Source: Legionella nautarum
GTDB taxonomy: Bacteria; Pseudomonadota; Gammaproteobacteria; Legionellales; Legionellaceae
Assembly: GCF_001467895.1 (NCBI RefSeq)
Contig: NZ_LNYO01000021.1
Span: forward strand, 1 to 64,000
DNA: 64,000 nt
Direction of reading: 5' to 3'
Below are positions 1-64,000 of this stretch, in pieces (position 1 is the first letter of the stretch; every line of letters starts with the position of its first letter). Made by a program: the position numbers and the translations under genes. The notes below the pieces were generated by a model, which made no database searches, had not been told where the DNA came from, and was given only the letters and a program-made list of their open reading frames with translations.

Positions 1-104
1 GAATTATATGAAATTATTTTAAAATCAGTGAGTTATTTCTTATTTATTCATCTTCTTCATAAAAATTGTCCTGTGCAGAGCGTTGATTGTTTTATTTATG
101 CAAG

Positions 105-137
105 CTTAATTTTCCCTTAAGGTTCGCTCGATATACT
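105..137 (+). promoter_or_regulatory. Putative PmrA box with -10 element
   Basis: Direct repeat CTTAATTTT-CC-CTTAAGGTT at 105-124 matches the Legionella PmrA consensus (two TTAAT-type half sites starting 11 bases apart) except in the last part of the second half. Seven bases later there is a -10-like TATACT at 132-137. The same 7-base gap occurs at two other sites here (16323 and 21912). It would place the receiver-domain gene at 164 under PmrAB control. Seen: repeat and spacing. Inferred: binding. Confidence 0.55.
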
Positions 138-163
138 GCCTGCAATGTCGAAAGGAGTTCATC

Positions 164-637
164 ATGCGTATATTAATTGTTGAAGACAATGCATTTAATG
201 CTTTTTGCTTGTCACGTTTGTTGGAAACGATTAATAAGCAAATCAAGTTAAAGCTTGTTAACGATAGTTTGAGCGCGTTGTGCTACTTAGCTCAATATGA
301 GGTTGCCCTCATTATTCTTGATGGTGATCTTGGTGCTAGCGATGGCGTAAAATGCAATGGTCCCGCCTTAGCCGATGTTATCTGGTTAAATCATCCCTCC
401 ATACCTATTATTGCTTGGTCTGACTCCGAAGAGATGCGGACTGCTTTTTCGGCTGTGTTTAGAAAGCACAATAAAGAATTTAATGACTATAGTTGCTGGA
501 AAAAAGAAGTGAAGGTGGATTTAATCCAACAATCTTTACCTTTTTTAATGATTCAGAATAGCTTTAATCATCTTACTAAGGCAGAAAACACTGACAGCAT
601 GGATAATTTTGTCATGGCTAGTGCGTTCGCAAGCTGA
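164..637 (+). CDS. Single-domain response regulator-like receiver protein
   Basis: A 157-residue protein starting MRILIVEDNAFNAF, the usual beta1 and acidic pair of a receiver domain. The likely phosphoacceptor is the Asp in IILDGDLG (about residue 53), followed by a Ser in IIAWSDSE and a Lys in CWKKEV that fit the conserved Thr/Ser and Lys positions. No output domain follows; the last 35 residues are not recognisable. The start is supported by AAAGGAG seven bases upstream. No kinase gene is adjacent. A PmrA-type box precedes it, so it may be part of the virulence regulatory network as a phosphate sink or protein-interaction regulator; that role is inference. Confidence 0.75.
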   Translation: MRILIVEDNAFNAFCLSRLLETINKQIKLKLVNDSLSALCYLAQYEVALIILDGDLGASDGVKCNGPALADVIWLNHPSIPIIAWSDSEEMRTAFSAVFRKHNKEFNDYSCWKKEVKVDLIQQSLPFLMIQNSFNHLTKAENTDSMDNFVMASAFAS

Positions 638-693
638 GGTTTAGAAATTTTTTATTGTGAAATAGGCGCATGCTAGAGCATGCGCAAAGATTT

Positions 694-1944
694 TTAACCA
701 GCTTCAGCTTCTTCAATACCCGTGAGCGGTGATGAGGGCTCGGCTCTTTTTCCACCCAAGAAAGCAGGTAGTTTGAGCTGCGAGAACTTCTTATGTAGCT
801 TGGTAAACATGATAGGAAATACGCCGTTTCCTGTGACATTTGCGGTTGTACCAAAAGGATCGCAAATGAGATAAACAGCGGTTATTAAGCCCACCATATC
901 GCTGGAAAAACCCAGATGAGCTTCCAAAATAGGTGCAACGACAATAATCACACCACCAGGTACTGCTGCAACAGCATACTTAGCTAGGGCAGTGTAGAGA
1001 GCAAAAATAACAAAGGTTGAAATAGAAGGAAGCGGTAATCCAAAGGTGGATATAGTAGCAAGACTCAGGATAGGAATACCGATCGCAGAGCCCACAGTAT
1101 GGATGTTAATGATAGCAGGAACAAGCATCTTTGCTTTATCAGCATCATTAAGATTCTTTTCTGTCGATAGAAGAAGCACGGGCATTGCTGCTGCGCTTGA
1201 GATCGTACTAAAGCCCACTAAACTGGCGGGTAATACATTTTTAATGTAGGAAAGAAATTTCTTTAAGCTAAATTGGCTAGCAAGAAAATACCAAAAAGTC
1301 AGATATAGCCACTGGCTGAGAATAATTAAAACCAGTACTGGACCATACAAAGTTAATGCAGTTTGTAAAAGATGTTCATGCTCAAGTTTGAATATAAATC
1401 CTAGAATAAACAAAGGTAATAAAGGAATGAATATCTTTTTTAGAAAGCCATTTGCTAACTTATTTAATTTAGCGGCGATATTTTTAGCTGCTGCATTTGG
1501 CCAAAAAGAAAAGAAAATACCGGTAGCAAATCCGATTAATAAAGCTACGTCATTCGTAATGAGCTTAGTCAGGTGAAATTGCCAAGTTGGCGTTAACTGT
1601 AGTGAGTTAGTAATTGGTGTGGCAGTAAAATGCAGAAGGTTAAGTCCTATATAACCTGAGGTATAGCCATACATGAGTGCGGTGAAATTAGAGGTAAATA
1701 CGCACACAATGAGTAGTAAGACAAAAAAAAGTGCTCCCTTTTGTAGGTTAGAAAGACAAGAGAAAATGAAACTAAAAATAATAAAAGGTAGTAAAAACTC
1801 AAGAATGCTTTTCATACTTAAGCTTAAAGCATAGCTAAACGATTTTAGAGCGACAGGAATTTGGTGGCCAAAAATCATAGGTAAAATCAGTATTGCGAGC
1901 AATAAAATAGGAAGTTTTAATTTTTTAAGTAATTCTGTAGACAT
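694..1944 (-). CDS. Dicarboxylate/amino acid:cation symporter (DAACS family)
   Basis: A 416-residue polytopic membrane protein with about eight hydrophobic segments. The region STISSAAAMPVLLLSTEKN resembles the serine-rich re-entrant loop of the glutamate/dicarboxylate:Na+ symporters (GltP/DctA/SLC1), and the C-terminal part (LICDPFGTTANVTGNG) resembles the second substrate and sodium-binding loop. It probably imports C4-dicarboxylates or acidic/neutral amino acids using the sodium or proton gradient. It stands alone, divergent from the lumazine synthase gene. The exact substrate cannot be told from the sequence. Confidence 0.85.
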   Translation of the reverse strand: MSTELLKKLKLPILLLAILILPMIFGHQIPVALKSFSYALSLSMKSILEFLLPFIIFSFIFSCLSNLQKGALFFVLLLIVCVFTSNFTALMYGYTSGYIGLNLLHFTATPITNSLQLTPTWQFHLTKLITNDVALLIGFATGIFFSFWPNAAAKNIAAKLNKLANGFLKKIFIPLLPLFILGFIFKLEHEHLLQTALTLYGPVLVLIILSQWLYLTFWYFLASQFSLKKFLSYIKNVLPASLVGFSTISSAAAMPVLLLSTEKNLNDADKAKMLVPAIINIHTVGSAIGIPILSLATISTFGLPLPSISTFVIFALYTALAKYAVAAVPGGVIIVVAPILEAHLGFSSDMVGLITAVYLICDPFGTTANVTGNGVFPIMFTKLHKKFSQLKLPAFLGGKRAEPSSPLTGIEEAEAG

Positions 1945-2259
1945 ATAAATCCTTATATGAAACTAAAAGTCTTGCTTATTAGCCTCATAAGTTAAACGCT
2001 TGTGAGCCAAAATGACAATAGGATATACCATTTAAAGCTTAAAAGGGCAAAAAACCTAGGTTGTATATTACAATCATGCGGATAGATTTTGCAAAGAATG
2101 TGTTTCAATTACAAGATGTAAATATTAAATACATATAAACTCCACCCCGCTTATTGCTTTTTTTATACAAAAAACTGACAAGCTGAACATGGACAATACT
2201 GGTTGAGATCCCTTAAAATGCGCCTTCATGAGCACATAAAAAATTAGACAGGATAAATT
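1945..2259. other. Divergent intergenic region, 315 bp
   Basis: Lies between the divergent symporter and lumazine synthase genes and must hold both promoters. It is very AT-rich; several AT-rich hexamers could act as -10 elements, but none has a convincing -35 partner. No open frame with a ribosome binding site, no strong hairpin and no repeat was seen. Confidence 0.4.
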
Positions 2260-2679
2260 GTGTCCACAGATAAGATATTGGTTGTTTGGTCAAATTACTA
2301 CAAAGAGTTAGCAAAAAAACAATTGGATAGTTGTTTGAATCTATTAAATCAATCGAAATATGAATATGCCGTGGAGACGGTGGAAGCGGGAACCTATGAG
2401 ATTCCTGTTGTTATCCAATATTATCATCAACGTAATCCACACGCTGGCTATTTACCCCTTAGCCTACTTCTTAAAGGAAGTACGGATCATTATGAGTTCA
2501 TCTGGGAGCATGTAAAAGAGTGCTTTATCCAATTTGCGAAAGATGGAATATTGCTTGGAAACGGTATCATTGCTGCGCCTAGTATGGATATTTTGACAAA
2601 TAGAGTTGAGAATTGCGAGCGAGTGACAGAGGCTTTCGATGCGCTTGATTACTTAATCAAATTTAAGAATAAATTTTAG
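2260..2679 (+). CDS. ribH: 6,7-dimethyl-8-ribityllumazine synthase-like protein
   Basis: A 139-residue protein with the lumazine synthase landmarks: WSNYYKEL near the N-terminus (aryl pocket), GTYEIP in the substrate loop, LLLKGSTDHYEFI carrying the catalytic His, and GNGIIAAPSMDILTNR, which matches the GI/L-T-x-E-x-R segment. It would join the pyrimidinedione and dihydroxybutanone phosphate in riboflavin synthesis. It is shorter and more divergent than a typical RibH1 and lacks the usual NKG motif near the end, so it may be a second, RibH2-like copy. The start is GTG with AGGAT upstream. No other rib gene is adjacent. Confidence 0.75.
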   Translation: MSTDKILVVWSNYYKELAKKQLDSCLNLLNQSKYEYAVETVEAGTYEIPVVIQYYHQRNPHAGYLPLSLLLKGSTDHYEFIWEHVKECFIQFAKDGILLGNGIIAAPSMDILTNRVENCERVTEAFDALDYLIKFKNKF

Positions 2680-2746
2680 ATAATCGCTGAGCACTCTGTC
2701 ATCTACAATCCCTCGCTACGTTTGGGATGAGGGCCTAAGCTAAGGT

Positions 2747-5608
2747 CTACTTAGAAACAACTAGCCTTATGGCCTGAAGATTTACTGCAGAAAGATCAAT
2801 AAAACTCTCGCAATCTTCAAGTTGTTTTTGGAAAAATAGAATTTCTTCTTTGCGAATAGAGGGGTTAACTTGCTGTAAAGCTTGCAGCCTCTGAATCTCT
2901 GGTCTAATGGTTTCATGCATTAACTTTTTTGCATTCGCAAGAATTTCTGGTGCTTGCTCTTCGGCAATTTGACCGCTGTGAGCTAACATTTTCTCAATTT
3001 CATTGTGAACTTGTTTAATAATAGCTTGCCCCGTATGAAGCTTCAGCGGCTCACAGAGTTTGTTAAGTTGCTCATAGTTTAATATTTTTGACAAATTCTT
3101 ACCTGTCAGGTCAACTAATACTCTAATGGGAGAAACGGGTAAAAAGCGCTCAATTTGCAGTTGTTTAGGGGCAGCACAGTTCATTGTATAAAATGTTTCT
3201 AACAAGAGTGTCCCGGGTATCACACCTTTGAGGGATATTGAGCAGATCGTTGCATTACCCATCTCAGTGCCTACAATCATCTCCATGGATTCAGACACCA
3301 TGGGATGTTCCCAGCTTAAAAATTCCATCTCTTCACGGATTAAGGCTTTTGAACGCGAGTAAGTGACGGTCACTCCATCTTCTTTCAAACCTGGAAAATG
3401 AGTGGTTTTCATGTGATCGGTGGGGCGCAATATTTCGCAAGATTCTGAGTGATATTCATGCTCGATACCATATTCCTGAAAAACGGCAGCCATGTAATTT
3501 TCAAGTTCTAAGCCGGTTTCCTCAGCTTCAAGGTCGGCGATTAATTCTCTTGCGACAGGTTGTTTACAGGAGTTTAATTCTAATAAACGATCACGGCCCT
3601 CGTGCAGAGCCTCTGTAATTTGTTTTGTACGAGTTTTTGTATCAACGATGAGCTGGTTGAGAGTTTCTGGCTCTCCATCGGCTTGGACAAGAAGGGGCAG
3701 CAGTCGGTTTTCAAATTCTTCAAAAAGGGAAAAACCAACGGAGCAACTTTTCTCAAACAGGTTTATCCCTTCATGATACCAGCGAAAAAGCTTCTCTTGG
3801 GCGCTATTAAGCAGATAAGGGACATGAATTTCAATGTCATAGTATTGACCAATGCGGTCCAATCGACCAATTCGTTGTTCAAGTAAATCGGGATTGAGCG
3901 GTAAATCAAATAAAACCAGGTGATGGGCGAACTGAAAATTTCTTCCCTCGCTGCCTATCTCCGAGCAAATGAGCGTTTGTGCACCCTGTTCTTGTTCTGA
4001 AAAATACGCTGCTGCACGGTCGCGCTCTATAATGGATAAACCCTCATGAAAAGAGGCACTTCGTATACCGGCATTTAATTTTAAATGATTTTCTAAGCCA
4101 ATTGCCGTTTCCGCTTTGGCGCAAATAACTAATACTTTGTGAGGACGAAGTTCTACTAGTTTATCAACGAGCCAAGCCACGCGCGGATCGTTTTTTAGCC
4201 ATTCTACCTGATCAACCCTTGTTTCAGGATAGAGGTTAGATTCTAGTTCTGTTGTTGCAGAATAAATAGCTGTTTTTGGTAAAGCATAGGCTTGCAGTTT
4301 TCGTTGGGGGAAGCCATAAATTGCCGCTCGCGTATTGCGAAATAGAACACGACCAGTTCCATGTTGATCAATTAATTGATTAATAATCGTAGGGATGCTT
4401 AAAGAGTTATGATCCCCAAGATATTTTTTAACCTCCGCTGCTAATTCACTACTTAATTGATCAGTTTGATTTGTTTCCTGATAGCTCATTAGCCGCTGTA
4501 CTAATTTATTGAGCAACTGATAATTGCTTTCTTCTTTTTTGAATTCTCTAAAACTATAAAATCTTGCAGGATCAAGCAGACGCAAGCGTGCAAAATGACT
4601 TTGAATGCCGACTTGCTCAGGAGTCGCTGTGAGTAGCAACAAGCCTTTGCTTTGCGCCGCTAATTGTTCAATAAGCTTGTATTCAGGACTTACTGCTTCT
4701 TCTGACCAATGGAGATGATGGGCTTCATCGACGATTAAGAGATCCCAATTGGCGTCAATCGCATGCTGCTGTGCCTGTTCGTTTTCGAGCAGAAAATTTA
4801 AGCTACAGAGAACAAGCTGCTCGCTTTCAAAAAGATTGTCTTTGACCGTTTCTGTAATAATATCAAAATCTTCTTCAATCCTACTATCCTCATCCTCTTG
4901 TCGTTCGTAACGACTTTGATCCAAGATGGCAAAGCTTAAATTGAAACGCCGCAGCATCTCGACCAACCATTGGTGAATGAGGGTATTGGGAACCACAATA
5001 AGTATCCGAGTTGCGCGGCCAATTTGTTGTTGATAATGAATAATCATGCCTGCTTCGATTGTTTTACCCAGCCCCACCTCATCGGCAAGTAATACACGTG
5101 GTGCGTAGCGTTGGGCAACTTCATGAGCGATGTATACTTGGTGTGGTAAATGATTAGTGCGCGAACCTAATAGACCTCGTGCTTTCGATTGTTGCAGTCG
5201 GCTTAAGTGTGCTAAGGTATCTACGCGCAATTTGAATGAACTTAATTTATCGAATTGACCGCTAAAAAGCCGCTGCTCTGGTGTGGTTAATTTGATAAAA
5301 CAATCTAAATCGAGCTCTTCAATATCTATTTCTTGTCCAGTATCGTCAATGCCGGTATAGACCATAATCCCTTGATCTTCTGTCACTTTCGTGATTTTGA
5401 TTTGTTGTTGGTCTAAGGTAAAAATAGTATCGCCTTCGCGGTAAATAATTCGACTTAAAGGCGCGTTATCTGCTGCATAAATTCGTTCTTCAGCGGCAGC
5501 AGGGAAACTAAGGCAAATATGCCGGCCATTAACAGCTGTAATAATACCTAAGCCGAGTTGTGATTCGGCATTACTGATCCAACGTTGGCCAATAACGAAT
5601 ATCATCAA
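2747..5608 (-). CDS. rapA: RNA polymerase-associated protein RapA (SNF2-type ATPase)
   Basis: A 953-residue protein, close to the usual RapA length of about 960. The N-terminal part (residues 1-110) is the double Tudor-like region starting FVIGQRWISNAES. The SNF2 helicase core follows: Walker A in LLADEVGLGKTIEAG, Walker B/motif II DEAHHL, motif III LLTATP, then the C-terminal helicase lobe with GSEGRNFQFAHHLVLFD and QRIGRLDRIGQ. The rest is the RapA-specific C-terminal region. The protein binds core RNA polymerase and helps recycle it after transcription. Monocistronic; the next gene is divergent. Confidence 0.96.
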   Translation of the reverse strand: MMIFVIGQRWISNAESQLGLGIITAVNGRHICLSFPAAAEERIYAADNAPLSRIIYREGDTIFTLDQQQIKITKVTEDQGIMVYTGIDDTGQEIDIEELDLDCFIKLTTPEQRLFSGQFDKLSSFKLRVDTLAHLSRLQQSKARGLLGSRTNHLPHQVYIAHEVAQRYAPRVLLADEVGLGKTIEAGMIIHYQQQIGRATRILIVVPNTLIHQWLVEMLRRFNLSFAILDQSRYERQEDEDSRIEEDFDIITETVKDNLFESEQLVLCSLNFLLENEQAQQHAIDANWDLLIVDEAHHLHWSEEAVSPEYKLIEQLAAQSKGLLLLTATPEQVGIQSHFARLRLLDPARFYSFREFKKEESNYQLLNKLVQRLMSYQETNQTDQLSSELAAEVKKYLGDHNSLSIPTIINQLIDQHGTGRVLFRNTRAAIYGFPQRKLQAYALPKTAIYSATTELESNLYPETRVDQVEWLKNDPRVAWLVDKLVELRPHKVLVICAKAETAIGLENHLKLNAGIRSASFHEGLSIIERDRAAAYFSEQEQGAQTLICSEIGSEGRNFQFAHHLVLFDLPLNPDLLEQRIGRLDRIGQYYDIEIHVPYLLNSAQEKLFRWYHEGINLFEKSCSVGFSLFEEFENRLLPLLVQADGEPETLNQLIVDTKTRTKQITEALHEGRDRLLELNSCKQPVARELIADLEAEETGLELENYMAAVFQEYGIEHEYHSESCEILRPTDHMKTTHFPGLKEDGVTVTYSRSKALIREEMEFLSWEHPMVSESMEMIVGTEMGNATICSISLKGVIPGTLLLETFYTMNCAAPKQLQIERFLPVSPIRVLVDLTGKNLSKILNYEQLNKLCEPLKLHTGQAIIKQVHNEIEKMLAHSGQIAEEQAPEILANAKKLMHETIRPEIQRLQALQQVNPSIRKEEILFFQKQLEDCESFIDLSAVNLQAIRLVVSK

Positions 5609-5721
5609 TAAAAATCCTAAGTCGATTAATTAAAAAGAAGAGCTAAGAACACTAAAAAGGCGGTGGATTCTAGCACGATTTTAGTTTTTGCATCTATGTG
5701 TTCTAAGAACAAACGAATTTG

Positions 5722-5750
5722 TTGGGCTAGTACTCAACCTATCTTATAAT
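5722..5750 (+). promoter_or_regulatory. Sigma-70-like promoter
   Basis: TTGGGC (5722-5727), 17 bases, TATAAT (5745-5750), ending 32 bases before the start of the binding-protein gene at 5783. It is the best candidate promoter for the binding protein and MFS pair. Confidence 0.5.
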
Positions 5751-5782
5751 AAAAAGAACGATGCTAACTTAATGGATTAACA

Positions 5783-6553
5783 ATGAGAATTTATCGTTTC
5801 GCGCTATTTTTGTTGTGTATTCTAATGTCTGTTCAAGCTCAAGCCAGAATATTGAAAGTGGGCGTCTCATTTTACGATCCTCCTTTTGTCATCTTGGGGG
5901 CAAATAACCAAGTCTATGGCTTCGATATCTCATTGATGGAACATGTGTGTAAGACCATGGGCTATGAATGCCAATTTAATCCGATGCCCTTTAATGAACT
6001 ACTTGATTCCGTAGAGTTGAATAAAATAGATTTTGCTATTAGCTCAATTATCATTACGCCAGAGCGAACAGCAAGAGTTAATTTTTCAGTACCTTATTTA
6101 GTCAGTAAAACTCGTTTTCTTGCAGTAAAACAGCCTGACGAAAAACCATTCACGCTGCAATCGTTGGCCAACAAAAAAATTGGTTTAGCGGATAAAGCTT
6201 TTGCTGAACAACTTAGGTTGCTGGGGCTTGGTGATTCACAATTTGTTGCTTTTACTCGCGATGATGCCCTAATACAAGCTTTGAATGACGGTAAGGTTGA
6301 TGTGGGTTTAATTGATAATCCTAGCGCAATTTATTGGCAAGAGCATTCATCCGGTGTTTTAGAAGCGAGAGGTAAGCCAATGGTTTATGGTCTTGGTTTG
6401 GGCATCGCCGTGAGCCCCGCTGACCAAAATCTCCTCCCCGCGCTGAATATGGCTATATTGGAATATCAAAATAGCGATGATTTTATTAATGATTATCACA
6501 AATACCTATCTCATTTGTCTCATGCAAAGGAAAATAATGTGGATTCGCCTTAA
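5783..6553 (+). CDS. Periplasmic solute-binding protein, family 3 (amino acid type)
   Basis: A 256-residue secreted protein with a Sec signal peptide (MRIYRFALFLLCILMSVQAQA) and the type-II periplasmic binding fold of polar amino acid receptors: GVSFYDPPFVI, YGFDISLMEHV, and DFAISSIIITPERTARVNFSVPY, the family signature. Homologues bind arginine, glutamine or similar ligands. No ABC permease or ATPase is beside it; instead its last 17 bases overlap the start of an MFS transporter, so the two are translationally coupled. It could be an orphan receptor. The ligand is not predictable here. Confidence 0.85.
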   Translation: MRIYRFALFLLCILMSVQAQARILKVGVSFYDPPFVILGANNQVYGFDISLMEHVCKTMGYECQFNPMPFNELLDSVELNKIDFAISSIIITPERTARVNFSVPYLVSKTRFLAVKQPDEKPFTLQSLANKKIGLADKAFAEQLRLLGLGDSQFVAFTRDDALIQALNDGKVDVGLIDNPSAIYWQEHSSGVLEARGKPMVYGLGLGIAVSPADQNLLPALNMAILEYQNSDDFINDYHKYLSHLSHAKENNVDSP

Positions 6554-7721
6554 GATTCCTGCAAATTTGATTGTTTTTTTGACGTTTGTAATGAATGCGT
6601 TATTAACGCAGTTATCACTCTATTTATATCTTCCCTCGATGCCGGCAATGAGAATTGCAATGCATACTAATAATGCTCACATTCAATTAACTTATTCTTA
6701 TTTTATGTTGGGTATGGGGTTAGCAATTATTTTTTCGGGATATTTGATTAGAAAAAGCAGCTATCGGCAATTACTACTGATCAATAATTTCATTTTTATC
6801 TTAGCGACGGCTTTAATTTTTTTCATTAATAATATATCAATTTTTTTAATTTTACGGGTGCTTCAAGGGATAGGTTGCTCTTTAGGATCCGTGTTTATAA
6901 TTATGGTTATTATCAGAGAGCAATATGAAAAGGAGGCGTCGATAAGAGTCTTTTCTTTTTTATTGTCGGCTTTGGCATTAGTACCAATTGTGGCTCCATT
7001 TATTGGCGGTTATATCCAAGATACTTATGGTTGGAAAGGTAATTTTCTCATTTTATTGTTTCTTTCTCTTGGACTCATGCTAACAACCTTTTTAATTTTT
7101 CCAAAAATCAAAAATAAAAGCAAAGAGCTGCAAAAATCCTATATTTTTTACATTAAAGAATACTTAAATGATAAGCATTTTTTTTCTCATACTGTCTATT
7201 CAATTCTGATAGTCAATATTATTGTTAGCTATAATGTGGCTAGTCCTTTTTTGTTGCAAAATCGTTTGGCAATTTCGGCATCTTTTTTTGGTTGGCTTGC
7301 AGCTTTTATTGGATGTATGTTCAGCTTAGGAGCGTTTTTTAACAGTAGCTTGATAAGAAAATATAATATCAATTTTGTAGTAAAATTTGGGTTAGTGATC
7401 AGTTCGATTGGAGTAGCTTTATTTTTAATTTGTAGTTATCTAACGCCCTATTCTGTAACTGCTATTGTAGTTCCTTTTGCTATTGTTACTTTTGGTTTAG
7501 CTATTTTGTACCCTAATTTAACGTCATATTCCTATGAAAATATAAAAGAACAGGCACATATTGCTGCTAGTTTATTTGCGACTTTAAATATTATTTCTAA
7601 TTTTATTACCGTTTATATTGTTGCTTTAATCCCTGAAGAATCGCCAATTTTTTTCGCCTGGGTAATTACCTCGATGCAACTGTTGCTATTAAGTTATTTT
7701 TATAAAAGAATAAAATTTTAG
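6537..7721 (+). CDS. MFS multidrug efflux transporter (Bcr/CflA-like)
   Basis: A polytopic protein of about 394 residues with roughly 12 membrane segments. The short motif RVLQGIGCSLGSVFIIMVII resembles the TM4-5 region of the drug:proton antiporter-1 group (Bcr/CflA), and LYLPSMPAM in the first loop is typical of Bcr relatives. ATG at 6537 has AAAGG upstream and overlaps the binding-protein gene; a start at 6477 would overlap it more and lacks such support. It ends two bases from the convergent peptide-modification operon, so it might export that operon's product. That link is inference from position only. Confidence 0.8.
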   Translation: MWIRLKIPANLIVFLTFVMNALLTQLSLYLYLPSMPAMRIAMHTNNAHIQLTYSYFMLGMGLAIIFSGYLIRKSSYRQLLLINNFIFILATALIFFINNISIFLILRVLQGIGCSLGSVFIIMVIIREQYEKEASIRVFSFLLSALALVPIVAPFIGGYIQDTYGWKGNFLILLFLSLGLMLTTFLIFPKIKNKSKELQKSYIFYIKEYLNDKHFFSHTVYSILIVNIIVSYNVASPFLLQNRLAISASFFGWLAAFIGCMFSLGAFFNSSLIRKYNINFVVKFGLVISSIGVALFLICSYLTPYSVTAIVVPFAIVTFGLAILYPNLTSYSYENIKEQAHIAASLFATLNIISNFITVYIVALIPEESPIFFAWVITSMQLLLLSYFYKRIKF

Positions 7722-7722
7722 G

Positions 7723-8427
7723 CTAAGTTGCTTTCTTTAAAATAACTTGCAACCAACCGGGCTCACATAAAGGTTTATTTTTAAATTTTGCTTTTAAATT
7801 TTCTAACTCCCACAGCAAAACATGATTTTCAGGCAATTGCTCAAGATAGGTTTTTTGGTCGTTCAGCCAATAATCGATCGTTGTTTCCATTAAACTTAAG
7901 CCATAATGAACGTCAATGGATGCAATATTTATTTTTTGGATTAAAGCAATAATTTCTCCGGAATTGAGGTATCTTCGATGATAGAAACCCAGCGCTTGAT
8001 GAAGTGATTTACACCAGCTGTCTAGCTCATGACCATACTGCTGAGATTTAATACTTCTGTCATACCAGAGTTCACTCGCAATCACGCCAAATTTAGCCAC
8101 TCGCAGGCATTCATTTAATGCTTTATTGGCATTGGGGATATGATGCAAGACATTGGCAATAATAACCCAATCAAATTGTTCATTCGAAAAAGGAAGTTCC
8201 CTAGCATCACCAACTTTTGCCTTAATTCCCTTACCTATTAATTTCTCAACATTTTCTGCGTGTTGATCAACGCCTATCACATCGATTTTCAAGTTTTCTT
8301 GACAGTATTTGATGACTTTTCCTTCACCACATCCTACATCCAATAAGGAACGGGGTTGTGGGGAAAATTGGCGAATGGTCTGAATGATTTCTCTTTCTTG
8401 CTGATTTATAGTCATTTTGAATGTCAT
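7723..8427 (-). CDS. Class I SAM-dependent methyltransferase of the peptide operon
   Basis: A 234-residue methyltransferase: motif I LLDVGCGEGKVIKYC (about residues 24-38), acidic GVDQHAENV, motif II KVGDARELPFSNEQFDWVI and motif III ANVLHHIPNANKALNEC. This is the Methyltransf_11/25 type that uses S-adenosylmethionine. Its ATG overlaps the stop of the upstream hydroxylase gene by 4 bases, so it is the last gene of a tightly coupled operon with two small precursor-like peptides. It probably methylates the peptide product, but small-molecule targets cannot be excluded. It is not of the protein L-isoaspartyl methyltransferase type. Confidence 0.85.
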   Translation of the reverse strand: MTFKMTINQQEREIIQTIRQFSPQPRSLLDVGCGEGKVIKYCQENLKIDVIGVDQHAENVEKLIGKGIKAKVGDARELPFSNEQFDWVIIANVLHHIPNANKALNECLRVAKFGVIASELWYDRSIKSQQYGHELDSWCKSLHQALGFYHRRYLNSGEIIALIQKINIASIDVHYGLSLMETTIDYWLNDQKTYLEQLPENHVLLWELENLKAKFKNKPLCEPGWLQVILKKAT

Positions 8428-9458
8428 TCCAATTGAGTTTTAAAATTCTTTGACATGTTATTAAACAATTTCCATCCTTGATCTGTAAGCTGAGCATGCT
8501 TTTTAATAATCATTTCGCCTTCTTTGAATTTATGCTGATAGGCAGAAAGACGAAGATTGAAATTCCAGGGCAATTCTTTAATTCGTATGTTATCAAAACA
8601 CTTGTCTTTTGATTCATGCTTTTTGTCAGTGGCATCAAAAAAAGCATAAGCTAATTTGTACATGAGTATCAGTCGATAAAACACAAAATGAGCATGAAAA
8701 ATACCCTTCATTGGCCGAGGGACTTTTCGGGCGGGCGAAATAAACATTTGATCGGGTTTATTTAAGACAATTGGATCTAAACCCATTAAAATATTGAGAT
8801 GCTGATGGGAGCCTTCATGGATAATTACATCAAAATAATAATAAACTGGATCAATGGATGGAGGGGGTATAGCAACGGGTAAGGCACCTAAGTATTTCAC
8901 GCTGGATGCGGAATAAATATTGAAAATTCCGTCCACTAATTCTATTAAATTCAGATGATCTCTAATTTCGGAATCCATATCCTTAGATGATAGTTTAATA
9001 TTTTCCAACGCCTGATAAATTTGGGATTTATTTAATTCAAAATCGGGCTCGCTAATACAATTGTAAACCCCCTGATGACCTTGATTTAAAATCTCATTGA
9101 CAAAATTTAGATCCCATTCTTTATTTCGAAAATTAATAATATTAAGCTCTGATGCATAAAGATCATCATTCGCTAAGCTCGTAGTTAAATTCTCACATAA
9201 TTTTCTGCAACTTTGTCTGTCGTTTTTGACCATAAAAGCCAATAATGAGTAGTAGTTAGAGTAAAGCCGAGATGAAAATTTTTTTGCAACCTTTAAATTA
9301 GTTATAAAATCGAGCTGCTGTTGAAAAGATTGATTTAAAACACGGGCACATTCTTGAATTAAAGTAATAAAACTAGCTTTGAGCTTCTCCCGAAAGAGCT
9401 GATGCAGTATTCCTGCACCAGCTTGATGCGGATTGGGTTCAACTAAATAGTTATCCAT
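8424..9458 (-). CDS. HExxH-type peptide beta-hydroxylase-like RiPP enzyme
   Basis: A 344-residue protein with H214-E215-x-x-H218 in the context IIHEGSHQHLNILMGLDPI and a downstream RPMKGIFHAHFVFYRLILM. Both match the HExxH putative peptide-modification family (TIGR04267 type, now described as alpha-ketoglutarate HExxH peptide beta-hydroxylases), whose members sit in RiPP clusters. By family knowledge it would hydroxylate side chains of a ribosomal peptide using iron and 2-oxoglutarate. It lies 20 bases after two twin small peptides and overlaps the methyltransferase by 4 bases. The N-terminal 170 residues are helical and may bind the leader. No signal peptide. The family call is by motif only. 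Confidence 0.8.
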   Translation of the reverse strand: MDNYLVEPNPHQAGAGILHQLFREKLKASFITLIQECARVLNQSFQQQLDFITNLKVAKKFSSRLYSNYYSLLAFMVKNDRQSCRKLCENLTTSLANDDLYASELNIINFRNKEWDLNFVNEILNQGHQGVYNCISEPDFELNKSQIYQALENIKLSSKDMDSEIRDHLNLIELVDGIFNIYSASSVKYLGALPVAIPPPSIDPVYYYFDVIIHEGSHQHLNILMGLDPIVLNKPDQMFISPARKVPRPMKGIFHAHFVFYRLILMYKLAYAFFDATDKKHESKDKCFDNIRIKELPWNFNLRLSAYQHKFKEGEMIIKKHAQLTDQGWKLFNNMSKNFKTQLE

Positions 9459-9478
9459 ATTTTAATTTAATGCCTACC

Positions 9479-9622
9479 TTAAGCAGGTGCTTGCACTGTT
9501 GCAATCAGATCAATGCCATCTAAAACGATATCAGTTGGAATTGAAAATTGCTCTTGAGCAATTGCTGAGTCCTCCTGATCTGATCGCTGGCATTCAATGA
9601 TTTCGTTAATAAAATTGTTCAT
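9479..9622 (-). CDS. Putative RiPP precursor peptide 2
   Basis: A 47-residue peptide beginning MNNFINEIIECQ and ending with SIPTDIVLDGIDLIATVQ plus APA. The start has a perfect AGGAGG seven bases upstream. It is 35/47 identical to the peptide encoded just upstream at 9650-9793, and nearly all changes are conservative, so both frames are under protein-level selection. It sits 20 bases before the HExxH enzyme. The likely arrangement is an N-terminal leader of about 25 residues and a C-terminal core rich in Asp, Ile and Val. Not similar to any peptide family I recognise. Confidence 0.8.
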   Translation of the reverse strand: MNNFINEIIECQRSDQEDSAIAQEQFSIPTDIVLDGIDLIATVQAPA

Positions 9623-9649
9623 ATTTAACCTCCTAGATCCACTACCACT

Positions 9650-9793
9650 TTAGGCAGCTGTTTGCACGGTTGCCACCAGATCTATGCCATCTATAACAAT
9701 ATCGGTTGGAATCGAAAATTGTTCGTGAGCTATCGTTGAATCCTCCTGATCTAACTGTTGGCATTCAATGACTTCGTTAACAAAATTATTCAT
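9650..9793 (-). CDS. Putative RiPP precursor peptide 1
   Basis: A 47-residue peptide beginning MNNFVNEVIECQ and ending with SIPTDIVIDGIDLVATVQ plus TAA, a tandem paralogue of the next gene. GGAG lies seven bases upstream of the ATG. The two peptides differ at residues 5, 8, 13, 14, 20, 23, 34, 40, 45, 46 and a few others, while FSIPTDIV, DGIDL and ATVQ are kept. It is the first gene of the operon, downstream of a -10-like TATAAT, with 27 bases between the two peptide genes. Its role as precursor is inferred from size, duplication and the adjacent modifying enzymes. Confidence 0.8.
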   Translation of the reverse strand: MNNFVNEVIECQQLDQEDSTIAHEQFSIPTDIVIDGIDLVATVQTAA

Positions 9794-9848
9794 CTTTAAA
9801 CTCCAAGAATGATCTTACTTGACCTTATTCTTAGAAATCCTTTGCTTA

Positions 9849-9854
9849 ATTATA
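9849..9854 (-). promoter_or_regulatory. -10 element for the peptide operon
   Basis: TATAAT on the minus strand, about 55 bases upstream of the first peptide start. The -35 region is weak, which would fit a promoter needing an activator such as the divergent LuxR-type regulator. The activator idea is inference. Confidence 0.4.
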
Positions 9855-9915
9855 ATACAATTTTCCTGTTTTTGCGGGTTCTCATAGTTATCAACTGTAG
9901 TTTGAGCCCTTAGAA

Positions 9916-9950
9916 AATGACAGTTTTATCTGTCATTCCCATGGTAAAAT
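9916..9950 (+). promoter_or_regulatory. Inverted-repeat operator and -10 of the LuxR-type gene
   Basis: Perfect 8-base inverted repeat AATGACAG-TTTTAT-CTGTCATT (9916-9937) directly upstream of TAAAAT (9945-9950), so the repeat covers the -35 position of the regulator's promoter. A dyad of about 20 bases is the usual size of a LuxR/NarL-family operator. Autoregulation is inferred. Confidence 0.5.
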
Positions 9951-9983
9951 ACTAGGCAAAAATCACCACTGTCTAATTAAACA

Positions 9984-10721
9984 ATGAAATCAGTAAAATT
10001 GGATGTTAGTAAACAGTTATCCCTATATCGAAGCAATCAAGGTATCAAATTAATTGGTGCAAAGCCTTACAAAAAAGAATCCTTTGATTTCGATATCCAG
10101 CATACGGTTGGAGATGTATTGCAATGGCCCTGCTCTGTTTATTTTGAAAATACAGAGGGAATCATTTATCAATTGAATGAATGCAATGCAGACTTCTGTG
10201 GTTTTGATTCTCCAAAACAGGCGATTGGTCAAAAGTATTTTGGGTTGCGGTTATCAAAAACAAGCGAAGCGATTCGTGATAATGATAAAGCAGTCATGCA
10301 ATCTGCTAAGCGCAAAGTGTTTGACGAAGAAATTTGTGATGAGCATGAAGGGGTTTTGCGGACTCTTTCCATTAAATGCCCTTGGTTTAATCTAGAAAAT
10401 AAACTGATAGGTCTATTTGGTTGTTCCATTGTAGTAGGAGAAAATCCACTTGCCGAAACACTTTCAATACTGATGAAAATTGGTTTGTTAGCCAATGAGG
10501 AGAATGCCTATTATTCAACCCATTTAAATCTAACTTATCGACAAAGGCAGTGTGCGCAGCTTTTAGTTCAGGGTCAAACGGCTAAAGAAATCGCCAAACA
10601 AATTAATTTATCTTATCGAACAATAGAGCATTACATCGAAAATCTTAAAACGAAATTGCATTGCCAGAATAAGACAGAATTAATTATTAAGCTAAACGAT
10701 CTTCTAAGAAAAAAACCTTAA
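9984..10721 (+). CDS. PAS-LuxR type transcriptional regulator
   Basis: A 245-residue protein with a PAS-like sensory region (about residues 40-150: [20 protein letters not shown], then IGQKYFGL and [14 protein letters not shown]) and a C-terminal LuxR/GerE helix-turn-helix ([20 protein letters not shown], then [19 protein letters not shown]). It lacks an acyl-homoserine-lactone binding domain. It is divergent from the twin-peptide operon across a 190-base promoter region and so is the obvious candidate for its regulator. The PAS ligand is unknown. Confidence 0.85.
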
Positions 10722-10735
10722 TAATCATTGAAACA

Positions 10736-10809
10736 TATAGGGTATTAATACGGTATTTATGGATTTTTTTTTACCCTATAGTGTCAGATATTTGATTCAA
10801 TTAGGGTAA
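10736..10809 (+). promoter_or_regulatory. queF leader with mutually exclusive hairpins
   Basis: Three segments: TATAGGGTA (10736-10744), TTACCCTATA (10771-10780) and TAGGGTAA (10802-10809). The middle one is perfectly complementary to the first (9 pairs) and to the last (8 pairs). The last segment contains the AGGG ribosome binding site seven bases before the queF ATG. This geometry could switch translation of a preQ1-pathway gene. It does not look like preQ1-I as I know it. Whether the first segment is transcribed is not certain. Confidence 0.45.
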
Positions 10810-10813
10810 TACT

Positions 10814-11599
10814 ATGAAAGAGGAAAACGATTCTTTATTAGGCAAAAGTACAGTCTATGAACCTTATTATAATCCTGAACAATTATTTTCTATTTCAAGG
10901 AGAGCACAGCGCGAAGAACTTGGTATCTCATCGACCCCGCCTTTCTTTGGATGTGATAAGTGGAACCATTATGAACTGTCCTGGTTAAATGAAAAGGGAA
11001 AACCTATTTTTGCCCTAGCAGAAATTATTTATTCTTGTCACTCTCCTTTTCTCATTGAATCTAAGTCATTGAAACTTTATTTTAATTCTTTCAATAATAC
11101 AAAATTTGCTAGTTCAGAGGCAGTGCAACGTCAAATAATAAATGATCTTGAGAAAAAAATAGCGGCTAAAGTTATTGTTAAAATTAATCCATTTCATGGA
11201 GAAGAAATTCAGCCTTTTGAAGGTATATGCCTCGACGAATTGGATGTGGCTTGCTCAATTTACACTGTTGATCCTTTGTTGTTAACGGTGGAGAAAGCGC
11301 TGGTTAAGGAGCAGCTCTATTCCAATTTACTCAAATCAAATTGCCTAGTTACCAACCAACCTGATTGGGCTAGTGTGCAGATTATTTATTCAGGAAAAAA
11401 GATAAATCATGCTGGATTGTTGCGCTATTTAGTTTCCTTTCGCAATCACAATGAATTTGCTGAGCATTGTATAGAAAGAATCTTCATGGATATTATGCGT
11501 TTTTGTAAACCCGAAGAATTGACTGTTTTCGGACGCTATTCGCGAAGAGGGGGCTTAGCCATCAATCCTTTACGCACGACAAAAAAGAGCTATTATTAG
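10814..11599 (+). CDS. queF: NADPH-dependent 7-cyano-7-deazaguanine reductase QueF
   Basis: A 261-residue bimodular (E. coli-length) QueF. It reduces the nitrile preQ0 to the amine preQ1 in queuosine tRNA modification. Family landmarks are visible: LGKSTVYEPYYNP near the N-terminus, YELSWLNEKGKP, the NADPH-binding motif ESKSLKLYFNSFNNTKF, KSNCLVTNQPDW with the Cys that forms the thioimide, and LRYLVSFRNHNEFAEHCIER with the conserved Glu and His. ATG has AGGG seven bases upstream. The leader at 10736-10809 may control translation. Its gene neighbour lldD is convergent and unrelated. Confidence 0.95.
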   Translation: MKEENDSLLGKSTVYEPYYNPEQLFSISRRAQREELGISSTPPFFGCDKWNHYELSWLNEKGKPIFALAEIIYSCHSPFLIESKSLKLYFNSFNNTKFASSEAVQRQIINDLEKKIAAKVIVKINPFHGEEIQPFEGICLDELDVACSIYTVDPLLLTVEKALVKEQLYSNLLKSNCLVTNQPDWASVQIIYSGKKINHAGLLRYLVSFRNHNEFAEHCIERIFMDIMRFCKPEELTVFGRYSRRGGLAINPLRTTKKSYY

Positions 11600-11613
11600 T
11601 GCGTATTCACAGC

Positions 11614-12744
11614 CTAAGCAAGTATCTCTTTATTAATTTCTGCAATGGAAGTAACTCCCGTCAAGGTCATGGTTATTTCCATTTCTTTAGCGAAAATAGC
11701 TAAGAGATTTTCAACACCTGCTTGGCCTGCTGTAGCCAATGCATAAGCCACTGAGCGCCCAAGCAGGACACCTTTTGCGCCAAGAGCGAGCATTCTTACA
11801 ACATCAAGCCCGGAACGTATGCCTGAGTCAACGAGGAGCGGAAGCTCATTGCCTACGGCATCGGCGATGAGAGGCAGTGCTTTCGTTGTTGACATCACGC
11901 CATCCAATTGTCGCCCGCCGTGATTAGAGACAACAATGGCATCGGCACCAAATTGAATAGCATCTTTCGCATCTTGGGGGTCAAGAATTCCTTTAATAAT
12001 CATTGGGCCTTGCCAAAAGTCACGTATCCATTCAAGATCTTTCCAGCTAATCGTTGGATCGAAGTTCGTGGTTAACCAATCAATATATTTTTCCAGGGTC
12101 ATCGCGTGACCAAAGTATTTTGAAACATTACCCAGCGTATGCGGGCGCCCTCTAATACCCACGTTATAAGTCCAAGAAGGTTTAGTAAGAGCTTGTAAAA
12201 TCCGTTTTCCTGCTGAGAAACGGCCTGACATTCCAGAATGAGCATCACGATATCGAGCTCCAGGCACTGCCATGTCTGCGGTGAAAACCAATGTTTGAGC
12301 GCCGGCTGCGCGAGCTCTCTCAAGCATATTTTTTAAAAAACCACGATCTTTGAGGATATAAAGTTGAAACCAAATAGGCTGCGGGCTTTGCGAAGCAACC
12401 TCTTCTATCGGACAAATCGATAGCGTAGATAGTGTATAGGGTATACCATATTTCGCAGCCGCTTTAGCGGCCTGCACTTCCCCGCGGCGAGCATACATTC
12501 CTGTTATCCCGACGGGAGCTAAAATAATGGGCATTGCTAATTTCTGCCCAAATAATTCAGTTTCAAAACTCAAATTTTCGATTGATTTTAGAACGCGTTG
12601 ACGTAGGATTATTTGTTTGAGATCGGCAGTATTGGCCTGCAAAGTATGTTCATTGTAAGAGCCTCCATCGATATAATCGAAGAGGAAACGAGGTAATTTA
12701 CGTTCTGCAGCTTTGCGATAATCTAAAGGAGAAGAGATAATCAT
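11614..12744 (-). CDS. lldD: FMN-dependent L-lactate dehydrogenase (LldD type)
   Basis: A 376-residue alpha-hydroxy-acid oxidase family protein. FMN and substrate residues are visible: [19 protein letters not shown] at the N-terminal strand, [24 protein letters not shown] (with the substrate Arg), [20 protein letters not shown] (with the catalytic-barrel Lys) and [10 protein letters not shown], which carries the catalytic His and an Arg. It oxidises L-lactate to pyruvate and passes electrons to the respiratory chain at the inner membrane. No lactate permease is adjacent. Related glycolate or mandelate oxidases are the alternatives. Confidence 0.9.
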
Positions 12745-12842
12745 TGGTGGGCTCAGTTTACATCAATTAAATTAATGTATAGGATCAAACAGATAAAGAA
12801 AAGCCTAGAAGTTAAATCGTTAATAGTTCTTCTCCTCGTACC

Positions 12843-12878
12843 TTATTCCGAGCGTAGAGCGGTCCAGGCTCGGAATAA
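12843..12878. repeat. Perfect 11-bp inverted repeat upstream of glutamate dehydrogenase
   Basis: TTATTCCGAGC (12843-12853) and GCTCGGAATAA (12868-12878) with a 14-base loop, about 48 bases before the likely start at 12926. In the transcript it would form a strong 5' UTR hairpin; on DNA it could be an operator. No poly-T tract follows, so it is not an intrinsic terminator. Confidence 0.5.
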
Positions 12879-12925
12879 CATACGGAATGAGCTATTACTC
12901 AAATCGACCACAAGGACAGGAAATT

Positions 12926-15900
12926 ATGGCGATGACATGGAAAGAAGCGCTTCAAAAAAAAATTATTGAGTTATACAAAGGTAAAAAAAGCTCTCCCCTT
13001 ATTAAGAATTATGCAAACATCTTTCCGCATTGCTATATCGATGCCTATCCTGTTGAGGTTGCGATCAATGATCTGCCTTACATAGAAAAATTATCTGCAA
13101 AAAACCCTCTTGAAATTGATTTCTATTACACTGCTAAACAAACCTATCCACTGAGTGTTCGTCTTTTTTTATGGGATCAGCCCAAACCGCTTTCAATCAT
13201 TTTGCCCATGCTCGAAAATTTGGGCTTAATTACTTATAGTGTAGGTACGCATGATTTAACTTTAAGCCGCAATCAGACAGTCTGGGTCTGCGATTTTTCA
13301 GTGTGTTATGTAAAAGATACACTTGAAATTGATAAATCTTCTACTTTATTTAAGAAAGCGTTCGCGCAGATTTATTTTGGTTTTGCAGAAAATGATGGCT
13401 TTAATAAGCTGGTTTTAGGCGCATCCTTAGCCTGGCATGAGGTGATGGTTTTGCGAGCCTATGCGCGCTATCTTCAGCAAATTCATTTTCGTTACACGCA
13501 GCCCTATATTGAAAAAACACTCGTTCATAACACGGATATAACCAAGGTTTTGATTGAGCTTTTCAAAAAAATGCACGATCCCAGTAAAAAAGTGAAAAAC
13601 CATAAGGAAGAAATGGGACAAGAGGTTTTACAAAGGCTCGAAGCGGTTTCAAGCCTCGATGAAGACTTGATCATTCGCCAGTTTCTAGCCCTGATTAAAG
13701 CTACCTTACGCACCAATTATTTTCAGTTAGCAGATAATAAAAAATCCAAAGAATATTTATCATTAAAATTTTCTTTAACAGAGGTTCCGTATCTTCCCTT
13801 ACCTATCCCTTTATATGGAATTTTTGTTTATTCGCCGCAATTTGAAGGGATTCATCTGCGCAGCGCGAAAGTTGCTCGTGGGGGAATTCGCTGGTCTGAG
13901 CGTTTAGAAGATTTTCGTACAGAAGTGTTGGGATTAATGAAAGCACAAAAAGTGAAAAATGCGATTATTGTTCCCTCGGGTGCGAAAGGTGGATTTATAT
14001 TAAAAAAACAATTGAGCAATCCTACTCGCGAAGTTCTGCGAGCAGAAGTGATTCGTTGTTATAAATTATTTATTTCAGGTTTATTAGACTTAACCGACAA
14101 TATTGTCGGACAAACTTTCCAGCATCCGAAGCATGTTATTTGTTATGATGATTTTGATCCTTATTTAGTAGTAGCAGCAGATAAGGGGACGGCTGCTTTT
14201 TCGGATATCGCGAATGAAATTTCCAAAAGTTATAATTTCTGGCTTGGCGATGCGTTTGCTTCGGGAGGTGCCACCGGCTACGATCATAAAAAGATTGGCA
14301 TTACTGCCCGTGGCGCCTGGGAATCGGTAAAACGTCATTTTCGCGAATTAAATATTGATGCAACCAGCGCTAATATCACCGTCGTCGGTATTGGTGACAT
14401 GAGTGGTGATGTGTTTGGCAATGCAATGATGTATTCCAAGCACCTTCAATTAATAGCTGCTTTTGATCATCGTCATATTTTTATTGATCCTAACCCCAAT
14501 CCTGAGGTCTCTTATAAAGAACGTGTCCGTCTTTTTAATTTAGCTAACTCAAGCTGGGAGGATTACAATCCGAAATTAATTTCCAAAGGCGGTGGTGTTT
14601 TCAGCCGTAGTTTAAAATCGATTACGCTGAGCCCAGAAATAAAAACGGTATTGGGTACCACTGCAAAAGCACTCAATCCCAATGAACTCATCTGTGCCAT
14701 CCTCAAAGCGCCAGTGCAACTCTTGTTTAACGGTGGTATAGGAACTTATGTAAAAGCAAGCACAGAAACTAATGTTGATGTAGGTGATCATAGCAACGAC
14801 TACTGCCGCGTCAACGGTGAAGAGCTGCGCTGTAAAGTAGTCGCTGAAGGTGGAAATTTGGGTTTTACTCAGTTAGGTCGAGTGGAATATGCATTAACGG
14901 GAGGGTTAATTAATACTGATTTTATCGACAATTCAGCAGGTGTTGATACTTCCGATCATGAAGTCAATTTAAAGATTTTATTAGACCATCAGGTTGCCGC
15001 TGGAAAATTATCAGAAAAAAGCCGTAATAAATTATTAGCGAAAGTAGCCGATGAAGTGGCTGAATTGGTATTACAGGATAATTACGAACAGGCTTTACTA
15101 ATGAGTTATTCAGCCCAACGCGCAAAAATCAATATTACTTTACATACCCACTATATTAAAGAATTAGAAAGCTTGGGTCTTTTAGATCGAAAATTAGAAT
15201 TTTTACCTGACGATAAAAAATTGATAGAGCGCAAATCAATCGGTGAAGGATTAACTCGACCTGAGCTAGCTGTTTTAATAGCCTATAGTAAAATTTATAT
15301 TAAAAATGAAATCTTAAATTCATCCTTGCCTGAGGAACCTATTTTTAAACAATTGGTAGAAACAGCATTTCCCAAATCGATTGTTGCAAAATATAAATCA
15401 GCAATGAAGGAGCATCGATTGCATCGCGAAATTATTGCCACGCAATTGAGTAATCAAGTTGTGAATGAAATGGGAATTACCTTTATTTATCGATTACAAA
15501 TGGAAAATAGTGCGACAGTGAGTGAAATTGTTCGCGCTTATATGGTTACTGCCCTCATTTTTGAAACACGCGAAGTACAAAAACTTGTTCTCTCGCTAGA
15601 TTTTAAACTGCAAATGAACGAGCAATACAACATGCTCTACAATATCCGTAATTTTCTTAATTTAGCGACTCGATGGTTTTTAAACTCTAATTATCTCCAA
15701 GAAGATTTGACTACGCTGGTGAAGTATTTTTCTAAGAAAATCAAAGCCATTGAAAAAGTAACACCAGACTTGATGGGCGGTGTAACCAAACAATATTACG
15801 AGACGCTTACTCAGCAATTTACAGTTGCCGGACTGCCGGCTGAAGCAGCTAAGCGCATTGCTACTTATCGAGCAATTTATACTGGTCTAAATATTATCGA

Positions 15901-16303
15901 AGTGGCAGCACAAAATCATTTTGATTTGCTCAGAACAACAGAAGTTTATTTTCTAGTTGGCGAACACTTTAATTTGCTCTGGTTCCGAGATCAGATCGCA
16001 CGCGATTCTCGTGAAGGGCATTGGAATACTTTATCGCGCTTAACCATTCGTGATGAATTGGATTTTGCTCAAAGAGCACTTTCTGAATCAATATTAAAAT
16101 CAGATAAAAACAAATCCGATGACGTTCCTACCCTCATCCAAAAATGGATGGATCGTAATGAGCGAATGATAAGACGCTGGAATAGGTTATTGGAGCAACT
16201 GCATGGCAGTGGTACTGTTGATTACCCTATGTTTTTTGTTGCCATGCGGGAATTAATTAGTTTAATTGGAGTAAGGCCAAATAGTTTAATAGAAATAAAA
16301 TAA
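12926..16303 (+). CDS. NAD-specific glutamate dehydrogenase, short form
   Basis: A 1125-residue member of the large NAD-GDH family (oxidative deamination of glutamate to 2-oxoglutarate). The catalytic domain has KVARGGIRWSERLEDFR, GLMKAQKVKNAIIVPSGAKG with substrate lysines, and the NAD-binding VVGIGDMSGDVFGNAMM. The C-terminal helical region ends at residue 1125. Bacterial enzymes of this family usually have about 1600 residues with ACT-like regulatory domains at the N-terminus; here only the last of these (about residues 45-150) appears to be left. ATG at 12926 follows AAGGACAGG; an ATG at 12887 in the same frame lacks a good site. Confidence 0.9.
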   Translation: MAMTWKEALQKKIIELYKGKKSSPLIKNYANIFPHCYIDAYPVEVAINDLPYIEKLSAKNPLEIDFYYTAKQTYPLSVRLFLWDQPKPLSIILPMLENLGLITYSVGTHDLTLSRNQTVWVCDFSVCYVKDTLEIDKSSTLFKKAFAQIYFGFAENDGFNKLVLGASLAWHEVMVLRAYARYLQQIHFRYTQPYIEKTLVHNTDITKVLIELFKKMHDPSKKVKNHKEEMGQEVLQRLEAVSSLDEDLIIRQFLALIKATLRTNYFQLADNKKSKEYLSLKFSLTEVPYLPLPIPLYGIFVYSPQFEGIHLRSAKVARGGIRWSERLEDFRTEVLGLMKAQKVKNAIIVPSGAKGGFILKKQLSNPTREVLRAEVIRCYKLFISGLLDLTDNIVGQTFQHPKHVICYDDFDPYLVVAADKGTAAFSDIANEISKSYNFWLGDAFASGGATGYDHKKIGITARGAWESVKRHFRELNIDATSANITVVGIGDMSGDVFGNAMMYSKHLQLIAAFDHRHIFIDPNPNPEVSYKERVRLFNLANSSWEDYNPKLISKGGGVFSRSLKSITLSPEIKTVLGTTAKALNPNELICAILKAPVQLLFNGGIGTYVKASTETNVDVGDHSNDYCRVNGEELRCKVVAEGGNLGFTQLGRVEYALTGGLINTDFIDNSAGVDTSDHEVNLKILLDHQVAAGKLSEKSRNKLLAKVADEVAELVLQDNYEQALLMSYSAQRAKINITLHTHYIKELESLGLLDRKLEFLPDDKKLIERKSIGEGLTRPELAVLIAYSKIYIKNEILNSSLPEEPIFKQLVETAFPKSIVAKYKSAMKEHRLHREIIATQLSNQVVNEMGITFIYRLQMENSATVSEIVRAYMVTALIFETREVQKLVLSLDFKLQMNEQYNMLYNIRNFLNLATRWFLNSNYLQEDLTTLVKYFSKKIKAIEKVTPDLMGGVTKQYYETLTQQFTVAGLPAEAAKRIATYRAIYTGLNIIEVAAQNHFDLLRTTEVYFLVGEHFNLLWFRDQIARDSREGHWNTLSRLTIRDELDFAQRALSESILKSDKNKSDDVPTLIQKWMDRNERMIRRWNRLLEQLHGSGTVDYPMFFVAMRELISLIGVRPNSLIEIK

Positions 16304-16322
16304 TCAGTTCGATCAAACTTTA

Positions 16323-16355
16323 CTTAATCTTTTCTTAATATATAGGCAGTATTAT
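16323..16355 (+). promoter_or_regulatory. Putative PmrA box with -10 element
   Basis: CTTAATCTT-TT-CTTAATATA at 16323-16342 is a near-perfect match to the two-half-site PmrA consensus of Legionella Dot/Icm effector promoters. A -10-like TATTAT at 16350-16355 follows after exactly seven bases, and the ankyrin gene starts 28 bases later. Seen: sequence and spacing. Known: PmrA controls many effector genes. Confidence 0.65.
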
Positions 16356-16383
16356 AGCGTATTTTGCATAATATAGATAAAGT

Positions 16384-17352
16384 ATGGGTTATTATTGCAC
16401 TGATCCCAAATTTAGATCCTTGGAGTTTCTCCATTTTCCGGATGAAGAATTATTGTCTTTCATAAGGCGAAATTTTTTTAATCCTAATGCATTATGGGCT
16501 AAAGATAATCCTTTTTTGCATCTTATTTTGGCGAATGAATTCTATTCATCATTTGAGAGGCTAATAGATTTAATTCCTGAACGTATTAATCCTAATCTCT
16601 GTGATGGGGAGGCTTTTGGCAGAAAATCATTATTAATTTTACTCTGTTTATTGCCTCCAAGTGATTCTGTCGCTCTTAAATTTATTGAGCTTTATAAACA
16701 TCGGCTTGATTTAAATTATCAAGATAAAACAGGAAAAACTGCCTTACATTATGCAATTATTCTTGGGCGCTATAAGTTAGCCTCCTGTCTTGTAGAACTC
16801 GGCGCTTCATTAGATATTATCGATGAAAACGGTTACATTCCAGAAGAGTATGTACAATGCCCTGTAGCAGTTGTTGCATCGACTCTAAAATCGATAGATA
16901 TTGATCCCGCACGCGATATCAACGCTTCGCGGAATAAGCTTTCTGATCATTTCAATCGGCCCCTGCAATTGCAAGGCATTCAATTACCACAGGTAAAAAG
17001 TATGATTCAGCACGTTTTTGCTGATAAAGATCTCGTATTAGTCAAATATATTGAAGGTCAAGAGGGTATTTGTAATACCTTCGTGGGTGATAACTGCGTC
17101 GAGACCTATAGAAATATGCAAAAATTTGCCGTAGAGATTGCTAGTAATTACAACATTTCATTAAAGAAAATTTTTGTTTGCGAACCATTAAAGGAAGATG
17201 AGCTCTTTAAATTTAAAGAGGTGTTAGTTAATTTGAATCAGACGCTTTCTGGAATATCCATTTATGAGCAATGCGTAGAGGGCCATAAAAAATTGCAAAA
17301 GCTATTTGAAATGATAGCGTCAGAAAGATCGTTGTATTCCAATAACAATTAA
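16384..17352 (+). CDS. Ankyrin-repeat protein, candidate Dot/Icm effector
   Basis: A 322-residue cytosolic-type protein. An ankyrin region spans about residues 70-165, with one clear repeat, DKTGKTALHYAIILGRYKLA, followed by SCLVELGASLDIIDENGYIP; flanking repeats are degenerate. The C-terminal half has no recognisable domain. Ankyrin proteins of this size are a common Legionella effector class, and a PmrA-type box lies just upstream. The polar C-terminus (SERSLYSNNN) fits a Dot/Icm signal only loosely. Secretion and host target are inference. Confidence 0.7.
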   Translation: MGYYCTDPKFRSLEFLHFPDEELLSFIRRNFFNPNALWAKDNPFLHLILANEFYSSFERLIDLIPERINPNLCDGEAFGRKSLLILLCLLPPSDSVALKFIELYKHRLDLNYQDKTGKTALHYAIILGRYKLASCLVELGASLDIIDENGYIPEEYVQCPVAVVASTLKSIDIDPARDINASRNKLSDHFNRPLQLQGIQLPQVKSMIQHVFADKDLVLVKYIEGQEGICNTFVGDNCVETYRNMQKFAVEIASNYNISLKKIFVCEPLKEDELFKFKEVLVNLNQTLSGISIYEQCVEGHKKLQKLFEMIASERSLYSNNN

Positions 17353-17649
17353 GTTTTTAAGAATTAACCCCCTCTGTCCCGCAGCTTGTCCATGGTATCC
17401 AAGCTTTCTCATTTGAGATCCAAATCTCTGGAGCTCGTGAATAAGGCGTGAGAGGTCGGATGGAGTTCAGTAAGACACAACGCAGGGCATCTTTAATTGG
17501 CTTGATTCCTTCGCTTTCACAGCAGGTTTCATATCAAGCGATTTGCGAAAAATTAATGGGCTTGTTTGCCCAATATAATTCGCGAATTAATTCTGATTTA
17601 ATAGGAATAAAAACCGAATTGGGCTCGCCTTTTTTCGCGAGTAGCTTGA
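17353..17649. other. Intergenic region with degraded repeat and possible terminator
   Basis: About 300 bases between the convergent ankyrin and fumC genes. CCGCAGCTTGTCCATGG near 17382-17398 is an imperfect palindrome of the kind found in dispersed intergenic repeats. A weak CTCGC/GCGAG hairpin near 17625-17645 could end fumC transcription. A 76-codon open frame (17448-17678) runs into fumC and is not supported. Confidence 0.35.
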
Positions 17650-19050
17650 TTATTCTAAGGGGTGAATCATTTTTTTAGGATCCATCGCTTTGTCAAAATC
17701 CTGGCTGCTGATGAATTTAAGTTTCAAAGCGGCTTCTTTAAGCGAAAGATCATGATCCAAGGCATAATGAGCGATTTGTGATGCCTTATCATAGCCAATA
17801 ATCGGGGATAATGCAGTCACTAGCATTAATGAGCGCTCCACATAATGGGCAATTTTCTTTTCATTAAGCCGCATTCCTTCAACTAAAAATTCACGGAAAT
17901 TTTTCATGCTATCGGCAAGGATGCGAATCGATTTAGAGATATTAAAAATCATTAAGGGTTTGTAAACATTCATTTCCAAATAACCACCTGCGCCGCCAAA
18001 GGTTACCGCCACATCGTTAGCCATGACTTGCACTGCTGCCATGGTCATAGCCTCACACTGTGTCGGATTGACTTTACCTGGCATAATAGAAGAACCAGGT
18101 TCATTAGATGGAATAAGCAGTTCATAAAAACCTGCTCGTGGTCCACAGGATAATAAACGAATATCATTCGCTATTTTATAAAGGGATACGGCTAAGGTTT
18201 TTAGTGTTCCAGATAGTTCAACCAAGGCATCATGGGCGCCTTGGACCGTAAATTTATTAGGTGCTGAAATAAAAGGAAGCTGTGTCAGTTTAGCAATTTC
18301 TTCAGCTACTGCATCAGCAAAACCAGGAGCTGCGTTAATCCCAGTTCCAACTGCAGTGCCCCCCAAGGCCAAACAATAAACGTCGTTTAAAGCGTATTGA
18401 AGCCGGTTTAGATCATCATCTAGCATGCCCACATAGCCAGAAAATTCTTGCCCAACAGTCAGAGGCGTCGCATCTTGCAGGTGAGTGCGACCGATTTTCA
18501 CAACATCCATCCAGGCTTTAGATTTTTTATCTAAGGCATTGCGTAAATCTTTTAATGCCGGAATTAATTGATCGACCACAGCGATCGCTGCTGCCATGTA
18601 CATGGCTGAAGGAAAGGAATCATTAGACGATTGAGACATATTGACGTCGTCATTAGGGTGGACGGGTTTTTTGCTGCCTAAAGGAAAACCTTTTAGTTGC
18701 GCACAGCGATTGGAAATGACCTCGTTCATATTCATATTAAATTGTGTACCACTACCTGTCATCCAAACATGCAAGGGAAACATTTCCTGATGTTGTTCAG
18801 AAAGAATTTCATCGCAGACTTTTACGATCAATTGGCATTTTTCATCGGATAATCGTCCACCTTTATGGTTGGCAAGAGCAGCCGCTTTTTTTAATATGGC
18901 GTAAGCCTTGATCATTTCTTTAGGAATGAGATCGTCACCGATACTAAAATGAAGGAGTGAGCGCTGTGTTTGTGCTCCCCATAATTTGTCGTTAGGTACT
19001 TGTACTTCACCCAAGCTATCTGTTTCTATACGGAATGAGGAGTTTGTCAT
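17650..19050 (-). CDS. fumC: Class II fumarate hydratase
   Basis: A 466-residue protein, the usual FumC length. It converts fumarate and L-malate in the TCA cycle without an iron-sulfur cluster. Signatures: [18 protein letters not shown] near residue 100, [20 protein letters not shown] with the catalytic His, and the fumarate lyase signature [16 protein letters not shown]. Closest alternatives are aspartase and argininosuccinate lyase, but the N-terminal [20 protein letters not shown] is the fumarase form. It stands alone, divergent from the FUSC gene. Confidence 0.95.
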
Positions 19051-19106
19051 ATCCTATGACCTTTTTGGGACCGATGTTTGGAGTATAGCATAGCGAAATA
19101 AATAGC

Positions 19107-20132
19107 ATGACTGAGAGAATTAACAAAGCATCAATCGTAGGTTTGCAAATGGGGTTAAGTGGCTTAATTTGCCTCCTTCTTTTGCAATATTATCATTTGC
19201 ACGAAGGCTTTTGGGCGGTAGTGACCGTATCTTCGATCACGCGTCCGAATCTTTCAGCAACGGTTATCAAGTCAGCACTAAGATTGGTAGGCACTTTAGT
19301 GGGCGCCATAGTCGGTTTTATCCTTGCTAAGCATATCGGCTATTCACCCTTTGAACTTTTTTTTACTATTTTAATCTTTTCTTTCACCACAACGTACATT
19401 GGTTTGCAAACGAGACCTTACAACTATTTATCCGTCGTTGCTGGTTTTAGTGCCGTTATTGTAATCGCTTCATTTGTTTTGGGTGATATTCAAGCCGTCG
19501 CAATTGATCGTACTCTCGAAGTCTGTATAGGGATCATTGTGGTGGCCCTTGTGGGTTGGAGTATATCGAATTTTTTAACCAGTAAATCACCGCTTATTGA
19601 CCGTGAGGCGAATAAAAAAATTATCCAATCGTTTAAGGATATTAGTTGGTCGAAGCCTGATTTAATCAATGCAGCAATTATCAGCCTCGCTGCATCCTTA
19701 ACTTTTCTCTCCTGGATAATTTTTCGTTATCCTGAAGGTGTGTGGGTAACCATTACTCTGTTTGTTGTGATGGAAGACACCACAAAAGGAACAAAAGAAA
19801 AAGCACTGGCACGTTTTCTGGGGCAATGTTTTGCTGCTGTTTTAGGCGGCGCTGTCGCGATTTTGTTTCCCACTGACATGATGGTTATTGGTTTGGTATT
19901 AGTTTGTGGATTTTTCCTCTGCGGGTTCTTGATTGGTTATGAAACCAAATTTTCAGCGACCGGTAATCATGCCGGCAGTGCGCTGGCTATAATGCTTTTA
20001 GCCGGACTGCCTGATACCGCTTTACATGTTGTTATCGGTCGGTTTTTAAATGTAATGGTCGGTCTGGTGATTGCCATGATAGTCAGTTACCTATTGTTAA
20101 AAGAAGATCCTAAATATCAGGGCATAGAGTAA
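19107..20132 (+). CDS. FUSC-family inner membrane transporter
   Basis: A 341-residue membrane protein with two blocks of short hydrophobic segments. Each begins with the motif typical of the FUSC/aromatic acid exporter family: HEGFWAVVTVSSITRPNL (about residue 32) and PEGVWVTITLFVVMEDTTKG (about residue 210). The family includes AaeB and YccS; members export aromatic acids or similar compounds, often with a periplasmic adaptor. No adaptor gene is next to it. Its 3' end overlaps the convergent small secreted protein by 23 bases. Confidence 0.8.
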   Translation: MTERINKASIVGLQMGLSGLICLLLLQYYHLHEGFWAVVTVSSITRPNLSATVIKSALRLVGTLVGAIVGFILAKHIGYSPFELFFTILIFSFTTTYIGLQTRPYNYLSVVAGFSAVIVIASFVLGDIQAVAIDRTLEVCIGIIVVALVGWSISNFLTSKSPLIDREANKKIIQSFKDISWSKPDLINAAIISLAASLTFLSWIIFRYPEGVWVTITLFVVMEDTTKGTKEKALARFLGQCFAAVLGGAVAILFPTDMMVIGLVLVCGFFLCGFLIGYETKFSATGNHAGSALAIMLLAGLPDTALHVVIGRFLNVMVGLVIAMIVSYLLLKEDPKYQGIE

Positions 20133-20358
20133 TCCACACATCAGCACCTTTTGCTGGAATATACACTTTTTGGGTAGGGCAAGCAGTTCTGGGTGGAGGC
20201 ATCGTAGGAGTATGTGAGGGACAGATAGTGCCACAAGGGTTGTCTAGATCGTAGCCCGGTTCGCATAAACGTCGATCCAGGAGGTCGCAAGTGCAGGCAC
20301 AGGAGGCTTGTAAAGAAAAAGGGAAGCAGAGAATAACGAGGGTTAGGATGAGTTTCAT
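20110..20358 (-). CDS. Small cysteine-rich secreted protein
   Basis: An 82-residue protein with a clear signal peptide (MKLILTLVILCFPFSLQA) and a mature part with eight cysteines (SCACTCDLLDRRLC, NPCGTIC, TACP, TLCP) that could form disulfides in the periplasm. The ATG at 20358 has AAAGGA upstream; a start 10 codons earlier would spoil the signal peptide. No family recognised. It is convergent with FUSC and overlaps it by 23 bases. Confidence 0.65.
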   Translation of the reverse strand: MKLILTLVILCFPFSLQASCACTCDLLDRRLCEPGYDLDNPCGTICPSHTPTMPPPRTACPTQKVYIPAKGADVWITLCPDI

Positions 20359-20481
20359 AGGACAAGTCCTTTTGTGACTGGTTGCCAATTAAAAATCCGT
20401 TATGGCTAGAATTATAGCAAAAATAAGCGAAACTATTTTGCGCTACAATTTAAACCTACAGGCTCTACAATAAGTGAAAGC

Positions 20482-20985
20482 ATGAAAAAACACCTTGCAA
20501 GTCTATTGATGCTCGTTTCAGCGTTTTTTACAGCCCCTGCCTGGTCTGCAATTAATGCTAACCCTGGAAATACTAAGAATTTACGTTTTCTTTTTGTCGT
20601 ATTGGCGAAAGAAGGAACCATCGAAATAGCTAATAGGGAAAAACGAGAGTTTATCCTTAATTTAAACAAGGTGAATCCCCAGGTTGTTTATTTCGCTGAT
20701 CGGCCAGCCCGTTTTAGTGGGCAACTCGAATTGAAACGTTTTTTAAACCAGTGGAGCCAAGGTTCCTACAAAAAAGAACCTCCGAGGGCTTTATTGGAGG
20801 TTGTTCGTTTAAATACGATTAATCAATCGGGACAATCTGCGAGTTACTCGATCGTTTTGGGTGAGCCAAGCTATAAGAGTGAGACTAATCAATTGAGCAT
20901 GAAAATCTATTCCCTACCAGGTAACGCTATGGAATTACCCGACTTGGCGCATTCTGATTATGTTGCTTTGTTTGTGGATGGTTAG
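20482..20985 (+). CDS. Hypothetical exported protein
   Basis: A 167-residue protein with a Sec signal peptide (MKKHLASLLMLVSAFFTAPAWSA). The mature part is predicted beta-rich and contains LFVVLAKEGTIEI and VVYFADRPARFSG; no catalytic motif is apparent. It is periplasmic or surface-associated by inference. The ribosome binding site is weak (AAGTGAAAG). Its neighbours give no functional hint. Confidence 0.7.
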   Translation: MKKHLASLLMLVSAFFTAPAWSAINANPGNTKNLRFLFVVLAKEGTIEIANREKREFILNLNKVNPQVVYFADRPARFSGQLELKRFLNQWSQGSYKKEPPRALLEVVRLNTINQSGQSASYSIVLGEPSYKSETNQLSMKIYSLPGNAMELPDLAHSDYVALFVDG

Positions 20986-21106
20986 CGTCGACGCATCCTT
21001 ACTGACGTGGCTGTGGAGATCGCCCGATTATTTTAAAGATTTGCTTATTTATGATAAAATCTTCACAATTATTATACGGAAGTCAAAAAAGTCACTCGAG
21101 TAGCCT

Positions 21107-21823
21107 ATGGTAAAAATTAATAAGGATGGTAAATATACGCCATATCCAGGCGTTACAGTTATTGCTGGAATCGGAGATAATGATAACGAGTTTTGGCAAA
21201 CGCTTTATCAGAAATTGAATAGCTCCCCGCTCATCTGTAAATATTTTAAACCACTACCTTACCAAAGTTATCATATGACAACCTGTAATCTTTATGTAAA
21301 AGAATGGTACTTTAGTCGTTGGTCATCGTTTATTAATCAGAAACTTCATTTCTTGCAACAGCTTCATGTGGAATTAAGTAAAACCCCGATTATTCCTGAA
21401 ATTACTATCGAAGATTTGAATGTTTCTGATGTTTTGCAATTAAATGTCTCATTACCTCCAGATCAAGAAGAGGAAATTAAAGCTGTAGCCAAACAGTTTG
21501 GTTTAGAAAAAAAGGTTCCAGAATATTTTCATATCACTTTAGGCTATCTGTATAATTTTTCGATTAATGAAGAGGATTTTGCTGCTATTAAAAACGAGTG
21601 CACTGAAATTTTAGCGACTTGTCTGAAAAAAGAAAAATTATACTTAGATTCACCCCAGCTAACCTTTTTCCATAGTATGAAAAAATTTATTCCTTGGGAT
21701 GGTAAACAAAACCCTTTTCTTGAAAGTAGTAGCAATCAATCTACCTTTTTTAACTCTCGGCAATCAGCTTTATCTAATATAGTGAGTTCGTTCACGTCTT
21801 ATGTGTCACAATTATTAAATTAA
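21107..21823 (+). CDS. 2H phosphoesterase-like protein (DUF1868 type)
   Basis: A 238-residue protein with two H-x-T motifs, YHMTTCNLY (about residue 56) and FHITLGYLY (about residue 141), the hallmark of the 2H phosphoesterase superfamily (RNA 2',3'-cyclic phosphodiesterases and relatives). The N-terminal KYTPYPGVTVIAG and spacing fit the DUF1868 branch. The expected activity is hydrolysis of a cyclic nucleotide or 2',3'-cyclic phosphate; the substrate is unknown. The last 40 residues are Ser/Asn-rich. It could be an effector, but no regulatory box was found. Confidence 0.7.
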   Translation: MVKINKDGKYTPYPGVTVIAGIGDNDNEFWQTLYQKLNSSPLICKYFKPLPYQSYHMTTCNLYVKEWYFSRWSSFINQKLHFLQQLHVELSKTPIIPEITIEDLNVSDVLQLNVSLPPDQEEEIKAVAKQFGLEKKVPEYFHITLGYLYNFSINEEDFAAIKNECTEILATCLKKEKLYLDSPQLTFFHSMKKFIPWDGKQNPFLESSSNQSTFFNSRQSALSNIVSSFTSYVSQLLN

Positions 21824-21911
21824 TCGTATAACATATAAGACAATTTGCTCCTTAAAAGTTAAGTCAGAAATAAATGCTTCATGCTCAATAAAGTAATGCA
21901 AAATGATTTAA

Positions 21912-21944
21912 ATTAATACTCACTTAATAAAATTGTTCCATAAT
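21912..21944 (+). promoter_or_regulatory. Putative PmrA box with -10 element
   Basis: ATTAATACT-CA-CTTAATAAA at 21912-21931 fits the PmrA two-half-site consensus; CATAAT at 21939-21944 follows after exactly seven bases. The gene at 21980 starts 35 bases later. Confidence 0.6.
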
Positions 21945-21979
21945 TTAGATGTATTGTTGATCTGTATGGGGCATTTTGA

Positions 21980-23686
21980 GTGTCAAAAATTTCTGTCGGC
22001 CAAGCTTTATTAATTCTGATCGATCATAAATTAAAGTTGATAAGCAAATCAAAACAACAAGAAGAATCAGAATTAATTGAAAAGTTAAATTTAGAATTAG
22101 CCGAGCTAAAAAAACTATATTTAGTAGGTGCAAAAGATGAAGAAAGTCGTCTTGTCATTGCTAATTATTTAGAAGACCCCATTTTATTAAAGTATGAAGT
22201 TTCTGCCGATCCCGAAGTGGTTAATAATGATAGTTCTCGTAGGTATTTTGAAACTCATCTTGCATATGAAACTTTAGTGGTTAAGCTGGGTCTATTAAGT
22301 GTGAACGAGCTTAAGAATTACCTGCAATCAGTGAAAAAATTAGCGCCACGTAAATACAGAGACCTTTATGATTATGTCTTAAATACCAAAACAGCAAATT
22401 TTAACGATAAATTTGATAAAGAATATGGCGATTATTTTAAAAAAATAAGAAACGGAGAGATTTATGCAGAGCTACCTAAAAGTGCGCGAAGAAAATTAAT
22501 CGCTATAGTCTCTGCTTCATTTGTAGCACTTGTAATTGGCGATACTAATTCGGAATTGTTACCTTTAAATATTTATGAAGAAGGTTTTTATCTTGAAGAA
22601 AATCGTGGAAAAAAAAGTAAACCTGGGCAACAAACAACGCATACAAGGGCATTAGGAATTTTAAAGGGTCATATGCCAATAGCGAAAGATGATGTGGCTC
22701 TTATGCAAAAAACGCAAAATTTTGCTAAACCCTCCGATCAATCTCATTATGTACTCGGTACTGCTTGGACCGATGATAGTTTTTCGAGACTCGTTCATCC
22801 ATTTTCAAATTCGATATCAGGAACAATGCTCTTACAGTTACGCGCATTACTTAAGATAAAAGACCAACGGATTTCGCAGCTATCTCAAATTAGCAAAAAA
22901 GAGAAAGGAAGCAATCCAGGTTTAGATAAATATTTTCCCTTTTCAAAAGAAAAAATGGAGACTTTTTTAACTGTTTTTATCGCTGCACTTCTATTTAATT
23001 CAGGTGGACATAGCTTGCATGAGTTTGTTGCGCCAATCGGGCTAGATAAGATTAAAAATGCTTTTTCAGATATTGACGGGTTTGATACTTTCAATCTGCA
23101 AGAACTTTTTCTAACAAATAACCCAGTAGCATTTGATAAAGCTTTAAAAAAAGCGATTAGCTATAATAATCAAATTCTCAAAATAGTTAGCGTTAATCAA
23201 GAAATAAAATTACAAAAAAAAGAATTCGACAAAGAAAATTTACAAGCATCGATTGCTCATTCGAATTTGCCTACAGAAGTGCAAGAAAATTTTATAAAAT
23301 TAATAAAGGATATTGACAATGCTCAATCCTGCTTTAATTTAGCAATCCAATTACAAAATTTAATTGTTACAAATCAAACTCGAATCAGTGGGGAGTATTT
23401 CTCTTATTATCGAGAAGGATCTACGAGACATAAGATACTTGAAAATAATCTTAATGAAATAATCGAACAGCTTAGCTTAGGAAATTTATCGGCTGCAGTG
23501 GACAGAATTGAAACGACTAAAAAAGAATTGGGAGAATTTAAATCGCTGTTATTTCATAGCCCTGTAATACCTGAATTGGATAGCCTTATTGCAATACAAG
23601 AATCCATAAACAAAGTCATTGATACTAATAAGCAAATGAAATTAGGAGCAGAACCCAATTCAGATTCAAAAGTTAAAATTTCTTAA
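21980..23686 (+). CDS. Unknown protein, candidate Dot/Icm effector
   Basis: A 568-residue soluble protein without a recognised family. The N-terminal 60 residues are Lys/Glu-rich and helical; a hydrophobic stretch near residue 170 (LIAIVSASFVALVIG) and another near 335 (FLTVFIAALLFNSGGHSLHE) might be buried helices or membrane contacts. The segment from SGGHSLHE to KKAISYNN resembles a conserved module I associate with Legionella orphan proteins but cannot name. The C-terminal 170 residues look coiled-coil. The start is GTG with a weak binding site. A PmrA-type box upstream supports effector status; secretion is not shown. Confidence 0.6.
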   Translation: MSKISVGQALLILIDHKLKLISKSKQQEESELIEKLNLELAELKKLYLVGAKDEESRLVIANYLEDPILLKYEVSADPEVVNNDSSRRYFETHLAYETLVVKLGLLSVNELKNYLQSVKKLAPRKYRDLYDYVLNTKTANFNDKFDKEYGDYFKKIRNGEIYAELPKSARRKLIAIVSASFVALVIGDTNSELLPLNIYEEGFYLEENRGKKSKPGQQTTHTRALGILKGHMPIAKDDVALMQKTQNFAKPSDQSHYVLGTAWTDDSFSRLVHPFSNSISGTMLLQLRALLKIKDQRISQLSQISKKEKGSNPGLDKYFPFSKEKMETFLTVFIAALLFNSGGHSLHEFVAPIGLDKIKNAFSDIDGFDTFNLQELFLTNNPVAFDKALKKAISYNNQILKIVSVNQEIKLQKKEFDKENLQASIAHSNLPTEVQENFIKLIKDIDNAQSCFNLAIQLQNLIVTNQTRISGEYFSYYREGSTRHKILENNLNEIIEQLSLGNLSAAVDRIETTKKELGEFKSLLFHSPVIPELDSLIAIQESINKVIDTNKQMKLGAEPNSDSKVKIS

Positions 23687-23957
23687 TTAAAGCAAGTAGA
23701 TTTTGAAGCTTCTATCAGGTTCACCCTAAGCAAGGAGGCATTTTGTATATTACACCTTTTTCAATGGATCTCTTTATTGGCCCAGAGTGACAGACACTAG
23801 AGATAGATTCCCTCAGCTTGAACGGGTAATGATGAGCTGATTTCTCCTGAAAAAAGGCTTATCTCAATTTTTATCCACAGGCTCAGGAACACTCTGTGTA
23901 TTATTTATCGTATAAGGTAATATAGTCGGCAATAGGCAAAAATTTTAGGATTTTTCT

Positions 23958-26900
23958 TTGGAAAAGAAATTAGTTACTTGCTATTTGATCGGGGAAGATC
24001 GTCTGTTACTGGAGTGTGCAGAAATTCTTTTATCCTATAATCATTCGATCTTGGGTATTATCTCTCCTCTTCCAGCCGCAGAAGAGTTTTCGATTCAAAA
24101 AAAAATACCCTATTTTTTAAAAGTTAGCGATGCAGTACCGATTTTATCAGTGACTGCGTTTGACTATTTATTTAGCATTATCAATGGAACGGTTTTACCG
24201 CTTTCTCTACTAGAGCAAGCCAAATGCATGGCTATCAATTATCATAATGGCCCTCTGCCCCGATACGCCGGTTTGCATGCTCCTTCGTGGGCTATTTTGC
24301 ATAATGAACGAGTACATGGCGTGACTTGGCACCAAATGGTTAAAGATATTGATGCCGGAGCTATTTTAAAACAAGCACCTATTGAAATTGAGGCTGATGA
24401 AACAGGGTTAAGTTTAAGTGTCAAATGTTATCAAGAGGCGCTTAATACCTTCAAAGAATTAGTTTATGAAATTAGTTTCCAACAACTGCGCCCAATTCCA
24501 CAAAATTTAGAGAATCGCAGCTATTTTGATTATTGCCAGAAACCGATGAATGGAGGTTGGATTAGTTGGCATGATTCGGCGGAAACCATTGATCGAATGT
24601 GCCGCGCGCTGAATTTAGGCCAACATCATCGTAATCGCTTCAGTTTGCCGAAATTTAATATCGGGAAGAATTTTTTCCTCATTCTTCAATTGCATATTTT
24701 GGATGAGGAAAATTCTCATGCACCTGGTACTCTTGTAGAGATAACAGCGCAGTATTGGCAAATTGCAACCAAAACTCGAGTTGTGCAATTAGAGCAAATT
24801 CTTTCCTTTCATAATGAAACAGTGGATTTTATAGAGCTGGCTGAGCGTTTTCATTTGAAGAAAGGGTCAGTTCTACCGCCTATTTCGGAAAAATCACGGC
24901 TTGAATATAAATATTTTTGCGAGGTTTATGCCATTCATGAGCTCTTTTGGGTGCGGCAAGAGAAATCATTTATCCCTGCGACCTTGCCTTTTCAAACGTT
25001 ATCGCTAAGCCCCGAAAAGAATTATCCTCTGAAACAGGTTGCTATGTTTAATGCGTCAACCTTATTCTCATTTCCTACGAATGAATACCCTAATAATCCC
25101 TGTAATATTTTATTTGCCGCTTTATATATTTATCTTTATCGTTTGGGAAATAAAGAAAAATTTGGTGTTGGTTTTTCGCATCCTCTCTTGCAGCAATTAC
25201 CTGAAGCGATCAAACCCTTATTTGCCCAAATTATCCCTTTTTCTTTTCAACTAAATGAAGATCTCACTGTTGAAGAAACCTTGAAGGAATTTTTTGATAG
25301 GCTATTAAAATTTGATAAACATTTAAGTTTTTCGCGCGATATTTTTGTTCGTTATCCTGAATTATCCTCAAATTTGCAGTCGTTTTATCCTATTACCGTA
25401 ATGATTGGCCACGAGAAAGGGTTTTTGAAACGAATTCATCATATTAATTCCTCGGTGGTGGTGACCATTTCTAATACCTACAAAATACAATGGTTTAGCC
25501 GTGAAAAAAATGATGATTTAGACACGATCCTACGCAATAGCATCCAACATTTGCCTATTCTGATTGCTAGTATGCTTGAACATCCGACGATGTTGATTTC
25601 ACAACTTCCTCTCTTATCAGCCAAAGAAAGCAGCCAATTATTAATGACCTGGAATAAAACGCAAATTTCTCCTTCCCAGAATAAATCTGTGGTGCAACTT
25701 TTCGTTGAGCAAGTACAGAAAACACCGGAGCAAATTGCTTTATCTTATGAAGGGCAAGTACTGTCTTATCAAGCACTCAATGATCAAAGCAATCAATTTG
25801 CCCGTCTTTTGCAAAAAAATGGTCTAAGCGCAGGTCAGCATGTAGTGATTTGTACTAATCAGGAAATTCATCTCATCGTTGGTTTATTAGCGATTTTAAA
25901 AATCGGCGCTGCCTACGTTCCCATAGATACTAATTATCCTTCATCTCATATTCAATTTATCTTAAGTGATAGTAGCGCGACCGTAGCGATCGCTTCGAAA
26001 TCGCTAAAAGCTAAAATGCAGATTTGCTGCGATAATCAAAATGTACCTTTGATTATTTTCGAGAATTTTATCAAGAGCGCCTCTGCTGAAAGTTCGGAGA
26101 ATCTTAATCTTGCCTCTGTGGATCCTGATAGTCTCGCTTATATTATCTACACATCGGGAACCACGGGAAAACCCAAAGGGGTGATGATCCCTCATCGAGG
26201 AATTGTCCGCTTAGTCAATTCAACGAATTATATTAAAATTACGAAAAACGATCGCATTGCTCAGGCTGCAAGTATTAGTTTTGATGCCGCAACTTTTGAA
26301 ATTTGGGGAGCCTTATTAAATGGAGCAACACTAGTCGCAGTTCCCCATGCAACCTTAGTTAATGTCACGCAATTTAGTCAATTTCTAATTAAGAAGAAAA
26401 TCACAGTGCTTTGGCTGACTTCAGCTTTATTTAATCAATACGCGTCAGTGAAGCCATCCATGTTCGCGACCTTATCCTATTTATTAATTGGGGGGGATAT
26501 TTTAAATGCGGAGCAAGTAATGAGAGTACTTCGTTGTGAAAAAGGGGCCCCGCGACAGATCTTAAATGGCTATGGACCGACAGAAAATACCACCTTTACC
26601 ACGACCTACCTAATTAAAGCGAGAAAAGAAGGTTATCAATCCATTCCGATCGGCAAACCAATCGCCAATTCCACGGTTTACATTCTTGATAAATACCTGC
26701 GTCCTACACCAATTGGCGCTCCTGGCGAATTATACACTGGAGGAGCTGGTGTCGCCTTGGGCTATCTGAATCGCCCTGAAATTACCACAGCTCGTTTTAT
26801 TCCTAATTTATTCGACTCTAGTGCCGAAACCTTGCTTTATAAAACGGGAGATATTGTTCGATGGATGCCAGATGGCAATATTGAATACCTAAGTCGTCAA

Positions 26901-28739
26901 GATAACCAGATAAAAATACGTGGTTTTCGTGTCGAATTAGAAGCTGTTTGCACCGTGTTATTGCATCATGAAGCAGTCGATCAATGTGCTGTGAGGGTCT
27001 GCGAAAATGAGAAGCAGCAAAAATCAATAGTTGCTTATTTAGTGTTAAAACATGAATGCCCGATGATTAATATCAAACAGTACATGGCAAGTCAGTTGCC
27101 TAAATACATGATCCCCAGTTTTTTTATAAGAATAGATAAAATTCCTCTCACCTTAAACGGAAAAGTCGATTTTGAAAAATTACCCGCCCCCGATTCTTCA
27201 ACGAATACGCTAACGAGCGAATATGTAGCACCACAGACACAAACAGAGAAAGAGATAGAAAAAATATGGAGTGAGTTATTTGAGCTGGATCAAATTGGTA
27301 TTCATGATTCTTTTTTTGATCTCGGCGGGCATTCACTGATGGTGTCTCAATTGGTTTTAAAAGTTAAAGAGCAATTACTTTATGATTTATCATTGCAACA
27401 ATTTTTGGAAAAACCGACTATCTTTCATTTAGCCCAACTGATTGAAATCAATGAAGAAATAAAGCCCTCCTCATTCATGGCCCATTGGAAATTTGATATT
27501 GAACTAAATTTGCCCCACTGTTTACGTGTAACCAAGCCAAATATTTTCTCTGATTTTCCCTCGAAAAGAGAAAGGGAGCCAAATTTTTTGCAGGAGCTGG
27601 AAGCGGCAAATGTTCAGCCGAAAGCTCTATTATTGACGGGTGCCAACGGATTCCTCGGTGCAAATCTCTTGAAGCAACTCTATCAGTTAACTTCAGCGAC
27701 AATTTATTGTTTAGTAAGGGGAGCTAATCTTGAAGATGCCAAAAATAAATTACAAAAATCAATAGAACTCTATGATCTGCATTTTGAAGATAAGGAGCGC
27801 ATCCAGTTATTAGTTGGCGATTTGGGAAAACCCTATCTCGGTTTGCCTATTGAAGAGTTTATGGTGTTAGCGGAAAAAATCGATATCATTTATCATAATG
27901 GTGCCGCTGTTCATCATCTCTATAGCTATGAAATGTTGCGAGCTGCCAATGTGCTAAGCGTTAAAGAAATATTGAAATTAGCAACTATTAAAAAACTAAT
28001 TCCTATTCATTATATTTCGACCTTGTCCGCCGCTAGCAATTATTTGGATAATTTTAATAGTATTATTGAAGATTTTATCTATTCCCATCCCAACCCACCT
28101 CCAGAAGATGGTTATAGTCAAACTAAATGGATTGCGGAGCAAATTTTAGCGAAAGCCCATCAACAACAAATACCTATCAAAATTTATCGGCCAGCCTGGA
28201 TTTTAGGTGATTCCATTTCGGGATTAATTGCTGCGGAGCAGAATCATTTACTGCGATTAATTAAGGGCTGTTGTCAATTGGGTTATGCACCTTCATGGGA
28301 TATTGAGCTCGATATTCTTCCAGTAGATTATGTGGGTCAAATGATTGTTAAAACGTCACTAAATACAAAAATACCCTATAGCTTATTTAATTTGGTAAAT
28401 ACAAATAAATTATCTTGGAAGGAGTTAATAACTTATCTTAATCAACGAGGCTATAACATGCAGCTCATTTCTCCCAATGCATGGCAAAAGAAACTACTGA
28501 CCGAAATGAGCCCGGAGAGTACTCTGTATTCGCTGCTCACTTTATATATTAATCAAAGTGATAATGTTTGGATGGAAAAACTTGATCGAATATCTAGTGC
28601 AAATAATCAGAATACGCATTATGCTTTTCAAGCAAATGGTATGAAATTTCCGTTTATTAATAAGCAGCTTCTGGATAATTATTTTAATTTTCTAGAAAAA
28701 AGGGGATTTTTAGCGATAAAAGTAGCTGACGTAATATGA
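23958..28739 (+). CDS. One-module NRPS: formyltransferase-C'-A(Val)-T-reductase
   Basis: A 1593-residue assembly-line enzyme. Residues 1-300 are a formyltransferase with the N94, H96, D132 triad (INYHNGPLPR, KDIDAGAIL). Residues about 320-560 resemble only the C-terminal lobe of a condensation domain; no HHxxxDG is present. Adenylation follows at about 580-1080 (IIYTSGTTGKPKGV, NGYGPTENTT), with pocket residues read by alignment to PheA as D-A-F-W-L-G-G-T-F-K, one step from a known valine code. The carrier has S1126 in LGGHSL. The thioester reductase (about 1220-1590) has TGANGFLG and Y-x-x-x-K. TTG start after AGGA. Likely product: an N-formyl-valine aldehyde or alcohol, or a derivative (inference). 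Confidence 0.88.
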   Translation: MEKKLVTCYLIGEDRLLLECAEILLSYNHSILGIISPLPAAEEFSIQKKIPYFLKVSDAVPILSVTAFDYLFSIINGTVLPLSLLEQAKCMAINYHNGPLPRYAGLHAPSWAILHNERVHGVTWHQMVKDIDAGAILKQAPIEIEADETGLSLSVKCYQEALNTFKELVYEISFQQLRPIPQNLENRSYFDYCQKPMNGGWISWHDSAETIDRMCRALNLGQHHRNRFSLPKFNIGKNFFLILQLHILDEENSHAPGTLVEITAQYWQIATKTRVVQLEQILSFHNETVDFIELAERFHLKKGSVLPPISEKSRLEYKYFCEVYAIHELFWVRQEKSFIPATLPFQTLSLSPEKNYPLKQVAMFNASTLFSFPTNEYPNNPCNILFAALYIYLYRLGNKEKFGVGFSHPLLQQLPEAIKPLFAQIIPFSFQLNEDLTVEETLKEFFDRLLKFDKHLSFSRDIFVRYPELSSNLQSFYPITVMIGHEKGFLKRIHHINSSVVVTISNTYKIQWFSREKNDDLDTILRNSIQHLPILIASMLEHPTMLISQLPLLSAKESSQLLMTWNKTQISPSQNKSVVQLFVEQVQKTPEQIALSYEGQVLSYQALNDQSNQFARLLQKNGLSAGQHVVICTNQEIHLIVGLLAILKIGAAYVPIDTNYPSSHIQFILSDSSATVAIASKSLKAKMQICCDNQNVPLIIFENFIKSASAESSENLNLASVDPDSLAYIIYTSGTTGKPKGVMIPHRGIVRLVNSTNYIKITKNDRIAQAASISFDAATFEIWGALLNGATLVAVPHATLVNVTQFSQFLIKKKITVLWLTSALFNQYASVKPSMFATLSYLLIGGDILNAEQVMRVLRCEKGAPRQILNGYGPTENTTFTTTYLIKARKEGYQSIPIGKPIANSTVYILDKYLRPTPIGAPGELYTGGAGVALGYLNRPEITTARFIPNLFDSSAETLLYKTGDIVRWMPDGNIEYLSRQDNQIKIRGFRVELEAVCTVLLHHEAVDQCAVRVCENEKQQKSIVAYLVLKHECPMINIKQYMASQLPKYMIPSFFIRIDKIPLTLNGKVDFEKLPAPDSSTNTLTSEYVAPQTQTEKEIEKIWSELFELDQIGIHDSFFDLGGHSLMVSQLVLKVKEQLLYDLSLQQFLEKPTIFHLAQLIEINEEIKPSSFMAHWKFDIELNLPHCLRVTKPNIFSDFPSKREREPNFLQELEAANVQPKALLLTGANGFLGANLLKQLYQLTSATIYCLVRGANLEDAKNKLQKSIELYDLHFEDKERIQLLVGDLGKPYLGLPIEEFMVLAEKIDIIYHNGAAVHHLYSYEMLRAANVLSVKEILKLATIKKLIPIHYISTLSAASNYLDNFNSIIEDFIYSHPNPPPEDGYSQTKWIAEQILAKAHQQQIPIKIYRPAWILGDSISGLIAAEQNHLLRLIKGCCQLGYAPSWDIELDILPVDYVGQMIVKTSLNTKIPYSLFNLVNTNKLSWKELITYLNQRGYNMQLISPNAWQKKLLTEMSPESTLYSLLTLYINQSDNVWMEKLDRISSANNQNTHYAFQANGMKFPFINKQLLDNYFNFLEKRGFLAIKVADVI

Positions 28740-28792
28740 GGGACGCCGAATGAGGCAGAGTGCTACCAATTGAATAGTTGGGGGTGATTATC

Positions 28793-31159
28793 ATGGGAAA
28801 AGAAGCCACATTAAAATCTTCTCTGCATCCGCAATTGCAAGCCTTTCTGTTACTGTCTGAGGATTGCATTATTGTTTTAGATGCAGACTATTGTATTCTT
28901 GAGTTTAATGAAGCGATTACATCCTTTCTGGGCTGGAAAGACAAAGAAATGCGTGGGCAACCCTTTGCGTCAATCTACTTTCAGCAAGGAAAAAAAATTC
29001 CTTTTCCTTTTTTTCAGTACGAATTTATTTTGCAAAATGAGCAAGGTGAGTTTGAGTGCATGTTGTATAAAAATAACATTAAACGCTATCTTACATGGAA
29101 ATTTAAACGTCAATCGAATCAACTCATTTTACTTGGAAAAGATAATACAGATACGAAACGTTTAGCTTTGCAACATGTCACTATTTTTGATCAAATAAAA
29201 AAAATTTCAGCCTGTGTGCCTGGTAATTTTTATTGGAAAAATAAAGACGAAGAATACCTCGGTTGCAACAAAATTCTTCTTAAAACACTTGGGCTAAACT
29301 CCATGAATGATTTTGTGGGAAAAACGGATCATGATCTTTGGCCAGAACATGCTGAGGAATTAAAGAAAAACGATCAACAAGTGATAAAGGGAAAAAAACC
29401 TATTTTTTTTGAAGAAACCGTTACCCTTAACGGTAAAAAAATGTATTTTACTGTGATTAAAATGCCTCTCATTGATGATGAGGGAAATATCATTGGTATT
29501 TTGGGGAACTCCTCAGATATTACTGAATTAAAAAGAACGCAGGCAGATTTAAAAATAGCTAAGGAAACCGCTGAAAAGGCCAGCCAAGCCAAAACAGAGT
29601 TTCTGGCTAACATGAGTCATGATATTCGCACTCCGTTAACAGGCATTATCGGTATGACAAAAATGCTAGAGGAAACAGCTAGATCTGAAGAAGAGAGGCA
29701 ATATGCAAGCTGGGTTAATGAAAGTGGTGAGCAATTGTTAAAACTTTTAAATGGTGTTCTTGATGTGGTTTCTGCCGATGATATGAAAGAAGATGATCTC
29801 TATTTAGAATCATTTTACCTTAAAGATTGTTTGGATGATTTATATCAATTAGAACGACCTGCAATGATGCAAAAAAATATTAGTTTCCAATTAAAAATTG
29901 ATCCCAATATTCCTGAATATATCCGCACAGATCGGTTTAAACTAAGCCGTGTTTTACTCAATTTACTGGGTAATGCAATTAAATTTACCGACGAAGGAAT
30001 GATTCAACTTATGGTTGATTTAACAAGTTCTGATGCTCAGCAAAAATCCTTAATGTTTAAAGTAGTTGATACTGGAAAAGGCATTCCAAAAGAGGCACAG
30101 AAAAAAGTATTTGAACGCTTTTATCGCATTTCACCTTCCTATAAAAATAATCATCATGGACATGGCGTTGGTCTTCATATTGTCGAAAAATATGTTGAGT
30201 TATTGGGAGGTAAAATTGGTATCAACAGTGAAGAAGGAAAGGGAACTACTTTTTATTTTTCCATTCCTTTAGTCTCGGCTGTAGCCCCTGAAATTGATGA
30301 AAAGAAGAAAATTATTTCGCCTCCCCCTGTACAGAGGTCTTCGCATTCTCCTTATCTACTGCTGGTGGAAGACAGCATTGTTGCCCTAAAAGTTCTTGAA
30401 AGAATGGTGATGAAAGCGGGTTGCCGTTATTTATCGGCTACCTCGGGAGAGAAAGGCTTATTATTAGCAAAAACAGAACCCTTTGATCTAATTATCACCG
30501 ATATCGGCTTGCCAGGCATCTCAGGTAATGAGATGACACGACAAATTCGCGATTGGGAGAAGCAAAAAGGTTCTGCTTCCCCCTTATTAATCTATGGTTT
30601 AACAGGCCATGCTGGACAAATTGCAGAAGCCGAGTCCTTAGATCTAGGTATGAATGGCCTATTTACCAAGCCAATGACAGCGATTAATTTGAGGATTTTG
30701 TTAGACTCGTTTCAACCTCGGGAAAATGAAGCCGACAAGACTATTTTGGTCTTAGGCTCCGACTTACCTAAAACAGAAGAGGAACTTTTTGCCTTAAATA
30801 GCTTCCCTCTGCTCGATATTGAGAAAGGGATCGCCACTTTAGGAAGCTTAACGGTGTTGAGCGAGCTTTTACTGACGTTAAGCTCTGAGGACTTGCCTCA
30901 TGGGGAGCTCGCTATTCGTCGGGCTTATATCCAAAGTGATTGGTTAAAGATTGAAAGTTTAGTGCACAAATTAAAAAGTGGTGCAGTCTATTGTTGTACA
31001 ACCAAACTACAATATGCCTGCCAATATCTTGAGCGCTATTGTAAAGCAGGTCAGAGCCGGTTGCTTGAGAAATTATATTATCAATTAATTCAAGTGATAG
31101 GGGAAACTAAACAAGCAATTAATCGCTGGTTAGAAGAGCGCTTGTTGTGCGTAAATTAG
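28793..31159 (+). CDS. Hybrid sensor histidine kinase (PAS-PAS-HisKA-HATPase-REC-Hpt)
   Basis: About 788 residues, no membrane segment. Two PAS-like regions (about 15-110 and 125-245), a HisKA domain with H276 in SHDIRTPLTGIIGM, an HATPase_c domain (NLLGNAIKFTDEG, then DTGKGIP and HGVGLHIVEKYVELLGG), a receiver with D570 (ITDIGLPGISG) and a C-terminal Hpt with H725 (VHKLKSGAVY). The layout is that of ArcB-like phosphorelay kinases but cytosolic. The ATG at 28793 follows GGGGGTGA; an in-frame TTG 15 bases earlier is less likely. It starts 53 bases after the NRPS gene and is probably co-transcribed. No partner regulator is adjacent. Confidence 0.88.
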   Translation: MGKEATLKSSLHPQLQAFLLLSEDCIIVLDADYCILEFNEAITSFLGWKDKEMRGQPFASIYFQQGKKIPFPFFQYEFILQNEQGEFECMLYKNNIKRYLTWKFKRQSNQLILLGKDNTDTKRLALQHVTIFDQIKKISACVPGNFYWKNKDEEYLGCNKILLKTLGLNSMNDFVGKTDHDLWPEHAEELKKNDQQVIKGKKPIFFEETVTLNGKKMYFTVIKMPLIDDEGNIIGILGNSSDITELKRTQADLKIAKETAEKASQAKTEFLANMSHDIRTPLTGIIGMTKMLEETARSEEERQYASWVNESGEQLLKLLNGVLDVVSADDMKEDDLYLESFYLKDCLDDLYQLERPAMMQKNISFQLKIDPNIPEYIRTDRFKLSRVLLNLLGNAIKFTDEGMIQLMVDLTSSDAQQKSLMFKVVDTGKGIPKEAQKKVFERFYRISPSYKNNHHGHGVGLHIVEKYVELLGGKIGINSEEGKGTTFYFSIPLVSAVAPEIDEKKKIISPPPVQRSSHSPYLLLVEDSIVALKVLERMVMKAGCRYLSATSGEKGLLLAKTEPFDLIITDIGLPGISGNEMTRQIRDWEKQKGSASPLLIYGLTGHAGQIAEAESLDLGMNGLFTKPMTAINLRILLDSFQPRENEADKTILVLGSDLPKTEEELFALNSFPLLDIEKGIATLGSLTVLSELLLTLSSEDLPHGELAIRRAYIQSDWLKIESLVHKLKSGAVYCCTTKLQYACQYLERYCKAGQSRLLEKLYYQLIQVIGETKQAINRWLEERLLCVN

Positions 31160-31246
31160 CTCATATCATCTTTGAAGTCTTAAAAAATGGAAGGACTTTT
31201 AATGAAAACTCCTTTTGCATTTTAAGGACAGTAGATACCAACTAAT

Positions 31247-32332
31247 TTATGCTGATATAGCGATTTGAGAAGAAGTGAGCCTATCTTCTTCCAGTGCAGC
31301 AGAAATTGTTGAAGAAACCTCATTAAGTAGAGATCTTTTTTCCGGATCAGGGTGTAACATATTCTGAATTTGATTTTTTACTTGCTGGTTTTTTAAATAG
31401 ATTAATTCACTATCAAATTGACCTCGCAGACTACGTTTGAAGATTAGATCAACTTTGTTGCAAGATTCTGGCGGTTCTTCACCCATAACTTGAGCAAGGA
31501 TATGGCCTAAAGAAAAAATATCACTTGCAGTACTTGAACCTTTTCCTTCAAAACGTTCTGGTGCTATAAACAAAGCTGTCCCTTTTATTGGGAACACCAT
31601 AGCATCATTAGTGCTTTGTTTTTTAGCAAAAGCGAAATCAATAAAAAAGCAACGAGGATTCAGTGGCTCACTAAGATCAACCATAATGTTTCTAGGAGAA
31701 ATATCATTATGTACTAACTGTCTTGCTTGAACCTGTTGCTTATAGGCTTTTATGATAGCCAGACAAAGGGCTAAACGTGTTTTTTCATCAAAGTTTCCTT
31801 TTAAGGCTTGCTCTAAAGTTTGTCCTGGCATTTCGCGCATGAATAAATAGGCACGTAGATTACCATCATCTTGGAAAAAGACCGGTTTTCTAATACATAG
31901 ATGACCGGCTTCTTTAGTACGCTTATATTCTTTTTTAATATCACGTCGCCATTGGGATTCACTCACATGTGGTTTTCGCGGTATTTCTTTTCTGATTCTA
32001 GCTTTATGAGGTTTTTGGCTCACTGGCATATAAACCAACTCATCGTTGCTAAAAAATAATTTTCCTTTTACCTTATCGATATACCCATAATTTCCGTTAC
32101 CGACCCGTTTGCCAATGACTTCGAAGCATTGACTCCCTTTATCTTTGCCTGAGCGCCAGGAAATTTCTTTAGTCAGTTTAAGACCGTTGTCGAAAGGATA
32201 AATTTTATTCTTAAAAAAAACTTCAGGATCATCATCGCCATCTAAGAAGTCACCTAAAAGCTCACTTTCACTTTCAGACATTTTAGTGGGATTAATCACT
32301 GAAACCTTTTCGTTTTCGGTAAACTTAGTCAT
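31247..32332 (-). CDS. Eukaryotic-like Ser/Thr protein kinase, candidate effector
   Basis: A 361-residue kinase-fold protein: a probable ATP-anchoring Lys in ARIRKEI, helix C Glu in IKKEYKRTKEAG, hinge FMREMPGQTLEQAL, catalytic loop HNDISPRNIM with D210, metal-binding D232 in IDFAFAKK (DFA instead of DFG), and APE in GTALFIAPERF. No membrane segment or PASTA domain, so it is unlike the usual bacterial PknB kinases and more like translocated LegK-type kinases of Legionella. The C-terminus (AALEEDRLTSSQIAISA) has an acidic patch and small residues as in many Dot/Icm signals. Target and secretion are inferred. Confidence 0.78.
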   Translation of the reverse strand: MTKFTENEKVSVINPTKMSESESELLGDFLDGDDDPEVFFKNKIYPFDNGLKLTKEISWRSGKDKGSQCFEVIGKRVGNGNYGYIDKVKGKLFFSNDELVYMPVSQKPHKARIRKEIPRKPHVSESQWRRDIKKEYKRTKEAGHLCIRKPVFFQDDGNLRAYLFMREMPGQTLEQALKGNFDEKTRLALCLAIIKAYKQQVQARQLVHNDISPRNIMVDLSEPLNPRCFFIDFAFAKKQSTNDAMVFPIKGTALFIAPERFEGKGSSTASDIFSLGHILAQVMGEEPPESCNKVDLIFKRSLRGQFDSELIYLKNQQVKNQIQNMLHPDPEKRSLLNEVSSTISAALEEDRLTSSQIAISA

Positions 32333-32562
32333 ATAGGATCCTGGCTATCCACGCGGTTGGATATATATTGTACAATTAGTTTTGTTTTTGTGTCAACCGG
32401 TTTCAGTTGATGCGGTGGTTTATGGGTATGAAGGACTCTTGGCCTAAGTGCGGGAGCGCCTGGAATTGCTGGCGATTGTGGATAACCCAATTGCTCCATT
32501 AAAGGTAGAAGATGTTGATTAAATGCTGTCCGTAAAGATCCCAGATGTACTCGCCAGGCCTT
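32329..32562 (-). pseudogene. Possible remnant of a lost coding gene
   Basis: A 77-codon stop-free frame on the minus strand without a credible start, beginning after a TAG and ending in an ATGA overlap with the kinase start. The translation looks protein-like (AWRVHLGSLRTAFNQHLLPL, then MEQLGYPQSP) and the stretch is richer in G and C than its surroundings. It might be the 3' end of a decayed gene. No family recognised; chance is possible. Confidence 0.25.
32367..32396 (-). promoter_or_regulatory. Sigma-70 promoter of the Ser/Thr kinase gene
   Basis: On the minus strand, TTGACA (32396-32391), 18 bases, TACAAT (32372-32367). The -10 lies 34 bases before the kinase ATG. A perfect -35 hexamer is rare in this window. 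It lies inside the possible gene remnant. Confidence 0.6.
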
Positions 32563-32608
32563 CTAAGCTAAATTCCTATTTGCAAAATCAGCAATGATGC
32601 GTACAAAG

Positions 32609-32637
32609 TTATTGGGTTGCTCAAAATATGCTATAAT
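32609..32637 (+). promoter_or_regulatory. Sigma-70-like promoter
   Basis: TTATTG (32609-32614), 17 bases, TATAAT (32632-32637), about 108 bases before the start of the gene at 32746, implying a leader of about 100 bases. The rest of the 413-base gap between the divergent genes holds the kinase promoter and the possible remnant. Confidence 0.45.
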
Positions 32638-32745
32638 TGCCCGCAAATTAATCTTGCCAATCGCTTTATAGTAAGAAACCGGTTTAACTAAATGTATGTA
32701 CTACTAAAATACTTATCAAAATCTTTTTCATGGGGTAGCTAAACG

Positions 32746-34446
32746 ATGTCAAAATTCTTAACTATAAAGCAAGAAATTTCATACGAGAGTCCTAAAAAGG
32801 AATTTCGCGTCCATGTTGATCCAACTTATTTGATGAATAGAGAAAATTTTGCTCTGGTGAGAAGGATCCTCGAAGAGGTTTTTGAAGGCGAAGAAGTAGA
32901 TATCAAGATCATACAATTAGATGATCAACAAGCTTTAAAAGATTTTGATGGCACCACAAATAGTTTTGGTAATGATAGGGATCAGAGAGGTAAGGAAGTA
33001 TGTATTTATCTACCTTCAATCCTGGAGGGAAACAAGCATAATATTGAGCACTTAAAGAAACTTATGCTCACTCTTTGGTATAAACTTCAGCAAGCCAATG
33101 TTCCTTTACACAGTTTTACCCCACCCGGCGACAAAGCTATACGGATGGAGAGTTTTTCGACTCCCTTTTCATTTACTTTTACAACGGCACCTAAGGAATG
33201 GCAAAAAAGGCATGGAATTTTGTTTAAGGATTGTGAACATAATAATGATTTTTATGATCCAAATCACCCGTTGCACCATATTCAATTCTCAGCAAAGAAC
33301 ATTCGTGCCTATGGATTGCAATTCGATAAGGCTAAGGCAAAAGCTGCCCATATAAAATATCTTAAAGACCATTTTAAATCCTCTTTAGAACAACTTTTAG
33401 AGTCAATTGATTTTATTCGAAGCCACGAAAGGAGTTTTGCTAAAAATGATGAAGATAAATTTAACTTCAACTTTGAGCTCCTTACAATTAAGGAGGGTAT
33501 AGAGAAAATACAACAAGAATATAACGAAGAAATCGGACAAATTAATTTATTGATTGAAGAAGATGAAAAATGTGAACGTAGAGGAGCGGCTAGAACAAGA
33601 GCCATTGAAAAACTGCAGGAATTAGTAGGAATACTAAAAGCCTTTCCTCATCACGAAGATTCTGATTTTACAGCCTATGAAGAAATTAGTTTGTTACTAA
33701 ATGATTCTCTTCTAAATCGAGAAGATTTGAGTTTTCTAAATGAAGAATTAGAAAAAAAGCTCAGCGAAAGATTAGATATACATATCAAAGGATTGATAGA
33801 GGATTTTCGTGGACTAGAAGGAATAATCAATCCAAGATTGCAGGACTCATATGAAAGAATAATAGAGGATATTGAAACCATTACAGCAAACAATCCCTGT
33901 GAGGCACAAAAAATATTTCGTCGGTTTGTTTTTCTTAATAGGGAGGCAAACTATATCGATGAAGAAACTAAAAATATTTCTCAACTTTGTCAGACAGCGG
34001 TAGGGAACTATACACAAGATAGACCCTTTACTTTAGGATATTTCTCACGTTTTTTTGATAATGAACGTGGCCGTATACGTGCTCAAACATTCAGAGACCT
34101 TTTTGCAGAATATAGTGAAGATCAGGCCGTTTTAGATTTGTTAATTTACAGTTTACTTGCCAGTAATAATGGTACCTATTTGAAATACAATATAGCTGCG
34201 TCTTTAGGATATGCTTCTACTAATGAAGCTAGAGCAATATATGAGATTAAAGTAAAAGAACATCTTGCTGAGAACAATAATCACTCCATTGGACAACTCA
34301 ATAATGAAGTAATTGAGCCAATAGTTAATGCGACTAACAATAAAAAAGACTCTCAGGATAAAACAATAGTCAACGCGCTGGAAATCTATAAAAATAGGTT
34401 AATAGCCGATAAGACCATTGAAATTATCAACCCTTCCTTTAGTTGA
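32746..34446 (+). CDS. Unknown coiled-coil protein, candidate effector
   Basis: A 566-residue soluble protein, family not recognised. The N-terminal 180 residues are mixed alpha/beta with HSFTPPGDKAIRMESFSTPF; residues about 190-400 are highly charged and helical (for example LNEELEKKLSERLDIHIKGL), consistent with coiled coils. The C-terminal region (about 410-560) is helical, with DRPFTLGYFSRFFDNERGR. It has no signal peptide or membrane segment. Long, charged, orphan proteins of this sort next to a kinase effector are typical of Legionella effector loci, but nothing here proves secretion. The ATG has GGGGTAGC upstream. Confidence 0.6.
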   Translation: MSKFLTIKQEISYESPKKEFRVHVDPTYLMNRENFALVRRILEEVFEGEEVDIKIIQLDDQQALKDFDGTTNSFGNDRDQRGKEVCIYLPSILEGNKHNIEHLKKLMLTLWYKLQQANVPLHSFTPPGDKAIRMESFSTPFSFTFTTAPKEWQKRHGILFKDCEHNNDFYDPNHPLHHIQFSAKNIRAYGLQFDKAKAKAAHIKYLKDHFKSSLEQLLESIDFIRSHERSFAKNDEDKFNFNFELLTIKEGIEKIQQEYNEEIGQINLLIEEDEKCERRGAARTRAIEKLQELVGILKAFPHHEDSDFTAYEEISLLLNDSLLNREDLSFLNEELEKKLSERLDIHIKGLIEDFRGLEGIINPRLQDSYERIIEDIETITANNPCEAQKIFRRFVFLNREANYIDEETKNISQLCQTAVGNYTQDRPFTLGYFSRFFDNERGRIRAQTFRDLFAEYSEDQAVLDLLIYSLLASNNGTYLKYNIAASLGYASTNEARAIYEIKVKEHLAENNNHSIGQLNNEVIEPIVNATNNKKDSQDKTIVNALEIYKNRLIADKTIEIINPSFS

Positions 34447-34498
34447 AATGGATGAAAAACCTTATCCATCACACACGTATCCTGACTGACTCCGTACA

Positions 34499-36541
34499 TT
34501 ACCAAATCACACAACGCTTGGTATTAACCATCGCACTATTGGCAGGTATGGAAAAGGCCATTTGAAATTGTGGCATATTGGCGAGTGTGCCGTTCACGCG
34601 ATAAATCATCGGTGGATGGGGATCAGTTGTTACTAAATTACGGGCTTGCTCAGGACGGATATTGGATGCCCATACATGCGCAGTTCCTAAGAAAAATTGT
34701 TGCTCCGGCGTGATTCCATTGATTGTCTTGGCATTTTTATAATACTTAGAATGCTGAAAAGCATGATAGGCTAAGGTGAGGCCGCCTAAATCAGCGGTTG
34801 CTTCACCGACGACTAATTTTCCTTGTACGGGTAAATCGCCATCCACTTTATATTTAGAAAATTGCTCTACGATGCAATTGGTTGCCGCTTGGAATTTTTT
34901 CAGATCAGCTTTAGTCCACCAATTCTTTAAATTTCCATAGCCATCGAATTGAGCCCCTTGATCATCAAAGCCATGTGTCATTTCATGACCCATCACAAAA
35001 CCGATTGAGCCATAGTTGATGGCTGCAGGCGCATTGGGATCAAAGAATGGTGGTTGTAAGATTCCTGCCGGAATATTGAGGTTATTCATGGAGGGATCGT
35101 AATAAGCATTGATAGTTTGCGGAGGCATCGCCCATTCACTGCGATCAACTGGTTTACCAATTTTGTTGAGATCGCGATGGTTCAAAAATTGGTTAGCCCG
35201 AATAACATTCAGCACGTAGGGGCCGCGATCAACTTTCAAGGTTGAATAATCCCACCATTTATCGGGATAACCCACTCTCTCTTCCATTAGATCTAATTTT
35301 TTCAAGGCAGCTTGTCTTGTTTGTGGAGTCATCCAACTGAGGGTTTGTAAATCTTGTTTTAAAGCTTGGCGTATGTCACTCAAGATCTCCCGTGCTTCTT
35401 GTTTTGACTCGGGAGGAAAATATTTTTCTACGTACAATTTACCGATAGCAAAGCCTAAAGCCCCATTTTCAGTACTAACCACTCGTTTCCATCGTGGCAA
35501 CAATTTTTTGGTGCCGGTTAAAGAAGAAACCATTTTGAAATTTTGGTCGACAAAAGGTTTGGATAAATAAGAAGCGAAGGCATCGATTAAATGCCAACGT
35601 AAATAGGTTTTCCAATCATCCAGAGGAATAGCCTGAAGTTGTTCATTCATCACTTTGAAGAACTCTGGTGTCGCTAAATTGATATGTTTAATTGACGATT
35701 GGCCAAGCTCACTTAAATATCGGGGCCAGGCAAAATTAGGCGTGACTTTTTCGAGTTGTTGCAAATCCATCATATGATATATAGCGTGAGGATCGCGCTG
35801 TTCAGTTTGCGACATGGAAGCTTTAGCTAAAATGGTTTCAATCTTCATGACCGTTGCTGCTTCTGCCGCCGCTTTATCAGGCGCATCGCCGAGTAGCTCA
35901 AACATTTTAGTCATATGCTCAACATAAGCGGCACGAATTTGTTGAAATTTTTTATCCTCTTTGAGGTAATAATCACGATCGGGTAAACCAAGCCCCCCTT
36001 GTTGAGCCGCGCCAATCATTTCTTGGCTATTTTTAAAATCTTGCATAGAGCCAAAATTAAAGAGAGCATCGACGCCAATCTGTTGTAAATGAGTAATGAC
36101 TTGCTGTAAATCAGCTAAATTTTTGATCGCTGCAATCCGTTCGAACTCAGGCAATAGAGGGGTAATTCCGAGTTTATTGATGGAAGCTTCGTCCATGCCG
36201 CTGTAGTAAAAATCCCCGACCTTTTGTTCGATACTGCCGGGCGCTGCTTTTTTATCATCCGCTGCAGCAATGAGCATTTGATGAATGATATTTTGTACTT
36301 TTTCTTGCAAGATATTGAAACTACCCCAACTTGCATATTCAGGTGGAATGGGGTTCTTTTTTTGCCAGGTACCATTGGCATAGGCGAAGAAATCGGTTGT
36401 TGGCGATGCAGTGGTATCGCGCCAGTCTAAACGTAAGGCTTCTACTGCATTATTTTTATTATTAGTTGCTGTTGCAGGGAGCTCAACGGCGCTGCAAGAA
36501 AAACTTAAGCTGAGGGTAAAAATTGCAATCGTAAATCGCAT
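34499..36541 (-). CDS. M13-family zinc metallopeptidase (neprilysin/PepO-like)
   Basis: A 680-residue secreted peptidase with an N-terminal signal peptide (MRFTIAIFTLSLSFSCSA). It has the M13 zinc site H519-E520-x-x-H523 in GHEMTHGFDDQGAQFDGYGN, the third ligand Glu in GEATADLGGL, and the substrate-binding NAYYDPSMNNLNIPAGILQ. The C-terminus ends in W, with CVIW matching the family's CxxW. It would cleave short peptides in the periplasm or outside the cell. It is 11 bases downstream of polA on the same strand but functionally unrelated. Confidence 0.93.
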   Translation of the reverse strand: MRFTIAIFTLSLSFSCSAVELPATATNNKNNAVEALRLDWRDTTASPTTDFFAYANGTWQKKNPIPPEYASWGSFNILQEKVQNIIHQMLIAAADDKKAAPGSIEQKVGDFYYSGMDEASINKLGITPLLPEFERIAAIKNLADLQQVITHLQQIGVDALFNFGSMQDFKNSQEMIGAAQQGGLGLPDRDYYLKEDKKFQQIRAAYVEHMTKMFELLGDAPDKAAAEAATVMKIETILAKASMSQTEQRDPHAIYHMMDLQQLEKVTPNFAWPRYLSELGQSSIKHINLATPEFFKVMNEQLQAIPLDDWKTYLRWHLIDAFASYLSKPFVDQNFKMVSSLTGTKKLLPRWKRVVSTENGALGFAIGKLYVEKYFPPESKQEAREILSDIRQALKQDLQTLSWMTPQTRQAALKKLDLMEERVGYPDKWWDYSTLKVDRGPYVLNVIRANQFLNHRDLNKIGKPVDRSEWAMPPQTINAYYDPSMNNLNIPAGILQPPFFDPNAPAAINYGSIGFVMGHEMTHGFDDQGAQFDGYGNLKNWWTKADLKKFQAATNCIVEQFSKYKVDGDLPVQGKLVVGEATADLGGLTLAYHAFQHSKYYKNAKTINGITPEQQFFLGTAHVWASNIRPEQARNLVTTDPHPPMIYRVNGTLANMPQFQMAFSIPANSAMVNTKRCVIW

Positions 36542-36552
36542 AAAATTATCTC

Positions 36553-39249
36553 CTAATGAGCTTCATCCCAATCCTTTCCTAAACCAACTGATACAGACAA
36601 AGGTACAGATAATTGTGCTGCGTTTTCCATTAATTCTCGGATAGTTTCTTTTACGCTAACTATAGCAGTTTCATGCACTTCAAAAATTAACTCATCATGA
36701 ACCTGCATAATCATTTTTGCCTGCGGCTTTTCTTGGGTAGCTAGCCAGTCGGCTAAAGCGAGCATTGCTTTTTTTATAATATCTGCGGCGGTTCCTTGCA
36801 TCGGTGCATTGATGGCCGCTCGCTCGGCTGCTTTTTGTCGCATCATATTTTGGGTATTGATTTCAGGTAAATAAAGGCGTCGACCAAAAAGCGTTTCCAC
36901 ATAACCTTGTTGATGGGCTTGTTGGCGTGTTCGCTCCATGTATGCAAGAACCCCAGGGTAACGTTGGAAATAGCGATCCATATAGTATTGCGCATCTTGG
37001 CGTTCAATGCCAAGTCGCTTTGCTAAACCAAAGGAAGACATTCCATAAATCAAACCAAAATTGACTGCTTTAGCACGTCGTCGCTGTTCGCTACTAACCT
37101 CGGTCAGAGGAACTTGAAAAATTTCACTGGCTGTAGCGGCATGAATATCCCAATTATTAGTAAAAGCTTTTAGTAAATTCTCGTCTTGGGACAAATGCGC
37201 CATGATACGCAATTCAATTTGCGAATAATCAGCAGCTAATAACAGATGATTGGGCGGAGCAATAAAGGCTTTACGAATTAGACGTCCCTCTTCGCTGCGG
37301 ATAGGAATATTTTGCAAATTAGGATCACTCGACGATAAACGCCCGGTTGCGGCAACTGCTTGATTATAAGAAGTATGCACACGATTTGTTTGCGGATTGA
37401 TGCATTTTGGTAAGGCATCAATATAAGTTGAGATCAACTTGCTAAGGCTGCGGTATTCGAGAATCACCGCAGGAAGGCGATAATCGTAAGCGAGCTCTTG
37501 TAATACTGCTTCTGCGGTCGAAGGCTGTCCCGTCGGTGTTTTGCTTAGGACAGGGATTTTTAGCACATCAAATAAAATTTCCTGAAGTTGTTTGGGGGAG
37601 TTAAGATTAAAAGATTTTCCCGCTAAGCTTAAAGCCTCTTCTTCAAGGGCTATCATGCGCTCTTTTAGCCGTTCACCATGTTTTGCTAGGGTTTTCTGAT
37701 CGATGAGAACCCCTTCATACTCCATATCAGCCAAAACAGTGAGTAAAGGCATTTCAATGGTATTGAGTACCGATTTCAACTTATCATCGAGCATGGGGTA
37801 GAGTTTTTGATGCAGTTTTAAAGAAAGATCGGCGAATTCCGCAGCATAGGGCGCAGCTTTTGCGACAGGTACTTCATCGAAGCCTAATTGTTTTACACCT
37901 TTACCGACAAGGGTCTCCAGGCTAATCGGTTGATGGCCGAGGTATTTTAACGAGAGTGAGTCTAAATCATGTTGACTAGCGTTTGAATTTAAAACGTAAG
38001 ATTCCAGCATGGGATCGGAAACTAGCCCTTTAACATGAATACCATAGTGCTTAAACACGTTATAATCGTATTTTAAATTGAGACCTATTTTTCCTAGGTT
38101 TTCATTTTCAAGAATGGGTTTTAAGGCATTTAATACGCTATCTCGGGATAATTGCTGACTGCCATCTTTGTGAGTTAAGGGAATATAAATCAGATTTCCC
38201 GCTGCAATTGCCAAAGCAATACCGACAATTTCAGCTTCCATGACGTTAATATTCGTTGTCTCTACATTGATGCAGAACAGTTGGCAGGAGTTTAATTGGA
38301 TTAGCAACTCATCGAGTTGGGCTGGGGTATTGATAATTGTGAGATGACTTTCTTCAATGACTGGTGTTTCAACGGAAGTTCCTGCTTCTTCAATCGATTT
38401 TTGCTCTAATTGCTCTTTTAACCAGGTTTTAAACTCTAACTCACGTAGTAGCGCAATTAGTTTTTCACGATTCGCGGCTTTATGTTTTAGATCAGCTAAG
38501 GTTAAGGGCAGTTCGACATCGGTTTTAATCGTCACTAATTTTTTTGATAAAGGGAGATGCGCTAGGCTAGCGCGTAAATATTCGCCAATTTTGCCGCTGA
38601 TTGCAGAGGCATTGGCCATTATGTTGTCTAAATTTTGATATTCTTGCAACCATTTTGCCGCTGTTTTTGGTCCACACTTGGTGACCCCAGGGACATTGTC
38701 AACACTATCGCCAATCAGGGCGAGGTAATCAATAATTTGCTCGGGACCAACGCCAAATTTCTCAATAACACCAGGAATATCGAGGGTTTTATTCGTCATA
38801 GTGTTAATGAGGGTGACCTGCTCGTTGACTAATTGAGCCATGTCTTTATCACTGGTGGAAATGAGTACGGTCTGTCCTTGTGCTGTTGCTAAATGAGCCA
38901 GAGTACCAATAACATCATCCGCTTCCACACCGTCAACGATGAGTAAGGGTAAGCCCATGGCGGCTAATAACTCCATTAGCGGCTGAAATTGACAATGAAG
39001 ATCGTTAGGCATTGGCGGGCGGTGGGCTTTATATTCGGGATACCATTCGTCTCTAAACGTTTTGCCCTTGCTATCAAAAACGACGGCAATTTCTTCGGGT
39101 TGAAAATCCTTGATTAATTTTCTCACCATATTGGCTACTCCGTAGACTGCCCCGGTTGGCAGCCCTTTGGAGTTGGTAAGCGGCGGCAAGGCATGAAAAG
39201 CCCGAAAAAAATAAGAGGAGCCATCAATCAGAATTAAAGGGCGAGACAT
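36553..39249 (-). CDS. polA: DNA polymerase I with altered 3'-5' exonuclease site
   Basis: An 898-residue Pol I. The N-terminal 5' nuclease (1-290) has LIDGSSYFFRAFHALPPL and DGVEADDVIGTLA. The middle domain (about 310-500) is the DnaQ-like fold, and the polymerase domain has SADYSQIELRIMAHLS-type motif A (LLAADYSQIELRI), RRRAKAVNFGLIYGMS motif B and MIMQVHDELIFE motif C. In the exonuclease domain, residues equivalent to E. coli D355 and D501 are N328 and F472, while E357 and D424 equivalents are kept; proofreading is probably lost. Its stop overlaps the lpxD boundary at 39249 with no gap, so the two may be co-transcribed. Confidence 0.95.
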   Translation of the reverse strand: MSRPLILIDGSSYFFRAFHALPPLTNSKGLPTGAVYGVANMVRKLIKDFQPEEIAVVFDSKGKTFRDEWYPEYKAHRPPMPNDLHCQFQPLMELLAAMGLPLLIVDGVEADDVIGTLAHLATAQGQTVLISTSDKDMAQLVNEQVTLINTMTNKTLDIPGVIEKFGVGPEQIIDYLALIGDSVDNVPGVTKCGPKTAAKWLQEYQNLDNIMANASAISGKIGEYLRASLAHLPLSKKLVTIKTDVELPLTLADLKHKAANREKLIALLRELEFKTWLKEQLEQKSIEEAGTSVETPVIEESHLTIINTPAQLDELLIQLNSCQLFCINVETTNINVMEAEIVGIALAIAAGNLIYIPLTHKDGSQQLSRDSVLNALKPILENENLGKIGLNLKYDYNVFKHYGIHVKGLVSDPMLESYVLNSNASQHDLDSLSLKYLGHQPISLETLVGKGVKQLGFDEVPVAKAAPYAAEFADLSLKLHQKLYPMLDDKLKSVLNTIEMPLLTVLADMEYEGVLIDQKTLAKHGERLKERMIALEEEALSLAGKSFNLNSPKQLQEILFDVLKIPVLSKTPTGQPSTAEAVLQELAYDYRLPAVILEYRSLSKLISTYIDALPKCINPQTNRVHTSYNQAVAATGRLSSSDPNLQNIPIRSEEGRLIRKAFIAPPNHLLLAADYSQIELRIMAHLSQDENLLKAFTNNWDIHAATASEIFQVPLTEVSSEQRRRAKAVNFGLIYGMSSFGLAKRLGIERQDAQYYMDRYFQRYPGVLAYMERTRQQAHQQGYVETLFGRRLYLPEINTQNMMRQKAAERAAINAPMQGTAADIIKKAMLALADWLATQEKPQAKMIMQVHDELIFEVHETAIVSVKETIRELMENAAQLSVPLSVSVGLGKDWDEAH

Positions 39250-40301
39250 TATTTTTCGGCCTCGTATTGCGCTAAACGTCGACTCAACTCATCTACTTTC
39301 TCGCTCAAGGCTTTTAAATTTTTGCGCATAATGGGTATTCGTGTGACGGACAGTTCGTGTTCAATCGCTTTATCTTTTGGGCGAGCTGGACTGCCTAGAT
39401 AGATATTGCCTTGTTTAAGATGTTTCTTGGGTGGTACCCCCGCCCGTGCTCCTAAAATAACACCATCGTCAATGCGTACGTGATCACTAACGCCCACATT
39501 CGCTGCAAAAATAACATTGTCACCGCTAGTGCTGCTTCCTGCTACACCTGTAAAAGCGCAGAGAATATTATGTTTACCTAATTTTACTGAATGAGCAATT
39601 TGCACTAAATTGTCGATCTTGGTGCCGGCACCAATAATTGTTGCGCCTAAGGTCGCTCTATCGATTGTGGTATTAGCACCAATCTCTACATCATCCTCGA
39701 TAACCACATGCCCTACGTGAGGGACTTTCATATGCTGGCCATCGATAAAGGTATAGCCGAAACCATCAGAGCCAATTACTGATGAAGCATGGATACAAAC
39801 TCTGTTCCCTATTTGGCAACGGTCATAAATGGTCACATGAGGATGTAAAACGGTATCTGCACCGATAGAGACATCGGCACCAATACTTGCGTGGCCTTTG
39901 ATAATACAGTTATCGCCAATGCTGACACCAGGTTCGATATTAGTGTAAGGACCGATAAAAACATTTTTTCCCAGACTTACATCCTCAGCGATAGACGCTG
40001 TGGGATGAATGCCGGGAACCGGTTTTCTACTCGGATAAAAATAACTAAGAAGTTGAATAAATGACTTAAACGGATTGGAGACCTGGATAACAGGTTTAAG
40101 TTCACTTTTTGTGCTGCTGCAAACCAAAATCGCTGCGGCTGGAGACTGCTCTGCTAACTGCAGATTTTCTGGCCCGTCGGCAAAAACAAGAGCGCCAGCC
40201 ACGATGTTATCGATAGGTGATAGTGACGAAATAGTAACCTTCTCGTTACCTACAACCAGCCCTTGCACTAAATTGGCTATTTCATACAGCGAAGCATTCA
40301 T
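39249..40301 (-). CDS. lpxD: UDP-3-O-(3-hydroxyacyl)glucosamine N-acyltransferase
   Basis: About 350 residues. The N-terminal uridine-binding domain is followed by a left-handed beta-helix built of hexapeptide repeats (for example [20 protein letters not shown]). The catalytic His lies in [16 protein letters not shown]-terminal helix ends the protein. It transfers the second 3-hydroxyacyl chain in lipid A synthesis. ATG at 40301 has AAGG six bases upstream; a start eight codons earlier lacks support. It is not in the usual bamA-lpxD-fabZ-lpxA cluster, so it may be a second lpxD copy, as known in Legionella. Confidence 0.93.
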
Positions 40302-40480
40302 TATTAACCTTATAAAATCATGCAAAATAGGGCGATTATAGCGCGATGTAGCTTCAGTTGCGAACTAAGTTTAGAAAGATTATGCAGAAATTTCACATTA
40401 TTTTGAATTTAAGGATAAAACTTGCAGTTTTTCTTGTATTTCCATGGGGTTAAAGCCGTGTTTAATGCTTTTCGCTAGGG

Positions 40481-40631
40481 ATTAAAATGTAGGCTGGGCC
40501 TTGCCCATTGCTGTCAGGCTATGCCTGGGGACGGCTAATAATTATCCGTTCAGGCTGAGGAGCCATAGTAAGATAGGGAAAAATCAGCTTAGCCTCTGAC
40601 AGCTATAGGCCAAGCCCCTTGGAAATTAAAA
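40481..40631. repeat. MITE-like intergenic element with imperfect terminal inverted repeats
   Basis: The ends TAGGCTGGGCCTTG (from 40490) and, in reverse complement, GGGCTTGGCCTATAGCTGTC (to about 40618) form an imperfect inverted repeat of about 30 bases that includes GCTGTCAG on both sides. ATTAAAA occurs at both flanks (40481-40487 and 40625-40631), like a target duplication. A relative with TAGATTGGGCCTTG is at 54879. It fills much of the 300-base gap between lpxD and the ketoacyl synthase; a -10-like TATAAT for lpxD lies at 40334-40339 on the minus strand. Confidence 0.45.
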
Positions 40632-41849
40632 CCGACGTAACAAGATAGCGGCGTTGGCACCACCAAAAGCAAAATGATTTGATAAAGCGATATCGATTTT
40701 CTTGGGTCGAGCGTGATTTGCCACGTAATCTAAGTCGCATGCTGGATCAGGGTTATGCAGGTTAATTGTCGGGAGTAAAATATCATGTTGCAAGCTTAAT
40801 GTTGTTGCAATAATCTCCATGGCTCCTGCTGCACCTATAGCATGACCAGTCATTGCCTTTTGCGCAGTAATTGGAATCTCGTAAGCACGCTGGCCGAAAA
40901 CCGCTTTTATCGTTTCCGTTTCAGTGACATCATTTAACTGAGTTCCTGTACCATGAGCGTTGATATACTGAACATCGCCGATAGCAAGCTTAGCATCGTC
41001 TAAAGCAGAATGAATGGCACGCACTTGGCCTTGTACAGTCGGCGCAGTCACATGGTAGGAATCGCAGCTAGCGCCGAAGCCAATGATTTCAGCATAAATA
41101 TTAGCCCCTCTTGCCTTAGCTTGTTGCAATTCTTCAAGGATTAAAATGCCAGCCCCATCAGCCATGACCATACCATCCCGATTTTGATCGAAAGGACGGC
41201 AAGACAAAGTAGGGTTTTCATTTTGAGTAGACATCACACGTAGCTTACACCAAGCGGCCATGAGGGTTTCCCATAGCAGTGATTCTGTCCCACCACATAA
41301 AGCAGTTGAGAGTTTGCCATTAGCAATCTGTTGATAGGCATTACCAATCGCTTCCGCAGAGGATACACAGGCATTGGAAGTCGTTGAATTAGGTCCGCCT
41401 AAACCAAAAGCGATTGCAATATGATTGGCGACCGAATTAGGCATACCACGAATCACAGATAAGGCAGGAATCTTTTTCCAACTTTCTTTAAAAAAGGATT
41501 CGTAGGCAGATTCAAGTTCAGGCGTTCCGCCTAAGCTTGTACCGATATAAGTTCCTGTTTTTGCTAAGTCTTCAGCAGACAAGCCTGAGCGCTCAATCGC
41601 ATGGTGAGCACAGAAGAGTGCGTATTGCGCCACCCGGGGGAAGCGTTTACTTTTATCAAACTCGGGTAGGTGGGCGAGCGATAAATCAGTAATTTCGCCA
41701 CCAATTTGAGTAGGATAAGGTGTTGGGTCATAGCTTTCAACCCGTTTAATACCACATTGACCCTTAATTGCGGCTTGCCAGAAAGTCTCAAGGCCATTGC
41801 CAATGGAAGAGACTATTTCCATACCAGTTATTACAACCCGTTTCTTCAT
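40626..41849 (-). CDS. Beta-ketoacyl-ACP synthase II-like (FabF family)
   Basis: A 407-residue condensing enzyme of the thiolase fold. The active site is complete: Cys in TTSNACVSSAEAIGNA, His in INAHGTGTQLND and His in KAMTGHAIGAAGAME. RDGMVMADGAGILILEEL is the family signature with ADG for the usual GEG. It elongates acyl-ACP with malonyl-ACP. The divergent motif and lack of acpP, fabD or fabG neighbours suggest a paralogue for a special lipid or polyketide-like product instead of the main FabF. The region upstream (41850-42155) gives no further clue. Confidence 0.85.
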   Translation of the reverse strand: MKKRVVITGMEIVSSIGNGLETFWQAAIKGQCGIKRVESYDPTPYPTQIGGEITDLSLAHLPEFDKSKRFPRVAQYALFCAHHAIERSGLSAEDLAKTGTYIGTSLGGTPELESAYESFFKESWKKIPALSVIRGMPNSVANHIAIAFGLGGPNSTTSNACVSSAEAIGNAYQQIANGKLSTALCGGTESLLWETLMAAWCKLRVMSTQNENPTLSCRPFDQNRDGMVMADGAGILILEELQQAKARGANIYAEIIGFGASCDSYHVTAPTVQGQVRAIHSALDDAKLAIGDVQYINAHGTGTQLNDVTETETIKAVFGQRAYEIPITAQKAMTGHAIGAAGAMEIIATTLSLQHDILLPTINLHNPDPACDLDYVANHARPKKIDIALSNHFAFGGANAAILLRRF

Positions 41850-42155
41850 TCCTTATCCCCGTAGCGCTTTCCTTCCGCAGTAAAACGCAATACTAAATGT
41901 GCAGTAGAAAAGCTGTCAAGCCGAATTCATTGTATTGAGATATTTTGTTTGAAATTAGCGTCTTAGCTGGTTTAAATGCAGGCAAAGATAATAGCAATTC
42001 ATCAGGATAAATTGTCAACGCTATTCAACAAAGCGCTAATGATAACCTGATTATTGGGTATATAGAATAGATTGTACGAGATCCTAGAGTTTCAACATTC
42101 CATGCGACCTCTCAAACCATAACCGATTGAATTTAAATAAAAATTCAAATTTAAG
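41850..42155. other. Intergenic region, 306 bp
   Basis: Between two minus-strand genes. It should hold the promoter of the ketoacyl synthase and the end of the acetyltransferase transcript. The only structure seen is a weak AT-rich dyad near 42130-42155 (GAATTT and AAATTC). No open frame with a binding site was found. Confidence 0.35.
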
Positions 42156-43031
42156 CTATTGTGCTTCCAGTAGAGTATGTAATTTTTTAGTGGAAATTGC
42201 CCAATAGTCTGTTGCATTGATCGTTTTAAAGTCATGTCTCATGTAAAGATTAAGTGCATTGTGGTTAGAAGTTTCCACATCCAGTATCAATTTTGTTATA
42301 CCTAATGATAAGGCATGATTGATACAAAAAGATAATAACTCGCTGCCTAAACCTTGGCCTTGGCTATGCGGGAGAATAGCAATATCCGATAGAATAGCAT
42401 TGTCTGATTGCCAACGGATATGCGCTTTTCCAATAGCTCTTCCTTGATAAAACGCAAGCAGCACGGTGTAATTGTTTTCTTCGAGCAAACTATTAAATCG
42501 GGCAATCATGTCATCCTGTTCTTCAGGAAAACAAAGTTCATCGATGGTACAGAGGTCGAGCATGTCTTTTTCGCTCGCTTTGCGAATTTGAAGTCTTTGC
42601 TTGGTAATCAAAATGGGTTCGTAGCTATGGCGCTGCATTTGATATTCGCTATTATGATAGCTAAAGCCAAGTTGCGAAAGCCAACGCTTATTGACCTCTG
42701 TTGGTGTAGCGAAAAGCAGAGTATCCATTTGTTTTGCTAATAATAATGGCATGATTGTTTGCAGTAAGCGTTTAGCAATACCCTGCCGGCGGTGAGAGGG
42801 CGCTATGATAACAGTTACTTCACAAGCGTTTGCATAAAAGAAATAAACACTTAAAAAACCTATCAACTTGCTCTCTTCAAAAAAGAGTAGATTGCTGTCA
42901 TTGGCTCTTTTTTGTTCAAGGATATGAGGATATAAAGGAGGGGAGCTGCTATCAACTTCTCGGCATAAAGTAGCTAGCTTATGCACTTCGCTTAATTGGT
43001 TGTGGTCTAGTTGGTTATTAAAAATAAGCAT
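42156..43031 (-). CDS. Tandem GNAT acetyltransferase protein
   Basis: About 291 residues with two GNAT folds. The first (about 1-130) has VTVIIAPSHRRQGIAKRLLQ, the acetyl-CoA pyrophosphate loop; the second (about 140-290) has AILPHSQGQGLGSELLSFC and LDVETSNHNALNLYMRHDF. It uses acetyl-CoA to acetylate an unknown amine; fused GNAT pairs include mycothiol synthase-like and ribosomal protein N-acetyltransferase-like proteins. ATG 43031 was chosen; an in-frame TTG at 43043 is the other option, and neither has a good ribosome binding site. Confidence 0.8.
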   Translation of the reverse strand: MLIFNNQLDHNQLSEVHKLATLCREVDSSSPPLYPHILEQKRANDSNLLFFEESKLIGFLSVYFFYANACEVTVIIAPSHRRQGIAKRLLQTIMPLLLAKQMDTLLFATPTEVNKRWLSQLGFSYHNSEYQMQRHSYEPILITKQRLQIRKASEKDMLDLCTIDELCFPEEQDDMIARFNSLLEENNYTVLLAFYQGRAIGKAHIRWQSDNAILSDIAILPHSQGQGLGSELLSFCINHALSLGITKLILDVETSNHNALNLYMRHDFKTINATDYWAISTKKLHTLLEAQ

Positions 43032-43140
43032 AATTTTATTCAAAATTGGTTTAAAATAAAAAATAGTATCTCACATTTTATCCACTTAGTGTCTAGAAAA
43101 GTGTTGGTAGCCCATTTAGGATTTCCTTTTGCTCTTTCCA

Positions 43141-43323
43141 CTAGGTGCCTGTATTTCCAGATACTGGAACAGGTGCTTCTAAAGGCACATGATTATTTGG
43201 GGCCAAAGCCGTAACAGGACGATGAGTGGAGAAAAAATAGTAAAGGCCAATAGCTGCTAAAATGACAATAACAATGATTGCAATAATGCCAATGCCTTCA
43301 TTCTGATTATCTTTATCATTCAT
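43141..43323 (-). CDS. Small single-pass membrane protein
   Basis: A 60-residue protein: short charged N-terminus (MNDKDNQNEG), one strong membrane helix (IGIIAIIVIVILAAIGLYYFF) of just over 20 residues, and a Pro-rich tail (APNNHVPLEAPVPVSG) likely on the far side. The ATG at 43323 has GGAG six bases upstream, which decides it over a longer frame. Unknown family; it may be an inner-membrane accessory protein. Confidence 0.65.
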   Translation of the reverse strand: MNDKDNQNEGIGIIAIIVIVILAAIGLYYFFSTHRPVTALAPNNHVPLEAPVPVSGNTGT

Positions 43324-43478
43324 GATGCACTCCAAAATTTCCTTGCTTATCCTCATTTATTATATACCCATTCGCAGAATAAATTGGTTTATTTTAAAGT
43401 ATAATTTTCAGAAAAATCCAAGATAATATTTGCTTTTTTTAGAGATGAATGACAGGGATAAGAGTTGTGAAAAATTGA

Positions 43479-45758
43479 TCAATTAAATCTGAAACTTTCA
43501 AATTCATCACTGTCGGGTTGATCCTGCTCAATAGATTCAGTATTTTTGGCGATACTAAAACCAGTCATTTGTTCAATAACTCTTTTTTTAGCCATCATAA
43601 GGATCTTATCAAACTCTCCTTTATTTAAATAATGATGCTCTCTAAAATGATTTTGATAATGCATGTGCAATTGGGTTTGACCAAGCGAAAGAATATCGGA
43701 TATTTTCTTTAAATCATTACCTTCTCCTTGCGAATCCAAACTTTCCAATTTCTCATAAATTTCTTTTGAAATGGCAGATTTTTCGGGTGATACAAAGGGT
43801 AATTTAATAGGTGTGACCTTGGATAAAATTTTGTGGGCCATCTCCAAAAACAGATTGCGTTTGTTGTATGCAGCAAACAATTTAGCAGTCTCAAAAGCTA
43901 AGCTTGGTGTGTCAAAGCTTGGAACGGTAAGTTGATTGAGTTCGTTAATTAATTTTTTCAGGACTTTTTCTTCATCTTTTCCATATTGTTGTTCTAAATA
44001 GAGGACAGCTTGGTTTATTATTTTTTTTGCTTCTAGGGATTTTTGTAAATAAGTTAACTCAGATTGTTCTATCTGTTCCAGCGTTTTGCTTACTTCATCA
44101 AGATAATTTTTTTCCTGAGAAGGTTCTTCAGTATCAGAATCTTTAAAATATTTTTCAATAATTTTATCGAAATCAATTCTTCTAGGACCAAGCTCTAATT
44201 TTACTTTAGAGAGTTGATGATATAGGTATTGTTTATGACCCTCGCCTTTCAAATAGGCAAGTGAACTATTTATTGAGTTTCTTAAGATATGACAGGCTTG
44301 ATCGGGAGGGAAAAGTTCTACTTTTTTCAAGGTATTTTTTAATACTCTTATTGCTACCTCATTATCAAAAGAATAGTATTTTCTATGATTATTTTCATAG
44401 TTGATAATAGAATTTATCGCATGCTTTAAATAAGATAATTCATCATTAACCAATGGGGTTCCTGATTTATGGTCGCTATATGCGGGCAAGAAACCAGGGC
44501 CCGGAAAAGAAGTATCTTTTATTTTATGGAATTCACAAAAGCGCTCATAAAAGAGAGGGGCTTTTTGAGTCGCATCTTTAAGCGCGTTTAGCTCTGAATT
44601 TACTTTTTCTTGGAGATCTTCCATTTGCCCCAAAGAGTTTTCAGCATTTCTATAAAACCACTTGTAAGTATTGGGGTACAGAGCTGCGAATAACTCAGCA
44701 TGTTCTTGGTTAACGAATAAACGATGTAGAGGATTAAGTTCGTACTGCTGCAAAATGTTACGGGTATTAAGACGAACTCCTGCTGAATAATCTCCCCAAT
44801 TTTCTAGTATTTCTGTATAAAGCCTAAAGCGTTCTTCGTCCTCAAGAGGATCAACTTGTTGAGGTTCATACACACGAAACTCAACTTCTTTATTGATGTC
44901 TGGAGGCGTCTGTCCTTCGTCAAGGCTGCCCGTTTTTTTAGCAAACCGAAAAAGATCATCATGGAGTAGCCTGGCTACTTGATTAGATTTGTCACTATTA
45001 CCAAGATTCATCCCCTTCCCATGTCCACCTGGGTAAACTTTAAAAGTTGCTTCGGTGGTAGTTGGACTGGTAAAAACATACCTGGATTTATCTTGGGGAT
45101 CAAAATAGGGCCTGTATTCATGCAACATCGTCACTGATTCAAAATGTTGTACATTGGCAGGAATCGTATAAGCCTGAGGATCCGCACTATGTCCTGGACC
45201 GGAGACATGATCGATGAGAAAAAGGTTAACTTTGAGCTCGGGATAAAGGTCATTTAATAAATTAGCAAGTCTGACACAAGTATCTGCCCCGCGGCTAAAA
45301 CCATGAAGATTGATGTGCTTGGGGAATTTCCCCTCTTCTTTTAGCTGCTCTAAACGCAAAATAGCTTCAAACAGTAATTCGTCGATACCTTCACCCGCTA
45401 CAGTGCCACTTAGACGTTTCATTAAGTCTTTAATATTTTGAGGCAGCACAGTGGTTTCTATTAGTATTTTTTTGCGCGTTTCAACATTATATATATAGCG
45501 ACCAGGCATAGGATTTGCTTTTCTTTTTTCCTGTGAATACTTGTGATCAGATAAATGCTTAGGATCAGAGCTTTTCCCCTGAGGATTAGAACCTACTCCA
45601 TCGAAAAGGCAAACATGGCTGCTAAGCTCCGGATCACTGTCTTTATAATTCCTCTTAGTTGCCCTATACAAGGCAGTTATAGCATTCTTATTGGTCACTC
45701 TATGTTGGCTTGTACCAAGGAAGAAAAAGCTAGCAGTTTCTGAGGTTGGAGGGCACAT
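43479..45758 (-). CDS. DUF2235/Tle1-like alpha/beta hydrolase, candidate effector
   Basis: A 759-residue protein. The first 300 residues look like the DUF2235 (Tle1 phospholipase) fold: FLGTSQHR and LFDGVGSN at the N-terminus, the nucleophile elbow LHGFSRGADT with S155, a likely Asp in LIDHVSGPGH and a likely His in YPGGHGKGMN. The remaining 450 residues are helical and coiled-coil with no known domain. By family it would cut phospholipids or another ester. There is no T6SS locus here; an acidic C-terminus (QPDSDEFESFRFN) and a CpxR-type box upstream favour a Dot/Icm effector. Enzyme activity is inference. Confidence 0.65.
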   Translation of the reverse strand: MCPPTSETASFFFLGTSQHRVTNKNAITALYRATKRNYKDSDPELSSHVCLFDGVGSNPQGKSSDPKHLSDHKYSQEKRKANPMPGRYIYNVETRKKILIETTVLPQNIKDLMKRLSGTVAGEGIDELLFEAILRLEQLKEEGKFPKHINLHGFSRGADTCVRLANLLNDLYPELKVNLFLIDHVSGPGHSADPQAYTIPANVQHFESVTMLHEYRPYFDPQDKSRYVFTSPTTTEATFKVYPGGHGKGMNLGNSDKSNQVARLLHDDLFRFAKKTGSLDEGQTPPDINKEVEFRVYEPQQVDPLEDEERFRLYTEILENWGDYSAGVRLNTRNILQQYELNPLHRLFVNQEHAELFAALYPNTYKWFYRNAENSLGQMEDLQEKVNSELNALKDATQKAPLFYERFCEFHKIKDTSFPGPGFLPAYSDHKSGTPLVNDELSYLKHAINSIINYENNHRKYYSFDNEVAIRVLKNTLKKVELFPPDQACHILRNSINSSLAYLKGEGHKQYLYHQLSKVKLELGPRRIDFDKIIEKYFKDSDTEEPSQEKNYLDEVSKTLEQIEQSELTYLQKSLEAKKIINQAVLYLEQQYGKDEEKVLKKLINELNQLTVPSFDTPSLAFETAKLFAAYNKRNLFLEMAHKILSKVTPIKLPFVSPEKSAISKEIYEKLESLDSQGEGNDLKKISDILSLGQTQLHMHYQNHFREHHYLNKGEFDKILMMAKKRVIEQMTGFSIAKNTESIEQDQPDSDEFESFRFN

Positions 45759-45787
45759 ATTCTAGTCAAAAAACAATTAGGAGTATT

Positions 45788-45802
45788 GTAAAGTATAGTA
45801 AA
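45788..45802 (+). promoter_or_regulatory. Putative CpxR box
   Basis: GTAAA-GTATA-GTAAA, the CpxR consensus of two GTAAA half sites five bases apart, 30 bases upstream of the minus-strand gene ending at 43479. It overlaps the probable -10 region, so it could be repressing. CpxR is known to control Dot/Icm and effector genes in Legionella; binding here is inferred. Confidence 0.4.
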
Positions 45803-45859
45803 CCATTTTATTGATCAAAATGCAACCAATAAGAGCACAAAGTTCAAAAAAAAGACATT

Positions 45860-47140
45860 CTAGCGGATAAGGAAAAATATAATAAAGACTAAACTTAAGG
45901 TCATCAATAGCGGATTAACGGTTTGACGAGTGAATAATTTAAGTAAGCTGTAAAGCAGAATTCCAGCCCCAATACCATCAGCAATGGATGAGGTAAAAGG
46001 AATGAGCATAATAGTGACCATGCAAGGTGCTGTTTCACTAATATCTTCTAATTTTAACTCCCCTAAATGTTTCATCATGCAACAAGCCACGTAAAGTAAA
46101 GCGGGGCCTACTGCATAGCTAGGAATCATTTGCGCAAGAGGAAAGAAAAACAACATCAAGATAAAGCCTGTTGCAATGATGTAAGCGGTTATGCCAGTGC
46201 GCCCTCCTGCTTGAATTCCTGCGGCTGATTCAATGTAAGGAGACGTACTTGCTGAACCTAAAAGGCCAGCTAAGGTGGATGCAGCTGCATCTGCAGTTAA
46301 ACTTCTACTGAGACGTTGTTGATAATTGGGATGCTCTCTAAAGACTGATTGATTAAGAAGCCCAACAAGTGTTCCTGTTGCATCAAAAACTGCAATTAAG
46401 AAAAAAGTAAATATTGCTTTAAGCGAGGGAATGCTAGCAAGACCAGAAAAGTCAAGTTTTAAGAAGCTCGGCGCTATGGAGGGTGGTAAAGCCACTAAAC
46501 CCTGCCAAGGGGTTAAGCCTAAGAGTAAACTTAAAACACTAACGCTCAGAATCCCTAAAATAATCGCAGCAGGAATATGATAGTAATCAAGTACCAAGAT
46601 CGTCAAGAATCCCAAAAAAAACAAGCCACTCTGCGGCCGACTGAGATCGCCTAAGCGGATCATGGTGTGATTATCACTGACAATCAATTGATTGGATTGC
46701 AAAGCAATCAGGGCAATAAGTAAGCTGATTCCAATTAATATAGCTATTTGCAAATTATGAGGGATTGCTTCGATCAGCAAGCGTCGTAATCTTGTGAGGC
46801 TAATGAGAAAAAATAATAAGCCAGAAATGAATACCATTGCGAGAGCATGTTGCCAATCAATTCCCATGGTGAGAACAACGGAATAAGCAAAATAAATATT
46901 GAGGGCCATTCCGGGCGCGATCCCAATTGGAGTATTTGCTAAAAACCCAGTTAAAAAACAGCCAAATGCAGTGACTAGGCAGGTTGCTGTAAAAACTGCC
47001 CCTTGATCCATTCCGGCTTCATGCAAAATGCTAGGATTAACAAAGGCGATGTAGGCCATCGTTAAGAAAGAAGTAATCCCTGCTAAGACTTCTGTTTTAA
47101 AAGAAGAATCCTTAGACAACCTAGATTTGAGGTTATTCAT
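45860..47140 (-). CDS. NCS2-family purine permease (AzgA/PbuG-like)
   Basis: A 426-residue polytopic protein with about 12 to 14 membrane segments. FLTMAYIAFVNPSILHEAGM and LANTPIGIAPGMALNIYFAY match the AzgA-like branch of the nucleobase:cation symporters, and GLLGSASTSPYIESAAGIQA is the family's substrate-loop motif. It imports adenine, guanine or hypoxanthine with protons. It lies 10 bases downstream of the DUF155 gene, same strand, so both may share a transcript. Confidence 0.9.
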   Translation of the reverse strand: MNNLKSRLSKDSSFKTEVLAGITSFLTMAYIAFVNPSILHEAGMDQGAVFTATCLVTAFGCFLTGFLANTPIGIAPGMALNIYFAYSVVLTMGIDWQHALAMVFISGLLFFLISLTRLRRLLIEAIPHNLQIAILIGISLLIALIALQSNQLIVSDNHTMIRLGDLSRPQSGLFFLGFLTILVLDYYHIPAAIILGILSVSVLSLLLGLTPWQGLVALPPSIAPSFLKLDFSGLASIPSLKAIFTFFLIAVFDATGTLVGLLNQSVFREHPNYQQRLSRSLTADAAASTLAGLLGSASTSPYIESAAGIQAGGRTGITAYIIATGFILMLFFFPLAQMIPSYAVGPALLYVACCMMKHLGELKLEDISETAPCMVTIMLIPFTSSIADGIGAGILLYSLLKLFTRQTVNPLLMTLSLVFIIFFLIR

Positions 47141-47149
47141 GTTAACTGG

Positions 47150-47956
47150 CTAAAAAATAAAGTTAAGGACGTCAAATACAATTTCGACTGCAATCAAGGC
47201 GATAATAATGATTTCCAAGCTATGAGAATGACGAGTTTCAAGATAACCATTAAACATATCGAAGATTTCATTGAGCGTATCTAAGCGGTGATTGATGGCA
47301 TTTACTCGTCGTTGAATGTGTAAATAGCGCTCAAGCATCGTGTAATATTCTTCTAAGCTTGGGTGTTGCCAAAAATATTTTGGATGATAAAGGAAATTAG
47401 AAATCAAGTTCATTTCGCTTTTAGAGCCAAGAATTTCACCGATAACTTGACGAATTTGATTGCGGCTAATAGGCATATGGCCTTTATTCGAAAGGCTTTG
47501 AATCATTGGATTATATTTATCGATGAGGGTTTCAATGATCGTTTCAAAGTACTGTAACTTTACTGATTGCGAAAAGCCATAAGAGAAGCTTAGCTTCAAG
47601 TCTTCCCCAGGTTCATCCATTGTTAAACAGTCCACATCAAAAAAACCATGAGGTTCTATAGCGGTTTTATCGCCCAGTTTATAGCTGAATTCATCACGGA
47701 CTAAAAATGAGATGGGTTTATCTGCAAATTGTTTAATAATATCAAGATAGTGTTTAATTTGATAACGTTTAACACCCCAGGACACCACAGTACCATTTTT
47801 AAAAACAAAGATAAGAGTATTATTTATATCAGAGCGGTTTAATCTCAAGACGTCTCGAGAGCGGATAGAACTGTAGCCAGGTAGGCTGGTCTTGAAGTAA
47901 GTATCTAGGCGTGACAAATCAATCGCGTTGGCAATGCAATAACTTAAGCATTCCAT
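47150..47956 (-). CDS. RMD1/YagE family protein (DUF155)
   Basis: A 268-residue protein with the DUF155 core (NNTLIFVFKNGTVVSWGVKR, then FSYGFSQSVKLQYFE) and a C-terminal membrane helix (LEIIIIALIAVEIVFDVLNF) preceded by RHSHS. The family is widespread from bacteria to mitochondria (yeast Rmd1/Rmd8), where members are linked to mitochondrial translation and meiosis; the bacterial role is not established. An operator-like dyad surrounds its promoter -10 at 48023-48046. Confidence 0.85.
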   Translation of the reverse strand: MECLSYCIANAIDLSRLDTYFKTSLPGYSSIRSRDVLRLNRSDINNTLIFVFKNGTVVSWGVKRYQIKHYLDIIKQFADKPISFLVRDEFSYKLGDKTAIEPHGFFDVDCLTMDEPGEDLKLSFSYGFSQSVKLQYFETIIETLIDKYNPMIQSLSNKGHMPISRNQIRQVIGEILGSKSEMNLISNFLYHPKYFWQHPSLEEYYTMLERYLHIQRRVNAINHRLDTLNEIFDMFNGYLETRHSHSLEIIIIALIAVEIVFDVLNFIF

Positions 47957-47991
47957 GATAAAAATAATCCTTGCACAATATTAGAACTCGC

Positions 47992-48046
47992 AATACTCTT
48001 TTTGGAGTATTACGAGCAGCTCAATTAGGATGATTATAACCTAATT
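47992..48046 (-). promoter_or_regulatory. Promoter and dyads upstream of the DUF155 gene
   Basis: Minus-strand TATAAT (48038-48033) is flanked symmetrically by AATTAGG (48023-48029) and CCTAATT (48040-48046), a 7-base dyad placed to block RNA polymerase. Downstream, AATACTC (47992-47998) and GAGTATT (48005-48011) form a second perfect 7-base dyad in the leader. The adjacent HTH protein is a possible ligand (inference). Confidence 0.4.
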
Positions 48047-48056
48047 AGCAGTCAAC

Positions 48057-48326
48057 TTATACGCTATCAGCGGTTTCTTGGCCGGGATAAGCTTTTTTCC
48101 TGTCTGTCGCGCCACTCAGCCATTGAGGACAGACCTCCAATACTTTTGCTATCTTGTCTAGTTGTTCTGGAGAGGGCAACATGTGGCCGAAGATCATTGC
48201 GTTAGCCAAATGACGTGTAACGCCAAAGACTTTAGAAACTGCCTTAATCTTGTCAGACAACTCTTCGGGGAATCCTAATAATGACAATTCACGATTGAAT
48301 CGTTGAGAAAATACTTTACTGTTCAT
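48057..48326 (-). CDS. Small helix-turn-helix (XRE/Cro-like) regulator
   Basis: An 89-residue protein from MNSKVFSQRFNREL, with a Cro/C1-type HTH: FPEELSDKIKAVSKVFGVTR, then HLANAMIFGHMLPSPEQLDK and IAKVLEVCPQWLSGA. ATG at 48326 has GGAG six bases upstream and fixes the start; the open frame further upstream is not supported. Many such proteins repress prophage or accessory genes, but no phage genes are nearby. Possible targets are its own promoter and the DUF155 gene. Confidence 0.75.
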   Translation of the reverse strand: MNSKVFSQRFNRELSLLGFPEELSDKIKAVSKVFGVTRHLANAMIFGHMLPSPEQLDKIAKVLEVCPQWLSGATDRKKAYPGQETADSV

Positions 48327-48713
48327 TTTTTCACTCCATGAAAAAAATAATTTGGTCAGTATAGACTGACAGCTTATTGGGTAATAGCCTAAGATCCCTA
48401 AAACAAAAAATTTCTGTAAACGGTTCGATTGGAGGACTGAATCAATTACCATTTTTTGGTTCAGTTGCTCAATACTATCGCAGGTCAGACACAAGTTTTC
48501 TGCAGATCTGCTCGCATTTGCCTATATCCATCTAACTGAATAGGTATCTTACTCCGTTGCGGCACTGAAAATGAATGGTTAACCTGGCTAGTATTTGAAC
48601 TTGAAGCTATACCTATCTATCCTTGATACAGGTATGTCTGTTATAACTTATTTTCTTTCTGTAGCAAAGTATTTTTCTATTTATTTTAAAAACAACTAGT
48701 TATCCCGCTAACC
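48327..48713. other. Intergenic region, 387 bp, with possible operators
   Basis: Upstream of the HTH gene and downstream of the EAL-HDOD gene. ATAGGTAT (near 48540), ATACCTAT (near 48607) and a related ACAGGTATG (near 48630) form a set of short dyads and repeats that could be operators for the HTH protein. No terminator with a T tract was seen. A 56-codon frame continuing upstream from the HTH gene has no ribosome binding site. Confidence 0.35.
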
Positions 48714-49949
48714 TTAACGAATTAAAGCAATGATATTGTTAGCATAAGAAATGCCTTTTAAGTAAGCATTTGTATAATCTTCTGCGCTAAATTTCGAATA
48801 CCCTAGCTTATTAAAATAGGCTTGCTCATAAGCTTGAGTCATATCTAATAAATAACCAAGAGTACCTCGACGTGTCAGTAAAGCGGCGTTAATTTCATTT
48901 TCCAATTGCAGTTTAGTTAATAAAAAAGGCATTGGTTGATTCAGTACAGCATCTAAAGTAGAAAACAGGCCCACTGTAAATGCTTGATGAGAGTCTTTTT
49001 CATCGAAATGAGTTGCAAGAATTTGACACATTTTGGCTCTAATGAGCGTTCTTTCGAGTAAATCATCGGTTACATTATCGAGTTCTGCTATTAAAAGTAG
49101 ACTCATCCAATTTCGTATTTCTGAAAGTCCTAGGCGTTGAATGGCATCGACTAAAGAATTAATCATCTTACCTTGATACATTGAGGCTGAGTTGGACAGT
49201 TTAAGTATGCGCTCCCCCAACTTGGGTATTTGCAAAATCATTTCCTCAACTCGGGCAATCTGGGTGTCAGGGTTATAAAGCTCAGCAAATAACTGCAGTA
49301 GAAGAATTTTATCTTCTGCAAGCGTTTGGTTTTGCACTAAGTTAGGGTGATTTAAAAAGAACCCTTGAAAAAAATCAAACCCTAAATCGCGGCATACAAT
49401 TAATTGTTCGCGATTTTCAATTTTTTCAGCTAATAGTTTGCCTTTAAATCCAGATTCGCGAACTAAGGTCAGTTGTTTGTTAATTTCTTGCTTGGTTAAG
49501 CCTAACACTTCAATCTTTATGATGTCAGCAAGATTAATCATTGGAATTAAGTCTTCATGAAAAATAAAATCATCCAGAGCGATTTTATAACCCTCTTTAG
49601 AAAATGTTTTTATATTTTCTAATAAGAGCTCGTCGACCAAAATATTTTCTAATAATTCAATCACAATTCGATGTTTAGGGAGCGACGCGGGTAATTTTTG
49701 CAACAAATGATTACGGGTAAAATTAATGAAAGCGGGGTGATGTCCGAGGATCAAATTGAGATCGAGATGTCTAAACAGATAGGACAGTACCTGGGCAGTT
49801 GCTTTGTCTCCTGCCTTCTCATCAGTGGTATCAATATTTGCACTATTCAGATCACCTGCTCGATAGAGAAGTTCATAAGCGCATACAGAAGCATGAGTAT
49901 CATAAATTGCCTGTCTGGCGAATATCGCAGGTATCAATTGTTTGTTCAA
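48714..49949 (-). CDS. EAL-HDOD signalling protein with degenerate EAL domain
   Basis: A 411-residue protein of the YuxH type. The N-terminal EAL-like domain (about 1-200) has YELLYR in place of EALLR and ALDDFIFHED where active enzymes have a DDFG motif, so c-di-GMP hydrolysis is unlikely; binding or protein contact is more probable. The C-terminal HDOD domain (about 205-405) has KLGERILKLSNSASM and LGLSEIRNWMSLLLIAEL. Such proteins link second messengers to motility or stress. Monocistronic by spacing. Confidence 0.85.
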   Translation of the reverse strand: MNKQLIPAIFARQAIYDTHASVCAYELLYRAGDLNSANIDTTDEKAGDKATAQVLSYLFRHLDLNLILGHHPAFINFTRNHLLQKLPASLPKHRIVIELLENILVDELLLENIKTFSKEGYKIALDDFIFHEDLIPMINLADIIKIEVLGLTKQEINKQLTLVRESGFKGKLLAEKIENREQLIVCRDLGFDFFQGFFLNHPNLVQNQTLAEDKILLLQLFAELYNPDTQIARVEEMILQIPKLGERILKLSNSASMYQGKMINSLVDAIQRLGLSEIRNWMSLLLIAELDNVTDDLLERTLIRAKMCQILATHFDEKDSHQAFTVGLFSTLDAVLNQPMPFLLTKLQLENEINAALLTRRGTLGYLLDMTQAYEQAYFNKLGYSKFSAEDYTNAYLKGISYANNIIALIR

Positions 49950-50026
49950 TTTAATCGGATCATAAATAGAAGAAGTAAGTTAAGTATAACGCAAACAACC
50001 TCAGCAATCCCACTTAGCTATTATAC

Positions 50027-50062
50027 GCTAATTGCCATCCCTGTGCAGGGATGGCAATTAGC
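50027..50062. terminator. 17-bp perfect inverted repeat downstream of gcvPB
   Basis: GCTAATTGCCATCCCTG (50027-50043), a 2-base loop TG, and its exact complement (50046-50062). It would form a very stable hairpin 44 bases after the gcvPB stop, on the minus strand, but no T tract follows. It may end or protect the glycine-cleavage transcript, or be a repeat element. Confidence 0.45.
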
Positions 50063-50105
50063 CGTGAGGATAAATCAGTTCGAGACAGCAAATGTCTGAG
50101 TCTGA

Positions 50106-51560
50106 CTAATCATGATGACTAAAATAATTTAAGTCTAATTCCCTTGCCGCTCTTACATCATCTAAACGTTTCACTGGCAAAGTATGTGGCGCATCCCGCA
50201 AAAGATTCGCATTGGTCTCGGCCTCATGAAGAATGGCTTGCATGGCGCTAATAAAACCATCCAATTCTTCTTTGCTTTCTGTTTCTGTCGGTTCAATAAG
50301 TAAACACTCGGGAACCAGTAAGGGGAAATAGGTGGTTGGTGCATGAAAGCCATAATCCAGTAAACGTTTTGCTAAATCCATCGCATTAATGCCATACCTT
50401 TTTTTCTCTTGGTTTAAAGTGAGAATAAATTCATGCGTTGCACGTCGTCCAGGATAAGCTGGATTAAAGCCCGCATTCTCAAGTTTAGCCAGTAGATAAT
50501 TCGCATTAAGCGTAGCAAACTCAGAAACACGTAGCATCCCTTCTTTGCCTAAAACACGAATATAAAAATAAGCACGAAGTAAAATAGCTGCATTACCCAT
50601 AAAGCAAGATAAACGGCCAATACTTTGGGGGAAATCATTGCTAGTAGCCCAACGATAGGCATTATTTTCTTTGATAACGGTGGGTAAAGGGATGTACGGT
50701 AATAGGCGTTTGCCCACGGCTACTGGCCCGGCTCCTGGTCCACCACCGCCATGAGGCGTTGCAAAGGTTTTATGCAAATTTAAATGCATAACATCAAAAC
50801 CCATGTCACCTGGTCTTACCTTACCTAAAATAGCATTTAAATTGGCACCATCATAATAAAGAAGGCCGCCAGCCTGATGTACCATCTGCGCTATTTCTTT
50901 TATTTGACGCATAAACAACCCTAGTGTAGAGGGGTTGGTGAGCATAATTCCTGCTGTTTTAGGACCGACTTTACGGCGTAGTTCTTCTAAATCAATATCC
51001 CCGTCCTTGGCTGTGGCAATTTCAACAACCTTAAAACCACACATCACCGCGGATGCCGGATTCGTACCATGAGCGGCATCAGGAATGAGTATTTCATCAC
51101 GTAGGGTATCACCACGTGATTGATGATAAGCCTTAATCATAGCAACGCCGGCAAATTCACCCTGAGAACCTGCCATAGGTGTTAATGACACCGCCTGCAT
51201 GCCAGTAATTTCAGCCAAGTTAGTTTGCAGTTCATGAAGAATCTGCAAAAAGCCTTGACTTGCTTCTTCTGGAGCCAAAGGATGGCGATTACTAAAACCG
51301 GCAATAGAGGCTGCTTTATGCACTCCACGCGGATTGTATTTCATTGTGCAGGAGCCTAAAGGGTAAAAATTGGTATCAATAGCAAAATTCTTTTGCGAAA
51401 GCTTAGTATAATGGCGGACTACTTGTAATTCAGAGCAAGCCGGCAAACGCGGTGGTTTGGAGCGCAAGAATTGCTCAGGAATTGCTGATTTCACTGCTGT
51501 ATTATACGGAGCCTGTGCCGTCGCTTGGCGGGTAGGTTTGGAGCGTTCAAAGATTAGCAT
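50106..51560 (-). CDS. gcvPB: Glycine dehydrogenase (decarboxylating) subunit 2
   Basis: A 484-residue P-protein beta subunit. It holds the PLP site, with the Lys in [19 protein letters not shown], and [20 protein letters not shown] upstream. With subunit 1 it decarboxylates glycine and passes the aminomethyl group to GcvH. Last gene of the operon; its start overlaps yciI by 7 bases. The two-subunit P-protein is typical of Legionella, in contrast to the single-chain GcvP of E. coli. Confidence 0.95.
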
Positions 51561-51862
51561 AATTCCCCCTCCGTTCTATGAATCAGATCTTTGAGTTCTT
51601 TACAAGATTTAACGGGTGTAAATTCGATAATTTGATAATCAGCAATTTCAGCGAGGTAGTAAGGATCTTGCTTAAATATTTCTTCCAGCTTCACTCTATC
51701 GTTGGTTGCTGCAATAATAATTCCACCTGTTCGAGGTTTCATTGGTCCTGAAGCGATAAGTAAGCCCTGTTTGTAATAGTATTCAAGAAACTCACGATGG
51801 GCTTGTAAGTACTTATCTACCTCATTAATCGGTTCTTTATAAGTTAACTGTATGATAAACAT
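51554..51862 (-). CDS. YciI-family protein within the gcv operon
   Basis: A 102-residue ferredoxin-fold protein. [20 protein letters not shown] carries the conserved His, and [14 protein letters not shown] and [18 protein letters not shown] are typical of the YciI/DGPF family. Biochemical role is mostly unknown for the family; some members act in chlorinated or muconolactone-type chemistry. It starts on the last base of gcvPA and overlaps gcvPB by 7 bases, so it is translated with the P-protein and may handle an aminomethyl or reactive by-product (inference). Confidence 0.85.
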
Positions 51863-53232
51863 CAGCTACCTCGCTTCGCTAAAATTTGCTTCAATGCATT
51901 TGCATAATGAGCAATATCCTCATCCGTGCGCATTTCAGTTGCACAAACAAGGAGGGTATTTGCTAATTGTGGATAATGAGCTTCGACCGAGTATCCCCCG
52001 ATGACCCCTTCATCACGTAAGCGTCGGAGTACTTCATCGACTGGTTGAGCAAGGCGAAGAAGTGACTCATGGAAACCAGGTGCTGAAAAAACAGCCTCTA
52101 CCCCTTCAATTTGAGTGAGTGCAGAAACAAGGGCTTGAGTATTATGATGGCATTGACGGGCAACTTGTAGTAGTCCTTCAGCGCCTAATAAACTCATGTG
52201 GATGGTTGCTGCTGTGACCAATAAGCCTTGATTCGTGCAAATATTGGAAGTGGCTTTACCGCGGCGAATATGTTGTTCTCGAGCCTGTAGTGTGAGGCTG
52301 TAGCCAGTTTTATCGTCTTTATCTAAAGTACGTCCAATCAAACGCCCTGGCATTTGTCGTACATATTCCATGCGGGTACTAAAGAAACCAAAATACGGTC
52401 CGCCAGAGGCCATGGGTGAGCCGAGGGGTTGTCCCTCTCCACAGACAATATCAACTCCATGCTCACCCCACTGTCCTGGTGGTGTTAAAAGCGCCAGTGA
52501 GATGGGGTTCACGCTGGCGATACTAATGGTTTGATTCGCACGCGCCCAATGGGTTAGTTCATCAACCGATTCTAAACAGCCAAAGAAATTAGGTTGCGCA
52601 ATAACTAGGGCAGTAATATCTTCGCCTTGGTATTTCTCCAATGCAGAAAGGGCAGTAATTCCCTGCTTTTCATCAAAGGGCAGTGTTATGACCTCTATAT
52701 GTTGGGTGCGAACAATCGTTTCTAAGGTTTCTCGATAAAAAGGATGAATAGTACCTGCTACTAAAACACGATTGGTTTTGCTGCGTTTATTAATACGTAC
52801 AGCCATCAAGACCGCTTCAGCCAAGGCGGTGGCGCCATCGTACATTGACGCATTCGCTACCTCCATGCCGGTTAATTCAGCAATCATGGTTTGAAATTCA
52901 TAAAGCAGCTGTAAGGTGCCCTGACTTGCTTCCGCTTGATAGGGTGTATAGGCTGTTAAAAATTCGCCACGAGAGGCAATATCCCACACTGCAGCCGGAA
53001 TATGATGCTCATAGCTACCGGCACCCATAAAGCAAAGGCCATTTTGATTTTTATTCGCGAGCTGTTGAGCTTCCTTAAGCATCGCCATTTCACTCAAGCC
53101 TGCAGGGATGTTTTTAAGTTCCCCATAGAGTAATGAGTAGGGGATTTCATCAAATAAATCTTGGGTTTTGCTGACTCCAATTTGAGCCAACATAGTTTCT
53201 ATGTCTTCGGCTGTGTGTGGAATATAAGGCAT
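51862..53232 (-). CDS. gcvPA: Glycine dehydrogenase (decarboxylating) subunit 1
   Basis: A 456-residue P-protein alpha subunit, starting MPYIPHTAEDIETMLAQIGV and containing FMGAGSYEHHIPAAV, YQAEASQGTLQLLYEFQTMI and AGVALSGP-like CGEGQPLGSPMASGGPYFGF. It pairs with GcvPB to form the PLP enzyme of the glycine cleavage system. It starts one base after gcvH and shares its last base with the yciI start, so expression is coupled along the operon. Confidence 0.95.
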   Translation of the reverse strand: MPYIPHTAEDIETMLAQIGVSKTQDLFDEIPYSLLYGELKNIPAGLSEMAMLKEAQQLANKNQNGLCFMGAGSYEHHIPAAVWDIASRGEFLTAYTPYQAEASQGTLQLLYEFQTMIAELTGMEVANASMYDGATALAEAVLMAVRINKRSKTNRVLVAGTIHPFYRETLETIVRTQHIEVITLPFDEKQGITALSALEKYQGEDITALVIAQPNFFGCLESVDELTHWARANQTISIASVNPISLALLTPPGQWGEHGVDIVCGEGQPLGSPMASGGPYFGFFSTRMEYVRQMPGRLIGRTLDKDDKTGYSLTLQAREQHIRRGKATSNICTNQGLLVTAATIHMSLLGAEGLLQVARQCHHNTQALVSALTQIEGVEAVFSAPGFHESLLRLAQPVDEVLRRLRDEGVIGGYSVEAHYPQLANTLLVCATEMRTDEDIAHYANALKQILAKRGS

Positions 53233-53233
53233 A

Positions 53234-53614
53234 TTAATGTTCCTCAGCTATCTCGTGTTGATATTGATCCGCATTTAATAAATCGTTTAATTCAGCGAGG
53301 TTCTGCGCTTTAATTTTAACTAACCAACCTGCTCCATAAGGTTCTCTATTAACAAGGGCAGGATCTGCGCTCACGTTTTGATTGACAGCGACAACTACTC
53401 CGCTAATCGGTGCATAAAAATCAGAGGCAGCTTTAACAGACTCAACAACGCCTAATTCCTGTCCAACCTTTACCTCATCACCTTCTTCAGGTAACTCGAC
53501 AAACACCATATCCCCTAATAATTGTTGAGCATGCTCAGTGATACCAATTGTCATGATGCCATCAGCACTGCTTTCCAACCATTCGTGGGTTCGAGTAAAT
53601 TTTAAATCTGCCAT
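53234..53614 (-). CDS. gcvH: Glycine cleavage system H protein
   Basis: A 126-residue lipoyl carrier. The lipoylated Lys is in [17 protein letters not shown], and the N-terminal [10 protein letters not shown] and [20 protein letters not shown] are standard. It shuttles the methylamine between the P, T and L proteins. ATG follows AAGAGGACAAG. It lies 59 bases after gcvT and one base before gcvPA. Confidence 0.97.
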
Positions 53615-53673
53615 TATTCTTGTCCTCTTCTTATAATTATAAGTTGTTAAAATCCAAATTTCGTTTTTAGGCG

Positions 53674-54756
53674 TTATAATATTTGTCCTCGTTTAACAAA
53701 TCTTGGTTTTCCAACTTGAGCCGGAAAAAGTTTTCCACGAATCTCAACCATCACTTGTTCACCGACTTTCGTAGGTACTCGCGCTAAAGCAATTGATTTG
53801 CCCAAGGTTGGCGAATAAGTTCCGCTAGTGATAATGCCATCGGCTTGGCCTTCTACAATAACGCGTTGACCAGAGCGCATGACGCCTTTATCTTGCAAAA
53901 TTAAACCGACTAATTTGCGCTGAACCGCTTGTTGTTTTTGCGATAAAAGAGCCCCCATGCCGATAAAATCTCGTTCTTCAGGCTGCCATTTTACGGTCCA
54001 TTCAAGACCTGATTCCAAAGGAGTGGTCGACTCATCCATATCTTGGCCATACAACAACATTCCGGCTTCAAGGCGAAGCGTATCGCGGGCTGCTAAACCA
54101 CAAGGTTTAATGCCAGCAGCTAATAAAGAGGACCATAATTGGGTAATTGCTTCTTTAGGTAAAATGATTTCTAAACCGTCTTCTCCGGTATAGCCTGTCC
54201 GCGCAAAAAACCAGTTTTCAACGTCAACACACTCAAAATTGGTGAGAGTTGATACGGCATCATTTTGAGCAGGGGTAAGGACAGACATTGTTTTTGCAAC
54301 GGCTTCGGGGCCTTGAACTGCCAACATAGCAAGCTCGTTTCTTTCCTGTAATCCCACTGAAAAGCCTTCGCTTTTGCTGCGAATCCACGCCAGATCGCGG
54401 GTGCGAGTTGCAGAGTTTAAAACAAGACGGTAATTATCTGATGCGCGTTGATAAGCAATCAAATCATCGATAATCCCTCCATGCTCATTACACATACAGC
54501 TATAAAGCGCGCGCCCTGTATGCTCAAGAAGATCGACATCGTTAGTAAGTAATTTGCGTAAAAATTGTCTGCCGCCAGCACCTAGTATATCCACGACAGT
54601 CATATGCGAGACGTCAAACATTCCTGCGTGCTGACGAACACTGTGGTGTTCATCCAATTGTGAACCATAGTGTAGGGGCATTTCCCAGCCATGAAAATCT
54701 ACCATTTTTCCACCAATTGCCAAGTGATTGGCATGGAGTGGGGTTTTTGCGATCAT
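53674..54756 (-). CDS. gcvT: Glycine cleavage system T protein (aminomethyltransferase)
   Basis: About 360 residues. It transfers the methylene group from H-protein-bound aminomethyl to tetrahydrofolate, releasing ammonia. Motifs: [15 protein letters not shown] with the catalytic-region Asp, [20 protein letters not shown] and [23 protein letters not shown] at 54756 has GAGGGAAT upstream; a start 18 codons earlier extends into a region without binding site. First gene of gcvT-H-PA-yciI-PB. No glycine riboswitch was seen in the 265 bases before it. Confidence 0.95.
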
Positions 54757-54878
54757 TGCGATTCCCTCTTTTCGCGCGTTGGTGCTGAAGATTATACCGA
54801 GATGAGTCATTACGACAAGAGTGATGTCACATCTTTATCTAAACTTTAGTTCAGTTTATCAATTTTCACATTTTGACA

Positions 54879-54956
54879 GGTAGATTGGGCCTTGACCCAA
54901 CAAAGTCATCTAAAAAGATCTCTCTATCCAATTGGGACCCAAAGGCCAACCTATCT
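54879..54956. repeat. Imperfect inverted repeat, relative of the 40.5 kb element
   Basis: GGTAGATTGGGCC at 54879-54891 followed by TTGACCCAA, and in reverse complement from 54956 GATAGGTTGGCCTTTGGGT, form imperfect arms around a 30-base centre. The sequence TGGGCCTTG is shared with the element starting at 40490. It lies between gcvT and the Gly-rich gene and may be a small non-autonomous or palindromic repeat. Confidence 0.4.
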
Positions 54957-55021
54957 CCGAATAACCCTTTGCAAAAGACTATAATTATAGAAGGGGCAAA
55001 TGGTCTAAATAGGAGATTGTT

Positions 55022-55339
55022 ATGAACGTCAATGTTAAAGGCCATAAAATACTCGGCGCCATGCTTTTGGGTTTGTGTTTATTCGCCTCTGCCCCTAGTG
55101 ATGCCCATAGGGGTGGATACTGGGGTGGTGGTCATGGTCATTGGGGTGGCCATTGGGGTGGCTGGAGAGGTGGTGGTTGGGGGCCAGGAATTGGTTGGGG
55201 CCCTGGTTGGGGTTACGGTGGTTTCTATCGAGGGGGTGGTATCTACATAGGACCGAGCCCTGTCTATTATAATTGTGGATGGTCCGGAGGATACTGGCGA
55301 AATGGCTATTGGATACCTCGGCATAGAGCTTGCTGGTAA
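55022..55339 (+). CDS. Glycine/tryptophan/tyrosine-rich secreted protein
   Basis: A 105-residue protein with a signal peptide (about residues 1-28, ending SAPSDA) and a mature part made of GGW, GHW and GYG repeats (HWGGHWGGWRGGGWGPG), ending with a Cys-containing segment YYNCGWSGGYWRNGYW. The GHW-rich composition might bind metal; the last 40 residues resemble small cell-envelope proteins of Legionella and relatives. The ATG has AGGAGATTGTT upstream. An intrinsic terminator follows at 55372. Confidence 0.75.
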   Translation: MNVNVKGHKILGAMLLGLCLFASAPSDAHRGGYWGGGHGHWGGHWGGWRGGGWGPGIGWGPGWGYGGFYRGGGIYIGPSPVYYNCGWSGGYWRNGYWIPRHRACW

Positions 55340-55371
55340 TCTTTGACCGCATTATTTTAGTAGAATTTAGG

Positions 55372-55403
55372 ATAGCCCTTTGGAAACAAGGGCTATTTGC
55401 TTT
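55372..55403 (+). terminator. Intrinsic terminator
   Basis: ATAGCCCTT and AAGGGCTAT form a perfect 9-base stem with a 7-base loop (55372-55396), followed by TTGCTTT. It ends the transcript of the Gly-rich protein gene 33 bases after its stop. Confidence 0.65.
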
Positions 55404-55437
55404 AGGATAAGAGCTTAACTGGCAAAAGGATCCCTTG

Positions 55438-55905
55438 GTGTTAAATCGATTATTATCTGGGCAAAGTCTGCTTGATTTAGCATGGCTATTATTTTTATTG
55501 TTCATGCTAAGACATTTTTGGCGTGATAGATCAGCACTTGCCCAAGCTCGCTCTTGGTTAATCACGAAAGGTCGTATTACTTCATTTGAATGGACTCGAG
55601 AGGGGCCGCGCTTATGGCCTAGAATTGAATACAGTTATCAAGTCTTTGATAAGGATTTTCAGGGTGAATATCTTTTTTTAGATACCGCCCATAATAATCC
55701 TAATAGCAAATATGCTCGTAAAGTCGCTTATAAAGCTGCAATTGCTTATGAAAACAATGCAGAAATCGATGTCTTTTATAATCCGAATAACCCTCATCAA
55801 GCGGTTCTGGATATCACCATTCCCCAGAAATTAAACCTAATTGTTGCTTTATTGATCGCCTTAATCATTTTGCATCTTGTGGTAGTGTTTATCCGTTTAT
55901 TATAA
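55438..55905 (+). CDS. DUF3592 membrane protein
   Basis: About 155 residues with an N-terminal helix (LLDLAWLLFLLFMLRHFW), a beta-rich central region typical of DUF3592 (WLITKGRITSFEW, YSYQVFDKDFQGE, NAEIDVFYNPNNPHQAVL) and a C-terminal membrane helix (LIVALLIALIILHLVVVFI). The family has no assigned function. GTG 55438 is seven bases after AAGGA; a TTG one codon earlier is possible. It starts after the terminator and so has its own promoter. Confidence 0.8.
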   Translation: MLNRLLSGQSLLDLAWLLFLLFMLRHFWRDRSALAQARSWLITKGRITSFEWTREGPRLWPRIEYSYQVFDKDFQGEYLFLDTAHNNPNSKYARKVAYKAAIAYENNAEIDVFYNPNNPHQAVLDITIPQKLNLIVALLIALIILHLVVVFIRLL

Positions 55906-55913
55906 AAAACTTA

Positions 55914-56444
55914 TTACTGTGCCGCCGCCGGGCTAGTGGTATTGGCCTCACTAGGGTCATTGGAACACTGACAGGGAGGGGTGCTGACTTTAGATTGTAA
56001 CCCCATGATCGCAAAACCGCGAACTCCTTGTCCATCAGGAGCTTGTGTGAAATGAATTGTAACGTCCAAATTTTGTTTTTGTTGATATTGAGGATTTTTA
56101 TAAATCACTAAGATCGGCATTTTGGCTTGCCACTGATTAGGCGCGATGGTCGTAATTTCCGGGGGTAAAGTGGCTACAGCACTCACATAATAAGAATTGG
56201 CCTTTACCGCATCAGGAAGTTTAGAGGTAGTCATTGCTGTGCTATAGGCAGTCCACCCGCCAGCGGTAAAATATTTAGCAATTTCTTTTTGGCGTTCAAG
56301 GAAATTTTTATAATCAAAAGTATAAGTAGCGATAATGGCTTCATTGGCCCAAACTGCAAGTTGAGTATTATCAGGAGGAAGGGCTTTTGCTGATAAAGAT
56401 AAAGCAAATAGCATGAAAGCAGCACCAACATTGATTTTCCTCAT
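55914..56444 (-). CDS. IcmL/DotI-like protein (exported, soluble paralogue)
   Basis: A 176-residue protein with a signal peptide (MRKINVGAAFMLFALSLSAKA) and the periplasmic domain of the IcmL/DotI/TraM family: VWANEAIIATYTFDYKNFLE, YFTAGGWTAYSTAM, WQAKMPILVIYKN and LDVTIHFTQAP. True IcmL has an N-terminal membrane anchor and sits in the dot/icm locus; this copy has a cleavable-looking signal and stands alone, as several IcmL-like paralogues do in Legionella. It could assist or modulate the secretion apparatus. Convergent with the DUF3592 gene. ATG has AGGATAACCCC upstream. Confidence 0.8.
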   Translation of the reverse strand: MRKINVGAAFMLFALSLSAKALPPDNTQLAVWANEAIIATYTFDYKNFLERQKEIAKYFTAGGWTAYSTAMTTSKLPDAVKANSYYVSAVATLPPEITTIAPNQWQAKMPILVIYKNPQYQQKQNLDVTIHFTQAPDGQGVRGFAIMGLQSKVSTPPCQCSNDPSEANTTSPAAAQ

Positions 56445-56504
56445 GGGGTTATCCTCAAAATCATCGTAGCAAAATATATTCTAATTGTAGTCGTTTTCAA
56501 GGTG

Positions 56505-56528
56505 AAAAAAACCCCGGCTAAACCGGGG
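56505..56528 (-). terminator. Intrinsic terminator ending a short RNA
   Basis: On the minus strand CCCCGG, 5-base loop, CCGGGG (56528-56512) followed by seven T (56511-56505). This is the clearest rho-independent terminator in the window. No minus-strand gene lies just upstream of it, so it ends a small RNA or attenuates the IcmL-like gene that begins at 56444. Confidence 0.8.
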
Positions 56529-56592
56529 AAGTTAGTGTGTCCTACTTTAATTAGTAATGACACTACTCCGCGTAAAGAGGGGAGCGCGGAGC
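56505..56592 (-). ncRNA. Candidate small RNA or attenuated leader of the IcmL-like gene
   Basis: Minus-strand TATAAT at 56603-56598 puts the RNA start near 56592. The first bases form a 7-bp hairpin, CTCCGCG (56591-56585) with CGCGGAG (56572-56566). A second imperfect hairpin follows (TAGTGTC with GACACACTA), then the terminator at 56528-56505: about 88 nucleotides, three stem-loops. No peptide frame with a binding site is inside. The -35 is weak. It is not 6S, 4.5S, tmRNA or RNase P RNA. It lies in the 396-base gap before the ABC permease gene. Confidence 0.55.
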
Positions 56593-56840
56593 AGAGCATT
56601 ATAAATTATGCTCATATCATTAGACACTGATGGTCAAAAAAAGTTCAATTTTATTGGTTAATTTTATTCCCTCTCGGTTAAAACGGATTGATGCGATGAA
56701 AACTCAGATTCAATCGGCGACAGGCCAAATAATTTATGTTATTTTAGGCGATCTTGGGTTTAGCGGTCTAAATACTTATTTAAGCAGAGGCCCATCCAAA
56801 TTTTCCATCGACGTAACCAGTTAAAAAATAGGGGGGCATT

Positions 56841-58580
56841 GTGCGCAACAGTCGTTTTTACTTTGCCAACCGTGAAAATGTAAGTCGTTATATCAATCGT
56901 TGGGATATTTTATTACTGATACTGATTTTTTTTGTTTTGTTTTTTCTAGGTTGGGCGGGAAAACAAATGGCGAGTCCTTATCAATTAGGAGAGCCGTTAG
57001 TTATTTCTTTAGACCCCAGTAAACTGCCTTTCTATGCCCTGCGCACTGTATTAAGGATGTTCATTGCCCTGGGTATATCCTTGCTGTTTACCTTTGCTGT
57101 AGGCGCGCTGGCTGCGAAGAATCGCCGTGCTGAGCAGGTCATTATTCCTGCGATTGATATTTTACAATCCGTCCCCGTTCTGAGTTTTTTATCGATTACC
57201 GTAACCGGATTCATCCGCTTATTCCCTGGTAGTTTATTGGGGCCTGAATGCGCCTCTATTTTTGCTATTTTTACTGCTCAGGTATGGAATATTACCTTTG
57301 GATTCTATCAAGCTTTAAAAACCTTGCCCGAGGATTTAAAAGAAGCATCGGCAATGTTTCAATTGTCTGCTTGGCAGCGATTTTGGAAGGTTGAAGTTCC
57401 CTTTTCAATGTCGAGTTTACTGTGGAATTTGATGATGTCGATGTCAGCCAGTTGGTTTTTCGTCGTCTTATCCGAGGCTATCTCCGTTTCTCACCAGGAC
57501 ATTCTCTTGCCGGGAGTAGGTTCTTATATTGCCCTAGCGATTGAGCAGCGAGATTTGCATGCAGTGGGCTATGCCATTTTGACCATGGTTATCGTTATTT
57601 TTCTATACGATCAGATTTTGTTTCGGCCACTGATTGCCTGGTCAGAAAAATTTAAAATGGAACCTTCGCCGGACGAGGAAGAATATCAATCCTGGCTAAT
57701 TGATTTAATTCGCGGGAGTCGATTAACCAAACGTTTTGGCAGAGTAGCGGCAGTTGTTAAAGATAATTTTGTGAATGCTCGTTGGTTATCTCATCGAGGA
57801 ATTAAAGTCGCGAAAGAAATGGATTTACGCCGCCAAAAACATCTCGATTGGATTTGGAATACGATTGTGCTTCTCGCCATTTTTGGCGGTGGCTGGCTGC
57901 TCATGAATTTTATTTTGACTGAACTGAAGTTGAAGGAAGTGTTACATGTTTTTCTTCTTGGCGCAGCGACAGGTACACGGGTTATTGTCTTAATTATTTT
58001 TAGTTCTTTGCTTTGGATTCCTGTCGGTGTTTGGATTGGATTAAGACCCCGATTGGCACAGAAAATTCAACCGATTATTCAATTCGTTGCCGCTTTCCCT
58101 GCTAATTTATTCTATCCTTTGTTTGTAATAGCTATTGTACAATTTCATCTCAGTGTTGAGATCTGGGTTACTCCACTGATGATTTTGGGAACCCAGTGGT
58201 ATATTTTATTTAATGTGATTGCCGGAGCTTCAACCATCCCTCGCGACCTTTATTTGGCAGCGGATAATTTCGGTGTCAAAGGCTGGCAATGGTGGAAGCG
58301 CTTAGCTTTGCCGGGAATCTTCCCTTTTTATATTACAGGAGCCATTACTGCTGCCGGTGGAGCATGGAACGCTAGTATTGTGGCTGAGTGGGTTAGTTGG
58401 GGAAACACTACTTTGGAAGCGACGGGCTTGGGTGAGTATATTCATGCGAGCACCATAGCAGGTGATTTTCCAAAAATAGCCTTAGGTACTGCGATGATGT
58501 GTACTTATGTACTGGCATTTAATCATTTAATTTGGCGTCCGCTTTATCGACTGGCGGAAGAGCGATTCCATTTCAATTGA
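56841..58580 (+). CDS. ABC transporter permease, two fused BPD domains (NitT/TauT type)
   Basis: A 579-residue membrane protein with two binding-protein-dependent permease domains in one chain (about 60-265 and 340-570). Each has an EAA loop: TLPEDLKEASAMFQLSAWQR and STIPRDLYLAADNFGVKGWQ. It belongs to the nitrate/sulfonate/bicarbonate (NitT/TauT) group. The substrate is unknown. GTG start with AGGGGGG upstream. The ATPase gene follows after 7 bases. No periplasmic binding protein gene is adjacent. Confidence 0.9.
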   Translation: MRNSRFYFANRENVSRYINRWDILLLILIFFVLFFLGWAGKQMASPYQLGEPLVISLDPSKLPFYALRTVLRMFIALGISLLFTFAVGALAAKNRRAEQVIIPAIDILQSVPVLSFLSITVTGFIRLFPGSLLGPECASIFAIFTAQVWNITFGFYQALKTLPEDLKEASAMFQLSAWQRFWKVEVPFSMSSLLWNLMMSMSASWFFVVLSEAISVSHQDILLPGVGSYIALAIEQRDLHAVGYAILTMVIVIFLYDQILFRPLIAWSEKFKMEPSPDEEEYQSWLIDLIRGSRLTKRFGRVAAVVKDNFVNARWLSHRGIKVAKEMDLRRQKHLDWIWNTIVLLAIFGGGWLLMNFILTELKLKEVLHVFLLGAATGTRVIVLIIFSSLLWIPVGVWIGLRPRLAQKIQPIIQFVAAFPANLFYPLFVIAIVQFHLSVEIWVTPLMILGTQWYILFNVIAGASTIPRDLYLAADNFGVKGWQWWKRLALPGIFPFYITGAITAAGGAWNASIVAEWVSWGNTTLEATGLGEYIHASTIAGDFPKIALGTAMMCTYVLAFNHLIWRPLYRLAEERFHFN

Positions 58581-58587
58581 GGATGCT

Positions 58588-59898
58588 ATGTCAGAAACTA
58601 TTATTGCCATCGAAAATTGCCGCAAATCCTTTAAAAAAGCATCCGCTCAAGATTTGTTAGTGCTCGAAGATGTTAATTTTCGCTTACAAGAAGGTGAAAT
58701 CGTTGCCTTACTGGGTAAGTCCGGTTCGGGCAAATCCACTCTTTTACGGATTATTGCAGGGCTTGTTCCGCCCACTGCAGGAAAAGTGACTTATCGTGGA
58801 CAACCCGTGACGGGACCCGTACCGGGTATAGCAATGGTATTTCAATCCTTCGCACTAATGCCCTGGTTGACCGTACTCGAAAATGTGGAGTTAGGTTTAG
58901 AAGCTCAAGGTGTCGGACGCGAAGAAAGACGGCACCGTGCAATTGAAGCAATTGATACTATTGGTCTTGATGGCTTTGAGTCCGCTTTTCCCAAAGAGTT
59001 ATCCGGTGGAATGCGCCAACGGGTAGGATTTGCTCGGGCTTTGGTGATTAATCCAGATGTGTTGCTCATGGATGAACCTTTTTCTGCTCTCGACGTATTA
59101 ACAGCTGAAAACTTAAAATCAGATATGCTGAAATTATGGCAAGAAAAGAAAACCAACACGAATGGTATCTTATTAGTTACTCATAATATTGAGGAAGCAG
59201 CGACCCTTGCCGATCGTATCATTATTTTTGGCTCTGATCCCGGCTATATTCGTGCGGAATTACAAGTTGGCCTAGAACAACCTCGCGACCCAGAAACACC
59301 GGAATTTCGTGCCCTAGTTGATAAAATTTATACCCTAATGACGACTGGGCCTAAGGAAAAAGCGAAAGGTGCGCAACGTGAGCGCCAAATTGGCTTAGGT
59401 TATCGTTTACCTGATGTAGAACCTTCGGAGTTATCGGGCTTGATTGAGACAATGAAATCATTCAAAGAGCGGATTGATCTTCCAGAACTTGCTGATGAAT
59501 TGATGATGAATATCGATGATTTATTCCCCATCTTAGAAACCCTGGAGATTTTAGGGTTTGCAAAAGTATCCGACGGGGATATTCAACTCAGTGAATTAGG
59601 AAAACAATTCTCAGAGGCCGATTTACAAGCACGTAAGCAATTATTCGCCAGGCGACTTTTGGAAAAAGTGCCGTTGGCACGTTATATTCGCCGCGTCTTG
59701 GATGAGAAGGTGGGGCATCGTGTTTCTGAAGAACGATTTTTATCTAAACTCGAAGATTATTTAAGTGAAAAAGAAGCGGAGCGAGTGCTGCGTACGATGA
59801 TTGACTGGGGACGTTATGCCGAATTGTTTGCTTATGATTTTAATACTGGAATCTTAAGCTTAGAGAACCCGGGTATTTCGGACGCGGTTGTGGAATAA
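58588..59898 (+). CDS. ABC transporter ATPase with C-terminal AAA-associated domain
   Basis: A 436-residue protein. The ATPase (1-260) has Walker A LLGKSGSGKSTLLRIIAG, Q-loop MVFQSFALMPWLTVLENV, signature LSGGMRQRVGFARAL, Walker B VLLMDEPFSALD and the switch His in LLVTHNIEEAATLAD. The C-terminal 150 residues (LSGLIETMKSFKERIDLPEL and following) are the AAA-associated domain found in some NitT/TauT ATPases, probably regulatory. It powers the fused permease encoded just upstream. Confidence 0.92.
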   Translation: MSETIIAIENCRKSFKKASAQDLLVLEDVNFRLQEGEIVALLGKSGSGKSTLLRIIAGLVPPTAGKVTYRGQPVTGPVPGIAMVFQSFALMPWLTVLENVELGLEAQGVGREERRHRAIEAIDTIGLDGFESAFPKELSGGMRQRVGFARALVINPDVLLMDEPFSALDVLTAENLKSDMLKLWQEKKTNTNGILLVTHNIEEAATLADRIIIFGSDPGYIRAELQVGLEQPRDPETPEFRALVDKIYTLMTTGPKEKAKGAQRERQIGLGYRLPDVEPSELSGLIETMKSFKERIDLPELADELMMNIDDLFPILETLEILGFAKVSDGDIQLSELGKQFSEADLQARKQLFARRLLEKVPLARYIRRVLDEKVGHRVSEERFLSKLEDYLSEKEAERVLRTMIDWGRYAELFAYDFNTGILSLENPGISDAVVE

Positions 59899-59994
59899 TA
59901 TCCTGGCTGCGGTAAGAAAAAATAAACTGGATGTCAATATTACTGTGCAACATTTATAATGAAAAATCATTGACTTATTAGATTAAGGTTTTAA

Positions 59995-62820
59995 ATGAGA
60001 CTACGTTATAAAAAGAAAAAGACTAGGACTTCTAAAGCACAGGTTGAAGATGAGCTTATTCTTATTTGTCCAATGACATATGGTGAGGAAAATCCTAGCG
60101 ACAACTCTTTAAGTTTACTAAATGATACGTCGCCACCAAAATTTGACATTAGACTTACTTCGTCCCCCGCCTATCTTGCACGGAAATTTGAACACATCAA
60201 ACAATACCGAACAAAACCACATGAAGCAGATGCCATACAGACCACCATAGGTTATATCTATTTTGGAGATATGGAAAAGGCAACTGAGCTTTATCAAGGG
60301 ATAAAAGATAGAATGGATAGGCAAGAGTCTATTGCCCATCATGATTCAACCAAATTAATGCAGCTTTATAAGCTTATCCATAAAGCAACATTATTTGTAA
60401 TAAAAAAAAATTTACTACAGAGCATGGGTAGCCAATCTCCCCAACATACATTGGCTTTAGAAATAATGAAATATTTTTGGATAAGAGTTCAAATGCAATA
60501 TGTCGTTTCTATAAATAGAATGGATGCAAGAGGACAATATGATAAAACTAATTGGGAAAAATGTGAGATTGATGTCAATAGTAAAATTAAAATGCAGGAA
60601 TCTTTAAGCGACAATGATCGTGTAGCATGTATATGTATCCTACAGAATATTTCGGAGACAACGAGGCTGTTAAAAATGGTTCGTGCTGATATAACCTCAT
60701 TGAATGATGTCAGCCAAGAATCTGTCCTTATATTTGATAGAGGTATTGATGAGCTATCCAAATGCTGCGAAGCGCTATCAACCTTATCTGATAAATTATT
60801 ATATTCCACTTTTATACATGCTCTTAATCATGAAAAGCAGCTAATTGAATCAAAAAAAAATCAATTAATTGCGGAGGATAAATTTCAAAGCTCACTACGT
60901 GAACTTGAAAAGAGGAAAAATAATTTAAATAGGATAATTAAAACTGTAAAACTTGCTAAGCCAATTTGTTCAGACAAACCTACTAAGCCAGTTCAAACTA
61001 AGCCTCGAAAAAAAAGCACCTCACAGCCTAAAGTTGAAGTGCAAACGGAGGTTGTAGAGCCGCGTCAACTTCTGAGTCATGCTTATCAATTATTACAGTC
61101 AGCGAAATTTACTGAAGCGCTAGCGCTTTATAAACAAGCATTACAAATTTCTAAGAAAAATGGCGACATCCTGGATGAAGTACAGTCATTATCAAGCATG
61201 GCTGAATGCTATGAGGTTTGGTTCAAATATCAACCCGAGTTAAGTGATAATAAAGAGCAAGCTATCACAATCTATGAACAAATGATTCGTTATGGTGATA
61301 CTTTTCGAGACTCTGAAGTTTATGATTCCCTCTCTCCCTATTTGGCATTTGCAAACCTTGCACTTGATAAATTATTAGAAAAAAATATTTCATCAGAAAA
61401 AGAAATCAAAGTTATAACTAATACGAAGTATGATGATGGGGCAGTGGTGAAAGAGGACATGGCTGGCAAACCCGCAGCAACTCAGCTATCTCCTCAAGCA
61501 TACGATATACAACCGTGCTATAAAATTAAAATAAAATTACCCATTGATGAGAAAATATTAGCTTTGATGCGTGACATTCCAGATAGTTATATTGTTGGTG
61601 GTGCTGTCAGAAATTTATTATTGCAGCATCAACCACGAGAATATGATATCGTGACAGCGTTAACCCCTGATGAACTGGTTTCCCAACTCACACAGAAAAA
61701 TTATACTTGTAAAATTGTGGGCAACATTTATCCCATCGTTTTAGTTACACTTACAACCGGTGAAGTGATTGAAGTTGCTACTTTTCGTGATCAAAAGCCG
61801 AGAGAATCGACTGACACTTTTAAATATCATCCTGATAATCCTACTGTAATCCTTAATAAAAATTACGCGCGTCATCCTTATCCCGATACCTTTAATCGTG
61901 ATGTGACGATTAATTGTATTTATTATGATCCGCGTATGGAGGAGGTTTTTAGTTATATTGCTGAGACAGAGTTAGACCTTAAATCAAAAATTATCCGCAT
62001 TATAGGTGACCCAGTAGAACGATTTAGCCACGATCCGATTATTATTTTACGCGTTCTTGAGCTTAGTTATCGCCTCGGGTTTCAATTAGATGAAAATATT
62101 TTGCCAGCTATTGAACAATGTAAAGCTCATTTACTTTTTGTCTCTCCAGGTCGCTTATTACATCAATGTCATAAAGTTTTTTATAACGGACATTCACAAC
62201 AACTATTTAATGACCTGATAAAATTTGGCCTCGTTGATATTATGTTTCCTGATCTCACCTTATACCTAAGTCATGAAACTTTAAGTTATTATCCGGTATT
62301 AAAGAATTTATTTTTAGAGGCAACTGTTCTTTTTTATCAAACTGAACCCATTAGCTACCCCTTATTATTTGCAACCTTATTATGGCCTATCGTATTTGAT
62401 AGATTATGCAGGGGGGAAATTTTTACTAAGATTGCCAATGATGTACTGCAACAGCAAAGCCAAATTATCAAAATCTTACCTTTTATGTATATTAGCATCA
62501 AAAATATTTGGCTTAATTATTTAACCAATAAAAATTATTTTTCCACTCAACTACCCTCCGAAGCCCCCTTCAGCAGTTCACAACAAACCTGCCTACTCAA
62601 TCGATTTACGCACTATGTTGATCATTACACCATCGCAGTCAACATGAAAAAGCTTGAGTTAAATACAGGCAACTCTCATCTCAACGAACAGGGCGAGCCC
62701 TCAGGTTTGTCATCATTATCGCTGTTGAATGACAAGAATTCACATGCTTTTCGGAAGAAAGGAGACGGTGAGATATCAAGGGAGCGGGCGCTCCGACCTG
62801 ATACCACTTTATTTCTTTAA
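59995..62820 (+). CDS. TPR and poly(A) polymerase/tRNA nucleotidyltransferase-like fusion
   Basis: A 941-residue protein. Residues 1-340 are helical and Lys-rich with no known domain; TPR-like helices lie at about 355-450 (LLSHAYQLLQSAKFTEALAL). Residues about 520-760 resemble the class II nucleotidyltransferase head and neck of PcnB: YIVGGAVRNLLLQHQPREYD, VIEVATFRDQ, RDVTINCIYYDP, IRIIGDPVERF. The metal-binding DxD is E549-Y-D551, and the R-E-D-P-x-R motif is reduced to HDP, so activity may be weak or lost. Not a replacement for housekeeping PcnB or CCA enzyme; possibly an effector (inference). Confidence 0.75.
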   Translation: MRLRYKKKKTRTSKAQVEDELILICPMTYGEENPSDNSLSLLNDTSPPKFDIRLTSSPAYLARKFEHIKQYRTKPHEADAIQTTIGYIYFGDMEKATELYQGIKDRMDRQESIAHHDSTKLMQLYKLIHKATLFVIKKNLLQSMGSQSPQHTLALEIMKYFWIRVQMQYVVSINRMDARGQYDKTNWEKCEIDVNSKIKMQESLSDNDRVACICILQNISETTRLLKMVRADITSLNDVSQESVLIFDRGIDELSKCCEALSTLSDKLLYSTFIHALNHEKQLIESKKNQLIAEDKFQSSLRELEKRKNNLNRIIKTVKLAKPICSDKPTKPVQTKPRKKSTSQPKVEVQTEVVEPRQLLSHAYQLLQSAKFTEALALYKQALQISKKNGDILDEVQSLSSMAECYEVWFKYQPELSDNKEQAITIYEQMIRYGDTFRDSEVYDSLSPYLAFANLALDKLLEKNISSEKEIKVITNTKYDDGAVVKEDMAGKPAATQLSPQAYDIQPCYKIKIKLPIDEKILALMRDIPDSYIVGGAVRNLLLQHQPREYDIVTALTPDELVSQLTQKNYTCKIVGNIYPIVLVTLTTGEVIEVATFRDQKPRESTDTFKYHPDNPTVILNKNYARHPYPDTFNRDVTINCIYYDPRMEEVFSYIAETELDLKSKIIRIIGDPVERFSHDPIIILRVLELSYRLGFQLDENILPAIEQCKAHLLFVSPGRLLHQCHKVFYNGHSQQLFNDLIKFGLVDIMFPDLTLYLSHETLSYYPVLKNLFLEATVLFYQTEPISYPLLFATLLWPIVFDRLCRGEIFTKIANDVLQQQSQIIKILPFMYISIKNIWLNYLTNKNYFSTQLPSEAPFSSSQQTCLLNRFTHYVDHYTIAVNMKKLELNTGNSHLNEQGEPSGLSSLSLLNDKNSHAFRKKGDGEISRERALRPDTTLFL

Positions 62821-62968
62821 ATTATCGATTAATCTTTGATTAGGTATAACTAGGAGTTAATTTATCCATAATAAAGAGTTCCAGAAAACGCTATACAAAG
62901 ATAATGAATTTAGATATAAACACCATTTTTGTCTAAAAACAAACGATTTTAGGAAAGGAGTACGAGGG

Positions 62969-63289
62969 ATGTTGAGGTTGAATAAATCAAGAATGGTGCA
63001 AAAATTTACGTTAGTCGTTATCCTCTCAGCCAGCGTAATGCAGCTAGCCGGATGTGGTAACTGTAAATCTTCCAGCTCCCCGCCTGCCGTATCTCTTATA
63101 ACGGTAAATGGGCAATGCATATTAAGTAGTAATATTACCTGCAGGTGCTCAGGTGGCGGCATTCTCGCTACCTGTTCTCAAGGCTCCCAAACCTTCAATC
63201 AAGGCACAGTTGCACCTGGAGTCTTTCTACCCTGCCCTGCTACCTTTAGCTGTAGTAGTAGCACGACAAGTTGCGGCAGTAACGGTTGA
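62969..63289 (+). CDS. Small cysteine-rich lipoprotein
   Basis: A 106-residue protein with a lipoprotein signal peptide (FTLVVILSASVMQLAGC), the lipobox LAGC placing the lipidated Cys at about residue 29. The mature part is Ser/Cys-rich (about nine Cys) with CRCSGGGILATCSQGSQ and ends SSTTSCGSNG. Probably periplasmic or outer-membrane-anchored, function unknown. AGGAAAGGAG precedes the ATG. A weak PmrA-like sequence at 62828-62847 was not accepted. Confidence 0.7.
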   Translation: MLRLNKSRMVQKFTLVVILSASVMQLAGCGNCKSSSSPPAVSLITVNGQCILSSNITCRCSGGGILATCSQGSQTFNQGTVAPGVFLPCPATFSCSSSTTSCGSNG

Positions 63290-63316
63290 AATCGGTTAAA
63301 GAAACAATTCCACACT

Positions 63317-63351
63317 GGCAGCCAGCATCTCTCGAAGCGTTGCTGGCTGCC
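63317..63351. terminator. 11-bp stem between convergent genes
   Basis: GGCAGCCAGCA (63317-63327) and TGCTGGCTGCC (63341-63351) form a perfect stem with a 13-base loop, between the lipoprotein gene and pgk, which end facing each other. It probably serves as a two-way terminator, although T tracts are poor. Confidence 0.55.
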
Positions 63352-63381
63352 TGCAGGCGGTGCCCTAGTGCTGCAATTATT

Positions 63382-64000
63382 TTAGTGTGCCGACGCATTG
63401 GCAGCACGCTCTTCCAAAATCGCTACAGCAGGTAAGGTTTTACCTTCTAGAAATTCGAGAAAAGCGCCTCCTCCTGTGGATATATAAGAAATTTGCTGGT
63501 TTAGATCATAGAGGTCTACCGCAGCAAGTGTATCTCCACCGCCAGCAATAGAAAAGGCATCACTATCAGCTATGGCTATCGCTAATGCTCTGGTGCCATA
63601 AGCAAATTGTGGGAATTCAAAAACACCGACGGGGCCATTCCAAATAATTGTATTGGCTTCGTTAACCAAATCGACATAGCGACTTACTGTTTCTGGCCCT
63701 ATGTCCATAATCATGTCGTCACTAGCTACATTGCTGAGTGTTTTATTGAATGCAGGGCAACTGTCTGAAAAAGTTTTTCCAACAACGACATCAGAAGGTA
63801 GCGGGATTTGACAACCACTTTCTTTAGCTAAAGCTAAGATTTCGCGAGCGTCATCCAGTAAGTTTTCTTCACAAAGTGATACGCCAATTTCATAGCCTTG
63901 AGCGCGAAGAAAAGTATTAGCAATACCGCCGCCAGGGATTAAATAATCAACTCGTCCTACTAATTGCTTCAGTAAAGTCAATTTGGATGAGACTTTCGCG
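63382..64000 (-). CDS. pgk: Phosphoglycerate kinase, C-terminal part, cut by window edge
   Basis: About 206 residues of the nucleotide-binding half of Pgk. The reading frame continues to base 64000: [20 protein letters not shown], then [27 protein letters not shown] and the C-terminal [17 protein letters not shown] with the phosphate-binding Gly-rich loop. It transfers phosphate between 1,3-bisphosphoglycerate and ADP in glycolysis. The N-terminal half lies outside the window. Confidence 0.97.

What the first reader, a model, noticed from the sequence alone, without database searches (positions are those of the whole stretch)
7723..9793. A compact, apparently undescribed RiPP-like operon
Four minus-strand genes in one coupled unit: two twin 47-residue peptides, a HExxH-type peptide hydroxylase-like enzyme and a SAM methyltransferase. 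Gaps are 27, 20 and -4 bases. The HExxH family is known from RiPP loci of other bacteria, often with a radical SAM partner, which is missing here. Predicted product: a short peptide hydroxylated and methylated at one or more side chains.
Basis: partly seen in the sequence, partly recalled or inferred. Interest (0 to 1): 0.9.

Follow-up and report, generated by a model that had tools for sequence, protein, structure and literature searches.

The report
Small peptide-tailoring gene cassette in Legionella
A Legionella-type genome carries a compact set of genes that makes two short peptides, most likely hydroxylates and methylates them and exports the product; the same core set recurs in related and in more distant bacteria, so it looks like a small, apparently unreported peptide natural-product pathway.

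Summary
In detail: two 47-residue peptide genes, an aKG-HExxH-type enzyme and a class I methyltransferase lie on one strand with gaps of 27, 20 and -4 bases. TIGR04267 matches at 54.1 bits, cut-off 40. The peptide frame is conserved beside homologous enzymes: six peptides in five genomes (window, L. drozanskii, two of another Legionellaceae genus, one gammaproteobacterium of another family) share the C-terminal motif F-x-[ILV]-P-x3-V-x-D-G-[AI]-D-x2-[PA]-T-V-Q-x3-COOH. In Legionellaceae, this peptide, this methyltransferase and this HExxH subtype occur in the same 4 of 143 genomes. The methyltransferase adjoins HExxH in 5 of 31 HExxH loci scanned. Best reading: a two-enzyme RiPP pathway. Reaction sites, methyl acceptor, protease and bioactivity are inferred or unknown; the fold comparison could not be run. 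New variant of a known kind.

The parts
9650..9793 (-). precursor peptide copy 1 (47 aa, ends TVQTAA)
   Evidence: codon-position pattern; tandem copy
9479..9622 (-). precursor peptide copy 2 (47 aa, ends TVQAPA)
   Evidence: dN 0.042, dS 0.58 vs drozanskii; tandem copy
9662..9718 (-). conserved C-terminal motif (F26 to Q44) of copy 1
   Evidence: nine columns invariant in 6 of 6 peptides
9491..9547 (-). conserved C-terminal motif (F26 to Q44) of copy 2
   Evidence: nine columns invariant in 6 of 6 peptides
8424..9458 (-). aKG-HExxH-type peptide hydroxylase-like enzyme, 344 aa
   Evidence: TIGR04267 54.1 bits, cut-off 40; ChlH 8s5f
8805..8819 (-). HEGSH (HExxH) motif, residues 214-218
   Evidence: H214, E215, H218 invariant in 21 of 21 aligned enzymes
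8694..8717 (-). R248-P249..H255 segment, second family signature
   Evidence: R248, P249 invariant, H255 in at least 90% of 21; aligned with the same segment of ChlH
7723..8427 (-). class I SAM methyltransferase, 234 aa, overlaps the enzyme by 4 bases
   Evidence: Methyltransf_11 68.5 bits; nearest PDB chain LahSB 6uak, SAM-binding part only
6477..7721 (+). MFS transporter, nearest to Bcr/CflA type, convergent with the methyltransferase, 1 base between the stops; probable exporter
   Evidence: MFS_1 116 bits; TIGR00710 169 bits, under its cut-off of 200.9; homologues (36-88% identity) adjoin the cassette in 4 of 4 Legionellaceae carriers
9828..9864 (-). 37-base block upstream of the first peptide, identical in L. 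drozanskii, holds TATAAT (9849-9854): possible promoter region
   Evidence: two-sequence alignment; the consensus scanner did not report this site

Best explanation
The locus is a compact RiPP biosynthetic cassette. The two 47-residue peptides are precursors. The aKG-HExxH enzyme binds them and hydroxylates one or more residues, most likely in the conserved C-terminal stretch (candidates: the invariant Asp35, Asp38, Gln44 and Pro29). The class I methyltransferase, whose frame overlaps the enzyme's, then methylates the same peptide, with the C-terminal carboxylate as the first candidate acceptor. An MFS protein exports the product. Shown here: the genes, their order, the conservation of the peptide motif, the family of each enzyme, and their co-occurrence. 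Inferred from families: hydroxylation, methylation of the peptide, export. Unknown: which residues, which protease trims the peptide, and what the product does.
For: TIGR04267 over its cut-off in the enzymes of all five carriers: window, G005, G124, G126, G810. Family profile vs ChlH E 4.2e-17. Characterised members hydroxylate RiPP precursors: PflC/PosC (PMC12636437, parts 1-4 of 6 read), PesO (PMC13060819, part 1 and passages), and ChlH-type enzymes as cited there. The peptide profile, built from the Legionellaceae carriers, hits strongly in none of the other 139 family genomes, nor does the methyltransferase profile at 1e-20, and the HExxH profile falls from 600 to 129 bits outside the four. 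G124, G126 and G810 were found through their HExxH enzymes, and the peptide and methyltransferase were then seen beside them. Peptide gene upstream of the enzyme, 20 to 66 bases away, in all five. HExxH and methyltransferase frames overlap in all five. The four Legionellaceae cassette enzymes group together in the tree, 94/94, just under the starred level. Purifying selection on the peptides.
Against: No protease gene in the cassette, no leader-binding domain recognised by Pfam in the enzyme, no double-Gly leader. The most conserved part of the peptide is its C-terminus, whereas in many RiPPs the leader is conserved and the core varies (recalled). The methyltransferase matches well only in its SAM-binding part; its acceptor cannot be read from sequence. 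The two genes behind the cassette in G810 are not transporters and the cassette MFS profile finds none in that locus. No product is known.
Confidence: 0.77

Rival explanations
1. The HExxH protein is a zinc peptidase that trims or destroys the peptides; no hydroxylation takes place.
For: HExxH is the classic zincin motif. PflC of the same family hydrolyses its peptide when the leader is missing (PMC12636437). No other protease is in the cassette.
Against: The segment R-x3-RP-x2-G-x2-HA-x-FV is kept in the cassette enzymes and aligned with ChlH. The curated hydroxylase model is passed; no peptidase model was listed for it.
Confidence: 0.1
2. The peptides are small regulatory or antitoxin-like proteins whose modification is a control switch, and the cassette is not a natural-product pathway.
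For: Purifying selection and a constant C-terminal motif; no biosynthetic accessory gene other than a transporter recognised in the Legionellaceae cassettes.
Against: Duplicated precursor genes with differing tails (TAA, APA; YLM in G810), an adjoining MFS transporter, and ligase-like and dehydrogenase-like genes behind the G810 cassette fit a biosynthetic role better.
Confidence: 0.1
3. Only peptide and HExxH enzyme belong together; the methyltransferase and MFS are chance neighbours.
For: 26 of 31 HExxH loci scanned have no such methyltransferase at E 1e-4, though several are cut by contig ends. The MFS is on the opposite strand in the window.
Against: Overlapping frames in five genomes of two families, and no methyltransferase orthologue in the other 139 Legionellaceae genomes at E 1e-20. 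MFS adjacency is kept in both orientations.
Confidence: 0.04

Closest known systems
aKG-HExxH peptide beta-hydroxylases, TIGR04267/IPR026337 (ChlH, BpmH/BipH, PflC/PosC, PesO)
   Same: Curated model passed; signature segments kept; short precursor gene upstream
   Different: In the characterised clusters that I read about the partners are a fused radical SAM domain, MNIO, nitroreductase, GNAT or asparagine-synthetase-like proteins; here the partner is a class I methyltransferase
pfl/pos cluster of Pseudomonas (PflA/PosA, PMC12636437)
   Same: HExxH enzyme with a precursor; Gln near the C-terminus followed by a short tail; no protease in the cluster; transporter genes
   Different: Precursors there are longer (PosA reaches residue 94), with nitrile-hydratase-like leaders and a Gln run before ARMD; here 45-49 aa with TVQ-x3; no MNIO-nitroreductase, a methyltransferase instead
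LahSB, C-terminal carboxyl methyltransferase of a lanthipeptide pathway (PDB 6uak; PMC11285071, passages)
   Same: Best PDB match of the methyltransferase profile (E 3.4e-11); class I; acts on RiPP precursors
   Different: Match covers profile positions 39-132 only (SAM-binding part), 46.3 bits against 42.3 for a glucose O-methyltransferase, so the acceptor is not shown
Other Legionellaceae HExxH loci (G002, G111, G125, second copy of G126, G128, G129, G130)
   Same: Short peptide gene directly before an HExxH enzyme
   Different: No such methyltransferase or cassette MFS; peptides not shown to be related (profile comparison 0.8% probability)

Membership tests
aKG-HExxH peptide hydroxylase (TIGR04267) | score over curated cut-off | tested here: met
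   54.1 bits vs 40; the matched stretch is residues 205-266 only
aKG-HExxH peptide hydroxylase (TIGR04267) | HExxH and the Arg-Pro...His-Ala-x-Phe-Val segment | tested here: met
   alignment with ChlH
aKG-HExxH peptide hydroxylase (TIGR04267) | fold of ChlH | not tested
aKG-HExxH peptide hydroxylase (TIGR04267) | Fe(II)/aKG-dependent hydroxylation of a precursor peptide | not testable with these tools
   needs mass spectrometry
RiPP biosynthetic gene cluster | genetically encoded short precursor beside its modifying enzyme, conserved across genomes | tested here: met
RiPP biosynthetic gene cluster | post-translational modification of the precursor | not testable with these tools
   no mass data
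RiPP biosynthetic gene cluster | leader/follower removal by a protease in the cluster (usual, not obligatory) | tested here: not met
   no protease among the cassette genes; the pfl cluster also lacks one (PMC12636437)
PAMT/pamtide methyltransferase (aspartyl O-methyltransferase) | PIMT-type (PCMT) domain | tested here: not met
   no PCMT model among the 17 Pfam matches, despite the invariant Asp-Gly in the peptides
LahSB-type C-terminal carboxyl methyltransferase | homology beyond the SAM-binding part | tested here: inconclusive
   match limited to positions 39-132; AlphaFold model weak, mean pLDDT 57.5

The most novel reading that the evidence does not exclude
The peptide is a carrier whose C-terminal end is the business part. 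The HExxH enzyme hydroxylates around the invariant D-G-x-D-x3-T-V-Q and, as PosC does after its Gln run, cleaves oxidatively at the residue after the invariant Gln; the methyltransferase caps an acid group; a small modified fragment or C-terminally amidated peptide is the product. In Legionellaceae it is exported by the MFS protein; in G810 it is further built up by the ATP-grasp protein (resembling dapdiamide synthase, under that model's cut-off) and an alanine-dehydrogenase-like protein behind the cassette. This would be a new class of RiPP (HExxH plus class I methyltransferase as the core).
Probability: 0.12. Interest if true: 0.8.

Novelty: new variant of a known kind. Interest (0 to 1): 0.58.

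Why it matters
aKG-HExxH enzymes have only recently been shown to be peptide hydroxylases, and PMC13060819 (passage) says that their reactions cannot at present be predicted. Here is a minimal two-enzyme setting with very short precursors, a sharply defined 19-residue motif and natural variants of the last three residues (APA, TAA, YLM). It offers a small system in which the substrate rules of both enzymes could be read off. It also points to a specialised peptide product in Legionellaceae, about whose function I found nothing.

Tried and rejected
Divergent LuxR-type gene (9984-10721) as dedicated regulator: weakened, not excluded. A close orthologue in the genus (22 genomes) is only in G005 (81%), but eight other genomes have homologues of 30-38% identity at 1e-20, and in 4 of those 8 (G001, G004, G007, G013) one lies beside a second queF copy, as in the window; in G013 it is the third-best of three.

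Homology of the cassette peptides with the FFxxIP...PTM peptides of other Legionellaceae: not supported (probability 0.8%, E 0.07).

Spread by plasmids or phages: no carrier found. HExxH in plasmids: 3 of 72,556 records, at most 29% identity, without this methyltransferase; the methyltransferase in plasmids: 51 records, none covering 80% of it, of those listed at most 37% identity; peptide in plasmids none; G810 enzyme in plasmids none; HExxH in phages none; in viral contigs none.

Two marginal peptide hits (G054, G135, E 0.08 and 0.09, partial) were treated as chance. Aspartimide chemistry at Asp-Gly by a PIMT: considered, no PCMT domain. Promoter and terminator scan: 7 against 10.2 expected and 0 against 1.3. 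The methyltransferase model is too weak to use. A literature search on dapdiamide-type ligases in RiPPs gave no paper.

Full report
WHAT IS THERE. The best named relative at this locus is L. drozanskii LLAP-1 (78% enzyme identity); genome G005, of the same genus as the window's, has the same match and contig length, so I take G005 to be it and the window to be of Legionella type. On the minus strand, two 47-residue frames (9650-9793, 9479-9622) are followed by a 344-residue HExxH protein (8424-9458) and a 234-residue methyltransferase (7723-8427), with gaps of 27, 20 and -4 bases. The peptide units are tandem copies, 162 nt at 83%, period 171. Upstream, a 37-base block with TATAAT is identical to L. 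drozanskii; the generic promoter scan was uninformative.

THE PEPTIDES LOOK LIKE GENES. Substitutions by codon position: 7/2/15 between the copies (dN 0.10, dS 0.68), 3/2/11 for copy 2 against L. drozanskii (dN 0.042, dS 0.58), 8/1/10 for copy 1 against L. drozanskii (dN 0.10, dS 0.38), 1/2/16 for G124 against G126. The enzymes evolve alike: HExxH dN 0.12, dS 0.46; methyltransferase dN 0.067, dS 0.49.

THE ENZYMES. The HExxH protein passes TIGR04267, aKG-HExxH-type peptide beta-hydroxylase, at 54.1 bits against a cut-off of 40, over residues 205-266; no Pfam family reaches its cut-off. A profile of 21 homologues finds ChlH (8s5f) at E 4.2e-17 and a radical-SAM-domain protein (22nu) at 3.3e-10 in the PDB. 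H214, E215, H218, R248, P249, F258, V259 and R262 are invariant in the 21; H255 is nearly so. In 22nu the position of H255 is a Gln, so I do not claim it as a metal ligand. The methyltransferase is class I (Methyltransf_11); its profile's best PDB match is LahSB, but only over the SAM-binding part and with a margin of 4 bits over a sugar O-methyltransferase. That LahSB methylates precursor C-termini is from passages of PMC11285071.

DISTRIBUTION. TIGR04267 is found in 17 of 143 Legionellaceae genomes at E 0.001, in 12 over the cut-off. The peptide profile hits at E 5.2e-25 or lower in 4 of 143: G000, G005, G124, G126; two others are marginal. The methyltransferase profile hits at E 1e-20 in the same 4 of 143. 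The cassette HExxH subtype scores 600 bits or more in the same 4, the next being 129 bits (the order search held the same 143 genomes). These profiles were built from the four carriers, so the information lies in the absence elsewhere. In a draw of 369 class genomes the window's HExxH matched 7 (own included) at E 0.001, and the methyltransferase at 1e-35 only its own, with at most 7 candidates scored in the rows shown. In a draw of 398 phylum genomes the HExxH profile matched 5 (own included) at 1e-12, of which G810, of another family of the class, at 193 bits. Its locus (57% GC) again has peptide, HExxH and methyltransferase, at 28% (HExxH) and 37% (methyltransferase) identity to the window.

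THE MOTIF. Across the six peptides nine columns are invariant: F26, P29, V33, D35, G36, D38, T42, V43, Q44, and exactly three residues follow Q44 (TAA, APA, APA, APA, APA, YLM). The N-terminal part is hardly alike between the families (G810 has 3 and 2 identities in the first 20 residues with copy 2 and G124, against 11 and 11 in the last 22). So the conserved part is the C-terminus. Whether it is the modified core or a recognition element (a follower) cannot be told from sequence.

THE CASSETTE. I scanned 32 loci (the first 20 kb of the window, L031-L057, L085-L088); 31 hold an HExxH frame (none in L047; L039 has a short one). The methyltransferase occurs in 5, always overlapping the HExxH frame, and nowhere else at E 1e-4. 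Several loci are cut by contig ends (L033, L041, L046, L050 among others), so absences there are weaker. With the listed starts the overlap is 4 bases in the window and L. drozanskii, 8 in G810, and 56 and 71 in G124 and G126, where a start further in is likely. An MFS transporter (36-88% identity among the four) lies directly behind the methyltransferase in the same direction in G124 and G126, and convergent with it in the window and L. drozanskii. In the genus, 15 of 22 genomes have some match to it at 1e-20, but a close one (88%) only G005; the others are at 30% or less. Adjacency kept in both orientations argues for a functional link, so I add it to the unit. In G810 the two genes behind the methyltransferase are an ATP-grasp protein (dapdiamide A synthase model 232 bits, cut-off 840) and one with an AlaDh_PNT_N domain; the cassette MFS profile finds nothing there. 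The HExxH tree (21 rows) groups the four Legionellaceae cassette enzymes, 94/94, just under the starred level; G810 was not in that tree.

HOW IT MOST LIKELY WORKS. Peptides are made; the HExxH enzyme hydroxylates residues of the conserved stretch; the methyltransferase methylates the same peptide; the MFS protein exports it. Known members hydroxylate His, Asp, Phe, Gln and Pro (PMC13060819); Asp35, Asp38, Gln44 and Pro29 are therefore candidates. PosC also cleaves the backbone oxidatively at an Ala after Gln; copy 2 and three other peptides have Gln-Ala, copy 1 Gln-Thr and G810 Gln-Tyr, so cleavage would be expected of some and not of others. This is inference by analogy.

AGAINST. No protease in the cassette; the conserved region is the C-terminus; the methyl acceptor is unknown; the fold comparison could not be run; the methyltransferase model is poor (mean pLDDT 57.5).

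LITERATURE. Searches for HExxH with hydroxylase, RiPP, methyltransferase, Legionella and for the model names listed no report, as far as titles and the abstract beginnings shown tell, of an HExxH-methyltransferase RiPP or of this locus. Read: PMC12636437 parts 1-4 of 6; PMC13060819 part 1 of 7 and passages; passages of PMC12452194, PMC11285071, PMC12257519, PMC12707348, PMC7726476; outline and abstract of PMC10787088; the rest as search listings. Supplements and most subscription papers (including the ChlH paper) were not seen, and a published similarity network of the family may include these proteins without comment.

VERDICT. The chemistry is unproven.

Noticed in passing
window 9984-11599 (+): A LuxR-type gene and a second queF copy; in 4 of 8 other genomes of the genus with a LuxR homologue at 1e-20 (G001, G004, G007, G013) one such homologue also lies beside a second queF copy, suggesting a LuxR-queF2 pair.
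   Followed up: partly
window 5783-6553 (+): Amino-acid-type periplasmic binding protein (SBP_bac_3) directly before the MFS gene; kept in L. drozanskii; not evident beside the cassette in G124/G126 from ORF lists, which were not annotated.
   Followed up: no
window 6477-7721: The MFS gene has 30% GC against 36% for the cassette and 39% for the window.
   Followed up: no
L031, L032, L034-L038: Second type of Legionellaceae HExxH locus: peptides of about 57-69 residues with FFxxIP/LP...PTM and an acidic stretch, ending within 8 bases of the enzyme start, no such methyltransferase.
   Followed up: partly
L043, L044, L046: Third Legionellaceae type: HExxH gene directly after a permease-like frame (by eye), no clear peptide gene found.
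   Followed up: no
L051 about 5057-5392; also L048, L049, L052, L053: HExxH loci of other gammaproteobacteria have upstream peptides with [KN]-L-[LY]-G near the start; in L051 GAKIGKA occurs three times, suggesting a multi-core precursor (by eye).
   Followed up: no
L055, L056 (Xenorhabdus and Pantoea plasmids): Plasmid-borne HExxH gene followed by an MFS transporter, in Xenorhabdus with a carboxymuconolactone decarboxylase family gene between.
   Followed up: no
L085 4591-7043 (-): ATP-grasp and AlaDh_PNT_N proteins follow the cassette in G810, the first 34 bases behind the methyltransferase; may point to further tailoring.
   Followed up: partly
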